Shown piece by piece: positions 1-64,000 of a stretch of DNA of 64,000 bases. Position numbers and translations under genes: made by a program. This DNA is from Streptacidiphilus melanogenes. GTDB taxonomy: Bacteria > Actinomycetota > Actinomycetes > Streptomycetales > Streptomycetaceae. The stretch is taken from the NCBI RefSeq assembly GCF_000787835.1, contig NZ_BBPP01000001.1, forward strand, positions 116,354-180,353. The letters run 5' to 3'. The notes beneath the pieces are model-generated. The model saw only the letters and a program-made list of their open reading frames with translations, did no database searches and was not told the DNA's origin. The stretch's first letter is position 1. The number at the start of each line of letters is the position of its first letter.

Positions 1-656
1 GCGGTGGCCAGGCCCCAGCCGGTCTCGCCGCCCGCCGAGTCGGTGCGGCGGATGGCCACCGGCACCAGGTCGGGCTGGATGTTGTTGTCGGCGTAGGCCT
101 TGGCGGCCTTCTCCTGGCTGCGGACGGCGTACTCGTCGCAGCGCTCCTTGGTCAGGTGCGGGAACCGGTCGTGCAGGTTCTCCGCCGTCATGCCCATGAA
201 CAGGGCGGACTCGTCGACCAGCTTCTCGGAGAGGAAGCGCGGGTTGGGGTCGACGCCCTCACCCATGGGGTGACGGCCCATGTGCTCGACGCCGCCGGCG
301 AGGGCGATGTCGTAGGCGCCGAAGGCGATGCCACCGGCCACGGACGTCACGGCGGTCATCGCGCCGGCGCACATGCGGTCGATGGAGTAGCCCGGGACGG
401 TCTTGGGCAGGCCCGCCAGCAGCGCGGCCGAGCGGCCCAGGGTCAGGCCCTGGTCGCCGATCTGGGTGGTGGCGGCGATCGCGACCTCGTCCACGAGGGC
501 CGGGTCCAGGTTCGGGTTCCGGCGCATGAGCTCCCGGATCGCCTTGATCACCAGGTCGTCGGCGCGGGTCTCGGCGTAGATGCCCTTGGGGCCGGCCTTG
601 CCGAAGGGGGTGCGGACGCCGTCGACGAAGACGACGTCCCTCGCGGTACGAGGCAC
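1..656 (-). CDS. Acetyl-CoA acetyltransferase (thiolase), N-terminal part; runs off left edge
   Basis: Thiolase-family enzyme that makes or cleaves beta-ketoacyl-CoA, as in fatty-acid beta-oxidation. The first 218 codons are present; the C-terminal half, with the second catalytic Cys and the His, lies beyond the window. The reading frame starts at a GTG preceded by GGGAGGAG. Family features seen are VRTPFGK near residue 14 and the nucleophile Cys96 in SIDRMCAGAMTA, followed by a Gly-rich region containing GGVEHMGRHPMG. It lies on the same strand as RNase D, about 185 bp downstream, and has its own candidate promoter at 776-804. Whether it is catabolic (FadA-like) or biosynthetic cannot be decided from this fragment. 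Confidence 0.9.
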   Translation of the reverse strand, partial: MPRTARDVVFVDGVRTPFGKAGPKGIYAETRADDLVIKAIRELMRRNPNLDPALVDEVAIAATTQIGDQGLTLGRSAALLAGLPKTVPGYSIDRMCAGAMTAVTSVAGGIAFGAYDIALAGGVEHMGRHPMGEGVDPNPRFLSEKLVDESALFMGMTAENLHDRFPHLTKERCDEYAVRSQEKAAKAYADNNIQPDLVPVAIRRTDSAGGETGWGLAT

Positions 657-775
657 GGTGGCTCTCCTCCCAAGCGCCCGTTCGCAGCGGGCACGGTGTG
701 GTCACAGGGGAACGGAGCAGCCGACGGCAGCAGAAGCGCGCGACTGCGGCTCACGACTGCGACGTCCCGAGAGTG

Positions 776-804
776 ATGCTACCCGCCGGTAACCAACGCG
801 CCAA
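776..804 (-). promoter_or_regulatory. Candidate promoter of the thiolase gene with imperfect palindrome
   Basis: On the minus strand a -35 TTGGCG (799-804) and a -10 TAGCAT (776-781) are separated by 17 bp. An imperfect palindrome, TTACC-GGCG-GGTAG on the minus strand (779-792), fills the spacer and overlaps the -10. This position suits a repressor responding to acyl-CoA, but the regulator is not identifiable here. Confidence 0.5.
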
Positions 805-840
805 GGAGGGGAAGGATGAGCCGTGGGTCACTCTCCGGCG

Positions 841-2142
841 TCACTCCACGGCGGCGGTGCTCGCAGAGACGCCGTTCGGGCTCACCCGCGCGGTGACGAA
901 GGCCCGGGCGATCACCGGGGAGACCTGCTGCACCTGCCACGGACGCGCGCCGAGTGCGGCGAGTGCGTCCGCGACCGACGCGTCGGTGACCCGGGAGGGC
1001 GGCGTCCAGGCGACGCGTCGCACCAGCTCGGGCGTGACCAGGTTCTCCTGCGGCAGGTGGAGGCGCTCCGCGAGCGTGGTCACGGCGGCGCGGGCGGCGG
1101 AGAGCCGGGCGGCGGCGAGGGGGTCCTTGTCGGCCCAGGCGCGGGGCGGCGGCGGTCCTTCGTGCGCGGCGGTGGCCGGCGGCAGCTGCAGCTCCGGCAG
1201 CGCGCGGGCGACCTCGATCGCGGCTATCCACTGGTCCAGCGCACGGCGGTGCATGCGCGGTCCGAAGCCCGGCACGGCCTGCAGCCCGGCGACGGAGGAC
1301 GGCATCGCCAGCGCGGCCGCCACGATCGCGGCGTCGGAGAGCACCCGCCCCGGGGAGACGTCGCGCTCGCGCGCCAGCCGGTCCCGCACCTGCCACAACT
1401 CCCGTACGGCCGCGAGCTGGCGACGCCGACGGATCTTGTGCACGCCCGACGTCCGCCGCCAGGGGTCCACCCGCGGCGCGGGCGGGGGAGCGGCGACGAT
1501 GGCGGCGAACTCCTGCTGCCCCCACTCGAGCTTGCCCTGATCGCTCAACTCCTGCTCCAGCGCGTTGCGCAGCTCGACCAGCACCTCCACGTCGAGCGCC
1601 GCGTAGCGCAGCCACGGCTCCGGCAGCGGACGCGTCGACCAGTCGACGGCGGAGTGGCCCTTCTCCAGGCTCAGCCCGAGCACGTTCTCCACCATCGGCC
1701 CGAGGCCCACGCGCGGGAAGCCCGCGAGGCGTCCGGCCAGCTCGGTGTCGAAGAGGTGGGTCGGCCGCATGCCGAGTTCGGAGAGGCAGGGGAGATCCTG
1801 GTTGGCCGCGTGCAGCACCCACTCGGTGTCGGCGAGCACGGCTCCCAACGCGGAGAGGTCCGGACAGGCGACCGGGTCGATCAGCGTGCTGCCGGAGCCC
1901 TCCCGGCGCAGCTGCACGAGATACGCCCGCTGCCCGTACCGGTACCCGGAGGCCCGCTCGGCGTCGATCGCCACCGGCCCGTGCCCGTGGGCGAACCGCC
2001 GGACGACCGCGTCGAGCGCGTCGGCGTCCGCGACGACGGGCGGAATCCCCTCGCTGGGCTCAAGCAGAGGCACCGCGTGGACCGCCTGCCCGGGGGCATC
2101 GCTGCTTGCTTGGTCGATGGCGTCTTCACGGGCGTCGGTCAC
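841..2142 (-). CDS. rnd: Ribonuclease D (DEDDy exonuclease with HRDC domain)
   Basis: 433-residue 3'-5' exoribonuclease for tRNA and small-RNA 3' trimming. The N-terminal exonuclease domain shows the DEDDy residues: Asp60 and Glu62 in IDAERASGYR, Asp116 in HAANQDL, and Tyr180 and Asp184 in YAALDVEVL. A helical HRDC-like domain follows at about residues 210-300. The GTG start (VTDARED) is chosen because a TAGTCT -10 element lies six bases upstream (2149-2154), giving a leaderless transcript; a TTG two codons earlier is the alternative. It lies downstream of, and on the same strand as, the LuxR-type regulator, with an inverted-repeat element between them. Confidence 0.9.
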   Translation of the reverse strand: MTDAREDAIDQASSDAPGQAVHAVPLLEPSEGIPPVVADADALDAVVRRFAHGHGPVAIDAERASGYRYGQRAYLVQLRREGSGSTLIDPVACPDLSALGAVLADTEWVLHAANQDLPCLSELGMRPTHLFDTELAGRLAGFPRVGLGPMVENVLGLSLEKGHSAVDWSTRPLPEPWLRYAALDVEVLVELRNALEQELSDQGKLEWGQQEFAAIVAAPPPAPRVDPWRRTSGVHKIRRRRQLAAVRELWQVRDRLARERDVSPGRVLSDAAIVAAALAMPSSVAGLQAVPGFGPRMHRRALDQWIAAIEVARALPELQLPPATAAHEGPPPPRAWADKDPLAAARLSAARAAVTTLAERLHLPQENLVTPELVRRVAWTPPSRVTDASVADALAALGARPWQVQQVSPVIARAFVTARVSPNGVSASTAAVE

Positions 2143-2203
2143 GAACAAAGACTACGCCCGCAGCCGGTGGATGCTCTTCCGGTGCGCCGACCGGTTGCAC
2201 CGT

Positions 2204-2309
2204 CAGGGGCGCGACGAACTGCGCGACAAGCCACCGGCCGCGACGGAGCCCAGAGCGAGCAGGGCCATCCGCACATCGTTGGTTTCTCGCGCAGTTCCCC
2301 GCGCCCCTG
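2204..2309. repeat. Dispersed intergenic inverted-repeat element, copy A
   Basis: The arms at 2204-2226 and 2287-2309 are 23 bp long and pair at 21 of 23 positions; the right arm on the minus strand contains GCGCGGGGAACTGCGCGA. The element fills the space between the rnd start and the end of the LuxR-type regulator. Related elements occur at 5262-5400 and 16261-16363. It could act as a transcription terminator or be a REP/MITE-like sequence. Confidence 0.7.
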
Positions 2310-2361
2310 AGGAGGTGCGACCGGAGGTCCGCCGAAACGTTCCCTCCGGGGAGGGGCGGGA

Positions 2362-3090
2362 TCAGTGGATGATGCCCGTCCGCAGCGCCACCGCGACCAT
2401 GCCCGCGCGGTCGCCCGTGCCGAGCTTGCGGGCGATGCGGGCCAGGTGGGACTTCACGGTGAGGGCGGAGAGGCCCATGGCGACGCCGATCGCCTTGTTG
2501 GACTGGCCCTCCGCGACGAGGCGCAGGACCTCGACCTCGCGGCCGGAGAGCTCCCGGTACGCCTGCGGCGCCGGCTGGCCCTGGACCGAGCCGGAGGCCG
2601 GAACCCCGCCGGCGCCGGGCGGCAGCTGCATGCCGGGGCGGCGCAGGTGGGACGCCGAGCCGGGCAGGCCCGGGCGCAGCGCGGGGACGCCGTTCATGCC
2701 GGGGCGCTGCGGGACGCCGTTGCCGACGCGGGTGCCGGTCACGACGTAGCCCTTGACCCCGCTGGCGAGCGCGCTGCGGACCGCGCCGATGTCGTCGGCT
2801 GCGGAGAGCGCGAGGCCGTTGGGCCAGCCCGCGGCGCGGGTCTCGGCCAGGATGGCGAGGCCGGAGCCGTCGGGGAGGTGGACGTCGGCGACACAGATGT
2901 CACGGGGGGTGCCGACCCGTGGCCGGGCCTCGGCGAGAGAGGAGGCCTCGATCACGTCGCGCACGCCGAGGGCCCAGAGATGCCGGGTGACCGTGGAGCG
3001 AACGCGCGGGTCCGCGATGACCACCATGGCGGTGGGCTTCGTCGGACGGTAGGCGACCAGGTTTGCGGGGTGCTCAAGGAGAACGGACAC
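2362..3090 (-). CDS. LuxR/NarL-family response-regulator-like transcription factor
   Basis: 242-residue DNA-binding regulator. Residues 20-118 resemble a receiver domain: Asp69 in VADVHLPDGSG is the candidate phosphoacceptor and Lys113 the conserved Lys. The acidic pocket is weak, with only one Asp near residue 27, so phosphorylation may not occur. A Gly/Pro-rich linker (about 120-170) leads to a clear LuxR HTH (about 176-240: LSGREVEVLRLVAEGQSNKAI). No histidine kinase is adjacent, so it is an orphan. It precedes rnd on the same strand. A 281-bp AT-richer region lies upstream, holding two TGATCA sites (3167-3172 and 3244-3249) but no promoter I can name with confidence. Confidence 0.85.
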   Translation of the reverse strand: MSVLLEHPANLVAYRPTKPTAMVVIADPRVRSTVTRHLWALGVRDVIEASSLAEARPRVGTPRDICVADVHLPDGSGLAILAETRAAGWPNGLALSAADDIGAVRSALASGVKGYVVTGTRVGNGVPQRPGMNGVPALRPGLPGSASHLRRPGMQLPPGAGGVPASGSVQGQPAPQAYRELSGREVEVLRLVAEGQSNKAIGVAMGLSALTVKSHLARIARKLGTGDRAGMVAVALRTGIIH

Positions 3091-3371
3091 CAGGCCTCCT
3101 GTGGTGAGGTGCCGGGAAGAGGGTCACTGTCTGCTTCGGCACCATCGGTGCCCGGCTTTAGCGAATGATCACGATTGAGTGAGGGGCAAATCGGGCAGTT
3201 CGGATGTTTTGTTCAGCCTGATTGAGCCTAAGTCACCCGAAAGTGATCAAAAGCGGTCGACACGCCGAACATGTGGCCCAAATGTCCGAAATCGGATACC
3301 CCAGCGTACGCCGAAGCTGACGAACCTTCACCTGATCGGCGTGAGGAACGTGAGAAGAGCGGAGCTCCGGC

Positions 3372-4079
3372 TCAGGCCCCGCCGCGCGGCTGGCGACGCG
3401 TCGGCATCGGCACGACGCTGCTCACCTGCGAGGGCGCGGCCGGTGACGGTGCGCCCGGAGCGGGCAGCGGCAGCGGTGACGGCGGCAGGCCCGCGCACTG
3501 GCACAGCAGCTCGCCCCACGCACGCAGGTGCGCGCCCAGGTCGAGCGAGCCGTCACCGCGCGGGACGGGCGTCCAGGACGCACGGATCTCGATCTCGGTG
3601 CTGGAGGGACGGTCCGCGATCGCTCCGAAGTACTGCGAGTACGCGCGCGATACCGTGCCGCTGGGCTCGGTGTAGGCGCAGCCGAACTGGTCCAGCGCGT
3701 CCGTCAGCCAGGACCAGCCGACCTCCGCGAGCAGCGGGTCGTCTGCGATCTCGCGCTCCAGCTCCGCCTGCGTCAGCGAGACCAGCCGGAACTCGCCCCG
3801 CCAGGCCTCGTGCCCGGCGGGGTCGTGCAGCAGCACCAGCCGGCCGTCGGCCAGCTCCTCGCCGTCGGACTCGACGGTCGCGGTCAGCGCGTAGGCGTAG
3901 GGCGCGAGACGGCGCGGGGCGGGGGTGTTCCCGAGCGTGATCTCGGACCGCATCCGGGTGCCGAGCAGATCGGTGACGGCCGCACGGAACGCCTCGGGAA
4001 CGGACTGCTCCCCCGACGCCCCGTCACCGAACCCGGAACCGCCCTCGTACCTCGGCTTTCCGCCGCTCACCCCAGCCAT
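3372..4079 (-). CDS. DUF3000 family protein
   Basis: 235-residue protein resembling the actinobacterial DUF3000 family; its function is unknown. It has no signal peptide or membrane segment and should be cytoplasmic. The N-terminal 25 residues are Gly-rich and poorly structured, the core is acidic and rich in Trp/Leu, and the last 25 residues are a Pro/Ala tail. It is divergent from hemE (82 bp between starts), and the pairing may mean a shared promoter region. A short inverted repeat CTTCG-6-CGAAG (4138-4153) lies just ahead of hemE in this gap. The start ATG is the first in frame. Confidence 0.75.
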   Translation of the reverse strand: MAGVSGGKPRYEGGSGFGDGASGEQSVPEAFRAAVTDLLGTRMRSEITLGNTPAPRRLAPYAYALTATVESDGEELADGRLVLLHDPAGHEAWRGEFRLVSLTQAELEREIADDPLLAEVGWSWLTDALDQFGCAYTEPSGTVSRAYSQYFGAIADRPSSTEIEIRASWTPVPRGDGSLDLGAHLRAWGELLCQCAGLPPSPLPLPAPGAPSPAAPSQVSSVVPMPTRRQPRGGA

Positions 4080-4161
4080 GCCGGAAGACTATGCGCCCGG
4101 CCCGTCCGCGCAGCGCAGACACCACGGAAGACGCCCGCTTCGAGCGTGCGAAGATTTCAGG

Positions 4162-5232
4162 GTGACCCAGAGCGAGAGCGGCCCGATCGGCCAGAGCAGC
4201 CCCACGTACGACTCCGCGTTCATGCGCGCCTGCCGTGGGGAGGAGGTTCCGCACACCCCCGTCTGGTTCATGCGCCAGGCGGGCCGTTCGCTGCCGGAGT
4301 TCCGCAAGGTCCGCGAGGGCATCGCGATGCTGGACTCCTGCATGATGCCGGAGCTGGTCAAGGAGATCACCCTGCAGCCGGTCCGCCGGCACGGCGTGGA
4401 CGCGGCGGTCTACTACAGCGACATTGTGGTGCCGCTCAAGGCCATCGGCGTCGACCTCGACATCAAGCCCGGCGTCGGCCCCGTCATCGCCCACCCCGTG
4501 CGCACCCGCGAGGACCTCGCGCAGCTGCGTCCGCTGGAGCCCTCCGACGTCCCCTACGTCACCGAGGCCGTCGGCCTGCTCGTCGCCGAGCTCGGCAGCA
4601 CCCCGTTGATCGGCTTCGCCGGCGCGCCGTACACGCTGGCCAGCTACCTCGTCGAGGGCGGCCCGTCGCGCACGTACGAGAACACCAAGGCCATCATGTA
4701 CGGCGACCCGGAGCTCTGGGCCGAGCTGGTCGACCGCCTCGCGGTCATCACGGCGGGCTTCCTCAAGGTGCAGATCGAGGCGGGGGCCTCGGCCGTGCAG
4801 CTCTTCGACTCCTGGGCGGGCGGGCTGGTGCCGGACGACTACCGGCGCTCGGTGATGCCGGCCTCGCAGAAGGTCTTCGCGGAGGTCGCGTCGTACGGCG
4901 TCCCGCGGGTCCACTTCGGCGTGGGCACCGGCGAGCTGCTGGGCCTCATGGGCGAGGCGGGCGCGGACGTGGTCGGCGTGGACTGGCGCGTCCCGCTGGA
5001 GGAGGCGTCCCGCCGGGTCGCCCCCGGCAAGGCGCTCCAGGGCAACCTGGACCCGACGGTCCTGTTCGCCCCCGAGTTCGCGGTCCGCGCGAAGACGGAC
5101 GAGGTCCTCGCCTCGGCGAAGGCCTCCGGCCGCGGCCACATCTTCAACCTCGGCCACGGCGTCCACCCGACCACGAACCCGGACGCCCTCACCCGCCTCA
5201 CGGCCTACGTCCACGAGCAGACGGCGAAGTAG
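4162..5232 (+). CDS. hemE: Uroporphyrinogen decarboxylase
   Basis: 356-residue cytoplasmic enzyme that removes four acetate carboxyls of uroporphyrinogen III to give coproporphyrinogen III. The substrate-binding signature WFMRQAGR is at residues 35-42, and the second family signature lies near the middle (GFAGAPYTLASYL). The GTG start (VTQSESG) fits the family length; a longer open frame reaching upstream to 3925 overlaps the divergent DUF3000 gene and lacks family similarity, so it was discarded. The other haem genes of the branch lie close by (6594-8794), separated by the DUF4349 lipoprotein gene. Confidence 0.95.
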   Translation: MTQSESGPIGQSSPTYDSAFMRACRGEEVPHTPVWFMRQAGRSLPEFRKVREGIAMLDSCMMPELVKEITLQPVRRHGVDAAVYYSDIVVPLKAIGVDLDIKPGVGPVIAHPVRTREDLAQLRPLEPSDVPYVTEAVGLLVAELGSTPLIGFAGAPYTLASYLVEGGPSRTYENTKAIMYGDPELWAELVDRLAVITAGFLKVQIEAGASAVQLFDSWAGGLVPDDYRRSVMPASQKVFAEVASYGVPRVHFGVGTGELLGLMGEAGADVVGVDWRVPLEEASRRVAPGKALQGNLDPTVLFAPEFAVRAKTDEVLASAKASGRGHIFNLGHGVHPTTNPDALTRLTAYVHEQTAK

Positions 5233-5261
5233 CCGTTGGCTCCCGGGCACGGTTGCACTGT

Positions 5262-5400
5262 CCAGGGGCGCGGGGCTCTGCACGATCAACTGTGTGCACG
5301 ACAAGCCACCCGGTGTGGTGAGTCGCCGAAAGCGCAGGGCCGCCCGCACAGGGTGGTTGCTCGCGCGCGCAGCTGATCGAGTAGAGCCTTGCGCCCCTGG
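5262..5400. repeat. Dispersed intergenic inverted-repeat element, copy B
   Basis: Imperfect arms at 5262-5301 and 5361-5400 begin and end with CCAGGGGCGC/GCGCCCCTGG and pair over roughly 36 bp; most mismatches are G:U-compatible. The flank ggttgcac upstream is shared with copy A. It lies between the convergent hemE and DUF4349 genes, where it may serve as a bidirectional terminator. Confidence 0.65.
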
Positions 5401-5409
5401 GGTCGGTGG

Positions 5410-6447
5410 TCACTCCTCGTCCGCCTCCGGCTTTCCCTTCCGGCGGCGGGAGAAGCGGTAGGTGCCGTAGCCCAGCAGGGCGAACAGCACCAGGAACGGC
5501 AGGCCGGCCGAGATCGCGACCAGCAGGCCGCGGCCGACCAGGTACAGGCCGTGCCAGCCCGCGCCCAGCGCGTGCCCTGCCGCGCCCCACGCGCCCGAGG
5601 GCTTCGGCTTCGCCGAAGGATGCGGGGTCGCGGTCTGGAAGAGCTCGACCGTCACGGTCGACATCGCGACCTGGCTCTGCAGTGACGCGACCTGGGACTC
5701 CAGCGAGTTGAGATCGGACTCCCGCTGGGTCACCGCCTGTTCCAGGGTGAGCAGGTCGTTCAGCGAACCGGCCTGCTTCATCAGCGCGTCGAGCCGTTCG
5801 AGGCTCGCCTTCTCGCTGGTGATGCGGGCGTCGAGGTCCACCACCTGTTCGGTGACGTCCTGGCTGGCGCGCTCGCGGGCCAGCACCGCGCCGAGCGAGG
5901 ACAGCTGGGTGAAGACCGCGTCGTAGGACGCGGACGGGACGCGCAACTCCAGGACCGCCGCCTCGCCCGACGCGTCGGACGGCGGAGCGAGTGGTGTGGG
6001 CTGCACTGTCCCGGAGTCAGAGCCCGAGCCCGAGTCCGAGGCCACGCCGCCGTACCACGGCATGGTCGTGGCGTCTCCGACCTGCTCGGAGTCGATGTAA
6101 CCGCCGACCGACCGGACCAGCGTCTGCGCCTGCTGCACCGCCGCGTCGACGTGCGCGGACCGCAGCTGGATCTCCCCGCTGTAGATCACCGACCGGTTCG
6201 ACGCCGCCGCGCCCGTCGCCCCCGGCGACGGCGCGGAGGACGGTGCGCCGCCTGCCGTACCGCTCTTCGGCTGGGCCTGTGACCCGCCTGCCCCCGATCC
6301 CGCCGCACCAGCGGCGGCACGCGGCGCACCCGCCGCACTGCTGTTGCTGCCGCTCGACGCCGAGCATCCGGCGAGCGCCAAGCCCGCCGCCAGGATGCCC
6401 GCGGCGACGGATGTCGCCGGCCGACGTCTGTGGTCCCTCGTTCGCAT
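5410..6447 (-). CDS. DUF4349 domain lipoprotein
   Basis: 345-residue predicted lipoprotein. Residues 1-28 form a lipoprotein signal peptide with lipobox LAGC (Cys28), followed by a Ser/Gly/Ala-rich tether to about residue 85. The DUF4349 core contains a predicted coiled coil (about 190-255) and ends with one transmembrane helix (about 295-318) and a basic tail, so the protein would be held in the membrane at both ends. The ATG at 6447 is preferred because GAGGGGAG precedes it. It is divergent from the PPOX-like gene (146 bp). The function of the family is not established. Confidence 0.8.
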   Translation of the reverse strand: MRTRDHRRRPATSVAAGILAAGLALAGCSASSGSNSSAAGAPRAAAGAAGSGAGGSQAQPKSGTAGGAPSSAPSPGATGAAASNRSVIYSGEIQLRSAHVDAAVQQAQTLVRSVGGYIDSEQVGDATTMPWYGGVASDSGSGSDSGTVQPTPLAPPSDASGEAAVLELRVPSASYDAVFTQLSSLGAVLARERASQDVTEQVVDLDARITSEKASLERLDALMKQAGSLNDLLTLEQAVTQRESDLNSLESQVASLQSQVAMSTVTVELFQTATPHPSAKPKPSGAWGAAGHALGAGWHGLYLVGRGLLVAISAGLPFLVLFALLGYGTYRFSRRRKGKPEADEE

Positions 6448-6593
6448 GTGTCCGCTCCCCTCGTCACTCACTCGCGCATTGGATGCCCGGAGCGGGGCGT
6501 GGGTTCCCGACGTGGTGTCAACAAGGCCATAACGAAAGGGTTGAGACCCGGCTGCGGTCGGCGGCCCCGACCGGGTGTGCGAGAGTGAGGGAC

Positions 6594-8063
6594 ATGCACA
6601 GCACGACGCCCGTCCCCTCCGGCGGCACGACCGGTCGACTCCCGCACGTCCTGGTGATCGGCGGCGGGATCGCCGGCCTCGCGGCCGCCGCGCGGCTGCG
6701 CGGGATCGTCGACGGGACGGAGCGGGCGCGCGTGACGCTGCTGGAGGCCTCGCCGCGCTTCGGCGGCAAGCTGCTCCAGGGGGAGGTCGGCGGGGTCGGC
6801 GTGGACCTCGGTGCGGAGTCGATGCTGGCCCGGCGCCCGGAGGCGATCACGCTGGCGCGGGCGGTCGGCCTCGGCGAGGCGCTGCAGCCGCCGACCACCG
6901 CGAAGGCGTCGATCTGGACCCGCGGCGAGCTGCGCCCGATGCCCACCGGGCACCTGATGGGCGTCCCCGGCGACCTCGACGCGCTCGCGGCCACCGGGGT
7001 GCTCTCGCCCGAGGGCCTCGCCCGGGCCGCCGAGGACGAGACGCTGCCGCGCACCGAGATCGGAGAGGACATCGGCGTCGGGGAGTATGTGGCCGCGCGG
7101 TTGGGTCGCGAGGTCGTGGACCGCCTGGTCGAGCCGCTGCTCGGCGGCGTCTACGCCGGTCACGCCGACGCGATCTCGCTGAGCGCGGCCGTGCCGCAGC
7201 TGCTCGCCATCGCGCAGCGCGAGCGGTCCGCGATCAAGGGCGTCCACGCGGCGCTCGCGGCCGCCGCGAAGAACCCCGATCCCGCGCCCGTCTTCACCGG
7301 CGTCGACGGAGGCATCGGCCGCCTGCCGGGCGCGGTCGCGGACGCCTGTCGCGCCGCTGGGGCCGAGCTGCGCACCGACACCCCCGTCGCCGCGCTGCGG
7401 CGCACCGCGGACGGCTGGACCGTGGTGACCGAGACCGGCCCGTCGTCCGGCGGGCAGACGCTGACCGCCGACGCCGTGGTGCTGGCCGTTCCCGCGCCGG
7501 TCGCCGCGCGGCTGCTGGCCGAGCTCGCTCCCGGCGCGGCCGCCGAGCTGGGCCGGATCGAGTACGCGGGCATGGCCCTGGTCACCCTCGCCTACCACCG
7601 GGCCGACCTGGGCCCGCTGCCCGGCAGCGGCTTCCTGGTCCCGCCCGTCGACGGCCGCGCGATCAAGGCGTCCACCTTCTCCAGCAACAAGTGGGGCTGG
7701 CTCGACAAGGCCGCGCCCGACCGCTTCGTGCTGCGCACCTCGCTCGGACGCCAGGGCGAGGAGGCGGTGCTGGACCTCGACGACGCCGAGCTGGTGGCCC
7801 GCTCCCGCGCGGACCTGCGCGAGGCGGCCGGCATCACCGCCACCCCGTACGCGCACGCGGTGACCCGCTGGCGCGCCGGCCTGCCGCAGTACCCCGTCGG
7901 ACACCCCCAGCGGGTCGCCCGGATCGAGGCGGCCGCCGCCACGCTGCCGGGCCTCGCGCTGTGCGGCGCTGCCTACCACGGCGTCGGCATCCCCGCCTGC
8001 ATCGCGGACGGCTGGCGTGCGGCGGCCGCGGTGACGGAGGACCTGGTGTCCGGAGCAGAGTGA
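6594..8063 (+). CDS. hemG: Coproporphyrinogen III / protoporphyrinogen oxidase (FAD-dependent)
   Basis: 489-residue flavoprotein of the PPOX/HemY family. In actinobacteria this enzyme usually oxidises coproporphyrinogen III to coproporphyrin III (CgoX). An N-terminal FAD-binding Rossmann motif, [15 protein letters not shown], lies near residues 20-36, and the C-terminal dinucleotide-binding signature region contains [18 protein letters not shown] precedes the ATG. The gene is followed after 20 bp by the ChdC gene, which supports the coproporphyrin branch rather than the classical protoporphyrin route. A longer in-frame extension to 5991 overlaps the DUF4349 gene and was rejected. Confidence 0.92.
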
Positions 8064-8083
8064 GCAAGGGAGACAATGAGCCC

Positions 8084-8794
8084 ATGAGTGACGAGCACAC
8101 CGATAAGGCGAAGCCGAAGGCTCGCGAGCTGAACGACGTCATCCGCTACACCCTGTGGTCGGTCTTCCGTCTCAAGGACGTGCTGCCGGACGACCGCGCC
8201 GCGATGGCCACCGAGGTCGAGGAGCTGTTCGCGCAGCTCGCCGAGAAGGACGTCACCGTGCGCGGCACCTACGACGTCTCCGGCCTGCGCGCCGACGCCG
8301 ACCTGATGATCTGGTGGCACTCCGGCGACAGCGACAACCTGCAGGAGGCGTACAACCGCTTCCGCCGCACGGAGCTCGGGCGCCGCATGGAGCCGGTCTG
8401 GTCGAACATGGCCCTGCACCGCCCCGCCGAGTTCAACAAGTCGCACATCCCCGCGTTCCTCGCGGACGAGACGCCGCGCGGCTACATCTGCGTCTACCCG
8501 TTCGTGCGCTCGTACGACTGGTACCTGCTGGAGGACGCCGAGCGCCGAGAGATGCTGGCCGAGCACGGCAAGATGGCCCGCGGCTACCCCGATGTCCGCG
8601 CCAACACCGTCGCGTCCTTCGCGCTGGGCGACTACGAGTGGCTCCTCGCCTTCGAGGCGGACGAGCTGTACCGCATCGTCGACCTGATGCGCCACCTGCG
8701 CGCGAGCCGTGCCCGCCTGCACGTCCGCGAGGAGGTCCCGTTCTACACGGGCCGCCGTCGGCCGGTCGGCGAGCTCATCGCCTGCCTGGCCTGA
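8084..8794 (+). CDS. hemQ: Coproheme decarboxylase (hydrogen-peroxide-dependent haem synthase, HemQ/ChdC)
   Basis: 236-residue haem-binding enzyme that oxidatively decarboxylates two propionates of coproheme to give haem b. Tyr138 in [11 protein letters not shown] and His161 in [11 protein letters not shown] are 23 residues apart, as expected for the catalytic Tyr and proximal His of actinobacterial ChdC. Residues 1-15 are a charged, disordered extension. It lies 20 bp after the PPOX-like gene on the same strand, so the two are probably co-transcribed. A strong bidirectional terminator hairpin follows at 8866-8911. Confidence 0.93.
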
Positions 8795-8865
8795 GAGACC
8801 TGCCTGGCCCGAGACGTCCCGCCTGAGAGGTCGGGGCTGTGACGTCGGGTCCGAGGCATGCGAGA

Positions 8866-8911
8866 CACCGGGGCTCGGAGGACCGCGTCAGCGGCCCTCC
8901 GAGCCCCGGTG
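8866..8911. terminator. 16-bp perfect-stem hairpin between convergent genes
   Basis: The arms at 8866-8881 and 8896-8911 pair perfectly over 16 bp around a 14-nt loop. The hairpin sits between the end of hemQ and the end of the membrane-protein gene at 8888; that gene's stop codon lies in the loop and its last codons in one arm. There is no T-tract, which is usual in this group. Confidence 0.8.
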
Positions 8912-9742
8912 CTTGGGTGAGCGGGTGGTCAACGCCGCCCGGAGCCGCGGGTCGTGGAGCGCCGAGGGCCCGCGCAGGATGACCGCGAGGAGCGGGTCCG
9001 CCGCCCGGCGCAGCCGACGGCGGCCCGGGCGGAGCGCGCGCAGCAGGTCCTGGCCCGCGGGCGCGGCCCACGGCGTGATCGGGTGGAACTCGGCGCGGGC
9101 CATCAGCAGCGTTCCGCCGCTCAGGAGCACCGGCAGCACGAACCAGGCCGCGGGCAGGAGCAGGCCCTCGTGCGCGCCGGTGAGCAGGTTGCGCGCGCCC
9201 AGCACGGCCACCGCCGTGACCAGCAGCGCCACCGAGGCGACCAGCGCGAACCGCACCCCGGCGACCGCTTCGGCCAGCGCCGCGCGTGCGCCGGGAGGAA
9301 CCGCGAGGCCGCCGTCGGCCAGCGACCGGGCGAGCGCGGCGACCGCGGGGCCGGTGGCGACCTGGCCGCGGACCTCGTCGGTCCGGCGCTGGCCCTCGGG
9401 GCCGAGCGCGGCGAGGACCTCCGACTCCAGCGCGCTGTCCGGGTTCGGGCGGGCCACCGAGGTCCAGCCGGTGTGGGCGAGGTGGAGCAGGCCGCGCCCC
9501 GTCATGTCGATGAGGGTCACGTCGACGACCCGGTGCGGGCCGCCTGCCAGGTACGCCGCCTCCACCGGCACCGGCCCGCGCGACGCGGACGGCTCAGGCG
9601 GCGTGCTCGGCGCCGATGCGTCGGGCGGGAGCACCTCCGGGCCGAGGCCCGGGAGCGGGTCGCTCGCCGCGGCCAGGCGGCACAGGCGGAGCGACGACAG
9701 GGCCGCGAGCAGCACCGCGGGCACCAGGAACAGGTACGGCAT
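8888..9742 (-). CDS. TIGR04222-like membrane protein of unknown function
   Basis: 284-residue protein with a hydrophobic N-terminus (about 2-22), a soluble middle part, and two adjacent membrane helices (about 160-205). The TIGR04222-like feature is the soluble block beginning EAAYLAGGPHRVVDV, ahead of a pair of helices. The ATG at 9742 gives the expected hydrophobic N-terminus (MPYLFLVPA); an upstream ATG at 9820 would add 26 unusual residues. The start lies inside the end of the preceding open frame (9594-10136). Function unknown; co-transcription with the upstream membrane protein is likely. Confidence 0.7.
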   Translation of the reverse strand: MPYLFLVPAVLLAALSSLRLCRLAAASDPLPGLGPEVLPPDASAPSTPPEPSASRGPVPVEAAYLAGGPHRVVDVTLIDMTGRGLLHLAHTGWTSVARPNPDSALESEVLAALGPEGQRRTDEVRGQVATGPAVAALARSLADGGLAVPPGARAALAEAVAGVRFALVASVALLVTAVAVLGARNLLTGAHEGLLLPAAWFVLPVLLSGGTLLMARAEFHPITPWAAPAGQDLLRALRPGRRRLRRAADPLLAVILRGPSALHDPRLRAALTTRSPKHRGSEGR

Positions 9743-10136
9743 GGTCGCCAACCAACCCGAGCGCCGTCGGTTGCTCAAGATGCGCAGGTCGACGGATACG
9801 CAACCGTGACCCGGCGTCACTGCGCCGACGCGCCGCCACGAGCTGCGCGATCCCGGCCAGCGCGGCCAGGGCGACGAAGCCGGCGAGCGGCGGAAGCCCC
9901 GCCGTGGGCGCCGACGGACCCGTCAGGGACGCGGTCGCGCCCATCGTGGCGTCGGACCACCGGAAGGTGGCGACCGCCGCCAGCAGCAGGGTCAGCAGCA
10001 GGGAGCCGCCGAGCAGCCGCCGGGCGGCGAGGAAGACTCGCGCGCCGCACCTGGATCGGGAGCTGGTCCACAGGAGCAGCGCGGCCGCCGGAACGACGAT
10101 GACCGCCGCGGCGACGAAGAGTGGATCGAGGCTCAT
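9594..10136 (-). CDS. Small membrane protein of unknown function; 3' end ambiguous
   Basis: Open frame of 180 codons starting at an ATG with a strong GGAGGAGG ribosome-binding site. Residues 1-110 look real: three hydrophobic helices (about 4-24, 38-58, 82-103) separated by short Arg-rich loops. From about residue 112 the sequence becomes Arg/Pro/Gly-rich, as expected when a frame continues into another gene, and it overlaps the TIGR04222-like gene by 149 bp. Either the real protein ends through a frameshift near 9820 or the two genes truly overlap. No family recognised. Confidence 0.5.
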   Translation of the reverse strand: MSLDPLFVAAAVIVVPAAALLLWTSSRSRCGARVFLAARRLLGGSLLLTLLLAAVATFRWSDATMGATASLTGPSAPTAGLPPLAGFVALAALAGIAQLVAARRRSDAGSRLRIRRPAHLEQPTALGLVGDHAVPVPGARGAARGPVVAPPVPPGRGERPAPGPRPGGAPARRIGAEHAA

Positions 10137-10161
10137 CCGGACACCTCCTCCAAAGAGGGAA

Positions 10162-10188
10162 GGAGCCAGGTCCCCCGCACCTGGCTCC
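10162..10188 (-). terminator. Perfect 10-bp hairpin downstream of the PIN gene
   Basis: The arms at 10162-10171 and 10179-10188 pair perfectly around a 7-nt loop. It lies after the Xre/ImmA-PIN operon, reading leftward, and 26 bp before the start of the next membrane protein, so it may terminate the operon or lie in the leader of the next gene. Confidence 0.6.
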
Positions 10189-10264
10189 ATGGGGAGAGCA
10201 TGTCGGCTGGGCCGTTCACCGGGAAGAGCCGGACCCGATTCTCAGAGGTAAATTTGAGCTTTCC

Positions 10265-10834
10265 TCAGCTCGGCGGAATGTGCCCGGTGCCGAACTCCTC
10301 CGGCCCCGAACTGGTTCGATGCAGGTGACGGCCCGCTACCGTCATCCGGTGCAGCAGCTCATGGGCCTCGGCGGGGGAGAGCAGCCGCTCGCGGACGGCC
10401 GCCGCGACGAGATCGTAGGTCTCCAGCGTGGTGATGCCGCGGCGGCGGGCGTAGCGCGCGGCGTCGCGGTCGTCGGAGATCCAGACGGAGCGGCGGAACC
10501 CCGGCGCCCTGGTGATCAGCGCGAGCGTCTCGGCCTCGCCGAGGTGCTGGGTGGGGCGACGCCGGTCGCCGCCGAAGACGGCCCGGCGCAGGCGTTCCAC
10601 CTCGGCGCGGACGTCCACGTCCGTGATCTCGATCGGCTCGCCCAGTGAGCCGCGGTCCACCAGGCCGGTCAACGGCGGCAGTCGACGAGCGGAGAGCCTC
10701 GCCTCCCGGGCGACCGCCTCGGACCAGCGGCCTCGCCCGTCGAGCACCTTCTCCAGCAGCGGCAGCCGGTCGACGGCCGCGAAGTTGCAGAGCACCGTGT
10801 TGTCGGGGAACCACCACTGGGTCCGGCCGGTCAT
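10265..10834 (-). CDS. PIN-like domain protein (probable toxin-type ribonuclease)
   Basis: 189-residue protein with the layout of a PIN nuclease: Asp11 in FPDNTVLCNF, Glu100/Glu102 in LGEAETLALI, and Asp121/Asp122 in WISDDRDAARYA would form the acidic metal site. Its ATG overlaps the stop of the upstream Xre/ImmA-IrrE gene (ATGA), so translation is probably coupled. PIN nucleases in such pairs usually cleave RNA and are neutralised by the upstream partner. The pairing with a fused Xre-metalloprotease antitoxin-like protein supports a type II toxin-antitoxin module, but activity is inferred. Confidence 0.7.
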   Translation of the reverse strand: MTGRTQWWFPDNTVLCNFAAVDRLPLLEKVLDGRGRWSEAVAREARLSARRLPPLTGLVDRGSLGEPIEITDVDVRAEVERLRRAVFGGDRRRPTQHLGEAETLALITRAPGFRRSVWISDDRDAARYARRRGITTLETYDLVAAAVRERLLSPAEAHELLHRMTVAGRHLHRTSSGPEEFGTGHIPPS

Positions 10835-11973
10835 GGCTGGTAGATCAACTCCCCCTCGTCGGCACGGGGTTCCGAGGGGTTCGGTCCGGTCTCCGAGGCG
10901 GCCAGCCGGCCCTCCAGCTCTCGGGGCTCCATGCCGAGGAGCGCTGCGAGCGGACGCAGCGTCGTCTCGCCCGCCTCGAAGGCGGACCACAGGCCGTCGG
11001 CGAGGCGCGCCGGCGGGCGCTCCGCGGCCGCGAGTGCGGCCTCGCGCAGGTAGGCGTCCATGGCGCCGGCGGCCAGATGGCACTCGGCGGTGGTGCGGCG
11101 TCGCAGCCGGGCGTGCTCGGCGGCGTCGACCAGGCCGAGGCGGCGCAGCCGCGCGGCGAGGGCGCTGGGCGAGACCCGGAACCTGACCACGAGCTCGGCG
11201 AAGTCGAGTACGGCGGCGGCCGCGCGGACCTCCGGCCCGGGCATGAGCAGTGCGGCGGCGAAGGCGTTGGCGCGCACCTCGTCCGGTTCGGCCTGGCGGC
11301 CGGGCGCGACGGGGGACTCGGCCAGCGGCTCGGCAGCGTCCCCGGCGAGCAGGTGGCCGAGCTCGTGGGCGAGGGTGAACCGCTGCCTGGTCCAGCGCTC
11401 GTCGCGGCGGGCCAGCGCGAGCCGGAAGCCGTCCTCCTGCCAAGCGAACCCGTCGACGGCGGCCGGGAGCTCGGTCACCGCGAAGTCCACGCCGAAGGCG
11501 TGCTCGAGGACCGAGAGCAGGTCGCCGGTGGGCAGCAGCGCGGCCTCCGCGCCCGCCGCCGCGGGGACGCGGGCGTGCGCCTCGGCTGCGAGAGACTCGC
11601 CCTGCTCGTCGGGGCCGCCGCGGGACAGCGTCGGCAGCTCGGGCAACGCGGGCGCGCGGCCCAGTAGTTCGAGCACGTCGTAGGCCGCGGTGAAACGCTC
11701 GGCGCTTTCGGTGAGGCTCCGGCCGTGCGCGACGGCGTCGCCGCGCGCGGCGACGCCGGCCGGGGCGTGCTGTCGGCCGGTGAGCAGCCAGTCGACGCTG
11801 ACCTCGGCCGTCTCGGCGATGAGCGCGAGGTCGAGCGAGCTGAAGCGCCGGACGCCGCCGAGTGACTTGGAGAGCTTGTCGGGCGTGATTCCCGCGCGCG
11901 CGGCGAAGGCGGCCTGGCTCATACCGGCCGCCCGGATCACCTCGCGTACCCGCCCGGAGACGGATTCGTCCAT
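10831..11973 (-). CDS. Xre-family regulator fused to ImmA/IrrE-type metallopeptidase domain
   Basis: 380-residue protein. Residues 7-65 are an Xre-type HTH (MSQAAFAARAGITPDKLSK). Residues 150-260 carry the zinc-protease signature HELGH (203-207) with a likely third ligand Glu232. The C-terminal third is helical and unassigned. Such fusions act as self-regulating repressors that can be inactivated by proteolysis, and some serve as antitoxins. It overlaps the PIN gene by 4 bp. The start ATG is fixed by a -35/-10 pair whose predicted +1 is the ATG itself (leaderless). A 17-bp palindrome over the promoter (11993-12009) is the likely autoregulatory operator. Confidence 0.85.
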   Translation of the reverse strand: MDESVSGRVREVIRAAGMSQAAFAARAGITPDKLSKSLGGVRRFSSLDLALIAETAEVSVDWLLTGRQHAPAGVAARGDAVAHGRSLTESAERFTAAYDVLELLGRAPALPELPTLSRGGPDEQGESLAAEAHARVPAAAGAEAALLPTGDLLSVLEHAFGVDFAVTELPAAVDGFAWQEDGFRLALARRDERWTRQRFTLAHELGHLLAGDAAEPLAESPVAPGRQAEPDEVRANAFAAALLMPGPEVRAAAAVLDFAELVVRFRVSPSALAARLRRLGLVDAAEHARLRRRTTAECHLAAGAMDAYLREAALAAAERPPARLADGLWSAFEAGETTLRPLAALLGMEPRELEGRLAASETGPNPSEPRADEGELIYQP

Positions 11974-11979
11974 GACCCC

Positions 11980-12009
11980 ACGGTACGGCCGTGTTGCGAG
12001 AATCGCAAC
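11980..12009 (-). promoter_or_regulatory. Leaderless promoter and operator of the Xre/ImmA-PIN operon
   Basis: On the minus strand TTGCGA (12003-12008), a 17-bp spacer and TACCGT (11980-11985) form a good vegetative promoter; the predicted start coincides with the ATG at 11973. The perfect inverted repeat GTTGCGA-GAA-TCGCAAC (11993-12009) covers the -35 and half the spacer, as expected for a repressor site. The same TTGCGA on the plus strand with TACGGT (12015-12020, 15-bp spacing) could drive the divergent YbjQ-like gene. Confidence 0.65.
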
Positions 12010-12069
12010 GCTGCTACGGTTCAGCCGACGGGCCCGCGGACGGGCCCATGACCGAAGGGGGAGGCGGCC

Positions 12070-12879
12070 ATGAGCACGCCCGGGTATCAGCAGGTGCAGG
12101 TCTCCGAGATCGCGCGCGGCCGCCTCGACGGCTCGCGGCAGGGGCGTCCCTGCTTCACCTCCGACCTGTCGGTCAACGAGTTCGTGCTGGTCACCGAGTC
12201 GGGCTTCGAGCCGCTCGGCATGGTGATGGGCACCAGCGTCTACCACGTCGGCGTCCAGAACGGGAACTGGAAGGTCAGCCAGGAGCTCGGCATCCTCACC
12301 CAGGCCATGTACAACGTGCGCGAACTGGCCATGGCCCGCATGGAGGCGGAGGCCGCGCAGCTCGGCGCGGACGGCGTCATCGGCGTGTCGCTGCGCCCGA
12401 TGAACTACGGATTCCTGTCCGACGTCGTCGAGTTCATCGCGGTCGGCACCGCGGTCAAGGCCACCGACGGCGCCAACTACCGCGCCCCGAACGGCAAGCC
12501 GTTCACCACCAGCCTCTCCGGTCAGGACTTCTGGACGCTCTGGGAGCACGGCTGGCTGCCCCGCCGGCTCGTGCTCGGCAACTGCGTCTACCACGTGGCC
12601 CACCAGACCCTGCGGCAGACCCTCGCCCAGATCGGCCAGAACGCGGAGATGCCGCAGTTCACCCAGGCCCTCTACGACGCCCGCGAGCTGGCGATGGCGC
12701 GCATGCAGTACGAGGGCCAGCAGCTGGGCGCGGACGGCATCGTCGGCACCTTCGTCGACGACTTCCGCTACTGGGGCGAGCACGGCGTCGAGTTCTTCGC
12801 GGTCGGCACGGCGGTCAGCAAGGTCCGCCCGGACGCCAACCCGATCAAGCCGACGATGACCATGCCGCTCAACGGCTGA
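12070..12879 (+). CDS. Protein with two YbjQ-like (heavy-metal-binding) domains
   Basis: 269-residue cytoplasmic protein built of two similar halves. Each contains a run like ARELAMARMEAEA followed by a segment of the form LGADGVIGV and a strand ending EFIAVGTAV or EFFAVGTAV, typical of the YbjQ/UPF0145 fold, for which metal binding has been suggested but not generally proven. GGGGGAGG precedes the ATG. It is divergent from the Xre/ImmA-IrrE gene (96 bp) and shares its operator region, so the Xre protein may control it too. Confidence 0.75.
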   Translation: MSTPGYQQVQVSEIARGRLDGSRQGRPCFTSDLSVNEFVLVTESGFEPLGMVMGTSVYHVGVQNGNWKVSQELGILTQAMYNVRELAMARMEAEAAQLGADGVIGVSLRPMNYGFLSDVVEFIAVGTAVKATDGANYRAPNGKPFTTSLSGQDFWTLWEHGWLPRRLVLGNCVYHVAHQTLRQTLAQIGQNAEMPQFTQALYDARELAMARMQYEGQQLGADGIVGTFVDDFRYWGEHGVEFFAVGTAVSKVRPDANPIKPTMTMPLNG

Positions 12880-13109
12880 TCCGCGACTGATCTGCGCTGC
12901 GACTGAGCCGCTGCTGACCTGCGCGGACGGCCCCGGGGAGCGGCGGGCGTGGGCCCGCCCTCCCGGAGGCGCGGGGGCGTCCGTCGCCCCGGCCACGCCC
13001 GGGTGGCCGGGCTGTGGGAACCCTGTGAACGCTTGGTTCCGTATCTGGAGAATCGGACAGATGCGTGGGTATGGTCGCCCGGCAGTGTTCCCCACGCGAA
13101 GAGACAGTC

Positions 13110-14270
13110 GTGACCAGCACCCTCCTGGACCAACCGACCGCCCCTGCCGCACCCAAGGCCACACCACGGCCTGGTACAGCACGTCCCCGCCTCGCCGTTC
13201 TGGACGGACTACGGCTTCTCGCCGCGCTCGCCGTGCTCTCCTGGCACTGGATGGGCGTCCAGCACTGGCCGGCGATATGGCACGGGAAGACCGGCCGGCT
13301 GATGCCGGTGGGCTCCGCGATCGGCGCCTACGGCTGGCTCGGGGTCGAACTCTTCTTCCTGATCAGCGGCTTCGTCATCTGCATGACATGCTGGGGCCGC
13401 ACCGTCGGCGAGTTCGTGACCTCACGCGTGACCCGCCTGTTCCCGGCCTTCTGGGTCGCCGTGCTGCTGACCTCGGCCGTGCTGTACCTCGCCCCGCAGC
13501 GCTGGGGCGTCGACGCACACAAGCCGACGCTGGTACGGGTGCTGACCAACCTGACGATGATGCCGTCCCCGGTCGGGCAGTCCAACATCGACCAGGTCTA
13601 CTGGACCCTCTGGATAGAGCTCTGCTTCTACGTGCTCTTCGGCGTCGTCACCGCCTTCGGCCTGACCTACCGCCGGGTGCTCGCCTTCTGCGGGATCTGG
13701 GGCTTCGCCTCGATCATGGCGATCGCCTCGAACTTCTCGCTGCTGAGCAATCTCGTGCAGGCCGACTACTCCTGGTACTTCATCGCCGGGATCGCGTTCT
13801 TCCTGATCCACAGGTTCGGTCCGAACCTGCTGCTCTTCGGCATGGTCGGGTTCTGCTGGCTGATGTCCCTGGACCGGATCCAGTCGATGGTCCAGACGAA
13901 CCAGGGCGGCGCGGAGCGGCCGCTGTCCTGGCGGGTCGCCGCCGTGGTGATCACCCTGTCCTTCGTGCTGGTCGGGGCCATAGCAATGGGGGCGATGAAC
14001 GGGGTGCGGTGGCGCTGGCTCACCGTGGCCGGCTCCCTCACCTACCCGCTCTACCTGGTCCACCAGGAGATCGGCTTCGAGATCATCAACCGGCTCAGCA
14101 CCTACCTGCCGCCCTACGCGACGGTGGCCGCCTCGCTCTCGGTCATGCTGGTGACGGCCTGGCTGCTGCACCGGCTGGTGGAGCGCCCGCTCGGCCCGTT
14201 GCTCAAGCGCGGCATGGCGCACTCCTTCGACCAGGTCCGCTCGAACGGCCGGCTCTCCGCTCGCTCGTGA
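13110..14270 (+). CDS. Acyltransferase family 3 integral membrane protein
   Basis: 386-residue polytopic membrane protein with about ten helices. The family motif LDGLRLLAALAVLSWHW (about 31-47) contains the conserved His, and the block FFLISGFVI follows. Members transfer acyl groups, often O-acetyl, to carbohydrate or lipid substrates at the membrane. The GTG start (VTSTLLDQP) is supported by length; a Pro/Ala-rich cytoplasmic tail of about 28 residues precedes helix 1. A close paralogue lies at 55891-57159. The upstream 230-bp gap contains a TATGGT -10-like element (13070-13075) but no good -35. A bidirectional hairpin terminator follows (14287-14316). Confidence 0.88.
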   Translation: MTSTLLDQPTAPAAPKATPRPGTARPRLAVLDGLRLLAALAVLSWHWMGVQHWPAIWHGKTGRLMPVGSAIGAYGWLGVELFFLISGFVICMTCWGRTVGEFVTSRVTRLFPAFWVAVLLTSAVLYLAPQRWGVDAHKPTLVRVLTNLTMMPSPVGQSNIDQVYWTLWIELCFYVLFGVVTAFGLTYRRVLAFCGIWGFASIMAIASNFSLLSNLVQADYSWYFIAGIAFFLIHRFGPNLLLFGMVGFCWLMSLDRIQSMVQTNQGGAERPLSWRVAAVVITLSFVLVGAIAMGAMNGVRWRWLTVAGSLTYPLYLVHQEIGFEIINRLSTYLPPYATVAASLSVMLVTAWLLHRLVERPLGPLLKRGMAHSFDQVRSNGRLSARS

Positions 14271-14286
14271 GCCCGCCCGTGCGCAC

Positions 14287-14316
14287 GACGGCCCCGGGCT
14301 CGTGCCCGGGGCCGTC
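14287..14316. terminator. 13-bp perfect-stem hairpin between convergent genes
   Basis: The arms at 14287-14299 and 14304-14316 pair perfectly around a TCGT tetraloop, between the acyltransferase gene and msrB, which converge here. It probably terminates both transcripts. Confidence 0.85.
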
Positions 14317-14339
14317 CTGACGTCACACGTCCGCTGCCG

Positions 14340-14747
14340 TCACGCGTCCGCGGGGCGCAGCTTCAGGGAGATGGAGTTGATGCAGTACCGCTGGTCGGTC
14401 GGGGTGCCGTAGCCCTCGCCCTCGAAGACATGGCCCAGGTGCGAGCCGCACTTCGCGCAGCGCACCTCGACCCGGCGCATCCCGTGGGTGTCGTCCTGGA
14501 TGTACTCGACCCGGTCCTCGGCCAGCGGCGCGAAGTAGCTGGGCCAGCCGCAGTGCGAGTCGAACTTCGTCTCCGAGCTGAACAGCTCGTTGCCGCAGGC
14601 GCGGCAGGAGTAGACGCCCACCGTCTTGGTGTCGGTGTACTCACCCACGAAGGGACGCTCCGTGCCGGCCTCGCGCAGCACCGCGTACTCGGCGGGCGTC
14701 AGCTCGTCGCGCCACTCCGCGTCGGTCTTCTCGATCTCGTAGCCCAT
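14340..14747 (-). CDS. msrB: Peptide-methionine (R)-S-oxide reductase
   Basis: 135-residue cytoplasmic repair enzyme reducing methionine-R-sulfoxide in proteins. It has the zinc-binding pairs Cys48/Cys51 (CRAC) and Cys97/Cys100 (CAKC), the catalytic Cys122 in RYCINS, and Cys66 in HCGWPS as a candidate recycling Cys. The length is normal for a single-domain MsrB. GGAGCGACC precedes the ATG. It lies 16 bp downstream of murC on the same strand, so co-transcription with murC is likely. Confidence 0.95.
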   Translation of the reverse strand: MGYEIEKTDAEWRDELTPAEYAVLREAGTERPFVGEYTDTKTVGVYSCRACGNELFSSETKFDSHCGWPSYFAPLAEDRVEYIQDDTHGMRRVEVRCAKCGSHLGHVFEGEGYGTPTDQRYCINSISLKLRPADA

Positions 14748-14763
14748 GGTCGCGCTCCTTCGG

Positions 14764-16161
14764 TCAGCCGAGGGTGTCCAGGCGGGAGAGGATCTCCGGA
14801 CCGAGGAAGGTGACGTCCCCGGCGCCCATGGTCAGAACGAGATCGCCCGGCTTCGCGATTCCCGCGACGAGGTCCGGAACCGCCGCGAGCGAGTGGGCGC
14901 CCTCCACGTCAGCGCCCTTCGCGCGGGCCGCCTCGATGACGATCTCGCTGGTGATGCCCGGGATCGGGTCCTCGCGCGCCGGGTAGATGTCCAGCACCAC
15001 GACCTGGTCGGCCAGCGACAGCGCCTCGCCCATCTCCAGGCCCAGCTCGCGGGTGCGGCTGAACAGGTGCGGCTGGAAGACCACCACGACCCGGCCCTCG
15101 CCCGCGGCCTCCCGGATCGCCTGGAGGTCGGCGGCGATCTCGGTCGGGTGGTGCGCGTAGGAGTCGATCACCTGCACGCCGGCCGACTCGCCCTTGAGCT
15201 GGAGGCGGCGGCGCACGCCCTGGTAGGTGCTGAGCGCCGGGGCCAGCTCAGCGGCCGGGACGCCGAGCTTGACGCCCGCCGCGAGTGCCGCGACGGCGTT
15301 GTGCGCGTAGTGACGGCCCGGGACGTTGACCGTGAAGGTCAGCTCCTCGCCCGTCGGCAGCAGGACGGTGACCTCGCTGGTCATACCGCGCGGGGTGATC
15401 CCCAGGATCCGGAGGTCCGCGCGCTCGCCCTCCCCGACCTTCACGATGTCGAACTGCCGCCCCGACACCCGCGCGGCCAGCTCGGCCGCGCCCGCGTGGT
15501 CGGTGTCGACCACCAGCGCACCGCCCGGCGTGATCCGGTCGCAGAAGGCCTCGAAGGACTCGTAGATCTCGTCCATGGAGGCGTAGTTGGCGTGGTGGTC
15601 CAGCTCCACGTTGAGCACGATGGCGACCTCGGGCGTGTACTTCTGGAAGCTGCGGTCGCTCTCGTCCGCCTCGGCGACGAAGATCTCGCCGGTGCCGTGG
15701 TGGGCGTTGCTGCCGGGCTCGTTGAGGTCGCCGCCGATCGCGAAGGACGGGTCCAGCCCGAGCGCGGTGAGGCTGACCGCCAGCATGCTCGTCGTGGTGG
15801 TCTTGCCGTGGGTGCCCGCGACGGCCAGCGCCCGGCGGCCCTCCATCAGTGCGGCCAGCGCGTCGGAGCGGTGCACGATCGGCAGGCCGCGCCGGCGGGC
15901 TTCGGCGATCTCCGGGTTGTCCTCGCGGATCGCACTGGAGACGACGACGGCGCTGGCGCCGGCCGGCACGTTCTCGGCGGCGTGGCCGACGTGCACCTCC
16001 GCCCCGAGCTGGCGCAGGGCCAGCACCACGGTCGACTCCTTGGCGTCGCTGCCGGAGACCTGCGCCCCGCGCAGCGCGAGGATCTTGGCGAGCCCGGACA
16101 TGCCGGCGCCCCCGATGCCGATGAAGTGCGGGGCGCCCAGGGGCGCGGACGAGGCGGTCAT
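14764..16161 (-). CDS. murC: UDP-N-acetylmuramate--L-alanine ligase
   Basis: 465-residue cytoplasmic enzyme that adds L-Ala to UDP-MurNAc in peptidoglycan precursor synthesis. The N-terminal UDP-binding motif is GIGGAGMSGLA (15-25), and the ATP-binding loop is GTHGKTTTTSM (116-126). The ATG start (MTASSAP) fits the family; upstream in-frame residues are arginine-rich and non-conserved. It is separate from the main dcw cluster here, next to msrB. An inverted-repeat element lies immediately upstream (16261-16363). Confidence 0.95.
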   Translation of the reverse strand: MTASSAPLGAPHFIGIGGAGMSGLAKILALRGAQVSGSDAKESTVVLALRQLGAEVHVGHAAENVPAGASAVVVSSAIREDNPEIAEARRRGLPIVHRSDALAALMEGRRALAVAGTHGKTTTTSMLAVSLTALGLDPSFAIGGDLNEPGSNAHHGTGEIFVAEADESDRSFQKYTPEVAIVLNVELDHHANYASMDEIYESFEAFCDRITPGGALVVDTDHAGAAELAARVSGRQFDIVKVGEGERADLRILGITPRGMTSEVTVLLPTGEELTFTVNVPGRHYAHNAVAALAAGVKLGVPAAELAPALSTYQGVRRRLQLKGESAGVQVIDSYAHHPTEIAADLQAIREAAGEGRVVVVFQPHLFSRTRELGLEMGEALSLADQVVVLDIYPAREDPIPGITSEIVIEAARAKGADVEGAHSLAAVPDLVAGIAKPGDLVLTMGAGDVTFLGPEILSRLDTLG

Positions 16162-16260
16162 GGTGTCGGGCTCCGGTGGGTCGCATCGACGACGGGCGGT
16201 CGCCCTCGATTCTGCCGCATCCAAGGATGGACACGATGCAGGCGCAGGACCGTGCACCTA

Positions 16261-16363
16261 AGGGGGCGCGGGGAACTGCGCGACAGGCCGGCCGCCGCGG
16301 TCAGATCCCGAGCGGACAGGGCCGTCCTCCTCGGTCGGGCAGCTCGCACGGCCCCGCGCCCCT
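16261..16363. repeat. Dispersed intergenic inverted-repeat element, copy C
   Basis: The left end contains GCGCGGGGAACTGCGCGA, identical to the corresponding part of copy A, and the right end is GCCCCGCGCCCCT (16351-16363). The outer 12 bp pair with one extra G; the inner part pairs poorly. It fills the gap between the murC start and the end of the Usp-like gene. Confidence 0.65.
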
Positions 16364-16396
16364 CGACAGCGCCACCGCGCCCGGGAGCGACCGTGC

Positions 16397-16867
16397 CTAG
16401 TCCTGCTGGGAGAAGAGCTGGAGCACCGGCACACCGACCTTGTGCCGAGCCTGCGAGGCCCAGTCCCGGTGGAAGAGGCCCTCGACCCAGTGCGGAGCGG
16501 CCAGCACGATCACCTCGTCCGCCGAGACCTCCTTGACCAGGTCCTGCAGACCCTCCAGCGGGTTGTGGTCCACCACGGCGCCCTCCGCGCCGGCCGCGCC
16601 GGCGTGCCGCAGCGCGCGCAGCGTGTGCTCGAGCGCCGCGTCGGCGGCGCCCAGCGCCGCCTGTCCGTGTGGCTCCTCCCGTTCCTTCGTTGCCTGGTCC
16701 AGGTAGCCGAACGCCACGTCGTCGATCGCGCGCAGCAACTCGTCCTGCTTGCCGCGCGGCTGCATCACCACGTGGAAGAAGACGTTCTCGTCGGCATGGA
16801 GCGTGGTGACGAGCTCGACGTCGGCTTCCGACAGCGCCTTCTCGATCAACAGAACGGTAGTGAACAC
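16397..16867 (-). CDS. Usp-like fold protein of unknown function
   Basis: 156-residue cytoplasmic protein. The C-terminal half (SADEVIVLAAPHWVEGLFHRDW, then GVPVLQLF) resembles the end of universal-stress-protein folds, and the central acidic segment ends in VVDHNPLEGLQDLV. Relatives in Streptomyces are often labelled indole-3-glycerol phosphate synthase, but no TrpC beta/alpha-barrel motifs are visible and the length is too short, so I do not support that name. GAAGGAC precedes the GTG start. Function unknown. Confidence 0.65.
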   Translation of the reverse strand: MFTTVLLIEKALSEADVELVTTLHADENVFFHVVMQPRGKQDELLRAIDDVAFGYLDQATKEREEPHGQAALGAADAALEHTLRALRHAGAAGAEGAVVDHNPLEGLQDLVKEVSADEVIVLAAPHWVEGLFHRDWASQARHKVGVPVLQLFSQQD

Positions 16868-16952
16868 GTGAGTCCTTCTTCCCTCGTCAGCCGGAGAAAC
16901 TGTCGTCCAACCGCCACGGCGTGCTGCTCTGCGCTGCCCCTGCATCCTCTCG

Positions 16953-16982
16953 CAATATCCGGAGGCAATCCCTCCGTTATTG
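16953..16982 (-). terminator. Hairpin overlapping the stop codon of the RibD-like gene
   Basis: CGGAGG-5-CCTCCG (16960-16976) is extended by CAATA/TATTG outer arms (16953-16957 and 16978-16982). It spans the stop codon of the leftward RibD-like gene and probably terminates it. Confidence 0.5.
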
Positions 16983-17801
16983 CGCAATCTTCACGCTACG
17001 GGCGTAGCGAGCGAAGAGGAAACCTTTCTCCTCCAGCAGTCCGACCAGTTCCATGCGCTGGGCGATCGACTTCGAACCGTGCGCGATCCGGGGTGCGTCA
17101 CCGGCCGCGAGCAGGGGTGCGAGGGTCAGACAGAGTTCGTCGAGACGGTCCGCCTCGGCCAGCTGACCCAGGAGCCGGGGCCCGCCCTCCGTCAGCTGCC
17201 GCGTCCAGCCGCGCTCCGCGAGCGCCGCGACGGCCCGGCCGACGTCGACCTGCTCCTCGCCGGCGACGACGACGTCCGCGACCCGCCGCGTCGCGGCCAG
17301 CGCGTCGGCCGGGGCGGCCTCCGCCGTCACCACCACGGTCGGCACCTTCGGCGAGGTGAACAGCGGCAGCGTGAGATCGAGGTCCAGGCTCCGGCTGACC
17401 ACCGCGATCACGGGGGCGGGCCCCTGGCCGCGGGCCGCGCGCTCCGAGGCGAACTCGGCGCGGGCCATGGCCGGGCGGTAGCCCTCGGCCCGGACCGTCT
17501 GCGCCCCGACCAGGACGACGTCCGCGAGCGCCCGCAGCACGCCGAAGATCCGCTTGTCGGCGGGGGAGGAGAGGCCGTCCGACAGACCGTCCAGACGGGC
17601 GGCCCCGTCCACGCTGGCGACCATGTTCGCCCGCAGCCACGGCCGGTCGGCGTCGCCCACCCCGGCGGGATAGGCATACGCGTCGGCCAGCGCCTCGAGG
17701 CTCCACAGGTCCTCGTCGGCACCGGCCGGTGCGGTCTCGTTCTGGCCCGGTCTGGAGGTGAGGTCCGTCACATCCGGGGCGTACGGAAGCAGTCTGCGCA
17801 C
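16977..17801 (-). CDS. RibD C-terminal-like pyrimidine reductase
   Basis: 274-residue NADPH-dependent reductase-like protein of the RibD C-terminal/dihydrofolate-reductase fold. Motifs seen are NMVASVDGAARLDGLS (about 59-74) with the family VxSVDG core, then LVGAQTVRAEGYRP, and LTEGGPRLLGQL near residue 220. RibD homologues reduce the ribosylamino-pyrimidine in riboflavin synthesis, but this stand-alone form has no deaminase domain and no rib genes nearby, so its substrate is uncertain. The GTG start (VRRLLPY) is preferred. It is divergent from zapE, with 45 bp between the starts. Confidence 0.8.
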   Translation of the reverse strand: MRRLLPYAPDVTDLTSRPGQNETAPAGADEDLWSLEALADAYAYPAGVGDADRPWLRANMVASVDGAARLDGLSDGLSSPADKRIFGVLRALADVVLVGAQTVRAEGYRPAMARAEFASERAARGQGPAPVIAVVSRSLDLDLTLPLFTSPKVPTVVVTAEAAPADALAATRRVADVVVAGEEQVDVGRAVAALAERGWTRQLTEGGPRLLGQLAEADRLDELCLTLAPLLAAGDAPRIAHGSKSIAQRMELVGLLEEKGFLFARYARSVKIAQ

Positions 17802-17846
17802 ATGGGGCAGTCTTCCACGCCCCCGCGGAACGTACCCTTGGGACTC

Positions 17847-18908
17847 GTGTCGCCTGCCCCTCACATAGCCCTGGCCGAGCGTCGGCCCGTCGTCGCCACG
17901 GAGCGGCTGATCGCGGAGATGATCCCGCCGCCCCGCTTCGAGCAGGCGCGCTTCAGCACCTACATACCGGACCAGCAGCAGCCCAGCCAGGCCGAGGCCG
18001 TTCGGGTGCTCGAGTCCTTCGCAGCAGGCCTCACCCCGCGCGACGGCGCCCCCAAGCCCGCGAAGAAGCGCTGGTTCGGCCGCCCCGCGCAGCCCGCGGC
18101 GCCCGCCGGCCCGGGCGGGGTCTACCTCGACGGCGGCTACGGCGTCGGCAAGACCCACCTGCTCGCCTCCCTGTGGCACGCCACCCCCGGCCCCAAGGCC
18201 TTCGGCACCTTCGTCGAGCTGACCAACCTCGTCGGCGCGCTGGGCTTCCAGCAGGCCGTGCAGGCGCTCTCCGGGCACACGCTCCTCTGCATCGACGAGT
18301 TCGAACTCGACGACCCGGGTGACACCGTCCTCGTCTCCACCCTGCTGACCCGCCTCGCCGAGGCCGGCGTCAAGCTCGCGGCCACCTCCAACACCCTGCC
18401 CGGCAAGCTCGGCGAGGGCCGGTTCGCCGCCTCCGACTTCATGCGCGAGATCCAGGGCCTGGCCTCCCGCTTCCGCAGCCTGCGCATCGACGGCCAGGAC
18501 TACCGCCACCGCGGCCTCCCCGAGGCCCCGCCGCCGTACAGCGACGCCCAGGTCACGGACCTGGCGACGGCCTACGGCGACGGCGCGTCCCTGGACGACT
18601 TCGACCGGCTGCTCGCGCACCTCTCCGAGGTCCACCCCTCCCGCTACGGTGCGCTCCTCGACGGCGTCGACGCCGTCTTCCTGCGCGGTGTCACGGCCGT
18701 CCCGGACCAGAGCACCGCCCTGCGCCTGGTCGTCCTCGCGGACCGCATGTACGACCGCGAACTGCCGGTCGTCGCCTCCGGCGTCGCGTTCGACTCCATA
18801 TTCAGCGAGGAGATGCTGAACGGCGGGTACAAGAAGAAGTACTTCCGCGCCATCTCCCGCCTGGTCGCGCTCGCGCGCGACAGCAGGCAGATAGCCGCCG
18901 CGCGTTGA
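17847..18908 (+). CDS. zapE: Cell division protein ZapE (AFG1-like ATPase)
   Basis: 353-residue AAA-type ATPase of the ZapE/AFG1 family, linked in other bacteria to Z-ring constriction under stress. Walker A is GGYGVGKT (96-103), Walker B is LLCIDEFEL (Asp150/Glu151), and the family end GGYKKKYFRAISRL lies near the C-terminus. The GTG start has only a weak ribosome-binding site. The stop codon overlaps the TTG start of the nitroreductase gene (TTGA), so translation may be coupled. Confidence 0.88.
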   Translation: MSPAPHIALAERRPVVATERLIAEMIPPPRFEQARFSTYIPDQQQPSQAEAVRVLESFAAGLTPRDGAPKPAKKRWFGRPAQPAAPAGPGGVYLDGGYGVGKTHLLASLWHATPGPKAFGTFVELTNLVGALGFQQAVQALSGHTLLCIDEFELDDPGDTVLVSTLLTRLAEAGVKLAATSNTLPGKLGEGRFAASDFMREIQGLASRFRSLRIDGQDYRHRGLPEAPPPYSDAQVTDLATAYGDGASLDDFDRLLAHLSEVHPSRYGALLDGVDAVFLRGVTAVPDQSTALRLVVLADRMYDRELPVVASGVAFDSIFSEEMLNGGYKKKYFRAISRLVALARDSRQIAAAR

Positions 18909-19432
18909 TCCACCCGCTGCTGGGCACGCGCTTCAGCCCGACCAAGTTCGACCCCGCGGGCAGGGTCGACGACCAGGCGCTGGAGCTGCTGCTCGAGGCG
19001 GCGCGGTGGGCGCCCTCCGCGGGGAACTCGCAGCCGTGGGGCTTCCTGGCGGCGCGCCCGGGGGAGCCCGCCCACGACCAGGTGGCCCCGCACCTCGCGC
19101 GCAGCTCCGCCCGCTGGGCGCTGGACGCCGGGCTGCTGGTGGTGACGCTCACCCGGCGCTGGGTCGACGAGCCGGGGATCGCGTACTCGGAGTTCGCCGA
19201 CTACGACCTCGGGCAGGCCGTCGCCCACCTCACCGTCCAGGCGCAGGCGCTGGACCTCGCCGTGCACCAGTTCCGGGCGTTCGACCTGGACGGGCTCACC
19301 GCCGAGCTGCGGCCCGGCCCCGGCTGGGAGATCGTCTCGATGCTCGCCGTCGGCCGCGCGGCCGACGGGCCGTCCCTCGCACGGGAGCGCCGCAGCGTGG
19401 CCGACCTGACCACCGCGCCGTTCCTGCCCTGA
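18905..19432 (+). CDS. Nitroreductase family protein
   Basis: 175-residue FMN-binding fold protein. The N-terminal family motif is AARWAPSAGNSQPWGFL (about 33-49), and the helix YDLGQAVAHLTVQAQALDL is typical of the NAD(P)H-dependent nitroreductases. It starts at a TTG overlapping the zapE stop. The physiological substrate is unknown. It converges on the methyltransferase gene, 34 bp away, with a 15-bp tandem repeat between the two stops. Confidence 0.82.
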   Translation: MIHPLLGTRFSPTKFDPAGRVDDQALELLLEAARWAPSAGNSQPWGFLAARPGEPAHDQVAPHLARSSARWALDAGLLVVTLTRRWVDEPGIAYSEFADYDLGQAVAHLTVQAQALDLAVHQFRAFDLDGLTAELRPGPGWEIVSMLAVGRAADGPSLARERRSVADLTTAPFLP

Positions 19433-19438
19433 TCCGCC

Positions 19439-19483
19439 AGACCGTGGCCACCCAGACCGTGGCCACCTAGACCGTGGCCACCG
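19439..19483. repeat. Three 15-bp tandem repeats at the 3' end of the methyltransferase gene
   Basis: Three copies of AGACCGTGGCCACCN lie at 19439-19453, 19454-19468 and 19469-19483. The third copy encodes the last residues of the methyltransferase (VATV), and its neighbour supplies the TAG stop; at that place the other copies read TGG, so one base change sets the protein end. Confidence 0.8.
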
Positions 19484-20258
19484 CCATGATGTGCGCGCTC
19501 GACGCGATCAACGCCGGGTCCTGTTCGGCCGCGCGTGCCGCGCGCAGGGCCGCCGTGACCAGGTCCTCGCGGTCCTCGACCAGCTCGGAGGCGAGCAGCG
19601 GCCAGAGCGGCCCCTCGATGCCGTAGACCCGGGGGTCGCCGAGGCCCGCGTCGCGGTACTCGGACCGCAGCTCCGCGACGGTGTGGAAGTAGGCGACCGT
19701 GAAGCCGGTCTCAGGGTCGTTCACTCCGCTCTCGGCCAGCTCGGCGGCGAGGTTCTCCGCCGCCTCGTCGGTCGTCAGCCGACCCAGCGCGGAGAGGTGC
19801 AGCAGCGGTGAGTGGCGTGAGATCACGGCCGACAGCACCACGCCCCCGGGGCGCACCACGCGCCGCGCCTCGCGCAGCGCCGCGATCCGGTCCGAGCGCT
19901 CCGGCAGGTGGTAGAGCGGGCCGAGCAGGAGCGCCGCGTCGCAGGAGGCGTCCGCCTGCTCCAGGCTCCGGGCGTCGCCGTCCGCGACGGTGAAGCCGCC
20001 GTGGCGCGCGGCCTGGGATCGGTGCAGCGGGACCGGGTCGAGCAGCGTGACCTCGTGACCTCGCGCGGCCAGCTCCGCCGCGTAGACCCCCGGGCCGCCG
20101 CCGATGTCGAGCACCCGGGCGGGGGTGGGTGGCAGATGGCGGGCCAGCAGCTCCAGGGTGCGCAGCCGTTCCACGCGGCCGCGGGCGTTGCGTTGGAGGC
20201 GCATCGACTCGTCGTAGGCGTCGGTGTAGAACTCGATGATCTCTGATTGGACGCTCAT
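19467..20258 (-). CDS. Class I SAM-dependent methyltransferase
   Basis: 263-residue Rossmann-fold methyltransferase. The SAM-binding motif I VLDIGGGPGVYAAELA is at about 49-64, the acidic end of strand 2 (LLDPVP) follows, and the motif IV region is CDAALLLGPLYHL. Substrate unknown; the N-terminus (EIIEFYTDAYDESMRL) is common in small-molecule methyltransferases. It is divergent from uvrB, with 83 bp between the starts. The protein ends in a tandem-repeat region, so its C-terminus may vary between strains. Confidence 0.85.
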   Translation of the reverse strand: MSVQSEIIEFYTDAYDESMRLQRNARGRVERLRTLELLARHLPPTPARVLDIGGGPGVYAAELAARGHEVTLLDPVPLHRSQAARHGGFTVADGDARSLEQADASCDAALLLGPLYHLPERSDRIAALREARRVVRPGGVVLSAVISRHSPLLHLSALGRLTTDEAAENLAAELAESGVNDPETGFTVAYFHTVAELRSEYRDAGLGDPRVYGIEGPLWPLLASELVEDREDLVTAALRAARAAEQDPALIASSAHIMAVATV

Positions 20259-20341
20259 GACGGGATGCTGCCAGTGCCGCCGAGGGGGCCGCCTCCCAAT
20301 TTCGCGGCCGTTTGTCAGTGGCGGGTCGTACGGTTGGTGGC

Positions 20342-22450
20342 GTGAGACCCATCACCGAGCTTCAGCGGTCCGTGGCGCCCTTCGAGGTCGTCAGTCCCTA
20401 CCAGCCCAACGGCGACCAGCCCACCGCCATCGCGGAGCTGGAGCGCCGGATCCGCGCGGGCGAGAAGGACGTGGTCCTGCTCGGCGCGACGGGCACCGGC
20501 AAGTCCGCCACCACGGCGTGGATGATCGAGAAGCTGCAGCGCCCCACCCTCGTCATGGCGCCGAACAAGACGCTCGCCGCCCAGCTGGCGAACGAGTTCC
20601 GCGAGCTGCTGCCGAACAACGCGGTCGAGTACTTCGTCTCGTACTACGACTACTACCAGCCCGAGGCGTACATCGCGCAGACGGACACCTACATCGAGAA
20701 GGACTCCTCGATCAACGAGGAGGTCGAGCGGCTGCGCCACTCGGCCACCAACTCGCTGCTCACCCGGCGCGACGTCGTCGTGGTCGCCTCCGTCTCCTGC
20801 ATCTACGGCCTGGGTACGCCGCAGGAGTACGCGGACCGGATGGTCCAGCTCAAGGTCGGCGACGAGATCGACCGGGACGCGCTGCTGCGCAGGTTCGTCG
20901 AGATCCAGTACAACCGCAACGATGTCGCTTTCACGCGCGGCACCTTCCGCGTCCGGGGCGACACGATCGAGATCTTCCCGGTCTACGAGGAGCTCGCGAT
21001 CCGCATCGAGATGTTCGGCGACGAGATCGAGGCGCTGAGCACCCTGCACCCGCTCACCGGTGAGGTGATCAGCGAGGACGAGACGGTCCACGTCTTCCCG
21101 GCCTCCCACTACGTCGCGGGTCCGGAGCGGATGGAGCGGGCCATCTCCGGGATCGAGGCGGAGCTGGAGGAGACCCTGGCCAAGCTGGAGAAGCAGGGCA
21201 AGCTGCTGGAGGCCCAGCGGCTGCGCATGCGCACGACGTACGACATCGAGATGATGCGTCAGATCGGCACCTGCTCCGGCATCGAGAACTACTCCCGTCA
21301 CATCGACGGCCGCACCGCCGGCAGCGCGCCCAACACCCTGATGGACTTCTTCCCTGAGGACTTCCTCCTGGTCATCGACGAGTCGCACGTCACCGTGCCG
21401 CAGATCGGCGCGATGTACGAGGGCGACGCCTCGCGCAAGCGGTCGCTGGTCGAGCACGGCTTCCGGCTGCCCTCGGCGATGGACAACCGTCCGCTGAAGT
21501 GGGAGGAGTTCGTCGAGCGCATCGGTCAGACGGTCTACCTCTCCGCCACGCCGGGCGAGTACGAGCTCTCCCGGAGCGACGGCCACGTCGAGCAGATCAT
21601 CCGCCCGACGGGTCTGATCGACCCGGAGATCGTGGTCAAGCCGACCGAGGGCCAGATCGACGACCTGGTCCACGAGATCCGGCTGCGCACGGAGAAGGAC
21701 GAGCGCGTCCTGGTCACCACGCTGACCAAGAAGATGGCCGAGGACCTGACGGACTACCTCCTGGAGCTCGGCATCCGGGTCCGCTACCTGCACAGCGACG
21801 TCGACACGCTGCGCCGCGTCGAGCTGCTGCGTCAGCTGCGCGTCGGCGACTACGACGTGCTGATCGGCATCAACCTGCTCCGTGAGGGCCTCGACCTGCC
21901 CGAGGTCTCGCTCGTCGCGATCCTGGACGCGGACAAGGAGGGCTTCCTGCGCTCGCCCCGGTCGCTGATCCAGACGATCGGCCGTGCCGCGCGCAACGTC
22001 TCCGGCCAGGTCCACATGTACGCGGACCGGATCACCCCGGCCATGGAGCACGCGATCTCGGAGACCAACCGTCGTCGCGAGATCCAGCAGGCGTACAACA
22101 CCGAGCACGGCATCGACCCGCAGCCGCTGCGCAAGAAGATCGGCGACATCCTGGACACCCTCACCCGCGAGGACATGGACACCGCCGAGCTGCTCAGCAC
22201 GGGCTACCGGGGGAGTGGGGGCGGCGGTCGCGGTCAGAAGGCCGCGGTTCCGGTGCTGGGCCTCAAGGCGGACGTCAAGGAGGCGAAGAGCCTCCCGGCC
22301 GCCGAGCTCGCGGAACTGATCGGCGAACTGACGGAACGTATGCACGCGGCGGCGGCCGAGCTGCAGTTCGAGGTGGCCGCCCGGCTCCGCGACGAGGTGA
22401 ACGAACTCAAGAAGGAGTTGCGCCAGATGCGGGAAGCCGGAATCGCCTGA
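20342..22450 (+). CDS. uvrB: UvrABC excinuclease subunit B
   Basis: 702-residue DNA-damage verification helicase of nucleotide excision repair. It has the Walker A motif GATGTGKS (48-55), the damage-probing hairpin region [19 protein letters not shown]-type DESH, helicase motif VI (QTIGRAARN), and a C-terminal UVR domain ([18 protein letters not shown]) that contacts UvrC. The GTG start (VRPITELQ) matches the family N-terminus; an in-frame TTG ten codons upstream is less likely. uvrA and uvrC are in the same window at 38473 and 48382. I see no LexA-type site ahead of it. Confidence 0.97.
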
Positions 22451-22567
22451 GTGACGGACGCCCGTTTACTCCACCCCAAGCTCCGACGGAGCGCCTATGG
22501 TGCTCGATAGAAGCTGCATGGAACGGACACAGGTCCACGGGCGTCCGACAAAGGGGAGGGCCGAGCC

Positions 22568-23119
22568 ATGTCGGTGAGTCTGAGCACGGGCCAGAGCATC
22601 CGCCTCGACCACGCGGACGGGGAGGGCGGCCCGCCCGCGATCCGGCTCGACCTCGACTGGCAGGGTGCTCCGCGCCGGGGCATGTTCGGTTCGCGCCGGC
22701 GCGAGGTTGACCTCGACGCGTCCGCGGTGCTCTTCGCCGGCAGGGTCCTGGCGGACGTGGTCTTCTTCCAGCACCTGGTCAGCAACGACGGCTCGGTGCG
22801 GCACACCGGCGAGAGCGAGTCGATCACGGTGGACCTGGCCAGGGTCCCCGACCGGATCACGCAGATCGTCTTCACGGTGAACTCCTACAGCGGCCAGAGC
22901 TTCGCCGAGGTCCAGCACTTCAACTGCCGCCTGGTGGAGCAGAGCACCGGGGCCGAGTTCGCCCGCTTCACGCTGAGCGGCGGCGGCGAGCACCGCGGCC
23001 AGGTGCTGGCCAAGGTCGGCCGGGACGAGGGGGGCGCGTGGGAGCTCACCGCGATTGGCGTGCCCAGCCAGGGGCAGACCTTCCGGGAGATGCTGCCCGT
23101 GATCGAGAACCACCTGTGA
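22568..23119 (+). CDS. TerD family stress protein
   Basis: 183-residue TerD-type beta-sandwich protein; relatives bind Ca2+ and are tied to tellurite or general stress. The family core VFFQHLVSNDGSVRHTGES, then ITQIVFTVNSYSGQSFAEV, is clear; the acidic Ca2+ loop seen in many TerD proteins is partly changed (NDGSVRHTG). GGGGAGGG precedes the ATG. The stop overlaps the GTG of the GH16-like gene (GTGA). The 117-bp leader carries an 11-bp inverted repeat with a long spacer (22455-22465 and 22537-22547). Confidence 0.88.
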   Translation: MSVSLSTGQSIRLDHADGEGGPPAIRLDLDWQGAPRRGMFGSRRREVDLDASAVLFAGRVLADVVFFQHLVSNDGSVRHTGESESITVDLARVPDRITQIVFTVNSYSGQSFAEVQHFNCRLVEQSTGAEFARFTLSGGGEHRGQVLAKVGRDEGGAWELTAIGVPSQGQTFREMLPVIENHL

Positions 23120-23955
23120 GCACGCCCATGTCGACGTCACGTCAGGACCCGTCCTCCACTTCCGACACCCCCTCCACCTCCGGTACTCCGACCGCCGCCG
23201 CCACACCGTTCATTCCGTCCCCCGCCTCTGCGCCCGACGCCGCCACCGCCGCCGTCCCGCCCCGGGCGGCCTCCTGGGGCACGCCCTTCTGGTCAGAGGA
23301 GTTCAGCGGCCCGATCGCCTGGGGCCGACGCTGGGTGGGCGACACCACCTCGGCGTACCAGTACGGCAACCACAACCCCAACGACAACAAGCTCGACTGG
23401 CTGGATCCGAACGAGGTGTCCGTGGCGAACGGCGTCGCCACCTTCACCGCGCAGCCCAGCTCGCACCTCCTGCGGAACCGCAGGCACGCCTGGACCACCG
23501 GTCTGCTCACCACCGAGGGCTCGCAGGAGGGCTTCCAGGTCCAGGCCGGCGACCACATCGAGACCCGGGTGAAGCTGCCGACCGGTCTGGGCGCCTGGCC
23601 GGCGCTGTGGACCTGGAAGGACGGCAACGGCGAGATCGACTCCTTCGAGTACCACCCGGACAACCCGAACCTGCTGGAGCTGACCAACCACGTCAACGGA
23701 GGCGGCACCTACTACACCGACGCGAACGCGATCACGCCGGGCGCCTGGGTCACCGTCGGCACCACGTACGGCGCGGACTCGGTCGACTGGTACGTGGGCG
23801 GCGTCAAGGTCTACTCGGACGACACCGGTGTCGGCGAGGACTGGTCCGCCTACCTGATCCTCAACCTGTCCGTCTGCGCCGGCCGGTACCACCCGGCGCC
23901 GAGCGGCAGCGCCCCGATCACCTTCGCGGTCGACTACCTGCGCGTCTACCGCTGA
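23116..23955 (+). CDS. GH16-like (concanavalin-fold) protein without signal peptide
   Basis: 279-residue protein whose residues 55-279 resemble glycoside hydrolase family 16 beta-glucanases. The catalytic signature is intact: Glu173, Asp175 and Glu178 in GEIDSFEY. Family enzymes are normally secreted, yet this N-terminus is a Ser/Thr/Pro-rich tail (about 50 residues) with no hydrophobic signal. It is translationally coupled to the upstream TerD gene, implying production of the two proteins together in the cytoplasm. It could be a lectin-like partner of TerD, a non-classically exported enzyme, or a degenerate hydrolase. Confidence 0.75.
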   Translation: MSTPMSTSRQDPSSTSDTPSTSGTPTAAATPFIPSPASAPDAATAAVPPRAASWGTPFWSEEFSGPIAWGRRWVGDTTSAYQYGNHNPNDNKLDWLDPNEVSVANGVATFTAQPSSHLLRNRRHAWTTGLLTTEGSQEGFQVQAGDHIETRVKLPTGLGAWPALWTWKDGNGEIDSFEYHPDNPNLLELTNHVNGGGTYYTDANAITPGAWVTVGTTYGADSVDWYVGGVKVYSDDTGVGEDWSAYLILNLSVCAGRYHPAPSGSAPITFAVDYLRVYR

Positions 23956-24004
23956 CACCGTCCTCCCCGCAGCTCGTCGGCCCCTGTTTGTTAGGCTGGT
24001 GGAG

Positions 24005-24141
24005 CCAGCGGAGGGGAGTACTCCCTGAAACGGCGTTCCCGTCATCACGACGGTCCACGGACCGTCCGGGTTCGTCGGCCCGGCTCGTGAGAGCGGGTGG
24101 AGGAGACCTCCGGCAGACAAGCGTGTCTTCTGCCGGAGGAG
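24005..24141 (+). ncRNA. yybP-ykoY-like (Mn2+) riboswitch with SD-sequestering hairpin
   Basis: The conserved GGGGAGTA core (24013-24020) and a 3' GAGACCT segment (24103-24109) bracket a structured region ahead of a terC gene, the usual context of the manganese riboswitch. The 5' arm CGGAGG (24009-24014) can pair with CCTCCG (24107-24112). The same CCTCCGGCAGA (24107-24117) can instead pair with TCTGCCGGAGG (24129-24139), an 11-bp stem that hides the Shine-Dalgarno GGAGGAG (24135-24141). Ligand binding that stabilises the first pairing would expose the SD, so an ON switch acting on translation is inferred. A TAGGCT -10 lies at 23992-23997. Confidence 0.78.
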
Positions 24142-24150
24142 TAACCGTCC

Positions 24151-25161
24151 ATGGACGTTTCCCTGACCATGTGGGTCGCCACCGTCGTGGTGCTCGTGGT
24201 GCTGATCGCCGTCGACTTCTTCGTCGGCGGGCGCAAGCCGCACGAGGTTTCGCTGCGCGAGGCGGGCATCTGGTCCGCGATATGGATCGGCCTCGCCGGG
24301 CTCTTCGCGGGCTTCCTGTGGTGGCACTCCGGCTCGGCGCCGGCCGGGCAGTTCCTGGCCGGCTGGGTCACCGAGAAGTCGCTCAGCGTCGACAACCTCT
24401 TCGTCTTCGTGCTCATCATGGCGAAGTTCGCGGTCCCGCGCGTCCTCCAGCAGCGGGTGCTGCTGATCGGCGTGCTGATAGCCCTGGTGCTGCGCGCGGT
24501 CTTCATCGCCGCCGGGGCAGCCGTCATCGCCTCCTTCTCGTGGATCTTCTTCCTCTTCGGCGCCTTCCTGATCTGGACCGCCTGGAAGCTGATCAAGGAG
24601 GCCAGGGGCGGGGACAAGGACGAGGAGTACGAGGAGAACAAGCTGCTCCGCTCCGTCGAGCGGCGCTTTCCGACCACGGACGGCTACCGCGGCACCCGGC
24701 TCACCGTCGTCGAGGGCGGGCGGCGGCTGGTCACCCCGATGCTGCTGGTGATCCTGGCGATCGGCACCACGGACGTGCTCTTCGCGATGGACTCGATCCC
24801 CGCGATCTTCGGGCTGACGCAGGACGCCTATATCGTCTTCACCGCCAACGCCTTCGCGCTGATGGGCCTGCGCCAGCTCTACTTCCTCGTCGGCGGACTG
24901 CTGGACCGCCTGGTGCACCTCTCCTACGGCCTGTCGGTGATCCTCGGCTTCATCGGCGTGAAGCTCCTGCTGCACGCCCTCCACGAGGCGGGCGTCCACG
25001 GCGCGCCGGAGATCGGCACCCCGCTCTCGCTCGCCGTCGTGGTCGGCGTGCTGGCGGTCACCACCGCCACCTCGCTGCTCTCCTCCCGTCGAACGGCGCG
25101 GGCAACCCGTGCCACCTCCGGGGACGAGGCGCAGGAGCTCTCAGACGCGAGGCAGCGTTAG
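24151..25161 (+). CDS. TerC family membrane protein (probable Mn2+ exporter)
   Basis: 336-residue integral membrane protein with seven to nine predicted helices. Motifs seen are [16 protein letters not shown] (about 82-97) and the second acidic block [18 protein letters not shown] (about 207-224), characteristic of TerC. Homologues such as Alx export manganese and load metal-dependent exoenzymes. A long acidic cytoplasmic loop ([10 protein letters not shown]) separates the halves. Translation is probably controlled by the upstream riboswitch. Its 3' end overlaps the convergent dioxygenase gene by 21 bp, with no terminator between. Confidence 0.9.
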
Positions 25162-26106
25162 CTGTTGCTCCAGCTCGGCGGCCGGGACGATCCCGGCGAC
25201 ACGCGGCGGATCCGCCGGCTCCAGCAGTCGGCTGGCCTGCCCGTCGACGCCGACGGGGATGTCTCCGTCGAGGGTGATCCGGCGGACCAGCCGCGGCTCG
25301 TCGCCGTAGTCGTTGACGGCGTAGTGCTGCGTGGCGCGGTTGTCCCAGATCGCGACGTCGCCGACCTCCCAGCGCCAGCGGACGGTGTGTTCGGGCTTCT
25401 CGACGAAGCGCTGGAACAGGGCGATCAGCTCCCGGCTGTCGTCGCTGGAGAAGCCGACCAGGCTCTGGGTGAAGGCGCCGAGCAGGATCGTCTTCTCGCC
25501 GGTCACCGGGTGGACCCGCACCACCGGGTGCTCGGTCTTGAACGCCGTCGCGACGAACACCTGCCGGAACAGCTCCGCCACCTCGCGGTTCTCCGCGAGC
25601 TCCGGGCGCAGCCCGAGCCGGGCGGCGTAGTCGAAGTCGTTGGTGTGGACGGCGCGCAGGTGTTCGGCGAAGACCTTGAGCGCGGGCGGCAGCGACCTGT
25701 AGGCGGCGGCGGTGTTGGCCCAGACCGTCTCGCCGCCGTAGGGCGGCAGCTCGACCGCCCGCAGGATCGACGCGGCCGGGTAGGCGGGGACGAAGGTGAC
25801 GTCCGTGTGCCAGTTGTTGGCCCGCACGCCCTTGGTCGCGTCGAGCTCGAAAACGTACCGCCCGTCGGCGGCGGGCACGGTCGGGTGGCCGACCGGCTGT
25901 CCGAGCAGCCGCGCGAAGTCCTCGTGGCTCACGTCGTCCAGGTGCTGCTGGTTCTTGAAGAAGATCACCTTGTGGGTGTGGAGCGCGGCCCGGATCGCTT
26001 CGACGGTCGGGCCGGACAGCTCGCCACCGAGCCTGACGCCGTGCACGAGGGCACCGATGCGACCGCCGAGTCGGGTGATCTGCACGGGATTTGGTGCCGT
26101 GGCCAT
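25141..26106 (-). CDS. TauD/TfdA-type 2-oxoglutarate dioxygenase
   Basis: 321-residue Fe(II)/2-oxoglutarate-dependent dioxygenase. The iron ligands are His100 and Asp102 in NWHTDVTF and the distal His261 in RATQHYA; Arg275/276 would bind 2-oxoglutarate. The family releases sulfite or alcohol from taurine, alkyl sulfates or phenoxyacetates, and the substrate here is unknown. GGAAGGAC supports the ATG at 26106. It is divergent from a TetR-type gene with an operator-like inverted repeat in the gap, so the TetR protein is its likely regulator. Confidence 0.88.
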
Positions 26107-26136
26107 GGCCTTCGTCCTTCCAACGAGAACGTGTTT

Positions 26137-26159
26137 CAGGACATCGTGGACCTGTCCTG
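26137..26159. promoter_or_regulatory. Candidate TetR operator
   Basis: The perfect inverted repeat CAGGACA-9-TGTCCTG lies in the 112-bp gap between the divergent dioxygenase and TetR-type genes. The half-site centres are 16 bp apart, a normal spacing for a dimeric repressor. Confidence 0.55.
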
Positions 26160-26218
26160 TTGCAGAGTCATGGCCCGTGCATGAAGGATCATCCGACGGC
26201 TTCGGCCAGGATGGGGGC

Positions 26219-26842
26219 ATGAGCGAGAAGGAAGAGGCCCCGAGAGCTGCCGCAGCCCGCCGGACCGGCCGCCGGCCGGGAGGGGCGGACACCCGCGGCG
26301 CGGTGCTGGAGGCGGCTCGCGCGGAGTTCGGCGCGCGTGGCTACGACAAGGCGAGCATGCGCGGCATCGCGCGGGTGGCCGGGGTGGACGCGGCCCTGCT
26401 GCACCACTACTTCGGCACCAAGGAACGGTTGTTCCTCGCTGCGCTCGACTTCCCGATCGAGCCTGCCGCCGTCGTCCCGCTGATCACCTCCGGCGATCCG
26501 GAGCAGATGGGCGAGCGGCTCGTGCGCTTCCTGCTCACGATCTGGGGCCAGCCGGAGATCCTCGACCGGCTGTTGGCCGTGCTGCGGACCGCCGTCGGCA
26601 GCGAGGAGATCGCCGCGCTGCTGCGGGACTTCATGGTCCGGGAGCTGGTGACCCGCCTGGCGGCCGAGCTGGACCTCGAACACCCGGAGCTCCGCGCCGA
26701 GTTGGTGCTCTCCCAGATCCTCGGGCTGGCCGTGGCCCGCTACGTGATCCGCGCGGAGCCGATCGCCTCCGCGACGGAGGAGGAGCTCGTCCCCCTGCTG
26801 GCCCCCACGTTCCAGAGGTATCTGGCCGGGCCGGTGGGTTGA
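26219..26842 (+). CDS. TetR family transcriptional regulator
   Basis: 207-residue regulator. The N-terminal HTH (about 28-70) is typical: [21 protein letters not shown], interrupted here only by the family turn, and then [13 protein letters not shown]. The C-terminal ligand-binding domain is helical. A Gly-rich GGGGG ribosome-binding site precedes the ATG. It probably represses itself and the divergent dioxygenase through 26137-26159. The ABC exporter pair begins 32 bp downstream on the same strand and may be in its transcript. Confidence 0.88.
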
Positions 26843-26873
26843 CGGCGGTCCTCCGGCACGCAAAACTCAACAC

Positions 26874-27617
26874 ATGATGAATTCAGCTCCCGCCGTCGAC
26901 GTGCGCGCCCTGTGCGTCGTGCGGGGCGGCAGACCCGTACTTCAGGGGATCGACCTGACCGTCGCGCGGGGCTCGGTCACCGGGCTGCTCGGGCCGAGCG
27001 GGTGCGGCAAGACGACGCTGCTGCGCAGCATCGTCGGCGTGCAGCGGATCGAGAGCGGGGAGGTGCGGGTGCTCGGGCTGCCGGCCGGGGCGCCCACCCT
27101 GCGCGATCGGGTGGGGTACGTGACCCAGGCGCCGTCCGTCTACACCGACCTCTCCGTCCTGGCCAACCTGCGCTACTTCGCCGAGGTGCTCGGTGCTCCC
27201 CGCACCGACCCCGACCGCGTGCTCGACGAGGTCGGGCTGGGCGAGCACGGGAAGGACCTGGTCGGACGCCTCTCCGGAGGACAGCGGGCACGGGTCTCCC
27301 TCGCGGCGGCGCTCCTCGGCACGCCCGAGCTGCTCGTGCTCGACGAGCCGACCGTCGGGCTCGACCCGGTGCTGCGGCAGGAGCTGTGGCGGCTGTTCCA
27401 CCGGCTCGCCGCGGGCGGCGCGACGCTGCTGGTCTCCAGCCACGTCATGGACGAGGCCGCCCGCTGCACCGCACTGCTGCTCATGCGCGAGGGGCGGCTG
27501 CTCGCCCACGACACCCCGCGGGCCCTGCTCGACGCGACGGGCGCCGAGGACATCGAGGGCGCGTTCCTGTCGCTCGTCGCCGATGCCGCCCCCGCCACCT
27601 CGGAGCGTGCGCGATGA
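26874..27617 (+). CDS. ABC transporter ATP-binding protein
   Basis: 247-residue ATPase subunit of an ABC-2-type exporter. It has Walker A GPSGCGKTTL (about 40-49), signature LSGGQRARVSLA, Walker B LLVLDEPTVGLD and the H-loop SSHVMDE. The stop overlaps the ATG of the permease gene (ATGA). The adjacent TetR-type gene suggests a regulated drug or metabolite exporter; the substrate is unknown. The first codon could be either of two adjacent ATGs. Confidence 0.92.
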   Translation: MMNSAPAVDVRALCVVRGGRPVLQGIDLTVARGSVTGLLGPSGCGKTTLLRSIVGVQRIESGEVRVLGLPAGAPTLRDRVGYVTQAPSVYTDLSVLANLRYFAEVLGAPRTDPDRVLDEVGLGEHGKDLVGRLSGGQRARVSLAAALLGTPELLVLDEPTVGLDPVLRQELWRLFHRLAAGGATLLVSSHVMDEAARCTALLLMREGRLLAHDTPRALLDATGAEDIEGAFLSLVADAAPATSERAR

Positions 27618-28351
27618 ACATCCGCCGGACCCTCGCCACGGCCCACCGGGTGCTGCTCCAGCTGCGCAGCGACCCGCGGACCGTCGCCATGCTGCTGCTG
27701 GTCCCGTGCCTGCTGATCGTGCTGCTCAGGTACGCCTTCGACGGCCGGCAGGAGGTCTTCGACAGCCTCGGCGCGCCGCTGCTCGGGATCTTCCCGATGA
27801 TCGTGATGTTCCTGGTGACGGCCGTGGCCACGCTCCGCGAGCGCACCACGGGGACGCTGGAGCGGCTGCTGACGATGCCGCTGGGCAGGCTGGACCTGCT
27901 GCTCGGCTATGCGCTCGCCTTCGGGCTGGTCGCACTGGTGCAGGGGCTGCTGGCCTTCGGGCTGACGGTCGGGCTGCTGGGGCTCGACATCGCGGGGCCG
28001 AGCTGGGCGCTGCTCGCCGTCGCCGTCGCCGACGGGCTGTTGGGGATGGCGCTCGGTCTCTTCGTCTCGGCCTTCGCCGCCACCGAGTTCCAGGCCGTCC
28101 AGTTCATGCCGGCCTTCCTGCTGCCGCAGCTGCTGCTCTGCGGTCTGTTCACGCCGCGGGACACGATGGCCGACTGGCTGCACGCGATCTCGGACGTGCT
28201 GCCGCTCAGCTACGCCGTCGACGCGATGAACCGGCTGACCTCCGAGACCGGCTTCGGCGGGGCGGTGGCGGCGGACCTGGCCGTCGTGCTGGGCTGCACC
28301 CTGCTCGCGCTGGGCCTGGGGGCGGTGACCCTGCGGCGCCGGACCGCGTGA
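27614..28351 (+). CDS. ABC-2 type transporter permease
   Basis: 245-residue membrane subunit with six predicted helices, an N-terminal amphipathic segment, and the ABC-2 arrangement (FLVTAVATLRERTTGTLERLL after helix 2, and a final short periplasmic loop). It overlaps the ATPase gene by 4 bp and completes the exporter. A 14-bp perfect palindrome (28375-28388) follows the gene before a small membrane-protein gene. Confidence 0.9.
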   Translation: MNIRRTLATAHRVLLQLRSDPRTVAMLLLVPCLLIVLLRYAFDGRQEVFDSLGAPLLGIFPMIVMFLVTAVATLRERTTGTLERLLTMPLGRLDLLLGYALAFGLVALVQGLLAFGLTVGLLGLDIAGPSWALLAVAVADGLLGMALGLFVSAFAATEFQAVQFMPAFLLPQLLLCGLFTPRDTMADWLHAISDVLPLSYAVDAMNRLTSETGFGGAVAADLAVVLGCTLLALGLGAVTLRRRTA

Positions 28352-28424
28352 CGGGACGGCTCGGGTCGGACTGGCAGGGGCGCCCCTGGGGGCCTAAGGT
28401 CCGAAGGGACGAAAGGGGCGAGAC

Positions 28425-28553
28425 GTGAAGATCCTCGAGATGATCGCATTCTCGATCGTCGTCATGGCCTTCTCCGTGGGGCTGCTGATCTTCCTCATGG
28501 GCGGCCTGAAGTACCCGGACGAGAGCAAGCGCAAGAGCGCGCCCGACAATTGA
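28425..28553 (+). CDS. Small single-span membrane protein (42 residues)
   Basis: Short gene starting at GTG after AAAGGGGCG, ending in TGA directly before a strong terminator. The product has one hydrophobic helix (about residues 5-27: MIAFSIVVMAFSVGLLIFLM) followed by a charged tail (KYPDESKRKSAPDN). Codon use matches neighbours, and the clean ribosome-binding site and terminator argue that it is real. It may be expressed with the ABC exporter or alone. Function unknown. Confidence 0.7.
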   Translation: MKILEMIAFSIVVMAFSVGLLIFLMGGLKYPDESKRKSAPDN

Positions 28554-28561
28554 ACGACACG

Positions 28562-28600
28562 AAAGAGCCCCGCACCGGCAGGCCGGAGCGGGGCTTTTTC
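28562..28600. terminator. Strong intrinsic terminator with A- and T-tracts
   Basis: AGCCCCGC (28566-28573) pairs with GCGGGGCT (28588-28595), followed by TTTTT; the loop contains a further CCGG/CCGG pairing. It ends the small membrane-protein transcript and, read on the other strand, the csp gene. Confidence 0.85.
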
Positions 28601-28616
28601 GCGCGTGCTGCTGAGA

Positions 28617-28823
28617 TCAGCTCTGCGGGACGATGTTCTCGGCCTGCGGACCCTTCGGGCCCTGCGTGACCTCGAACTCGACCTTCTGGCCCTCGAAGAG
28701 CTCGCGGTAGCCCTGAGAGCTGATGTTCGAGTAGTGGGCGAAGACGTCGGCGCCGCCGCCGTCCTGCTCGATGAAGCCGTAGCCCTTTTCGGCGTTGAAC
28801 CACTTCACGGTACCGGTGGCCAT
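28617..28823 (-). CDS. Cold-shock protein (CspA family)
   Basis: 68-residue-class single-domain RNA chaperone (OB fold). It has RNP1 KGYGFIEQ and RNP2 VFAHYS. The ATG with MATGTVKWF is the family start; four upstream in-frame codons are ignored. It is divergent from a near-identical csp gene at 29104, with 280 bp between, so the pair arose by duplication. The long leader is expected for csp mRNAs. Confidence 0.93.
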
Positions 28824-29103
28824 AGGTTTCCCCATTCTCCAGAGTTGGTCGGCCGTCGCAGGAGCGCGCAGGCCGAGCTGCCAGAATGATCACCCTGGTC
28901 GGAGAGACCTCAGAAAGCACGAACGCCCGTGATCGGGACCACGGGCGGTGAAGCTTAGGGAACCACGACTGCAACTGCGGCAAGCCTACAGGATGGGCTC
29001 CTATCACTCTTCGGCGTGGCGCGCCGCGAGCTTCGTGGTGAGGTGATCGCCGAACGTGTACCGTCGTGGCTTGCATCACCGCAGAACGGAGAAAGACACA
29101 ATC

Positions 29104-29313
29104 ATGGCGACCGGTACCGTCAAGTGGTTCAACGCTGAGAAGGGCTTCGGCTTCATCGAGCAGGACGGCGGCGGCGCCGACGTCTTTGCTCACTACTCGA
29201 ACATCAACGCCCAGGGCTTCCGTGAGCTGCTCGAGGGCCAGAAGGTCGAGTTCGACGTCACCCAGGGCCAGAAGGGCCCGCAGGCGGAGAACATCACGAT
29301 CATCAACGCCTGA
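29104..29313 (+). CDS. Cold-shock protein (CspA family)
   Basis: 69-residue OB-fold RNA chaperone, differing from its divergent neighbour mainly in the C-terminal third. It has RNP1 KGFGFIEQ and RNP2 VFAHYS. The 280-bp region between the two genes holds both leaders; I could not assign a confident promoter in it. A GC-rich hairpin (29342-29378) terminates it. Confidence 0.93.
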
Positions 29314-29341
29314 GCCGTCGTCCGACGGTCCCGGTTCACGT

Positions 29342-29378
29342 CGACGCCCCGCCCCGGTTCGCCCCGGGCGGGGCGTCG
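29342..29378. terminator. 13-bp perfect hairpin between convergent csp and ApbE-type genes
   Basis: CGACGCCCCGCCC (29342-29354) pairs with GGGCGGGGCGTCG (29366-29378) around an 11-nt loop. It separates the csp gene from the convergent ApbE-type gene. Confidence 0.85.
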
Positions 29379-29394
29379 CCGTCTCCGGCCGGGG

Positions 29395-30144
29395 TCACAC
29401 CGCGTAGCGCAGGAATCCGCTGGTCGCGCGCTTCGGCAGCGCCGGGTCGGGGAGGATCGCCAGGGCTTCGAGGTCCGGCTGCCGCCCGGCCCAGGCCAGA
29501 CCCTGCTCCGCGCCCATCGCGAAGGCCGCCGTCGCGCAGGCGTCGGTGTGCGCCAGCCGGGCCGGGCCGGAGCTGACCAGCGTCAGCGAGAGCAACCCGG
29601 TCGGCGCCTCGCCCGTGCGCGGGTCGAGGATGTGCGCGCCACGCTCGGCGGTGCCGGAGGTGGCCACCACCAGGTCCCGGCCGACCAGCACACTCGCCAG
29701 CTCGCCCGGCCGGAACGGGTCGGCCACGCCGATCCGCCAGGGCCCGCCGACGGACTGCACGTCACCGCCGCCGTTGACGCAGTGCTCCGTCGACCCGGCC
29801 TCGCACAGCAGTTCACAGGCTTGCTCGACGGCCCAACCCTTGACCCAGCCGCTCGGGTCCAGCCGGCCCTCGGGGTAGGGGCTGAACCAGCCGCCGGTCA
29901 GCGCCTCGATCTCCGCGCAGCGCGCCATCACCTCGACCAGCTCCGGGCTCGCGTCCGCCAGCGCCGACTCGCCGTGCGCGATCCGGCTCACCTCGCTGTC
30001 CGCCCGATACGGGGAGAAGCGCGCGTCGATCGCGTGGAGCCGGGCGACGGCGGCGTGCAGCGCCTCGTCGACGGCCGGGCTCGGGTCGCGCACGACGAAC
30101 GAGAAGACCGTGCCCATCACGTGCTCCGCATGACGGGTGATCAC
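29395..30144 (-). CDS. FAD:protein FMN transferase (ApbE family)
   Basis: 249-residue enzyme that attaches FMN to a Ser/Thr of target proteins through a phosphoester. It shows the family start HVMGTVFSFVV, the central block GGWFSPYPEGRLDPSGWVKG, and the flavin and metal motif VNGGGDVQ. The GTG start overlaps the stop of the FMN-binding-domain gene (GTGA), so the modifying enzyme and its likely target are made together. No clear export signal is seen, although the target is extracytoplasmic. An ATG nine codons later is an alternative start. Confidence 0.9.
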   Translation of the reverse strand: MITRHAEHVMGTVFSFVVRDPSPAVDEALHAAVARLHAIDARFSPYRADSEVSRIAHGESALADASPELVEVMARCAEIEALTGGWFSPYPEGRLDPSGWVKGWAVEQACELLCEAGSTEHCVNGGGDVQSVGGPWRIGVADPFRPGELASVLVGRDLVVATSGTAERGAHILDPRTGEAPTGLLSLTLVSSGPARLAHTDACATAAFAMGAEQGLAWAGRQPDLEALAILPDPALPKRATSGFLRYAV

Positions 30145-30671
30145 TTGAGACCCGCCTGGTCGAGCGCGCTCTGGAGTGACTGCGTGTAGCCGTCGCTGGT
30201 GTAGGTCGCGCCGGAGACGGAGTCGATCTGCGCACTCTGCGCGGAGAGGGCCTCCTGGTTGAGGACGGGCAGCGCGTAGCTGTTGATGTCCTGGTCCCGC
30301 TGCATCTCGTCGGGGTACTGGAGTACGTCGATCTTGCTGATTCTGCCGCCGCTCACGTCGATCCGGACCTGCACCGGGCCGTAACGGGTGTCGACGGCCT
30401 GGCCGGTGTAGCTGGCCTTCGTCGACGTGCCCGAGGAGCCGCCGACGGCCTTGGTGGAGCTGGAGGGCCCGGCGGACGGCGAGGCGGCGGCGGACCCGCC
30501 CGCACCGGAACCGGAGCTGTTCGTGCTGGTGGTGCTGTTCGTACTGCTCGTGTCGCTCCCGGAGCTGATGACGGGCGCCTGGGCCGACGCGGTCTGCCCG
30601 TGCGGCTTGAGGGACAGCAGCAGGACCACGCCGGCCGCCGTGGCGGTGGTGGTGACGATGGCGCGGCGCAT
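30141..30671 (-). CDS. FMN-binding domain protein, flavinylation target
   Basis: 176-residue exported or membrane-anchored protein. Residues 1-25 are a signal-anchor, residues 30-85 a Ser/Thr/Gly linker, and residues 88-175 an FMN_bind domain with the modification motif DSVSGATYTS, whose Thr156 should carry covalent FMN. It lies between the ferric-reductase-like gene (36 bp upstream) and the ApbE gene (overlapping), so it probably relays electrons from the membrane oxidoreductase to an acceptor outside the cell membrane. Confidence 0.87.
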   Translation of the reverse strand: MRRAIVTTTATAAGVVLLLSLKPHGQTASAQAPVISSGSDTSSTNSTTSTNSSGSGAGGSAAASPSAGPSSSTKAVGGSSGTSTKASYTGQAVDTRYGPVQVRIDVSGGRISKIDVLQYPDEMQRDQDINSYALPVLNQEALSAQSAQIDSVSGATYTSDGYTQSLQSALDQAGLK

Positions 30672-30707
30672 GGGGCCTCCCGGAGAGCGCAGGGCGGATC
30701 AGAAGGA

Positions 30708-32090
30708 TCAGAAGCTGAACGACTCGTGGTGGATGTGGTGGCGCGGCACCCGCGCCTGGCGCAGCGCCGTGACGGCCTGCTCCATGAACGCCTCCGGCCC
30801 GCAGACGTACACGTCGTGGCCGGCCAGGCCCGGGACGAGGTTGCGCAGCACGGTCGGCTGGATCGGGTCGCCGACCTCGCTGCGGCGTCCGACCAGGAAC
30901 TGCAGCCGCGCGCCGCGTGCCTCGGCGATCGCGGTCAGCTCCCGTCGGAAGAGCAGCTCCTCCTCGGCGCTCGCCCGGTAGAGCAGCGTGAGCTCGCCGG
31001 GCGCGGCAGGCAGGGTCTCGAAGAGCGCGCGCAGCGGGGTGATGCCGACCCCCGCCGCCAGCAGCAGCACCTGCCGCGAGCGACGCCGCCGGGCGGTGAA
31101 CGCCCCGTACGGGCCTTCGGCGCGGACCTTGGTCCCGGGCCTGAGCCGGGCCACGGCCGCGCTGTGGCCGCCCAGGTCCTTGACCGTGAAGCGGAGGTAG
31201 TCGCGGCTCGGCGGGGCCGAGAGGGAGTAGGGGTTGGCGGCGAAGCGCAGACCCTTCGCCTGGAACTGCAGCCGGAAGAACTGGCCCGCCTCGGCGCCCA
31301 GCTCGTCCAGGTGGCGTCCGGTCAGGAAGAGCGAGACGGTGCCGGGGCCCTCCGGGCGGATCTCGGCGACGCGCAGCTGGTGCCGCCGGTCGAGCCGCCA
31401 CGGGCGCAGCAGCCGGTACCAGCCGATCAGCCCGGCGGTGCCCAGGTAGAGCCCGTACCAGAGCAGCCTCTCCGGTCCCTCGCCCAGGTCGGCGCCGTTG
31501 CTGAGCTGGTGGGCGAAGCCGAGGGTGACCGCCAGGTAGGTGGCCAGGTGCAGGTAGTACCAGGTCTCGTAGCCGAGCCGCCTGCGTGCGGCGCGCGCGG
31601 AGAAGAAGCCGGTGGCGAGGAGCAGCACGGTGCCGAAGGTGGCCTTGAGCATGTCCGGGTAGGTCAGCACGATGCTGACGCCCTCGCCGACCACGTTCCT
31701 CTGGGCCGTCAGCGCGTAGCCCCAGATGATCGTGATCACGTGTGCGGTCACCAGGCCGACCAGGTACCGGCCGCCCATCGCGTGCCAGCGGGCCAGCCGG
31801 TCCGCGCCGACCTCGCGCTCCAGCAGCGGGATCCGCGCCATCAGCAGCAGCAGGACCGGCGCCGCGTACCCGGCCAGCAGGCCGGTGATCCGTCCCGCGT
31901 TGGTGAGCCACTGGTCGAGGCCGACGACGCCGAGGGTGTTCTTCCACCAGATCGCGACCACGGCGAGGGCCCCGAGGGCGATCGCGGCGAGCACCAGCCG
32001 GGGGACGGTGTCCGCCGGCAGCTGGGACCCGGAGGGGGCGCCGCGGTGCGCGCCGGTGCGTACGGCGCGCTGCTGCGTGACAGCGCTCAT
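30708..32090 (-). CDS. Ferric-reductase-like transmembrane flavoprotein
   Basis: 460-residue membrane oxidoreductase. The first 230 residues hold six helices of the ferric-reductase domain, with His residues for haem in the helices containing LVTAHVITIIWG and LHLATYLAVTLGFAH. The C-terminal half is a ferredoxin-reductase module with FAD motif NPYSLSA, NAD-binding GVGITPLRAL and VCGPEAF. It probably passes electrons from cytoplasmic NAD(P)H through haem to the FMN-binding protein. It is the first gene of the three-gene operon and is divergent from a two-component regulator (237 bp), which may control it. Confidence 0.9.
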   Translation of the reverse strand: MSAVTQQRAVRTGAHRGAPSGSQLPADTVPRLVLAAIALGALAVVAIWWKNTLGVVGLDQWLTNAGRITGLLAGYAAPVLLLLMARIPLLEREVGADRLARWHAMGGRYLVGLVTAHVITIIWGYALTAQRNVVGEGVSIVLTYPDMLKATFGTVLLLATGFFSARAARRRLGYETWYYLHLATYLAVTLGFAHQLSNGADLGEGPERLLWYGLYLGTAGLIGWYRLLRPWRLDRRHQLRVAEIRPEGPGTVSLFLTGRHLDELGAEAGQFFRLQFQAKGLRFAANPYSLSAPPSRDYLRFTVKDLGGHSAAVARLRPGTKVRAEGPYGAFTARRRRSRQVLLLAAGVGITPLRALFETLPAAPGELTLLYRASAEEELLFRRELTAIAEARGARLQFLVGRRSEVGDPIQPTVLRNLVPGLAGHDVYVCGPEAFMEQAVTALRQARVPRHHIHHESFSF

Positions 32091-32327
32091 CTGCGGCTCC
32101 TCTGTCCCTGACTGTCCTGGTTCGGTACTGCAGCAACCCTGACAGCGCAGGTTCAGAATTCCCTATGAGTAAGAGCTGGCCAGGGGGTCGTCGTTGTGGT
32201 ATCTGTGCAGGTCAGCAGCTTGTTCGTGTGGAATTCGGTGCGCGTGGCGGGCGGGGTGATCTCATTGCATTCTCATGGCGGCCCGCCCGACTGGACCACA
32301 ATGGCCCCCATGTCCCAGGAGACTCTC

Positions 32328-33047
32328 ATGCCGACCCAGGCCCCGACGCGACGCATCCTCGTCGTCGACGACGAGCCCGACCTCGTCGAGGTGCTGTGCG
32401 GCGCCCTGCGCTACGAAGGCTGGGAGACGCGCGCCGCCGGAAGCGGCGAGGAGGCCGTGGCCATCGCGGACCACTGGCGCCCGGACGCGATCGTCCTGGA
32501 CGTGATGCTGCCCGACTTCGACGGCCTCGAGGTGCTGCGCCGGGTCCACGCGGAGCAGCCCGAGGTTCGGGTGCTCTTCCTGACCGCGCGCGACGCGGTC
32601 GACGACCGGATCGGGGGGATCGCGGCCGGCGGCGACGACTACGTGACCAAGCCGTTCAGCCTGGCCGAGGTCGTGGTCCGGCTCCGCGGTCTGCTGCGCC
32701 GGGCCCAGCCCGTGTCCGCGCCGTCGGAGGAGACGGAGGCCGAGGACGTGCTCACCCTGGCCGACCTGGTCCTCGACGAGCGCGCGCACGAGGTGGTGCG
32801 GGGCGGCGAGCTGATCGAGTTGAGCCCGACCGAGTACGCGCTGCTGCGCTACATGCTCCGGCATCCGCGCCGGGTGCTGAGCAAGGCGCAGATCCTGGAC
32901 GCGGTCTGGTCCTACGACTTCGGCGGCCAGGCCCACGTCGTCGAGCTCTACATCAGCTACCTGCGCAAGAAGATCGACCACGGGCGGGAGCCACTGATCC
33001 ACACCGTGCGCGGCGCGGGCTACCTGATCAAGGCCCCCCACTCGTGA
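32328..33047 (+). CDS. OmpR/PhoB-family response regulator
   Basis: 239-residue DNA-binding regulator. The receiver domain has Asp14/Asp15, phosphoacceptor Asp58 (LDVMLPD), Thr86 and Lys108. The winged-helix domain is at about 140-238 (ELSPTEYALLRYMLRHP, then VELYISYLRKKI). The ATG at 32328 is chosen because AGGAGA lies at the right distance; upstream in-frame ATGs lack this. The histidine-kinase gene begins 8 bp downstream. Targets are unknown; the divergent ferric-reductase operon is the nearest candidate. Confidence 0.92.
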   Translation: MPTQAPTRRILVVDDEPDLVEVLCGALRYEGWETRAAGSGEEAVAIADHWRPDAIVLDVMLPDFDGLEVLRRVHAEQPEVRVLFLTARDAVDDRIGGIAAGGDDYVTKPFSLAEVVVRLRGLLRRAQPVSAPSEETEAEDVLTLADLVLDERAHEVVRGGELIELSPTEYALLRYMLRHPRRVLSKAQILDAVWSYDFGGQAHVVELYISYLRKKIDHGREPLIHTVRGAGYLIKAPHS

Positions 33048-33054
33048 GCGTCCG

Positions 33055-34566
33055 GTGAACGGCCGGACGGGCCTCGCCCGGACGCACCCGAGGTCGCTCC
33101 GTCCGGGGTCCCTGCGCCTGCCGCGCACGCTGCGCGGCCGGCTCGTCGCGGGCCTGCTCGCCCTGCTGGTGCTGGCCGGGACGGCGATCGGCCTGGTCAC
33201 CGTCGCGGAGCTGCACCGCTTCCTCGTCGACAAGCTCGACCAGCAGCTCGTCCAGACCGGCGGCCGCTATGCCATGAGCCTGCAGACGGACCCGCACGGC
33301 GACACCCGAGCCCAGGCCGTCGGCACCCTCGGCGTCGCCCTGCGGGACGGGCGGGTCGAGGCGGACGGGGTCGTCGACGGGGACGCGGACGACGCCGTCG
33401 GCGGCAGCGCCCGCGACCATCCCGTCCTGGGCGCCCGCGTCCAGGCCGCTCTGCAGACCATCCCGGTCGGCGGCGCCCCCACCACCCGCGACCTCGGGCC
33501 GCTGGGGAGGTACCGCGTCATCGCACAGCGCGGCAAGGAGGGCGACACGCTCGTCAGCGGCCTGCCGCTGAACCAGGTCGAGAGCACGGTCCGCCGTCTG
33601 CTCCTGGTCGAACTGCTGGTCTTCGCTGGGCTGTTCGCCCTCACCGCGGCGGCGGGCACGTTCTGGGTCCGGTTGGCGCTGCGCCCCCTGGAACGGGTCA
33701 CCCGCACCGCCGAGCAGGTCAGCGCGCTGCCGCTGGCCAGCGGCGAGGTGACGCTGCGCGAGCGCGTCCCCGACGAGAACCCGCAGACCGAGGTCGGCCG
33801 CGTCGGCGTCGCCCTCAACCTGATGCTCGGTCACGTCGAGGACGCCCTCGCCCAGCGTCAGGCCGTCGAGGAACGCCTGCGCGAGTTCGCCGCCGACGCC
33901 AGCCACGAGCTGCGCACCCCCGTCGCCTCGATCCGCGGCCACGCGGAGCTGGCGTTGCGCAACCCCGAGCCGACGCCCGAGCCCGTGCGGCACGCGCTGC
34001 GCCGGATCGAGGCGGAGTCGCAGCGCATGGGCGCGATCGTCGAGGACCTGCTGCTGCTCGCCCGCCTGGACGCGGGCCGCCCGCTCGCCTCCGCCGAGGT
34101 CGACCTCACCCGTATCGCCCTCGACTGCGTCACCGACGCCCGCGCCGTCGGCCCCGACCACAAGTGGCAACTGGAGCTCCCCGCGGAGCCCCTGCTGATC
34201 CGCGGCGACGCGAACCGCCTCCGCCAGGTCGTCACCAACCTGCTCGCCAACGCGCGGGTCCACACCCCGGCGGGCACACAGGTGGTGCTCGCGCTCCAGG
34301 CCGTGCCGGACGGCGTCCGGCTGAGCGTCACCGACACGGGGCCCGGCATCCCTGACCACCTCACCGCCCACGTCTTCGAGCGCTTCGTCCGCGGCGACCG
34401 CGCCCGCTCCCGCGCCACCGGCTCCACCGGCCTCGGCCTCGCCATCGTCCACGCGGTGACGACGGCCCACGGCGGAACGGTCGCGGTCGACTCCGAGCCG
34501 GGCCGCACCGCCTTCGAGGTCCGCCTGCCCCTCCGGCCGGGCCCGGCCGTGCAGCCTGCGCTCTAG
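33055..34566 (+). CDS. Sensor histidine kinase with HAMP domain
   Basis: 503-residue membrane sensor. TM1 is at about 29-51 and TM2 at about 182-206, flanking an extracellular domain of about 130 residues; a HAMP domain lies at about 207-262. His284 in ADASHELRTP is the phosphorylation site. The ATPase has an N box (NRLRQVVTNLLANAR), G1 (VTDTGPGIP) and G2 (STGLGLAIV). It is partner to the response regulator 8 bp upstream. The extracellular region is acidic (EADGVVDGDADD), which could bind cations; the signal is unknown. Confidence 0.93.
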   Translation: MNGRTGLARTHPRSLRPGSLRLPRTLRGRLVAGLLALLVLAGTAIGLVTVAELHRFLVDKLDQQLVQTGGRYAMSLQTDPHGDTRAQAVGTLGVALRDGRVEADGVVDGDADDAVGGSARDHPVLGARVQAALQTIPVGGAPTTRDLGPLGRYRVIAQRGKEGDTLVSGLPLNQVESTVRRLLLVELLVFAGLFALTAAAGTFWVRLALRPLERVTRTAEQVSALPLASGEVTLRERVPDENPQTEVGRVGVALNLMLGHVEDALAQRQAVEERLREFAADASHELRTPVASIRGHAELALRNPEPTPEPVRHALRRIEAESQRMGAIVEDLLLLARLDAGRPLASAEVDLTRIALDCVTDARAVGPDHKWQLELPAEPLLIRGDANRLRQVVTNLLANARVHTPAGTQVVLALQAVPDGVRLSVTDTGPGIPDHLTAHVFERFVRGDRARSRATGSTGLGLAIVHAVTTAHGGTVAVDSEPGRTAFEVRLPLRPGPAVQPAL

Positions 34567-34602
34567 CCCTGTTCGGCAGTACACCCTTACTGCCGCCCTG
34601 GT

Positions 34603-35577
34603 CTAGCCGTACAGCCGGCCCTCGGTCGCCGCGGCCTGACCCAGCAGGGTGCGGAGCTCGCGGAGGCGGACATGCTGTGCGCCGAGGCTCTGCTCCGTCG
34701 GCGTCAGCACGGCGTGCAGCACCTGCACGGCCTCCTCGCGGCGGTGGAGCGCGAGCAGCGCGCGGGCCTGCGTGATCGCGGTGGCCGCGGCGGTCTCCGT
34801 GGTGAGGCGCGGGGGACGGGGCATGACCGCGAGCAGGTCCAGCGCCTCCTGGTGCCGTCCCTGCGCGTTCAGCGCGTCGGCGAGGTTCACGTGCAGCACG
34901 TGGGAGTTGGTGGTGGCGGAGAAGCCGCTCTCCGACATGGCGATCACCAGGCCCTGGCGGGCCGCCGACTCCGCCTCCACCGCGCGGCCCTGGCCGGTGA
35001 GGGCCACGGAGAGCAGGATCAACCCCGAGAGGCGGATGGCGACACCCGCCGGGCCCGTCGCGGTCGCGGCGGACTCGAGGAGCCGATGGCCCTCCGCCTC
35101 CGCCTCGGCGAAGCGCTCGGCGTGGCACAGCGCGGCGGCCCGCTGCGCGCGGCAGATCCGGACCAGGTCACTGCGCTCGATGCAGTTCCTCGCCAGCTCG
35201 CCGAGCGCGTCCCAGGAGTCGGCGGCCTCGTGGTGGCGGCCCTGGTTGTCGAGCGCGTCGGCGTGCAGCACCCACGCCTGGAGCAGCGTCTGGCTCGTGC
35301 CGAGCCGCTCGCGGGCGGCCACGACCGCGGCGGCCTGCTCGCCCGACTCCGCGACGGCGCCCGTCGCCCGCAGCGCGGCAGCCAGCCGGTAGCGCAGCTC
35401 CAGCGTCACGTCGTGCTCCGCACCGAGCCCGGCCAGAGCCTGCTCCAGCCACGCCCGCAGCGGAGGCACCATCTCGGCCTGCCGCCCGCTTTCGAAGTAC
35501 GGCTGCGTCCCCAGCACCTTCGCCGTCAGATCGGCCGCAAGCCGCTGCCGGGCCCTCCAGTCCTGCAAACGCCCCAT
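34603..35577 (-). CDS. TPR-repeat protein of unknown function
   Basis: 324-residue all-helical protein with several tetratricopeptide-like pairs, for instance VNLADALNAQGRHQEALDL at about 220. No signal peptide or catalytic domain is seen, so a cytoplasmic protein-binding role is likely. AAGGAGG is well spaced for the ATG at 35577. It is a paralogue of the next gene upstream (35645-36490), with which it shares the central motif, and it converges with the histidine-kinase gene. Confidence 0.7.
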   Translation of the reverse strand: MGRLQDWRARQRLAADLTAKVLGTQPYFESGRQAEMVPPLRAWLEQALAGLGAEHDVTLELRYRLAAALRATGAVAESGEQAAAVVAARERLGTSQTLLQAWVLHADALDNQGRHHEAADSWDALGELARNCIERSDLVRICRAQRAAALCHAERFAEAEAEGHRLLESAATATGPAGVAIRLSGLILLSVALTGQGRAVEAESAARQGLVIAMSESGFSATTNSHVLHVNLADALNAQGRHQEALDLLAVMPRPPRLTTETAAATAITQARALLALHRREEAVQVLHAVLTPTEQSLGAQHVRLRELRTLLGQAAATEGRLYG

Positions 35578-35644
35578 GCCCACCCCTCCTTGATCCCCGG
35601 CGCGCCATTGTGCCAGCCGCCGGAGTCGGGATCGTCTCCGGCGT

Positions 35645-36490
35645 CTATGACGTGGCGGAAGCGGTAGCGGACTCGAGCAGCCCGCGCAGCTCGCGCACGC
35701 GGGTGTGGTCCTCCCCGTAGGCGCTGAGCGCGGCCGTCAGGCCCGCACGGGCCGTGTCCTGCGCCTCGTCGATCCGGCCGAGGGCCAGCAGCGCGGTGGC
35801 CCGCGCCTTCGCGATCGCGCTGGCCCCTCCCAGGTTGCCGACGGTGTCACGGACCTGTTCGGCCTCGGCGAGGGCGTCCAGCGCCTCGGTGTGGCGGCCC
35901 TGCGCGTTCAACGCGGAGGCCAGGTTGACCCCGAGGACGCGCTGGAAGCTGCCGGCGACCGCACCGATGGAGCGCGCCTCGGCGATGGCCTCGCGGGCGA
36001 GGGCTTCGGCCTCGGTCGCCCGGCCGAGGTGGGGGAGGGCCATCGCCCGCGTGTTGAGCCCCGACAGCCGGGTACGGAGGTCGTCCGGCGGCAGGAGCGT
36101 TCCGGCCGCATCGACGACCTCCTGAGCCTGCGCGTCGGCCTCGGCGAACCGCTCCAGGAAGCAGAGTTGAACGGCCCGGTTGGTCAGGGCGAGCATCCGT
36201 ACCGGGTGGGCCGACTTCTTCTGGCCGGCGGCCTCGGCCACGGCGAGGAACTCGTGCTCGGCCTCCGGGCCACGCCCGAGGTCACCCAGGGCGTGGGCGT
36301 ACAGCTGCCGCAGCTCAAGGGTGAGCGGGTCGCCTTCACCGAGCTCGGCTCGTGCCCGGTCCCGGGCGGCCCGCATCCGCGGCTCCGTCAGGCGGAGCCG
36401 TTCGGCTCGCAGCATTCTGGAGAACTCGTCGTACGCGGCCTGCAGTTCGGCTCTCGCCCGCTCGCGTCGGCGGTTGCCGAACAGTCCCAT
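35645..36490 (-). CDS. TPR-repeat protein, paralogue of the neighbouring gene
   Basis: 281-residue helical repeat protein. It contains VNLASALNAQGRHTEALDAL, nearly the same as its downstream neighbour, indicating tandem duplication. The N-terminal 40 residues are strongly basic (NRRRERARAEL). GGGAGGAC precedes the ATG. Its partner is unknown; similar repeats form the C-terminus of the AfsR-like regulator at 42347. Confidence 0.7.
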   Translation of the reverse strand: MGLFGNRRRERARAELQAAYDEFSRMLRAERLRLTEPRMRAARDRARAELGEGDPLTLELRQLYAHALGDLGRGPEAEHEFLAVAEAAGQKKSAHPVRMLALTNRAVQLCFLERFAEADAQAQEVVDAAGTLLPPDDLRTRLSGLNTRAMALPHLGRATEAEALAREAIAEARSIGAVAGSFQRVLGVNLASALNAQGRHTEALDALAEAEQVRDTVGNLGGASAIAKARATALLALGRIDEAQDTARAGLTAALSAYGEDHTRVRELRGLLESATASATS

Positions 36491-36594
36491 CGCCGAGTCC
36501 TCCCGCGCCTGTCAGCAGAGACAGCACTGCCCGTCCGCGGCAACGGGGGAGTGGCGCGGACGGGCAGGCGGGAGTCATCCTGCACGGTGGATGA

Positions 36595-36819
36595 TCATTT
36601 GTCGATACCCTGCGGAGCCTGATCTTCCGCCGCCGCGAAGCCGCGGCACTCGCGCACCGGAAGGCGCGGGTAGCGCGGCAGGGTCTCGTCGGTCGTGGCG
36701 AGGCCGCAGCGGAGGTAGGCGGTGCCGCGGCGGGTCTCGTTCAGGAGGCGGTGGCGACAGCCCAGACACAGGCCCGGGTGCGCGCCGAGCTTGGCGAGGG
36801 CGCTCGCGGCGTCGCTCAC
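36595..36819 (-). CDS. Small Cys-containing protein coupled to an MBL-fold hydrolase
   Basis: 74-residue protein starting at a GTG that overlaps the stop of the hydrolase gene (GTGA). Four Cys residues (CLGC, then RCGLA and RECRGF) could bind a metal as a small zinc ribbon-like fold. No known domain recognised; its coupling suggests a role with the hydrolase. Confidence 0.6.
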   Translation of the reverse strand: MSDAASALAKLGAHPGLCLGCRHRLLNETRRGTAYLRCGLATTDETLPRYPRLPVRECRGFAAAEDQAPQGIDK

Positions 36820-37469
36820 CAGCCCCGGGCCTCCCACTCGGCCAGGTGCGGGCGCTCCGCGCCGAGCGTGGTGTCGTCGCCGTGGCCGGGGTAGACCCAG
36901 GTCTCGTCCGGCAGCGGCTCGAAGAGCTTGGTGCTGACGTCGTGGAAGAGGCTGCGGAACGCGGCCGGGTCGCCCCAGGTGTTGCCGACGCCGCCGGGGA
37001 AGAGGCAGTCGCCGGTGAACAGGTGGGGGTGACCCTGCGGGTCGTCGTAGAGGAGGACGATCGCGCCCGGGGTGTGGCCGACGAGGTGGCGGACGGTGAG
37101 GGAGACCTCGCCGACGCGCAGCGTGTCACCGTCGTCCAGCAGCAGGTCCGTCGGCACCGGGATGCCGTCGGCGTCGATGCGGCCGGCCGCCGTCCGCGCG
37201 CCGGTGGCACGGACGACGTCGGCGAGGGCGTTCCAGTGGTCCTGGTGCCGGTGCGTGGTGACCACGGTGGCGAGGCTGTCGCCGATCGTCTCCTGCAGCA
37301 CCGGCGCGTCCGCGGCGGCGTCGATCAGCAGTTGCTCGTCGGTGGCGCGGCAGCGCAGCAGGTAGGCGTTGTTGTTCATGGGACCGACGGCGATCTTGGT
37401 GATCACCAGGTGGGCCAACTCCCGGACGTCGGGCGTGCCGCCGACCTTCACCGCTCCGTGGTACGTCAT
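36816..37469 (-). CDS. Metallo-beta-lactamase-fold hydrolase
   Basis: 217-residue hydrolase of the glyoxalase-II-like MBL superfamily. The metal motif HRHQDH (His73, His75, Asp77, His78) is present, with later ligands in GHTPGA, GDCLF and YPGHGDDT. No membrane or signal segments. It probably cleaves a thioester or a similar substrate, possibly a mycothiol conjugate given the neighbouring mycothiol-dependent isomerase family gene 4 bp away on the same strand; this link is inference. Confidence 0.87.
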   Translation of the reverse strand: MTYHGAVKVGGTPDVRELAHLVITKIAVGPMNNNAYLLRCRATDEQLLIDAAADAPVLQETIGDSLATVVTTHRHQDHWNALADVVRATGARTAAGRIDADGIPVPTDLLLDDGDTLRVGEVSLTVRHLVGHTPGAIVLLYDDPQGHPHLFTGDCLFPGGVGNTWGDPAAFRSLFHDVSTKLFEPLPDETWVYPGHGDDTTLGAERPHLAEWEARGW

Positions 37470-37473
37470 GGGA

Positions 37474-38277
37474 TCAGCCTAGCGGCGGGAGCACCGGGAG
37501 GGCGGCCTTCGGATCCGCTGCCACGACGCGGCCCACCAGCACCTCGAGGTCGTGGCCGTCGGAGCGGCCCGAGAGCCAGGCGAGCAGGGCCGGGCCGGGG
37601 CCGGTCACGCTGACGTCGGCGTCGGCGCCGGGCGAGTGTCGCGGCGCCCCGGTGTCGCGGGCCGCCCGGGGGTCGGCGTCGGCCTCCGCGTCGTCCGGGT
37701 CGGAGGCGTGGTCCGTGTCGATCAGGCGGAGACTCGGCAGGTCGGGATGGTCGGCGAGGCGCTCCGCCAGGCGGCTCAGCTCCAGGTCGACGAACGCCTG
37801 CGGCCAGTCCCGCGGAGCGTACGCCTGGGGCAGGCCGAGGTCGACGTGGTGGTACTCGACCTCCTGGATCCGCTTGCCGACCACCCCGCTCGCGGGGAAC
37901 GCGCCGAGGCGGTGCGGGACCTCGACCGCCCACGCGGCCTCCGGCATCGCGGCGACCGCCGCGTCGAAGCGGGCCGCGCTTGCGCGCAGGTCCGCCGCGT
38001 GCTGGGCGAGCGAGCGCTTCGCGCCCGCCTCGATGTCGTGCTCGCGGGCCTCCGGGCCGGCGTACATCGGGGTGGGCACGCCCGTGCGCGCACCGGTGAG
38101 CAGGTTGCCGAGCCCGTCCGCGTTGCGGGCGAGGTGGGCCAGGACGTGGCCGCGCGTCCAGCCCGGGAGCAGCGAGGATTCGGCGAGCTGCTCCTCGCGC
38201 ATGCCGTCCACGGTGGCCAGCAGGCGGGCCGTGGCGGCGGCCAGGACGGGAATGTCAGTGGCGGGTGCGATGCTCAA
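37474..38277 (-). CDS. Maleylpyruvate isomerase family (mycothiol-dependent, DinB-like) protein
   Basis: 267-residue protein with the MDMPI N-terminal four-helix domain. The metal-binding region is LLPGWTRGHVLAHLARNADGL (His near 41 and 45), with another His in EVEYHHVDLG. An acidic, Asp-rich linker precedes a C-terminal domain (about 215-262). The TTG start (LSIAPATD) after GGGGGA matches homologues; an ORF extending 19 codons further upstream is unlikely. It may be co-transcribed with the MBL hydrolase. Substrate unknown. Confidence 0.8.
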   Translation of the reverse strand: MSIAPATDIPVLAAATARLLATVDGMREEQLAESSLLPGWTRGHVLAHLARNADGLGNLLTGARTGVPTPMYAGPEAREHDIEAGAKRSLAQHAADLRASAARFDAAVAAMPEAAWAVEVPHRLGAFPASGVVGKRIQEVEYHHVDLGLPQAYAPRDWPQAFVDLELSRLAERLADHPDLPSLRLIDTDHASDPDDAEADADPRAARDTGAPRHSPGADADVSVTGPGPALLAWLSGRSDGHDLEVLVGRVVAADPKAALPVLPPLG

Positions 38278-38472
38278 AGGATGTCCCCCATACCTGTTCG
38301 GTCGTGACTCGGAGCACTTGTCCGTCGTTCCCACGAGCGGAGCGTTCCACGCGCTAGCGTTTCATCCGTTCGGGCGAACACGGTCGATTGCCTGAAGAAT
38401 CGAACACGTGATCCCATTACTCTTGACTACCGATGGTTCCCCGTACATCCCGCTTTTGAAGGGCGCAGTAGC

Positions 38473-41391
<2,919 letters not shown>

Positions 41392-41491
41392 GCCGGAGCG
41401 CGGGCCGAGGCTGCGGGCCCGGCAGCGGATCGAGGCCCGGGAGCTGCGGCGGGGCCCTGAGCTCCTTCACAGGCCCGCCGCATAGGGTGGT

Positions 41492-41522
41492 GGGCGGTTC
41501 CCCGCGAGGGCGGGGGCCGCCC
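41492..41522. terminator. GC-rich hairpin between uvrA and the Rieske gene
   Basis: GGGCGG (41492-41497) pairs with CCGCCC (41517-41522), with an inner CCCCGC/GCGGGG stem (41500-41505 and 41510-41515). It follows uvrA and lies 24 bp before the Rieske start, so it is either the uvrA terminator or a leader structure. Confidence 0.55.
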
Positions 41523-41545
41523 CAGCCTGAGGAGACCCTGCCGCC

Positions 41546-41998
41546 GTGAACAGTGTGACTGCAAACCCCTCGACCGGCGCCGAGGCAGCGGGTTGCTGCC
41601 GTCGCCAGCTGCTGCGCGGCGCGGCGGCCGTCGGGATCGCCGGTGCGGGCGTCGCGGTGCTGTCCGCCTGCGGCGGGGCGTCCTCGGGGTCGACGCAGAA
41701 GGGTCCGGTGACCCTCGGCCCGACCAGCGATGTGCCGGTCGGCGGTGGCAAGGTCTACCGGGAGCAGCAGGTGGTCGTGACCCAGCCGAGCGCGGGCACG
41801 TACAAGGCTTTCAGTGCGATCTGCACGCACGCGGGCTGCGTGGTGGACGGGGTGCAGAACGGCCTGATCACCTGCCCCTGCCACGGCAGCCAGTTCAAGA
41901 CCACCGACGGCTCGGTCGCCCAGGGCCCGGCACAGACGGCCCTGCCCTCCATCCCGGTCGCCGTCCAGAACGGCAAGCTGGTCGCGACCCTGAGCTGA
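41546..41998 (+). CDS. Rieske [2Fe-2S] lipoprotein with Tat signal
   Basis: 150-residue exported iron-sulfur protein. The N-terminus has a twin-arginine motif (RRQLLRG) and a lipobox VLSAC, so a folded protein would be exported by Tat and lipidated. The cluster ligands are Cys and His of CTHAGC and CPCHGS. No cytochrome bc partners are adjacent, so it is a stand-alone electron carrier of unknown partner. GGAG lies 12 bp before the GTG. Confidence 0.88.
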   Translation: MNSVTANPSTGAEAAGCCRRQLLRGAAAVGIAGAGVAVLSACGGASSGSTQKGPVTLGPTSDVPVGGGKVYREQQVVVTQPSAGTYKAFSAICTHAGCVVDGVQNGLITCPCHGSQFKTTDGSVAQGPAQTALPSIPVAVQNGKLVATLS

Positions 41999-42049
41999 GG
42001 CCCCGCGGGGGCGGCTTTCCAGGAGCCGGGGCAGCCACCAGCGGGGCCC

Positions 42050-42076
42050 GGCCGGCCAGAGCCGGGGAGGCCGGCC
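42050..42076. terminator. Hairpin in the gap between convergent Rieske and AfsR-like genes
   Basis: GGCCGGCC at 42050-42057 and at 42069-42076 pair around an 11-nt loop. The rest of the 348-bp gap (41999-42346) holds a CCCCGCGGGG palindrome right after the Rieske stop and the 9-bp tandem repeat at 42302-42337; I see no gene in it. Confidence 0.45.
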
Positions 42077-42301
42077 TCGCCGAGCGGCGCACGTCATCCC
42101 GATGTCGACCGCGGCCATGAGCCGAGGGGCCCCGAGTCGACGCCCGCAGGCCCCCTGGGGCCGCGGGTCGTTGCCCGCCCCGGCGCTCTGAGGACTCCGC
42201 TCCAATGTGGCTGGGTCCCGGCCGTTCGCACCGTGGCCGGAGCCGGGCTCGCGTGCCGGCGGCCGTCCACGCGGCAGAGCAGAGGGTCGCCGGTCGGGGC
42301 G

Positions 42302-42337
42302 AACGGCCGCAACGGCCGCAACGGCCGCAACGGCGGC
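42302..42337. repeat. Four 9-bp tandem repeats
   Basis: AACGGCCGC is repeated at 42302, 42311 and 42320, with a fourth copy (AACGGCGGC) at 42329. The array lies 9 bp beyond the stop codon of the AfsR-like gene and may vary in copy number between strains. Confidence 0.8.
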
Positions 42338-42346
42338 TCGGTACCG

Positions 42347-45300
42347 CTACCCGAACGGCAGCGTTCCGAGCAGGGTCTCCGTGACGTCGGCCGCGTCCGC
42401 GGCGCCGATGCGGCGGTAGAGCTCCAGGGCCTGCCGGAGTTCGGTCTCCGCCCGGGCCGGATCACCGAGGGCGGCGTGCGCGCGGCCCAGGCCCTCCAGG
42501 GCACGGGCCTCCTCCAGGGGGCTGGGGACGCGGCGGGCCAACCGCCGTGCCTCCTCGTAGCAGGGCAGTGCCGCCTCCGGCCCGGAGACGTCCGAGCGCA
42601 GCGCGCCGGTGCTGTTGAGGACCTCCGCCTCGCCGTGGGGGTCGCCGAGGTCCCGGAAGAGGGCCTGCGCCTGGGCCAGCAGCTCCGCCGCCTCCGCCGT
42701 GCGGCCCTGCGCGTGCCGGGCCCGGCCGAGGTCGTGGCGGGCGTTCGCCTGGCCGTTGCGGTTGCCGGTGGTCTGGAAGATGGCGAGGGACTGTTCCTGC
42801 AGATCGGCTGCGCAGTCGACGTCGCCCGCGGCGAAGCGGACCCGCCCGAGGTCCCACTGGGAGCGGGCGACCGCCGACTCGACCGCCATGGCCCGGAACA
42901 GCAGCAGCGCGCGTTCGAAGAGGTCCGTCGCCGCGTCCAGCTCGCCGAGGTCCCGGTGGACGCGACCGAGCGTCTGGCAGGCGATGGCCTCGCCGAGCTG
43001 GTTGTCGATGGCGCGGAACGCGGCGAGTGCCTGTTCGCCCAGCTCGACCGCCGCGCGCATCTCGCCGCTCAGCTGGCGCACGCGCGCCAGATCACAGAGG
43101 ACGTGGCCCTCACCCCACCGTTTGCCCAGGGCGGCGTAGAGGCGCAGGGCGCGCTCGCCGCGCTCGCCGCCCCGCGCGAGGTCGCCGGTGAGCCGGTAGG
43201 CGCGGCCGAGTTGGAAGAGCGTGTTGGCCTGGCCCAGGTCGCTGCCGATCTCGCGGTAGAGCTCGAGGCACTGCTCGAGCAGCGGGGCGGCCGCCGCGTA
43301 GTCCCCTCGGTAGATGTGGACGGAGCCGCTCTCGTAGATCGCGTTCGCCTCGCCCAACTGCGAGCGCAGGGCGCGGTAGAGAGCGAGCGAGACGTCGTGG
43401 GCGCGCTGCGCGTCGGCGAAGTCGCCGCGCTGCATGTGGATCCGGCCCAGCTCGGTGAGGCACTCGGCCTGGCCGAGCCGGTCTCCGGAGGCGTCCGCGG
43501 CGTCGGCGCACTGCCGCAGGAGCTCCGCGGCGTCGGGCAGCGGGCCCTCCTGGTGCAGCAGCGGCGCAAGCGCCAGGGCCAGGGCGATACCGCCGCCGCG
43601 CCGGTGCGCGGACCGTCCGTCGACGCCCCCGTCAGCGCTCCCGCCGGTGACGGGGCCGGTCGCACCGTCGGAGATGGCGGACCGTGCCGAGGCCAGCAGG
43701 TTCTCGCGCTCGGCGCGCATCCAGGCCAGCGCCGACTCCTCGTCCCAGTCCGGCGCGTCCCCGCCGCCCCCGCCCGGCGCCGCCACCGCCCGCGGTGAGC
43801 GGCGCAGCAGCACGGCGGCCCGCTCGGCGCTGCGCACGTAGTGAGCCAGGAGCCGGTCGAGCGCCGTCTGGTGCTCGTCCGCCTCCCATCGCCGCGGCTC
43901 GCGGCAGTAGAGCCGGATCAGGTCGTGGAAGCCGTAGCGGCCGGGGACGTGCTGGATCAGCAGGTTCTGGTCGAGCAGCGAGTCGAGCGACTGCTCCGTG
44001 GCGAAGGCGTCCTCGTCGAGCAGGGCCGCGGCGGCGGTGGCGTCGACGTCCGCCCCGGGGATCAGGGCGAGCAGGGTGAGCAGGCGCTGCTCGGCGGCGG
44101 GCAGCGCGGTGAACGAGGTCGCGAACACCGCGCTGAGCCCCCGGTCCTCCAGCGCCTCCGAGGCGTCCGCCCCGTCCGTCGGAGAGCCGTCCGCGCTCAG
44201 CGTGGGCCGGTCCGGGCCGTTCGTACGCGGGGTGTCCGTGTCGGAGCCGTCCAGCTGGTCGAGCCGGGGGAGCCGGTGGTGCTCGTCGCGCAGGCGCTCC
44301 ACCAGGTCCGACAGCCGCAGTGACCGGCGTCGGCGCAGCTGTGCGGCCGCGATGCGCAGGGCCAGCGGTACGAAGCCGCACAGCTCGGCCAGTTCCCGTG
44401 CCTCGGGCTGATCCGAGGGGACCCGTTCCGCGCCCGCGACGCGGCGCAGCAGGGTCAGCGACTCGGGCTCGCTGAGCACCCGCAGCGACACGGCGTGCGA
44501 GTCGTCGAGCCCGGTCAGCCGCTTGCGGCTGGTCACCAGCACGAGGCAGCGCGAGGAGGCCGGGAGCAGCGGCCGGATCTGGGCGCTGCTGAGCGCGTTG
44601 TCGAGGACGATCAGCGTCCGGGTCCCGGCGAGACGGTCGCGGAGCTGCACCGCGCGCTCGGCCGGGTCCTTGGGGATCGTCTGCGGTGGCACGTCGAGTG
44701 AGCGCAGCAGCGCGTCGAGGGCCTCGGCGGTGCTCATCGGGGCGGCGTTGGGCGTCCAGCCGCGCAGGTCCAGGAAGAGCTGGCCGTCGGGGAAGTCCGC
44801 GCGCACCTGCTGCGCGACGTGGACGGCGAGGGCCGACTTACCGACCCCGGCCATGCCGTCGACGGCGGCGACCACGGCCCAGCCGGTCTCGTCGCCCTCC
44901 ACGGCCTGCCGGGCGCAGTCGAGCAGTCGCTGGACCTCTCCTTCGCGGCCGGTGAACGCGCGAGCCTCAGAGGGGAGTTGGCAGCGCGCCGATGGGATGG
45001 TGGGCGCGGCGCCGGTCTTCGCGGGGGAGGAGGCGGTCGGTGTGTCCGGAACGACCGGGGCGTCCTCGGCGAGGGCCTGGAGGTAGACCTCCTGCACGGC
45101 GGCGCCCGGGTCGACGCCCAACTCCTCGCTCAGGCGCAGCCGCAGGCGGCCGTAGACGTCGAGCGCCTCCGCCCGGCGGCCGTCGCGCAGCAGCGCGGTC
45201 ATCAGGTCGCGCTGCAGCTCCTCCGCGAGCGGGTGCTCCGCGGCCCAGCTGGTGAGCTCGGGGATGAGGTCGTGGTGGCGTCCGGACCGCAGCTCGGCCG

Positions 45301-45805
45301 CAGCCCGCCAGGAGCGCAGCTGGAGGCGGGAGTTCTCCAGCGCGTGCTGGAAGGTGTCGGCCGCGTCCGCCTCGGCCAGCGCGGGGAGGTCCTCCAACAG
45401 CCGTCCGCGCCAGAGCCGCAGGGCCAGCGCAGCCTCGCTGCTGACGGCCTCCCAGTCGCGCTCGACCCTGGCCAGCCGGGCGCCCTCGGCGCGGCGTTGG
45501 AACTCCTTGAGGTCCAACTCGTCCGGCTCCACCCGGATCAGGTAGCCGGAGGGGGTGGTGCGGATGCGGTCCTGCTCGGCCGGGCCGAAAAGGCCGCGCA
45601 GCCGGGCGACATGGTTCTGCAACGAGGCGCGCGCCGTCGGCGGCACGGCGTCGCCCCACAGCGCGTCGAGCAGGCCGTGCGTCGGCACCGTCTCGTTGGC
45701 GCGCAGCAGCAGCGCGCCGAGCAGCAGCCGTCCCTTGGGCGAGGTCAGCGGCACCGTGCCCGCCGCACCCTCGACCATGAGCGGCCCGAGCAGCCCGAAT
45801 CGCAT
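42347..45805 (-). CDS. AfsR/SARP-type regulator with NB-ARC and TPR domains
   Basis: 1152-residue regulator. Residues 1-90 are a winged-helix DNA-binding domain (SPKGRLLLGALLL, then SLQNHVARLRGLFG), residues 95-245 a bacterial transcriptional activation domain, residues 280-640 an NB-ARC ATPase with P-loop GMAGVGKS (317-324), and the remainder TPR-like repeats. AfsR-type proteins control secondary metabolism and development, often after phosphorylation by Ser/Thr kinases. No biosynthetic cluster or kinase is adjacent, so the target is unknown. The upstream region holds a perfect CCCCCGCGGGGG palindrome (45910-45921) and GGAATATTCC (45955-45964). Confidence 0.92.
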   Translation of the reverse strand: MRFGLLGPLMVEGAAGTVPLTSPKGRLLLGALLLRANETVPTHGLLDALWGDAVPPTARASLQNHVARLRGLFGPAEQDRIRTTPSGYLIRVEPDELDLKEFQRRAEGARLARVERDWEAVSSEAALALRLWRGRLLEDLPALAEADAADTFQHALENSRLQLRSWRAAAELRSGRHHDLIPELTSWAAEHPLAEELQRDLMTALLRDGRRAEALDVYGRLRLRLSEELGVDPGAAVQEVYLQALAEDAPVVPDTPTASSPAKTGAAPTIPSARCQLPSEARAFTGREGEVQRLLDCARQAVEGDETGWAVVAAVDGMAGVGKSALAVHVAQQVRADFPDGQLFLDLRGWTPNAAPMSTAEALDALLRSLDVPPQTIPKDPAERAVQLRDRLAGTRTLIVLDNALSSAQIRPLLPASSRCLVLVTSRKRLTGLDDSHAVSLRVLSEPESLTLLRRVAGAERVPSDQPEARELAELCGFVPLALRIAAAQLRRRRSLRLSDLVERLRDEHHRLPRLDQLDGSDTDTPRTNGPDRPTLSADGSPTDGADASEALEDRGLSAVFATSFTALPAAEQRLLTLLALIPGADVDATAAAALLDEDAFATEQSLDSLLDQNLLIQHVPGRYGFHDLIRLYCREPRRWEADEHQTALDRLLAHYVRSAERAAVLLRRSPRAVAAPGGGGGDAPDWDEESALAWMRAERENLLASARSAISDGATGPVTGGSADGGVDGRSAHRRGGGIALALALAPLLHQEGPLPDAAELLRQCADAADASGDRLGQAECLTELGRIHMQRGDFADAQRAHDVSLALYRALRSQLGEANAIYESGSVHIYRGDYAAAAPLLEQCLELYREIGSDLGQANTLFQLGRAYRLTGDLARGGERGERALRLYAALGKRWGEGHVLCDLARVRQLSGEMRAAVELGEQALAAFRAIDNQLGEAIACQTLGRVHRDLGELDAATDLFERALLLFRAMAVESAVARSQWDLGRVRFAAGDVDCAADLQEQSLAIFQTTGNRNGQANARHDLGRARHAQGRTAEAAELLAQAQALFRDLGDPHGEAEVLNSTGALRSDVSGPEAALPCYEEARRLARRVPSPLEEARALEGLGRAHAALGDPARAETELRQALELYRRIGAADAADVTETLLGTLPFG

Positions 45806-46099
45806 CTCCCACCCCTCACCTCGCCCGGCGACCTGGTGCGCGAAAGGGAGGCGCGAAGGATGCTAACAGTCCGGTTCGACTGCGGCCGACCCGCGCCCAA
45901 CTGGGGTTTCCCCCGCGGGGGCGTGGACTGTTGGTGATCCGTTGGCGTGTGCGTGGAATATTCCGTTATCGGCTCGGCCGACGGTCCGGGGGGAGCGTCG
46001 GCCGGCCAGACGGGGGCATGGGCGTGCCCCGACGTCACCGTTGCACCGAGGCGGGGGGATCGCCGGGACTCGGTGCTCGCTCCGGGGCGTCGGAACGCC

Positions 46100-46139
46100 G
46101 CCGCACGGGCTCGGATCGGGGGATACGAGCCCGTGCGGC
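46100..46139. terminator. 14-bp perfect-stem hairpin downstream of the EF-Tu gene
   Basis: GCCGCACGGGCTCG (46100-46113) pairs with CGAGCCCGTGCGGC (46126-46139) around a 12-nt loop. Together with 46150-46190 it lies just after the EF-Tu stop, reading leftward, and probably forms a tandem terminator. It also ends the 441-bp gene-free region 45806-46246. Confidence 0.75.
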
Positions 46140-46149
46140 TGAGTGCTCC

Positions 46150-46190
46150 GTGCAGGCCGGACAGCGCGGTTCGCACTGGCCGGCCTGCAC
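46150..46190. terminator. 11-bp perfect-stem hairpin downstream of the EF-Tu gene
   Basis: GTGCAGGCCGG (46150-46160) pairs with CCGGCCTGCAC (46180-46190) around a 19-nt loop, 56 bp past the EF-Tu stop. Confidence 0.7.
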
Positions 46191-46246
46191 GTGCGTCACG
46201 CCGCTCGCGCACGGTGGAGCCGTGCCCCGGTGCGGCGCTGCGGGCG

Positions 46247-47428
46247 CTACTCGACGATCGTCTCGACCGCGCCGGCCGCCACGGTGCGACCGCCCTCGCG
46301 GACCGCGAAGCCGAGCCCCGGCTCCAGCGGCACGGCCTGACCGAGCGTCACCGTCATCTCGACCGTCTCGCCCGGGAGCGCGACCGCCACGTCCTGCGGC
46401 AGCAGCACGTCGCCGACGACGTCACCGGTCCGCAGGTAGAACTGCGGGCGGTAGCCGCTGGTGATGGGCGTGCGGCGGCCCCCGTCGGCGCCGGAGAGCA
46501 GGTGCACGCGGGCGGTGAACACCCGGTGCACCGAGGCGCTGCCCGCCGCCGCGACGACCATCCCGCGCCGGACCTGGCCGCGTTGGACGCCGCGCAGCAG
46601 CAGCGCGACGTTGTCGCCCGCCTCCGCGCTCTCCATGGTGCGGCCGAAGGTCTCCACACCGGTGACGACGGAGCCAAGCTCCGAGCCGTAGCCGAGGACG
46701 TCGATCCGGTCGCCCATGCGCACCGTGCCGCGCTCGACCGCACCGGTCACCACCGTGCCGCGGCCGGTGATGGTCAGCACGTTCTCGACGGGCATCAGGA
46801 ACGGCGCGTCGGTGTACCGGACGGGCGTGGGCACGTACGCGTCCACGGAGTCCAGCAGCTCCAGCAGCGCCGCCGACCAGGCCGGGTCGCCCTCCAGCGC
46901 CCGCAGCCCGGACACCCGCACGACGGGCAGCCCCGCGCCGTCGTAGCCGTGGGCGGTGAGCAGCTCGCGCACCTCCAGCTCGACCAGGTCCAGCAGCTCC
47001 GGGTCGCCGGCGTCGGCCTTGTTCAGCGCGACGACGACGTGCTCGACACCGACCTGCCGGGCCAGCAGCACGTGCTCGGAGGTCTGCGGCATGACTCCGT
47101 CCTGCGCGGAGACCACGAGGATGGCGCCGTCCAGCTGGGCCGCACCGGTGATCATGTTCTTCACGAAGTCGGCGTGGCCGGGCATGTCGACGTGGGCGTA
47201 GTGCCGGGTGGCCGTCTCGTACTCGACGTGCGCGATGTTGATGGTGATGCCGCGGGCGGCCTCCTCCGGGGCGCGGTCGATCCGGTCGAACGGCACGAAG
47301 GCGGCGCCGCCGTGCTCGGCCAGCACCTTGGTGATGGCGGCGGTGAGGGTGGTCTTGCCGTGGTCGACGTGACCCATGGTGCCGATGTTGAGGTGCGGCT
47401 TGGTCCGCACGAAGGCCTGCTTGGCCAT
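46247..47428 (-). CDS. tuf: Divergent elongation factor Tu (second-type, Tuf3-like)
   Basis: 393-residue GTPase delivering aminoacyl-tRNA to ribosomes. It has G1 [11 protein letters not shown], effector segment [13 protein letters not shown]3 [11 protein letters not shown] (the usual Cys is Met) and G4 NKADAGDP, which differs from the usual NKCD. Length and C-terminus ([12 protein letters not shown]) are normal. Its solitary context, without rpsL/rpsG/fusA, and its many substitutions mark it as a second EF-Tu like Tuf3 of Streptomyces, which is known as a minor, growth-condition-dependent copy. The leader contains a predicted pseudoknot (47461-47526); GGAGAAG is the likely Shine-Dalgarno. Confidence 0.92.
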
Positions 47429-47460
47429 GACGCTTCTCTTCTCCGGGGGTTCGCTCCTGA

Positions 47461-47526
47461 CGGGACCTCAAAGGCGGGGCCGACCTTCCCCGGCAGAGGT
47501 CCCGGGGGATCGACCCGGGGAAGGTC
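47461..47526 (-). promoter_or_regulatory. Predicted H-type pseudoknot in the EF-Tu mRNA leader
   Basis: On the minus strand, stem 1 pairs 47526-47515 with 47493-47482 (12 bp, perfect) and stem 2 pairs 47504-47496 with 47469-47461 (9 bp, perfect). Loops are 10, 2 and 12 nt, which is sterically possible for an H-type pseudoknot; each stem's second arm lies outside the other stem, so they interlock. It ends 32 nt before the EF-Tu ATG and 17 nt before its Shine-Dalgarno. A role in transcription attenuation or translation control is inferred. Confidence 0.55.
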
Positions 47527-47674
47527 AGCTTCGCGCGCCGCCGAACGCGGCAGCACCTGCGAGTGCCAGTGCGCCTGCGTCTGCGTGTGCGGCGGTCGCC
47601 GCCGTCAGGGCAGCAGCCATCGCGCCCGCGAGTGCGGGGAACTGGGCGATGGCGACCGGGAACATGCGCACCAT
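47525..47674 (-). CDS. Possible 49-residue Ala-rich leader ORF upstream of EF-Tu
   Basis: ATG-initiated frame of 49 codons, hydrophobic and Ala-rich, ending with TGA at 47527-47525, inside the first arm of the predicted pseudoknot. Codon use is unlike the surroundings, with many GCA codons, and the ribosome-binding site (GGACGG) is weak. It could be a leader peptide or a chance frame; no homologue recognised. Confidence 0.3.
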   Translation of the reverse strand: MVRMFPVAIAQFPALAGAMAAALTAATAAHADAGALALAGAAAFGGARS

Positions 47675-47731
47675 CGTGCCGTCCGGCGACGGCTCGCCGC
47701 CAACGGTTTTCGGGCTGGCTATTCTGAGGAC

Positions 47732-48283
47732 ATGACCTACCAGGGCGACGAGGAGCGGGAGATCCTGCGCCTGTGGGACGAGCTGGAGCTGCCGGGCGGA
47801 GCCTGGGCGGAGCTGCTCGACTCGCAGATCGTGATGCAGGCGAACCCCACCCACCTGCACGACGTCCCCGGCCGGGTCTTCGTGCGCACGACGCCCGAGC
47901 CGTTCCAGGCGTTCTCCGAGCGCGGCATCGACATCGGCCCCACCGACAAGCCGCGCCCCGACGTAGCGATCGCCCACGGCGACGACATCCCGGAGGACGT
48001 CCGCGACTGGCCGGCCGCGATCGTCCGGGCAGTGGTCGAGACGGTGGGTGCGGGGCGCGGGGCGGCCAGGCGTGACTACGAGGACAAGCGCGCGGCCTAC
48101 GAGCGCGCGGGCATCCCGGTCTACGTGATCGTCGACCCGCGCGACGGGACCTGGCTGGTCCTGCGTCTCGTCGACGGCGTCTACGCCGAGCACGCCAAGG
48201 GCGTCTTCGGGCAGCCCATCCCGCTGCCCGAACAGCTCGGCTTCCCGATTCCCACGGTGGCCTTCCACCCGTACCCCGCCTGA
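47732..48283 (+). CDS. Uma2 family (PD-(D/E)xK-like) protein
   Basis: 183-residue protein of the DUF820/Uma2 family, which has a restriction-endonuclease-like fold. The putative catalytic residues are Asp in KPRPDVAI, Glu in VVETVGAG and Lys in [15 protein letters not shown]. Many such genes occur in Streptomyces; their role is unproven. GAGGAC precedes the ATG, with a TATTCT -10-like element 7 bp upstream. It is divergent from the EF-Tu leader region. Confidence 0.78.
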
Positions 48284-48381
48284 GGACTCCCGGCGCCCGG
48301 ACGAAGCGCGGACGAAGCCGGGACGGAGATCGCACACGGGACGCGACCCCGTCGTCACACCTGGTCGGTACGGTAGGACGC

Positions 48382-50382
48382 ATGGCCGACCCCTCCACCT
48401 ACCGTCCCGCGCCGGGGCAGATTCCGGACTCGCCCGGGGTCTACAAGTTCCGCGACGCCGACTCGCGCGTGATCTACGTCGGCAAGGCCAAGAGCCTGCG
48501 CCAGCGTCTGTCGAGCTACTTCCAGGATCTGGCGAACCTGCACCCGCGCACCCGGACGATGGTGACGACGGCCGCGTCCGTCGAGTGGACCGTGGTCGGC
48601 ACGGAGGTCGAGGCGCTCCAGCTGGAGTACACCTGGATCAAGGAGTTCGACCCACGCTTCAACGTGAAGTACCGGGACGACAAGAGCTACCCGTTCCTCG
48701 CCGTCACCATGAACGAGGAGTTCCCGCGCGTGCAGGTGATGCGCGGGTCGAAGAAGAAGGGCGTGCGGTACTTCGGACCCTACGGGCACGCCTGGGCGAT
48801 CCGCGAGACGGTCGACCTGATGCTGCGCGTCTTCCCCGTCCGCACCTGCTCCGCCGGGGTGTTCAAGCGGGCGGAGCAGATCGGGCGGCCCTGTCTGCTC
48901 GGCTACATCGGCAAGTGCTCCGCCCCCTGCGTCGGGCGGATCTCGGGTGCGGAGCACCGCGAACTCGCCGAGGAGTTCTGCGACTTCATGGCCGGTCACG
49001 CCGGCACCTACGTCAAGCGCCTGGAAGCACAGATGCGCGAGGCGGCCATGGAGATGGAGTACGAGAAGGCCGCCCGGCTGCGCGACGACATAGAGGCGCT
49101 GCGGCGCGCGATGGAGAAGAACGCCGTGGTCCTCGGCGACGGCACCGACGCCGACCTGTTCGCCCTCGCCGAGGACGAGCTCGAGGCGGCCGTGCAGATC
49201 TTCCACGTGCGCGGCGGCCGGGTGCGCGGGCAGCGCGGCTGGGTGACGGACAAGGTCGAGCAGATCGACACCGCCTCCCTGGTCGAGCACGCCCTGCTCC
49301 AGCTCTACGGCGAGGAGCGCGGCGAGGGCGTCCCGCGCGAGGTGCTGGTGCCCGCGCTGCCCGAGCCGGTCGAGCCGGTGCTGGCCTGGCTCGCGGAGCG
49401 CCGCGGCAGCCGGGTGGACCTGCGGGTGCCGCAGCGCGGCGACAAGCGCGAGCTGATGACCACGGTGGAGCGCAACGCGGCGCAGGCGCTCGCGCTGCAC
49501 AAGACCAAGCGGGCCGCCGACCTCACCACCCGCAGCGTCGCGCTGCAGGAGATCGCCGACGCGCTCGGGCTGGAGAGCGCGCCGCTGCGGATCGAGTGCT
49601 ACGACATCTCCCACCTCCAGGGCCAGGACGTGGTCGCGTCCATGGTCGTCTTCGAGGACGGGTTGGCCCGCAAGTCCGAGTACCGGCGCTTCTCGATCAA
49701 GGGCTTCGAGGGCCAGGACGACGTCCGCTCCATGCGCGAGGTGATCACCCGCCGCTTCCGGCACCAGGAGCAGGCGCCGGCGAAGGCCGAAAATCTCAAA
49801 GACCCGGAGACGGGCCGGGCCCGGCGCTTCGCCTATCCGCCGCAGCTGATCGTCGTCGACGGCGGCCAGCCGCAGGTCGCCGCGGCACAGCAGGCGCTGA
49901 TGGAGGCCGGCGTCACCGATGTGGCACTCTGTGGCTTGGCCAAGCGCCTGGAGGAGGTCTGGCTGCCGGACGAGGACGACCCGGTGGTCCTGCCGCGCTC
50001 CAGCGAGGGGCTCTACCTGTTGCAGCGCGTGCGCGACGAGGCGCACCGCTTCGCCATCGCCTACCAGCGCCAGAAGCGGGGCAAGCGCGCCACGAGCAGC
50101 GCTCTCGACTCCGTCCCGGGCCTCGGCGAGTCCCGTCGTCAGGCGCTGCTGAAGCACTTCGGCTCGCTGAAGAAGCTCAGAGCGGCGACGATCGACGAGA
50201 TCTGCGAGGTGCCGGGGGTGGGGCGGCGTACGGCGGAGGCCGTTGCCGCAGCGTTGGCCTCGCGTACACCGAGTGCTCCGGCGGTGAACATGGCGACGGG
50301 CGAGATTATGGAAGAGTCGGACATCATGGGCGTCACTCCTGAGATTCTGGTCACTCCGGAGAGTGATGAGGGGAAGCCCTAG
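48382..50382 (+). CDS. uvrC: UvrABC excinuclease subunit C
   Basis: 666-residue dual-incision nuclease of nucleotide excision repair. It has an N-terminal GIY-YIG domain ([18 protein letters not shown]), Cys-rich centre CSAPC, a UVR domain ([19 protein letters not shown]), an RNase-H-like endonuclease domain, and helix-hairpin-helix motifs ([12 protein letters not shown], then [12 protein letters not shown]). It heads the conserved group uvrC-rapZ-yvcK-whiA on the same strand. Confidence 0.97.
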
Positions 50383-50433
50383 ACGACCACGCGCGTTGTT
50401 TGTACTGATGTGACCGAAAGCGGGGAGAAAGAA

Positions 50434-51342
50434 GTGAGTACGCCTGAGAGGCTGGTGCAGACCGAGCCACAGGACAGTTCCGAGGTGCCTGAGCTGGTGA
50501 TCATCTCGGGCATGTCGGGGGCCGGTCGCAGCACGGCAGCCAAGTGCCTGGAGGACCTCGGCTGGTTCGTCGTCGACAACCTGCCGCCGGCGTTGATACC
50601 GACCATGGTCGACCTCGGTGCGCGCTCCCAGGGCGCGGTGGCCCGGATAAGCGCCGTGGTGGACGTGCGGGGGCGCAGCTTCTTCGACGACCTGCGCACG
50701 GCCCTGGACGACCTGGAGAAGGGCGGCGTCCGCCTGCGCGTCGTCTTCCTGGAGGCCTCCGACGAGGCGCTGGTCCGCCGCTTCGAGAACGTCCGCCGCC
50801 CGCACCCGCTCCAGGGCGAGGGCCGGATCGTCGACGGCATCGAGCGCGAGCGGGAGCTGCTGCGCGAGCTGCGCGGCGAGGCCGACCTCGTGATCGACAC
50901 CTCCAACCTCAACGTCCACGAGCTGCGCGCCAAGATGGACGCGCACTTCGCCGACGACGAGGAGCCGGAGCTCCGGGCCACGGTCATGTCCTTCGGCTTC
51001 AAGTACGGCCTGCCCGTCGACGCCGACCTGGTCGTGGACTGCCGCTTCCTGCCCAACCCGCACTGGGTCCCCGAGCTGCGCGCCCACACCGGCACCGACG
51101 AGGAGGTCGCCCGCTACGTCTTCGACCAGCCGGGCGCCAAGGAGTTCCTCAACGGCTACGCCGAGCTGCTGCGGATCGTCACCGAGGGCTACCGCCGCGA
51201 GGGAAAGCGCTATATGACGATTGCCGTAGGCTGCACCGGAGGAAAGCACCGCAGTGTGGCGATGTCGGAACGGCTGGCCAAGCGCCTGATCGCCGACGGC
51301 CTGGAGACGGTGCTCGTCCACCGGGACATGGGGCGTGAGTGA
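50434..51342 (+). CDS. rapZ: RapZ-type nucleotide-binding protein (RNase adapter family)
   Basis: 302-residue P-loop protein; family members bind nucleotides and, in enterobacteria, steer RNase E to small RNAs. The P-loop is SGMSGAGRSTAAK and the C-terminal motif VGCTGGKHRSVAM. The GTG at 50434 is favoured because GGGGAG lies six bases ahead; an earlier GTG at 50410 has a -10-like TACTGAT directly before it instead. In actinobacteria the role is less clear, but its fixed place beside yvcK and whiA suggests envelope or developmental control. Confidence 0.9.
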   Translation: MSTPERLVQTEPQDSSEVPELVIISGMSGAGRSTAAKCLEDLGWFVVDNLPPALIPTMVDLGARSQGAVARISAVVDVRGRSFFDDLRTALDDLEKGGVRLRVVFLEASDEALVRRFENVRRPHPLQGEGRIVDGIERERELLRELRGEADLVIDTSNLNVHELRAKMDAHFADDEEPELRATVMSFGFKYGLPVDADLVVDCRFLPNPHWVPELRAHTGTDEEVARYVFDQPGAKEFLNGYAELLRIVTEGYRREGKRYMTIAVGCTGGKHRSVAMSERLAKRLIADGLETVLVHRDMGRE

Positions 51343-51406
51343 CGAGGCGGCGGCACGGGCGGTAACCGGGCCGCGTCTCGCCACGCTGAGGCGATAGGGG
51401 CGCGGG

Positions 51407-52447
51407 TTGGCGGGAACCTACAGCGGCGCGGCCGGCGGGCCGGGCGGAGCGTTCCGAGCGGCACGTCGTCGTGACAGACGGGCCCCGCGGATCGTCGCGC
51501 TCGGCGGCGGCCAGGGGCTCTCCGCCTCCCTGCGCGCCCTGCGGCGGCTCACCGACGAGCTGACCGCGGTGGTCACCGTCGCGGACGACGGCGGCTCCAG
51601 CGGTCGGCTCCGCGACGAGCTGGGGGTTCTCCCGCCCGGTGACCTGCGCAAGGCGCTGGCCGCGCTGTGCGGCGACGACGAGTGGGGCCGCACCTGGTCC
51701 GAGGTCATCCAGCACCGCTTCCAGAGCGACGGCGAGCTGCACGGCCACGCCCTGGGCAACCTGCTGATCGTCGCGCTGTGGGAGAAGCTGGGCGACCCGG
51801 TCGCCGCGCTGGAGTGGGTCGGCCGACTGCTCGGCGCGCACGGCCGGGTGCTGCCGATGTCGGCCGTCCCGCTGCACATCGAGGCGACGGTGCGCGGGCT
51901 GGACCCGGCGGAGCCCGATGGGGTGAGCATCGTCCACGGTCAGGCCGAGGTCGCCGTGACGCCGGGTACCGTGGAGGCGATCAGGCTGCTGCCCGAGGAT
52001 CCGCCCGCGGTCCCCGAGGCGGTGGAGGCGGTGCACGCCGCGGACTGGGTCGTGCTCGGCCCCGGTTCCTGGTTCACCAGCGTTCTGCCGCATCTGATGG
52101 TCCCTCAGCTGCGCGACGCGGTGACCGGGACGCAGGCCCGCAAGGTGCTGGCGCTCAACCTGGTCGCCCAGCCCGGCGAGACCGAGGGTTTCTCGCCGCA
52201 GCGGCACCTGGAGGTCTTCCTGGAGCACGCCCGCGGCGTCGAGCTGGACTTCGTCCTCGCGGACTCCGCGGCGGTGGGTGCCGTCGCGGACTGCGAGGCG
52301 TTGCGGGACGCGGCCAAGCGCCTCGGCGCCGAGCTCGTCCTGGCGCCCGTCGCGGCGAGCGACGGCGCGCGACACGACCCGGAGCTTCTGGCCGCCGCGT
52401 ACGACCGGATCTTCAGAACGCATGGAAGGATCGCGCCATGGCGATGA
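51407..52447 (+). CDS. YvcK/CofD-like protein (gluconeogenesis factor)
   Basis: 346-residue CofD-like protein; YvcK homologues are needed for growth on gluconeogenic carbon sources and for cell-wall precursor supply. The motif [16 protein letters not shown] (about 31-46) and [12 protein letters not shown] (about 60-71) are typical. The TTG start is uncertain; an Ala/Gly/Arg-rich N-terminal tail of about 25 residues precedes the fold. The stop overlaps whiA by 10 bp. Confidence 0.88.
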
Positions 52448-53418
52448 CGGCAGCTGTGAAGGACGAAATCAGTCGGCTTCCCGTCACCCGGGCTTGCTGC
52501 CGCAAGGCAGAGGTGTCGGCGATCCTCCGCTTCGCGGGCGGTCTGCACATCGTGAGCGGACGCATCGTGATCGAGGCCGAGCTGGACACCGGGGTAGCGG
52601 CAAGGCGGCTGCGCAAGGACCTGCTGGAGATCTTCGGACACTCCTCGGACCTGGTGGTGATGGCCCCGGGCGGGCTGCGCCGCGGCAGCCGGTACGTGGT
52701 GCGGGTGGTCAAGGACGGCGATCTGCTGGCGCGGCAGACGGGCCTGGTGGACGGGCGCGGGCGCCCGATCCGGGGTCTCCCCCCGGCGGTGGTCTCCGGC
52801 GCGACGTGCGACGCGGAGGCGGCGTGGCGGGGCGCGTTCCTCGCGCACGGCTCCCTGACGGAGCCGGGTCGGTCCTCGTCGCTGGAGATCACCTGCCCGG
52901 GTTCGGAGGCGGCGCTGGCGCTGGTCGGCGCGGCCCGCCGGCTCGGCATCCCGGCGAAGGCCCGCGAGGTCCGCGGCGTGGACCGGGTCGTCATCCGCGA
53001 CGGTGATGCGATCGGCGCGCTGTTGACGCGGCTGGGTGCGCACGAGTCCGTGCTCGCCTGGGAGGAGCGGCGCATGCGCCGCGAGGTCCGGGCCACGGCG
53101 AACCGCCTGGCGAACTTCGACGACGCGAACCTGCGCCGGTCCGCGCGGGCCGCGGTGGCCGCGGGCGCGCGGGTGCAGCGGGCGCTGGAGATCCTCGGCG
53201 ACGACGTGCCGGAGCATCTGGCCGCCGCCGGGCGTCTGCGCATGGAGCACAAGCAGGCCTCGCTGGAGGAGCTGGGCTCCCTTGCCGACCCGCCGCTCAC
53301 CAAGGACGCGGTCGCCGGCCGGATCCGGCGCCTGCTGGCCATGGCCGACAAGCGCGCGGGCGAGCTGGGGCTGCCGAACACCGAGCAGAGCCTGACGGAG
53401 GAGATGGTGGCCGGCTAG
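52438..53418 (+). CDS. whiA: Sporulation regulator WhiA
   Basis: 326-residue transcription factor with a LAGLIDADG homing-endonuclease-like N-terminal domain and a C-terminal HTH ([16 protein letters not shown]). In Streptomyces WhiA acts with WhiB to start sporulation-specific division. The ATG ([10 protein letters not shown]) after AAGGA matches the family; it overlaps the yvcK end. A strong terminator (53448-53484) follows. Confidence 0.95.
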
Positions 53419-53447
53419 CGCGTCGGTCGGGGCGCCCGCCCCCTGGG

Positions 53448-53488
53448 AAGTCGCCTGGTGCACCGCTGGTGCGCCGGGCGACTTTTGT
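53448..53488 (+). terminator. Intrinsic terminator after whiA
   Basis: AAGTCGCCTGG (53448-53458) pairs with CCGGGCGACTT (53474-53484; one T:G pair) followed by a TTTT-rich run. Confidence 0.85.
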
Positions 53489-53531
53489 TTGACACGCCTG
53501 CCGCTCCTGACTACTTTCTCTAATCAATTAG
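53489..53531 (+). promoter_or_regulatory. Vegetative promoter and operator of the GntR/ABC operon
   Basis: TTGACA (53489-53494), a 17-bp spacer and TACTTT (53512-53517) make an almost ideal promoter. The inverted repeat CTAAT-CA-ATTAG (53520-53531) spans the predicted start site, where a YtrA-type GntR repressor would block initiation. The ribosome-binding site AAAGGGG follows. Confidence 0.8.
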
Positions 53532-53547
53532 TGAAAGGGGTATCGCG

Positions 53548-53955
53548 GTGGAGTTCCGGCTGCGCAAGGGGAGCGGCGTCCCGGCCTATCAGCAGATCGT
53601 GCAGCAGACCCAGCAGGCCCTGCGGGTCGGCACGCTGCGCCTCGGCGACAAGCTGCCGACCGCCCGCGAGGTCGTGGCCGCCACGGCGGTGAACCCGAAC
53701 ACCGTGCTGCGGGCCTACCAGGAGCTCCAGCGGGCCGGGCTCGTCGAGTCCCGCCAGGGGCTGGGCACGTTCGTGGTCCGCACCCTCGGCCGCGCCGAGG
53801 GCGCGGCGACCGAGGAGCTGCGGGAGGAGCTGGACGCCTGGGTCGCCCGGGCACGCGAGCACGGCCTGGAACGTGAGGACGTGCTGGCGTTGACGGCCTC
53901 CGCCGTCGAGCGGCTGTTCCAGCCGTCCCACTCGGGCAACGGGGAGCCGGCGTGA
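53548..53955 (+). CDS. GntR family regulator, YtrA subfamily
   Basis: 135-residue repressor with an N-terminal winged HTH (QQIVQQTQQALRVGTLRLGD, then LPTAREVVAATAVNPNTVLRAYQEL) and only a short C-terminal dimerisation segment, the YtrA pattern. Such regulators usually control the ABC genes beside them. The stop overlaps the GTG of the ABC ATPase (GTGA). The operator at 53520-53531 is the likely autoregulatory site. Confidence 0.9.
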   Translation: MEFRLRKGSGVPAYQQIVQQTQQALRVGTLRLGDKLPTAREVVAATAVNPNTVLRAYQELQRAGLVESRQGLGTFVVRTLGRAEGAATEELREELDAWVARAREHGLEREDVLALTASAVERLFQPSHSGNGEPA

Positions 53956-54806
53956 TACCCGGGTCCGCCGCCCTGGAGGCGGTGGAGCTGACCCTGCGCC
54001 ACAGGCGACGCACCCTGCTCGACGCGTGCTCGCTGCGCCTGCCCCGCGGGGCGGTGTGCGGAGTCGTCGGCCCCAACGGTGCGGGAAAGAGCCTGCTGCT
54101 GTCGGCGGCCGCCGGACTGGTCGGCCCGGACTCCGGCCGGATCACGGTGCTCGGCAGGCCTGCGGGAAGCGCCCAGGCGCTGCCCGCGGTCGGCTACCTC
54201 GACCAGCGCCGCAGTCTCTACCGGCGGATGACCGTCGCCGAGCTGCTGGCGACGGGGCGGCGGACCAACGTCCGCTGGCACCAGGACCGGGCCCTGGAAC
54301 TGCTCGGCCTCGGCCGGGTGCCGCTCGACGCCAGGATCGGCGCCCTCTCCGGCGGGCAGCGCACCCTCGCCGCCCTCGCGACGGTCCGCGGCAAGGCGCC
54401 GCAACTGATGCTCCTGGACGAACCGCTGGCGGAACTCGACCCGCTGGTGCGGCGCGCCGTCCTGGGCCTGCTCCTGGCCGACGTGGCCGACCACGGCGCC
54501 ACCGTGATGCTCTCCACGCACATCCTCACCGACCTGGACGAGGTCGTGGACCACCTGGTGCTGCTCGACGCCGGACAGGTCAGGCTCGCGGGCCAACTGT
54601 CCGAGCTGCTCACCGCGCACCGGTTCGTCGACCGGGACGGCAGCAGCGTCCTGGTCCGGCGCGAGCGGCCGGATGCCGCCGCGGCGGACGCCGACGGCCC
54701 CACCCTCGACGAGCTCGTCGTCTCCTACCTGCACGCCCCCGGCCCGGGGCGCTGGCTCGCGCCCGGAATGCGCCCCGACGCGCCCCATGGAGCGCTGATC
54801 GCATGA
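53952..54806 (+). CDS. ABC transporter ATP-binding protein
   Basis: 284-residue ATPase subunit. It has Walker A GPNGAGKSLLL (about 38-48), signature LSGGQRTLAAL, Walker B LMLLDEPLAELD and the H-loop STHILTD. It is coupled upstream to the GntR gene and downstream to the permease (ATGA overlap at 54803). The C-terminal extension beyond about 230 is typical of bacitracin/YtrB-like exporters, but the substrate is unknown. Confidence 0.9.
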   Translation: MIPGSAALEAVELTLRHRRRTLLDACSLRLPRGAVCGVVGPNGAGKSLLLSAAAGLVGPDSGRITVLGRPAGSAQALPAVGYLDQRRSLYRRMTVAELLATGRRTNVRWHQDRALELLGLGRVPLDARIGALSGGQRTLAALATVRGKAPQLMLLDEPLAELDPLVRRAVLGLLLADVADHGATVMLSTHILTDLDEVVDHLVLLDAGQVRLAGQLSELLTAHRFVDRDGSSVLVRRERPDAAAADADGPTLDELVVSYLHAPGPGRWLAPGMRPDAPHGALIA

Positions 54807-54825
54807 GCGTTGATCGCATGAGCGC
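54796..54825. repeat. 15-bp tandem duplication at the permease start
   Basis: TGATCGCATGAGCGT (54796-54810) is followed by the near-identical TGATCGCATGAGCGC (54811-54825). Both copies contain an in-frame ATG, giving two possible starts five codons apart. Confidence 0.8.
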
Positions 54826-55804
54826 GCCGACGCTGGAACAGGTGCCGCTGAGGGTGCGCGAGGAGCGGCCCGTGCGCGTCGGCCTTCTCGCCGTGACCGG
54901 GGAGGCCCTGCACCACCACCGGCGCCTGCTCGCCCTCCTCGGCCTGGGCCTGCTGGTGCTCGCCGGTCCGGTCCTGACCACGGCCGACTCGGTCGCCTCG
55001 GCGCACAGCGCCTGGTCCGCCGCGAACTGCGGCGGGGCCCGCCTCGCCGACGTCTGCCAGGCGCTCAACCTCGACCTGACCGGGGCGGTCCTGTCCGCCG
55101 AGGACGTGCAGCTCGCCCTCCTGGCGGTCCCGCTGCTGGTCGGTGCGCTGCTCGGGGCGCCGCTGCTGGCCAGGGAGTACGAGCAGGGAACGTACCGACT
55201 GGCCTGGACCCAGGCCGTCCCCCGCGGCCGCTGGCTCACCGGCCGACTGCTGGTTCTCGGCGGCGCGTCCGTGCTGACGGGAGCCGTGGCGGCGCTGCTC
55301 GGCACCCGGCTGTACCTGGCCGCGAGTCCGGCCGTGCTGCGGGAGTCGTCCGGCTACGCGCCGCTGCCCTTCAACTCCTTCGGCCCGGTGCTCGCCGCCG
55401 GCACGGTACTGGCCTTCGCCCTCGGGGTGCTGTGCGGGGCGCTGTGGCGGCGCACCCTCCCGGCGATCGCCGCCAGCGTGGCCGGATTCGGCGGTGTCGC
55501 ACTGCTGTTGACCGCACTGCGGGGCGACCTCCAGCCGGCCCGGACCATCTTCCCGCCGCACGGGTACGACCTGCGCCCGGACGACTGGCTGATGGCCGAC
55601 GGCGTCGTCACCACCGACGGCCACCGGCTCTCCTACGCCCAGTGCGAGCCCGGCGGCTGTCCTGCCGGATCGCGCACCTTCGAGATCTACCACGACGCCG
55701 GCCAGCTCTGGGCGACGCAGTGGACCGCCGCCGCGATCATGCTGGCACTGGCCGCCACCGCCCTGCTGCTGAGCTACCGCACCGTCGGCCGCAACCGCCT
55801 CTGA
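54803..55804 (+). CDS. ABC transporter permease
   Basis: 333-residue integral membrane protein with about six helices and an extracellular loop of about 70 residues near the C-terminus containing Cys residues (CEPGGC). The N-terminus is duplicated (MSVDRMSAPT), so the ATG at 54818 is an alternative start. It forms an exporter with the coupled ATPase under the GntR regulator. Confidence 0.85.
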   Translation: MSVDRMSAPTLEQVPLRVREERPVRVGLLAVTGEALHHHRRLLALLGLGLLVLAGPVLTTADSVASAHSAWSAANCGGARLADVCQALNLDLTGAVLSAEDVQLALLAVPLLVGALLGAPLLAREYEQGTYRLAWTQAVPRGRWLTGRLLVLGGASVLTGAVAALLGTRLYLAASPAVLRESSGYAPLPFNSFGPVLAAGTVLAFALGVLCGALWRRTLPAIAASVAGFGGVALLLTALRGDLQPARTIFPPHGYDLRPDDWLMADGVVTTDGHRLSYAQCEPGGCPAGSRTFEIYHDAGQLWATQWTAAAIMLALAATALLLSYRTVGRNRL

Positions 55805-55890
55805 GCCCGCAGCGGCCCCCATGGGCCGGGGCCGCCCACCTCCTCGTCACCCCCCTCGTCCTCGCCTGCGTGCCGGAGGAGTACCTCGCC

Positions 55891-58237
<2,347 letters not shown>

Positions 58238-58273
58238 CGAGCGAGGACGACGGGTAAGCCAGTGTGAAGCAGA

Positions 58274-58303
58274 CAGGGTCCGGGCGATATCGTCCGGACC
58301 CTG
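58274..58303 (+). terminator. 30-bp near-perfect palindrome between gap and pgk
   Basis: CAGGGTCCGG (58274-58283) pairs with CCGGACCCTG (58294-58303); the loop contains the palindrome CGATATCG, so the whole 30 bp is symmetric except one pair. It could be a terminator, an attenuator or an mRNA-processing hairpin. Confidence 0.65.
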
Positions 58304-58395
58304 TGTGCGTGCGCTGCACTCATTGACCGAGTTGACCTAAGTTGACCGAGAAACGCCCACGCCCCCGAGAACCAGAAGAGGGATTCAGCCCGACC

Positions 58396-59613
58396 ATGCA
58401 GACCATCGACGACCTGATCGCCGGCCCCGGTGTCGCCGGCAAGCGCGTCTTCGTCCGCGCCGACCTGAACGTGCCGATGTCGGACGGCCTGATCACCGAC
58501 GACGGCCGCATCCGCGCCGTGCTGCCCACCATCTCCAAGCTGGTCGAGGCCGACGCCAAGGTGATCGTCGCCTCGCACCTGGGCCGCCCGAAGGGCGCCC
58601 CGGATCCGGCGTTCTCGCTGCTCCAGGCAGCCGAGCGGCTCGCCGAGCTGCTCGGCAAGCCGGTGGCCTTCGCCCAGGACACCGTCGGCCCGGCCGCCCA
58701 CGACGCCGTGAAGGGCCTCGAGCCCGGCCAGGTGGCCGTGATCGAGAACCTGCGCTTCAACCCCGGCGAGACCAGCAAGGACGACGCCGAGCGCGGCGAG
58801 TTCGCCGACCAGCTCGCGGCCCTAGCCGACCTCTACGTCGGCGACGGCTTCGGCGCGGTGCACCGCAAGCACGCCTCCGTCTACGACCTGCCAGCCCGTC
58901 TGCCGCACGCGGCCGGCCTGCTCATCGGCACCGAGGTGGGCGTGCTCAAGCGCCTCACCGAGGACGTGGAGCGCCCCTACGTCGTCGTGCTCGGCGGCGC
59001 CAAGGTCTCCGACAAGCTGGCCGTGATCGACAACCTGCTGGGCAAGGCCGACCGGATTCTGGTCGGCGGCGGCATGATGTTCACCTTCCTCGCGGCCCAG
59101 GGCCACGAGGTCGGCAGCTCGCTGCTGCAGGAGGACCAGATTCCGGTGGTCCGCGAGTACCTGGCCCGTGCCGAGCGCGAGGGCGTGGAGTTCGTGCTCC
59201 CCGTCGACGCGCGCGTCTCGGGCAGCTTCCCCGACCTGAAGACCAAGGCCCCGGTCGGCGACGTCGAGGTCGTCGGCGTGGACGCCATGCCTGCGGGCAA
59301 GATGGGCCTGGACGTGGGCCCGAAGACCGAGGAGCTGTTCGCGGCCAAGCTGGCCGACGCGAAGACGGTCTTCTGGAACGGTCCGATGGGCGTCTTCGAG
59401 CACCCGGCCTTCGCCGACGGCACCCGCGCCGTCGCACAGGGCCTGCTCGACTCGGACGCCTTCACCGTCGTCGGCGGCGGCGACTCGGCCGCGGCCGTGC
59501 GCCTGCTCGGCTTCGACGAGTCGAAGTTCGGCCACATCTCCACGGGTGGCGGCGCCAGCCTGGAGTACCTCGAAGGCAAGGCCCTGCCGGGTCTGGCCGC
59601 ACTGGAGAAGTGA
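58396..59613 (+). CDS. pgk: Phosphoglycerate kinase
   Basis: 405-residue kinase making ATP from 1,3-bisphosphoglycerate. It has the family signature [13 protein letters not shown], substrate-binding HLGRPKG, and the C-terminal nucleotide motif [10 protein letters not shown] with [11 protein letters not shown]. The ATG at 58396 matches family N-termini; an in-frame TTG at 58342 is less likely. The leader contains three TTGACC hexamers at 9- to 10-bp steps (58323-58347). The stop overlaps the tpiA GTG. Confidence 0.97.
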
Positions 59614-60422
59614 GCACCTCAGACATGACCGACACAGGCGTCACCCGCAAGCCGCTGATGGCCGGCAACTGGAAGATGAACCTCAACCACCTCGAGGCCA
59701 TCGCCCACACCCAGAAGCTCGCTTTCGCGCTCAACGACAAGGACTACGAGGCGGTGGAGGTGGCGGTGCTGACCCCGTTCACCGACCTGCGCTCGGTGCA
59801 GACCCTGGTCGACGGCGACAAGCTGAAGATCAAGTACGGCTCCCAGGACATCTCCGCGCACGATTCCGGCGCCTACACGGGCGAGATCTCCGGCCCGATG
59901 CTGGCCAAGCTGAAGTGCGCCTACGCGGTGATCGGCCACTCGGAGCGCCGGCAGTACCACGACGAGAACGAGGAGGTCGTGAACGCCAAGGTCAAGGCGG
60001 CGTTCCGGAACGGCATCACGCCGATCCTCTGCGTCGGCGAGGGCCTGGACGTCCGCAAGGCCGGCAACCAGGTCGGCTACACCCTCGCCCAGGTCGACGG
60101 TGCGCTCGCCGACGTCACGGCCGAGCAGGTCGCCACGATCGTCATCGCCTACGAGCCCGTCTGGGCCATCGGCACCGGCGAGGTGGCCACGCCCGAGGAT
60201 GCGCAGGAGGTCTGCGGCGCGATCCGGACCCGACTGGCCGAGCTGTACGACCAGGGCGTCGCGGACGCCGTCCGCGTGCTGTACGGCGGCTCCGTCAAGG
60301 GCAGCAACGCGGCCGGCATCATGGCCAAGCCCGACGTGGACGGCGCGCTGGTCGGCGGCGCCTCGCTCGACGCGGAGGAGTTCGTCCGCATCGTCCGGTA
60401 CCGCGACCAGGCCGTCTCGTAG
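59610..60422 (+). CDS. tpiA: Triosephosphate isomerase
   Basis: 270-residue TIM-barrel enzyme interconverting dihydroxyacetone phosphate and glyceraldehyde-3-phosphate. It has GNWKMN with the catalytic Lys, IGHSERRQ with His, [11 protein letters not shown] with catalytic Glu, and the phosphate-binding [13 protein letters not shown] overlap with the pgk stop; an in-frame ATG at 59625 is another possible start. Confidence 0.97.
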
Positions 60423-60484
60423 CCGGGCTGCCCCGCAGAGGTATCTGGGGGCGGCCGCTTTCCCGTAGGCTGTCGCACGCCTAA

Positions 60485-60525
60485 GGTGGTAGGGCCCGAA
60501 CCAACAGGCTCGGGTCCTTACCGCC
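60485..60525 (+). promoter_or_regulatory. Long hairpin in the tpiA-secG spacer
   Basis: The strand 60485-60499 pairs with 60510-60525 over 15 bp (two G:T pairs, one bulged T at 60518) around a 10-nt loop. It lies 32 bp before secG and after a TAGGCT -10-like element (60466-60471), so it would be in the secG leader if that promoter is used, or a terminator of the glycolytic operon. Confidence 0.55.
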
Positions 60526-60557
60526 AGCAGTCCCGCATCGACAAGATAGGTCCGGCT

Positions 60558-60797
60558 GTGATCCTCGGTTTCTCCATCGCGCTGATCTTCTTCAGCGTGA
60601 TGATGGTCATCCTGGTCCTGCTCCACAAGGGCAAGGGCGGCGGCCTGTCCGACATGTTCGGTGGAGGCATGTCCTCCACGGGTGGTGGTTCGGCGGTGGC
60701 CGAGCGCAACCTGGACCGCATCACCATCTTCATGGGCGTCGGCTGGTTCGTCTGCATCATCGTCCTGTCGCTGCTGATGAAGGCCAAGAACGGCTGA
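60558..60797 (+). CDS. secG: Preprotein translocase subunit SecG
   Basis: 79-residue membrane protein of the SecYEG channel. It has two hydrophobic helices (about 2-22 and 55-76) flanking the family loop LLHKGKGGGLSDMFGGG and AERNLDRIT. The GTG (VILGFSIALIFF) is the family start; the open frame extending further upstream lies in the hairpin leader. Confidence 0.93.
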   Translation: MILGFSIALIFFSVMMVILVLLHKGKGGGLSDMFGGGMSSTGGGSAVAERNLDRITIFMGVGWFVCIIVLSLLMKAKNG

Positions 60798-60863
60798 GTT
60801 CCAGCAGCTCAGCGGGGTGAAGTCAGGAGTTCTGACGGAGCGTCGCCTCCACGCCTATCATGG

Positions 60864-60877
60864 GTGACGGTCGTCAC
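60864..60877 (+). promoter_or_regulatory. Crp-like site upstream of rbpA
   Basis: GTGA-N6-TCAC matches the core of the Crp/GlxR-type consensus and is part of a perfect 16-bp inverted repeat (60863-60878). It lies about 45-60 bp before the start predicted from the TACACT -10-like element at 60912-60917, a position suitable for activation. Confidence 0.4.
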
Positions 60878-60991
60878 CGACGCGGGTGTGGGGCGACGCT
60901 TATGCGTTCCGTACACTAGGACGACCTTCGCCCGGGGCGAGCCACCGGGACGACTTTCGCAGTACCGCACCATCACGCAGGGAGTCAGACC

Positions 60992-61327
60992 GTGGCAAGT
61001 GGCAACGCCATTCGTGGCAGCAGGGTCGGGGCCGGCCCGATGGGAGAGGCCGAGCGCGGCGAGTCCGCCCCGCGCCTCCGGATCTCCTTCTGGTGCGCCA
61101 ACGGGCACGAGACGAAGCCCAGCTTTGCCTCCGACGCCCAGATCCCGGACACCTGGGACTGCCCGCGCTGTGGCTTCCCGGCCGGCCAGGACGAGGAGAA
61201 CCCGCCCGCGCCGCCGCGTACGGAGCCGTACAAGACCCACCTCGCCTACGTGCGGGAGCGCCGCAGCGACGCCGACGGCGAGGCGATCCTGGCCGAGGCG
61301 CTCGCCAAGCTCCGCGGCGAGATCTGA
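60992..61327 (+). CDS. rbpA: RNA polymerase-binding protein RbpA
   Basis: 111-residue actinobacterial general transcription activator that contacts the principal sigma factor and the -10 region. It has a basic N-terminal tail, a core with WCANGHETKPSFA, then TWDCPRCG as zinc-ribbon-like ligands, and a C-terminal sigma-interaction region (KTHLAYVRERRSDADGEAIL). GTG start. The -10-like TACACT (60912-60917) lies 75 bp upstream. Confidence 0.95.
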   Translation: MASGNAIRGSRVGAGPMGEAERGESAPRLRISFWCANGHETKPSFASDAQIPDTWDCPRCGFPAGQDEENPPAPPRTEPYKTHLAYVRERRSDADGEAILAEALAKLRGEI

Positions 61328-61342
61328 GCGGTGCCCCCCGAG

Positions 61343-61394
61343 GGCCTTCTCGGACGGGACGTCACCTCCCTTGGCATCCCGCGAAGAGAAGGCC
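61343..61394 (+). terminator. Two-stem hairpin after rbpA
   Basis: GGCCTTCTC (61343-61351) pairs with GAGAAGGCC (61386-61394), enclosing CGGGA/TCCCG (61355-61359 and 61377-61381). It probably terminates rbpA. Confidence 0.6.
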
Positions 61395-61421
61395 GCTTGT
61401 CGGTGCACCTAAAATTTCTTG

Positions 61422-61961
61422 GTGGATGCTGAGTCGCTGCCGACGACTTCCTGGGCCGTGCTCGGGCTGCTCTCCTTCGGGCGAGAGCTGACGGGCTACG
61501 AGCTGAAGAAGTGGGCCGGGCAGACGCTGGCTCACTTCTACTGGAGCCCCTCGTCCGGCGACATCTACCGGGAGCTGTTCCGCCTCGAGGCGGCGGGCTA
61601 CGTCGCCGTCGAAACCCTCCCGGGCGAACTGGGCGCCAGGCGGCGCTACCGGCTCACCCCATCCGGGGAGGACGCGCTCCGTGGCTGGCTCGCCCGCGCG
61701 CCCCTCCCGGCCGCCTTCCGCCTCTGGCTCGGCCATCTCCAGGACCCCGCCCGCCTGCGCGAGTCCCTCCGCGCCGCCCGCGCCGTCGCGGACAAGCTCC
61801 GCGCCCACGCCGAGGCGGACGCCATCAGCCTCTCCGACAGCCCCGAGCTGTCCCACGCCGCCCACGCCCTCCGCCTCGCCGCCCGCGCCCATGCCGCCGA
61901 GCGCGACCGCCTTGACGCCGCCCTCGCGGAGTTGGACGTCGAGGGGCACCCGTCCGCCTGA
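61422..61961 (+). CDS. PadR family transcriptional regulator
   Basis: 179-residue regulator with an N-terminal winged HTH (SWAVLGLLSFGRELTGYELKK, wing ERYR-like ARRRYRLTPSGEDAL) and a helical C-terminal dimerisation domain. The GTG at 61422 is preferred because a strong TAAAAT -10 (61410-61415) places the transcription start at that GTG (leaderless). The -10 lies in an AT-rich imperfect palindrome (CCTAAAATTTCTTGG) suggesting autoregulation. Confidence 0.82.
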   Translation: MDAESLPTTSWAVLGLLSFGRELTGYELKKWAGQTLAHFYWSPSSGDIYRELFRLEAAGYVAVETLPGELGARRRYRLTPSGEDALRGWLARAPLPAAFRLWLGHLQDPARLRESLRAARAVADKLRAHAEADAISLSDSPELSHAAHALRLAARAHAAERDRLDAALAELDVEGHPSA

Positions 61962-61992
61962 GTCCCGCCGGGCCATCCCGGCCGTTGCGTGC

Positions 61993-62532
61993 TCAGCGGC
62001 CCGCTGCCCGGGCCCGGTATGCGGCGACGGTGGTGCGGCTCGCGCAGGAGTTGCCGCAGAAGCGGCGGGTGCGGTTGCGGGACTGGTCGACGAAGAACCG
62101 CGGGCAGCCGTCCGCCGCGCAGCGGCCGAGCGTGAGTCCGGGGTCGCGGGTGGCGAGATGGGCCAGCGTCGCGGCGACGGTCCGTCCGATCCACGGCGCG
62201 GCAGGGGAGTTGTCCGGGGCGAAGTGGATGTGCGGCACTCCGGCCCCGTCGTGGTCGGAGAGGCGCAGCTGGGGCGGGTGCAGGTCGAGCAGCCGCTCGA
62301 CGGCCTTCGGCGGCGCCTGGTCCACCAACTGCTGGAGCGCCTCCTGGATCAGCCCCACCAACGGCGCGAGCTCCTCGCGCCCGGGGCGGGCGATCCCGTG
62401 CTGTGAGAGCATCTCGGCCGAATCGGCCGTCAACTCGTCCGCGTGGCCCGTGTTCACGAGCTCGACCGCGAAGCGGGTCACGTTGCCCAAGTAGTCGACG
62501 TACTGCACTTGACCGCCTACACGAAGATCCAT
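61993..62532 (-). CDS. CGNR zinc-finger regulator
   Basis: 179-residue protein of the ABATE/CGNR type. The C-terminal zinc finger is seen as CAADGCPRFFVDQSR, then RRFCGNSCASR; the N-terminal helical domain is thought to sense a ligand. It is divergent from the hypothetical gene at 62545, with only 12 bp between starts; the -10 of that gene overlaps this start codon, so the two are probably linked in regulation. Confidence 0.82.
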   Translation of the reverse strand: MDLRVGGQVQYVDYLGNVTRFAVELVNTGHADELTADSAEMLSQHGIARPGREELAPLVGLIQEALQQLVDQAPPKAVERLLDLHPPQLRLSDHDGAGVPHIHFAPDNSPAAPWIGRTVAATLAHLATRDPGLTLGRCAADGCPRFFVDQSRNRTRRFCGNSCASRTTVAAYRARAAGR

Positions 62533-62537
62533 AGCGT
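62509..62537 (+). promoter_or_regulatory. Leaderless promoter of the hypothetical gene at 62545
   Basis: TTGACC (62509-62514), 17-bp spacer and TAGCGT (62532-62537) predict a start at the ATG 62545. The promoter lies inside the CGNR-regulator coding region on the other strand. Confidence 0.7.
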
Positions 62538-62544
62538 AGGCGCC

Positions 62545-63240
62545 ATGGTATCTGACGACCCCTACACCGCGGCGCGGGTGGCGGCCGCCGGACGGCTGTC
62601 GCTGTCCGGCGCCTGGGATCTTGCGCTGGCCCTGCTGGACGGAGCCGACCCGGACGGCGCGCCCGAGGTGCGGGCGCAGATCCTGGTCGAGCGGAACTGG
62701 TGGTGTCTCGACGATCCGGCCGCCGCGCTGGCCGCGGTGCGGGCGCTGCCGGAGACCTCGCCGCAGGCGGCCTTCCTCGGCGCGCAACTCGCCTACACGC
62801 GCCTGCTGTTCGGCCTGCAGGCGCAGGGCGGCGACGAGGCGGTGGCCGAGGCGGGATTCCGGGCTGCCACGGAGGAGCCGACCACGGCCGACTGGGGGAC
62901 GTTCTGGCTCGGCGTGCTGCGGCAGAACATCGCCGAGGACGAGGAGGCCGCGCGACCGTACTTCGACGAGGCGCTGGTGCGCTGTCGCGCGGACGGCGAC
63001 CTGCTGCTCGAGTCCTATGTCGTCCGCCACCTCTCGGGCTACGAGCCGGATCCCCTGCCGCTGCTGCGCCGCTCGCTGCACCTGCGGGCCGCGCTCGGTG
63101 CCCGTCCGCAGGTGGCGGCGGCGCAGATGACCCTCTGGCAGGAGCTGCCCGAGGGCCCCGAGCGCGACCTGATGCGGGAGGCGGCTCTGTCGACGGCGCA
63201 GGAACTCGGGCTGACCTGGATGCTGAAGTTCCTCGACTGA
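62545..63240 (+). CDS. Hypothetical helical-repeat protein
   Basis: 231-residue, acidic, mostly helical protein with TPR-like periodicity (AALAAVRALPETSP, FWLGVLRQNIAEDEEAARPYFDEAL). No signal peptide or catalytic motif. The ATG is fixed by a promoter predicting leaderless transcription. Function unknown; the divergent CGNR regulator is the likely controller. Confidence 0.65.
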   Translation: MVSDDPYTAARVAAAGRLSLSGAWDLALALLDGADPDGAPEVRAQILVERNWWCLDDPAAALAAVRALPETSPQAAFLGAQLAYTRLLFGLQAQGGDEAVAEAGFRAATEEPTTADWGTFWLGVLRQNIAEDEEAARPYFDEALVRCRADGDLLLESYVVRHLSGYEPDPLPLLRRSLHLRAALGARPQVAAAQMTLWQELPEGPERDLMREAALSTAQELGLTWMLKFLD

Positions 63241-63247
63241 GCCGCGG

Positions 63248-64000
63248 TCAGAGCGACACCGTCTCCGGCTCCCGCACGGTCTCCGCGCCGGTCTCCGCGC
63301 CGGTGTCCACGTCGGCCGACGGTGCCGCAGCCGCGTTGCGCCGCCTGCGCCAGGCCAGCGGGAAGTACAGCAGCGTCGAGCCGCCCACGGCGAAGAGGCA
63401 GTACGTCACCGCCTGCGTGCCGTTCTGTACGTACTGCTGCCAGGCCGCCCAGGCACACACGCCGGTCAGGCTCAGCGTGATCAGGGAGAGCGAGAGCGCG
63501 CCGCCGGGGATGCGGTAGGGACGCTCCAGCTCCGGCTCGCGGATCCGCAGCGCGATCAGCGCGGCGACCTGGAGCAGCAGGGAGATGTTGGTCAGGAAGA
63601 CGTCCACGATGATCAGGTTGCTGAAGCTGCTGAGGCAGAACAGCGCGTAGATCACCGACGAACCGACGATGGAGACCACCGGTACCTGACGCCGGGCGCT
63701 GCGCCTGGCGACCCACTGCGGGAAGTAGCCGTCCTCCGCGAGGACGAAGGGCAGGCGGGCGTTGGAGGCGAGCAGCGCGGAGAACATCGCCACCGAGGCG
63801 AACATGCCGCCGACGGTGACGGTGATCTGCAGCCAGGGTCCGGCGAGGGCCTTGGCGACGTCGGAGAAGGAACCGCTGTCCCAGTTCTTCCAGCCGGCCG
63901 GGCCGTCCGCGCCGACGGCGAGGGAGGCGAGGGAGGGCAGCAGGTAGCCGACGGCGATGAGCACGACGGAGACGGCGAGGGCCTTGGGCAGGTGCTTGCG
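63248..64000 (-). CDS. APC family amino-acid permease, C-terminal part; runs off right edge
   Basis: The last 250 codons of an amino-acid/polyamine/organocation transporter. About six helices are visible, with the family-typical segment ITVTVGGMFASVAMFSALLASNARLPFVLAEDGYFP and a hydrophilic tail ending ETVREPETVSL. The N-terminal helices that would show the substrate class lie beyond the window. It converges with the hypothetical gene, 7 bp apart. Confidence 0.85.
   Translation of the reverse strand, partial: RKHLPKALAVSVVLIAVGYLLPSLASLAVGADGPAGWKNWDSGSFSDVAKALAGPWLQITVTVGGMFASVAMFSALLASNARLPFVLAEDGYFPQWVARRSARRQVPVVSIVGSSVIYALFCLSSFSNLIIVDVFLTNISLLLQVAALIALRIREPELERPYRIPGGALSLSLITLSLTGVCAWAAWQQYVQNGTQAVTYCLFAVGGSTLLYFPLAWRRRRNAAAAPSADVDTGAETGAETVREPETVSL

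Follow-up and report, generated by a model that had tools for sequence, protein, structure and literature searches.

The DNA ahead of the second EF-Tu gene of Streptacidiphilus melanogenes raises the question of what a leader RNA does there, and whether it ties synthesis of the protein to the state of translation. The gene, tuf3, lies in a window of 64,000 nt (the whole stretch of DNA analyzed), and its divergent product is 60% identical to the other EF-Tu of the same genome. In S. coelicolor tuf3 is described as WblC-activated (PMC7157823); older work cited in PMC12309360 is quoted for expression of tuf3 under stress only and for a GE2270A-resistant product. A first-pass annotation of the window had described two interlocking stems and a 49-codon Ala-rich frame between positions 47674 and 47461; the features as they now stand are collected in Table 1. 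A large AfsR/SARP-like TPR regulator adjoins tuf3 (42347-45805, minus strand; 539 bits, with an AfsR cut-off of 1430).

Table 1. Features of the tuf3 locus, numbered by position in the window
Feature	Position	Strand	Basis or remark
tuf3	46247..47428	-	393 aa divergent second EF-Tu; NCBIfam TIGR00485, 567.5 bits, cut-off 522.4
tuf3 Shine-Dalgarno GGAG	47441..47444	-	by sequence
GAAAAC box, WblC/WhiB7-type (consensus GAAAWY)	47706..47711	-	sequence match
-35-like TGGCGG, 3 bp past box (consensus TKGMNN)	47697..47702	-	inferred from published consensus
-10-like CACGAT, 18-bp spacer (consensus TANNNT)	47673..47678	-	inferred
Predicted transcription start, 7-8 bp past -10	47665..47666	-	predicted; A of leader ATG at 47665
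Leaderless leader frame (uORF), 46 codons + UGA	47525..47665	-	frame comparison across loci
Hairpin P1, within leader frame	47616..47653	-	47653-47646 with 47623-47616; 47638-47634 with 47629-47625
Conserved leader-frame end GGC GCN CGA AGC, with rare CGA codon	47528..47539	-	frame comparison
Stem 1 5' arm, contains UGA stop	47515..47529	-	pairing and covariation
Stem 1 3' arm	47479..47493	-	pairing and covariation
Loop-1 hairpin CCCGGG/CCCGGG	47501..47519	-	47519-47514 with 47506-47501; overlaps stem 1 top and stem 2 start
Stem 2 5' arm	47496..47504	-	pairing and covariation
Stem 2 3' arm	47461..47469	-	pairing and covariation

WblC-activated promoters of S. coelicolor feature GAAAWY, 3 bp, TKGMNN, a spacer of 16-19 bp and TANNNT, with transcription starting mostly 7-8 bp further on (PMC7157823). 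The window follows this layout in its box, its -35-like element (set apart from the box by CGT), its spacer and the distance of the predicted start, with 8 bp between CACGAT and the A of the ATG at 47665; CACGAT departs from TANNNT in lacking the first T, and the strongest WblC promoters show less T at that position (PMC7157823). Since the predicted start coincides with the leader ATG the frame should be leaderless, and the sequence thus predicts a WblC/WhiB7-type promoter with a leaderless frame start at 47665. The frame first drawn at 47674-47525 keeps its reading phase and its stop in stem 1, but not its start: the ATG at 47674 overlaps the -10-like element and the conserved ATG is the one at 47665, leaving 46 codons. 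The frame was read in 111 loci, which are related and not independent; GAAAW[CTG] stands 44-46 nt ahead of its start in 83 of them, as against 80 of 5550 random 50-nt stretches, and thirteen re-read loci display TAAA or TAAT forms at the box position. That all 111 frames run into the stem-1 stop is partly built in, so the proper test is given by ATGs picked solely by their distance from the box; 80 such candidates occur in the 111 loci, and all 80 are open and in frame with the stop. A conserved leader frame ending in stem 1 is well supported by these comparisons, with 29 different lengths between 28 and 81 codons among 98 frames. In L039 the Ala-rich middle seems, by eye, to have lengthened through repetition of the conserved end, as AFDGA modules.

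The two interlocking stems lie where they were originally placed, with loops of 10, 2 and 12 nt. Stem 1 contains the 12 pairs first given but extends to 15 (47529-47515 with 47493-47479, one of them U·G), so that the stop codon, rightly located in the first arm, is enclosed as an entire UGA (47527-47525); stem 2 ends at 47461 as described, with 16 nt rather than 17 to the GGAG of the tuf3 Shine-Dalgarno. Once stem 1 is counted as 15 pairs loop 3 is left with 9 nt, which is short for such a stem, and the bottom pairs may therefore be open. The loop-1 hairpin can compete with both the top of stem 1 and the beginning of stem 2. Of 90 elements, 86 allow a stem of 4 or more pairs around loop 1, a count that takes the best stem in each and has no null model. 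Loop 3 measures 7-16 nt in 15 of 17 clade representatives and is longer in L208 (39 nt) and L312 (28 nt); the stop codon of L314 occupies the far end of its arm of stem 1.

Interlocking stems of 12 and 9 pairs occur once on this strand of the window, compared with a mean of 0.017 per 64-kb strand in 60 first-order Markov simulations. A sequence-blind knot finder applied to the 230 nt upstream of tuf3 gives a score of 65, the maximum among 60 dinucleotide shuffles being 51. Across 23 upstream regions of tuf3-type genes (that of the window included) the same knot is the best in 17, of which 15 have no shuffle among 60 scoring as high (L188 has one and L211 two); a different knot is best in L180, L189, L194, L195, L208 and L312. 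The control region upstream of EF-Tu1 in the window genome (L002) yields an unrelated knot with a 28-nt loop 3 and a score of 47, reached by 2 of 60 shuffles, and that upstream of the EF-Tu1 of L317 scores 37, reached by 7 of 60; given these control scores, the knot finder by itself cannot separate weak cases from controls.

The first-pass annotation had named a lack of conservation or of compensatory change in either stem as grounds for giving up the structure; both are present in both stems. Alignment A5 comprises 93 elements from Streptomycetaceae, 86 of them distinct; it is cut at the fitted end, and a row shifted by one base is scored as unpaired. In it 97.0% of cells are paired, 98.7% in stem 1 and 93.7% in stem 2, where the shifted rows are scored as breaks. 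Changes on both sides are seen at 5 pairs and in 52 cells, compared with 13.8 cells in shuffles (none of 500 as high), and the number of double-change cells falls to 1-11 once the arms are slid. Two of the five covariation measures applied to A5 are weak: the number of pairs with a change on both sides is matched by 17 of 500 shuffles, and further pair types show no excess over shuffles in this alignment (374 of 500 as high). RNAalifold alone finds stem 1. Wider divergence was covered with 17 hand-picked clade representatives whose arms were chosen for best pairing, which makes the following figures fitted and descriptive: stem 2 is paired throughout, stem 1 has a single unpaired cell, the first eight positions of stem 2 display 2-5 pair types each, and stem 2 is compensated in 133 of 136 clade pairs. 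Arms with exact partners include CGGGACCTC, GAGCCCC, GGTGACCCG, GAGAACC and GGGAACCCAC; such variety is hard to explain other than by a constraint on pairing. With arms again picked for best pairing, so that the percentages are fitted ones, and three loci with no arm pattern omitted, 90 of 90 observed stem-2 arms reach 7 or 8 of 8 pairs, as do 13.5% of shuffled-arm fits. Two interlocking stems, each with compensatory change, are what characterizes an H-type pseudoknot, and a conserved interlocking fold as the core of the leader is well supported by this pairing evidence.

The distribution of the leader follows that of tuf3. A DNA search locates it in 11 of the 14 genomes of the genus, in each of which EF-Tu starts 98-146 nt past the frame stop. 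A covariance model built from these 11 elements detects the leader at E 0.01 in at least 265 of 394 Streptomycetaceae genomes and 8 of 17 genera, a lower bound set by strict filters; 98 of these loci were read, and 93 have EF-Tu directly downstream. A second model, made from 93 Streptomycetaceae elements, has matches in 199 of the 245 genomes covered for the order and in 43 of 394 for the class; of the latter, 12 lie outside the order, 10 of them with EF-Tu downstream and two (L185 and L187) false. Within the order, four genomes from a second family also carry the leader, and at least six actinomycete families are represented (f1, f3, f6, f19, f20 and f28). Weak model matches with no EF-Tu were dropped on reading (L068, L076-L078, L185, L187 and L196-L202), as was L075, the second copy in G101, an orphan leader with neither EF-Tu downstream nor a GAAAAC box just ahead of the frame, which looks like a decaying duplicate.

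The matches listed for 296 genomes of the class comprise 34 tuf3-type genes at 67-100% identity, the rest, at 63% or less, being taken as housekeeping EF-Tu; the leader precedes all 34, in 29 cases by model and in five by eye. Carriers found by model include Streptomyces nigrescens, S. dysideae, S. pseudovenezuelae, Actinophytocola gossypii and Nocardia sp. CC227C; those recognized by eye include Nonomuraea gerenzanensis, Streptomyces sp. BHT-5-2, and Actinoplanes sp. NBRC 103695 and Actinomadura hibisca, for which the model gave E 0.85 and no match. Conversely, all 19 Streptomycetaceae genomes judged to have no leader (14 by the second model, five by the first) also have no tuf3, their EF-Tu proteins all being 59-61% identical; the 20 EF-Tu loci of these genomes give no model match below E 0.42, and EF-Tu1 of the window genome none below E 1. 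The proposal that the leader belongs to a divergent second EF-Tu gene is borne out by this two-way agreement among the genomes compared, and the link between leader and tuf3 is considered well supported at the sequence level.

Several loci depart from the common arrangement. Three Streptomyces leaders (L188, L189 and L191, from G145, G052 and G268) have a GTG start and precede a very divergent EF-Tu-like gene, 39-47% identical over approximately the first 200 residues; the EF-Tu-like frame of L188 stops after ~200 residues, like a lone G domain. The leader of L063 (G300) precedes an EF-Tu just 54% identical to that of the window over residues 1-391. In other families, the leaders of L203 (Nocardia sp. 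CC227C) and L181 (G735, family f6) accompany EF-Tu proteins 83-85% identical to that of the window; identity at this level across families suggests horizontal transfer of the whole cassette of tuf3 and leader.

The codons of the frame are unusual for the gene they precede. In the middle of the frame, 3 to 56 codons long after setting aside the first 20 and last 5, GCA makes up 213 of 567 Ala codons (37.6%) in 98 pooled frames, as against 63 of 4006 (1.6%) in tuf3. Other fourfold codons there end in A in 14 of 531 cases (2.6%, compared with 1.6% in tuf3), so the excess of GCA is not a general preference for A. The bias is present in clades g1, g3, g14, g6, g9, g16/g13/g7, f3 and f6; counted over the whole frame, it is missing or almost missing in f20 (1 of 49), f19 (1 of 15) and the loci with a divergent EF-Tu (0 of 31), and f28 and g17 offer too few cases to judge. 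In 96 of the 98 frames the penultimate codon is CGA, which accounts for 1.1% of the Arg codons of tuf3. This usage points to decoding speed, tRNA supply or an unseen RNA constraint.

The first ~60 nt of the frame fold as a hairpin, P1, beginning ~8-12 nt past the ATG in most of 42 singly folded sequences (the fold of L209 is weak). Aligned across 42 loci, the apical stem of P1 includes one position that shows all four Watson-Crick pairs with zero exceptions, two that covary partly (11 and 6 of 42 cells broken) and four that are invariant. Over 56 frames P1 exceeds its synonymous recodings in stability (mean z -2.42, with 47 frames below -1.5), and in 21 of the 56 frames none of 60 recodings is as stable. 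It might be supposed that what is conserved is a small protein, functional or arresting, encoded by the frame, and that the RNA folds are secondary, as the frame is conserved and keeps its end G-A-R-S/R with a free third base in the Ala codon. This is thought improbable: differences in P1 between clades alter residues and yet preserve the hairpin, the frame middle is highly variable in length, and stem 2 covaries though it lies outside the frame.

Taken with the published regulation of tuf3, the arrangement is fairly probably that of a cis-acting, ribosome-gated leader, in which WblC, a leaderless uORF and a knot that acts as the ON state on transcription or RNA survival together raise tuf3 under translation stress. 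Transcription would begin at the leader ATG from the WblC/WhiB7-type promoter; a ribosome completing the frame would have to open stem 1, and one stalled farther upstream would leave the knot able to form. Such stalling may be caused by a bound drug, by too little EF-Tu function or, in GCA-rich frames, by scarcity of the tRNA that reads this rare Ala codon. The formed knot would favor transcription or RNA survival rather than mask the tuf3 ribosome site; translation stress would then lift tuf3 twice, through WblC and through the leader. We infer the ribosome's role as the switch of the knot, the sign of the effect and the output step.

The sign is where the closest rival differs. The knot may instead be the OFF state, blocking RNA polymerase or ribosomes until finished translation of the frame opens it, which would tie EF-Tu3 to active translation. 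The geometry lends itself to this, as a stop codon in stem 1 means that completed translation opens the knot, the blocking step being assumed; the stress-only expression of tuf3 (PMC12309360) and its activation by WblC (PMC7157823) are the opposite of coupling to good translation, and they favor the knot as ON. A stop-to-tuf3 distance of 84 to 198 nt in 104 loci (275 nt in L063) also speaks against simple masking of the ribosome site, and the OFF reading is regarded as unlikely. The same distance takes each of the three reading phases (in 44, 32 and 28 of the 104 loci), which leads to rejection of programmed frameshifting at the knot to give a fusion with EF-Tu. Pseudoknots close to the end of a frame can stimulate frameshifting, and the idea retains almost no probability here.

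For the preferred reading, in which the knot is ON, the output step is narrowed by what surrounds the fold. The tuf3 ribosome site lies outside it at a variable distance, and Shine-Dalgarno hiding is judged unlikely from this spacing. No terminator is found in the window at 47380-47760, and terminator-like sites between stop and tuf3 are not conserved, being present in 2 of the 104 loci, or in 9 if the T count is relaxed. With the ribosome site outside the fold, the spacing variable and no conserved terminator found, the output would be set at Rho-dependent termination, polymerase pausing or RNA stability. No conserved alternative pairing is seen by eye; pairings of the P1 3' strand with the stem-1 arms, and of the stem-2 5' arm with the stem-1 3' arm, are lost in distant clades such as f20. 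A two-state switch would thus depend on the ribosome alone. One refinement of the ON model, compatible with it and tentatively held to be a less probable addition, is Rho control, whereby the C-rich arms would let Rho load while stem 1 is open and would be hidden by the knot. It draws on the C-rich stem-1 5' arms of the 17 representatives and on the absence of a conserved U-run terminator; in addition, Rho and uORFs reportedly shape early termination in Mycobacterium tuberculosis, to go by the title of one study. The exposed stretch would be short, and the knot would refold once the ribosome is released.

A metabolite or ppGpp might be the ligand instead of the ribosome. Several riboswitches are H-type pseudoknots, and tuf3 is said, in the title of a 1995 study by van Wezel, to be under apparent positive stringent control. 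The loops of the present knot are variable, the sole conserved unpaired run, GGCGCNCGAMGC, sits before the knot and inside the frame, and Rfam offers no match; a riboswitch of this kind is considered very improbable.

That no regulatory RNA of such a kind had been described, as was initially stated, agrees with the databases and literature consulted. At gathering thresholds Rfam gives zero matches in the whole 64-kb window; at E up to 1 the region 47380-47760 gives mir-1001 alone (E 0.35, 19.4 bits, gathering 100), which is unconvincing, and at E up to 0.5 six loci give none. A description of the leader was not found in the literature, with subscription papers, including the primary ones on tuf3 and on the wblC leader, among those that might contain one; a term search of the main text of four surveys (PMC2864571, PMC8914203, PMC4895711 and PMC3765725) finds tuf3 or an EF-Tu gene unnamed.

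The nearest known systems share parts of the arrangement. The LEU element of actinobacterial leuA likewise combines a leader peptide with a conserved pseudoknot in an actinobacterial leader, but is described with a run of Leu codons that pairs with the leuA Shine-Dalgarno and with a proposed alternative hairpin; its authors argue that the Leu codons do not work as classical attenuation and suggest a binding protein (PMC1262725). The tuf3 leader differs from it in the stop within stem 1, the Ala/GCA frame and the gene served; in a single-sequence fold of the window leader no LEU-like base stem between a codon run and the Shine-Dalgarno is seen. The uORF attenuators of whiB7 and wblC match it in the kind of stress and promoter, in having a uORF upstream of the gene, and in a frame whose translation sets the RNA fold; they are reported to use a Rho-independent terminator and anti-terminator (PMC11550727, PMC10727445), in place of which the tuf3 leader has a pseudoknot and no conserved terminator. 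The uORF attenuator of wblC itself is described as forming the terminator upon full translation (PMC11550727). ARE-ABCF attenuation also places a uORF upstream of a translation-protection gene in Streptomyces, according to PMC12421871, with frames of 3 to 9 codons, ribosome stalling at the start codon and terminator/anti-terminator folds of its own. Classical attenuators (trp, ilv and leuS, PMC1262725; ilvB1, PMC13236596) resemble it in being described with a frame enriched for one amino acid or group, whereas the tuf3 leader has no Ala-biosynthesis gene downstream and no conserved terminator, and its bias is not found in all clades. The tuf3 leader is accordingly filed as a variant of uORF-dependent leaders, and as neither a LEU element nor a whiB7/wblC attenuator.

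It is possible, though held at less than even confidence, that the leader represents a new class of actinomycete regulatory RNA, in which a leaderless rare-codon uORF has its stop in a pseudoknot, the ribosome acts as the ligand, EF-Tu function or the availability of GCA-reading tRNA is sensed, and a drug-resistant EF-Tu is controlled with no terminator hairpin. What is found is a widespread RNA element with a stop codon built into a pseudoknot, situated ahead of all tuf3-type genes listed and not found at the housekeeping EF-Tu loci tested; the leader would provide a testable account of how a backup EF-Tu is induced when translation fails.
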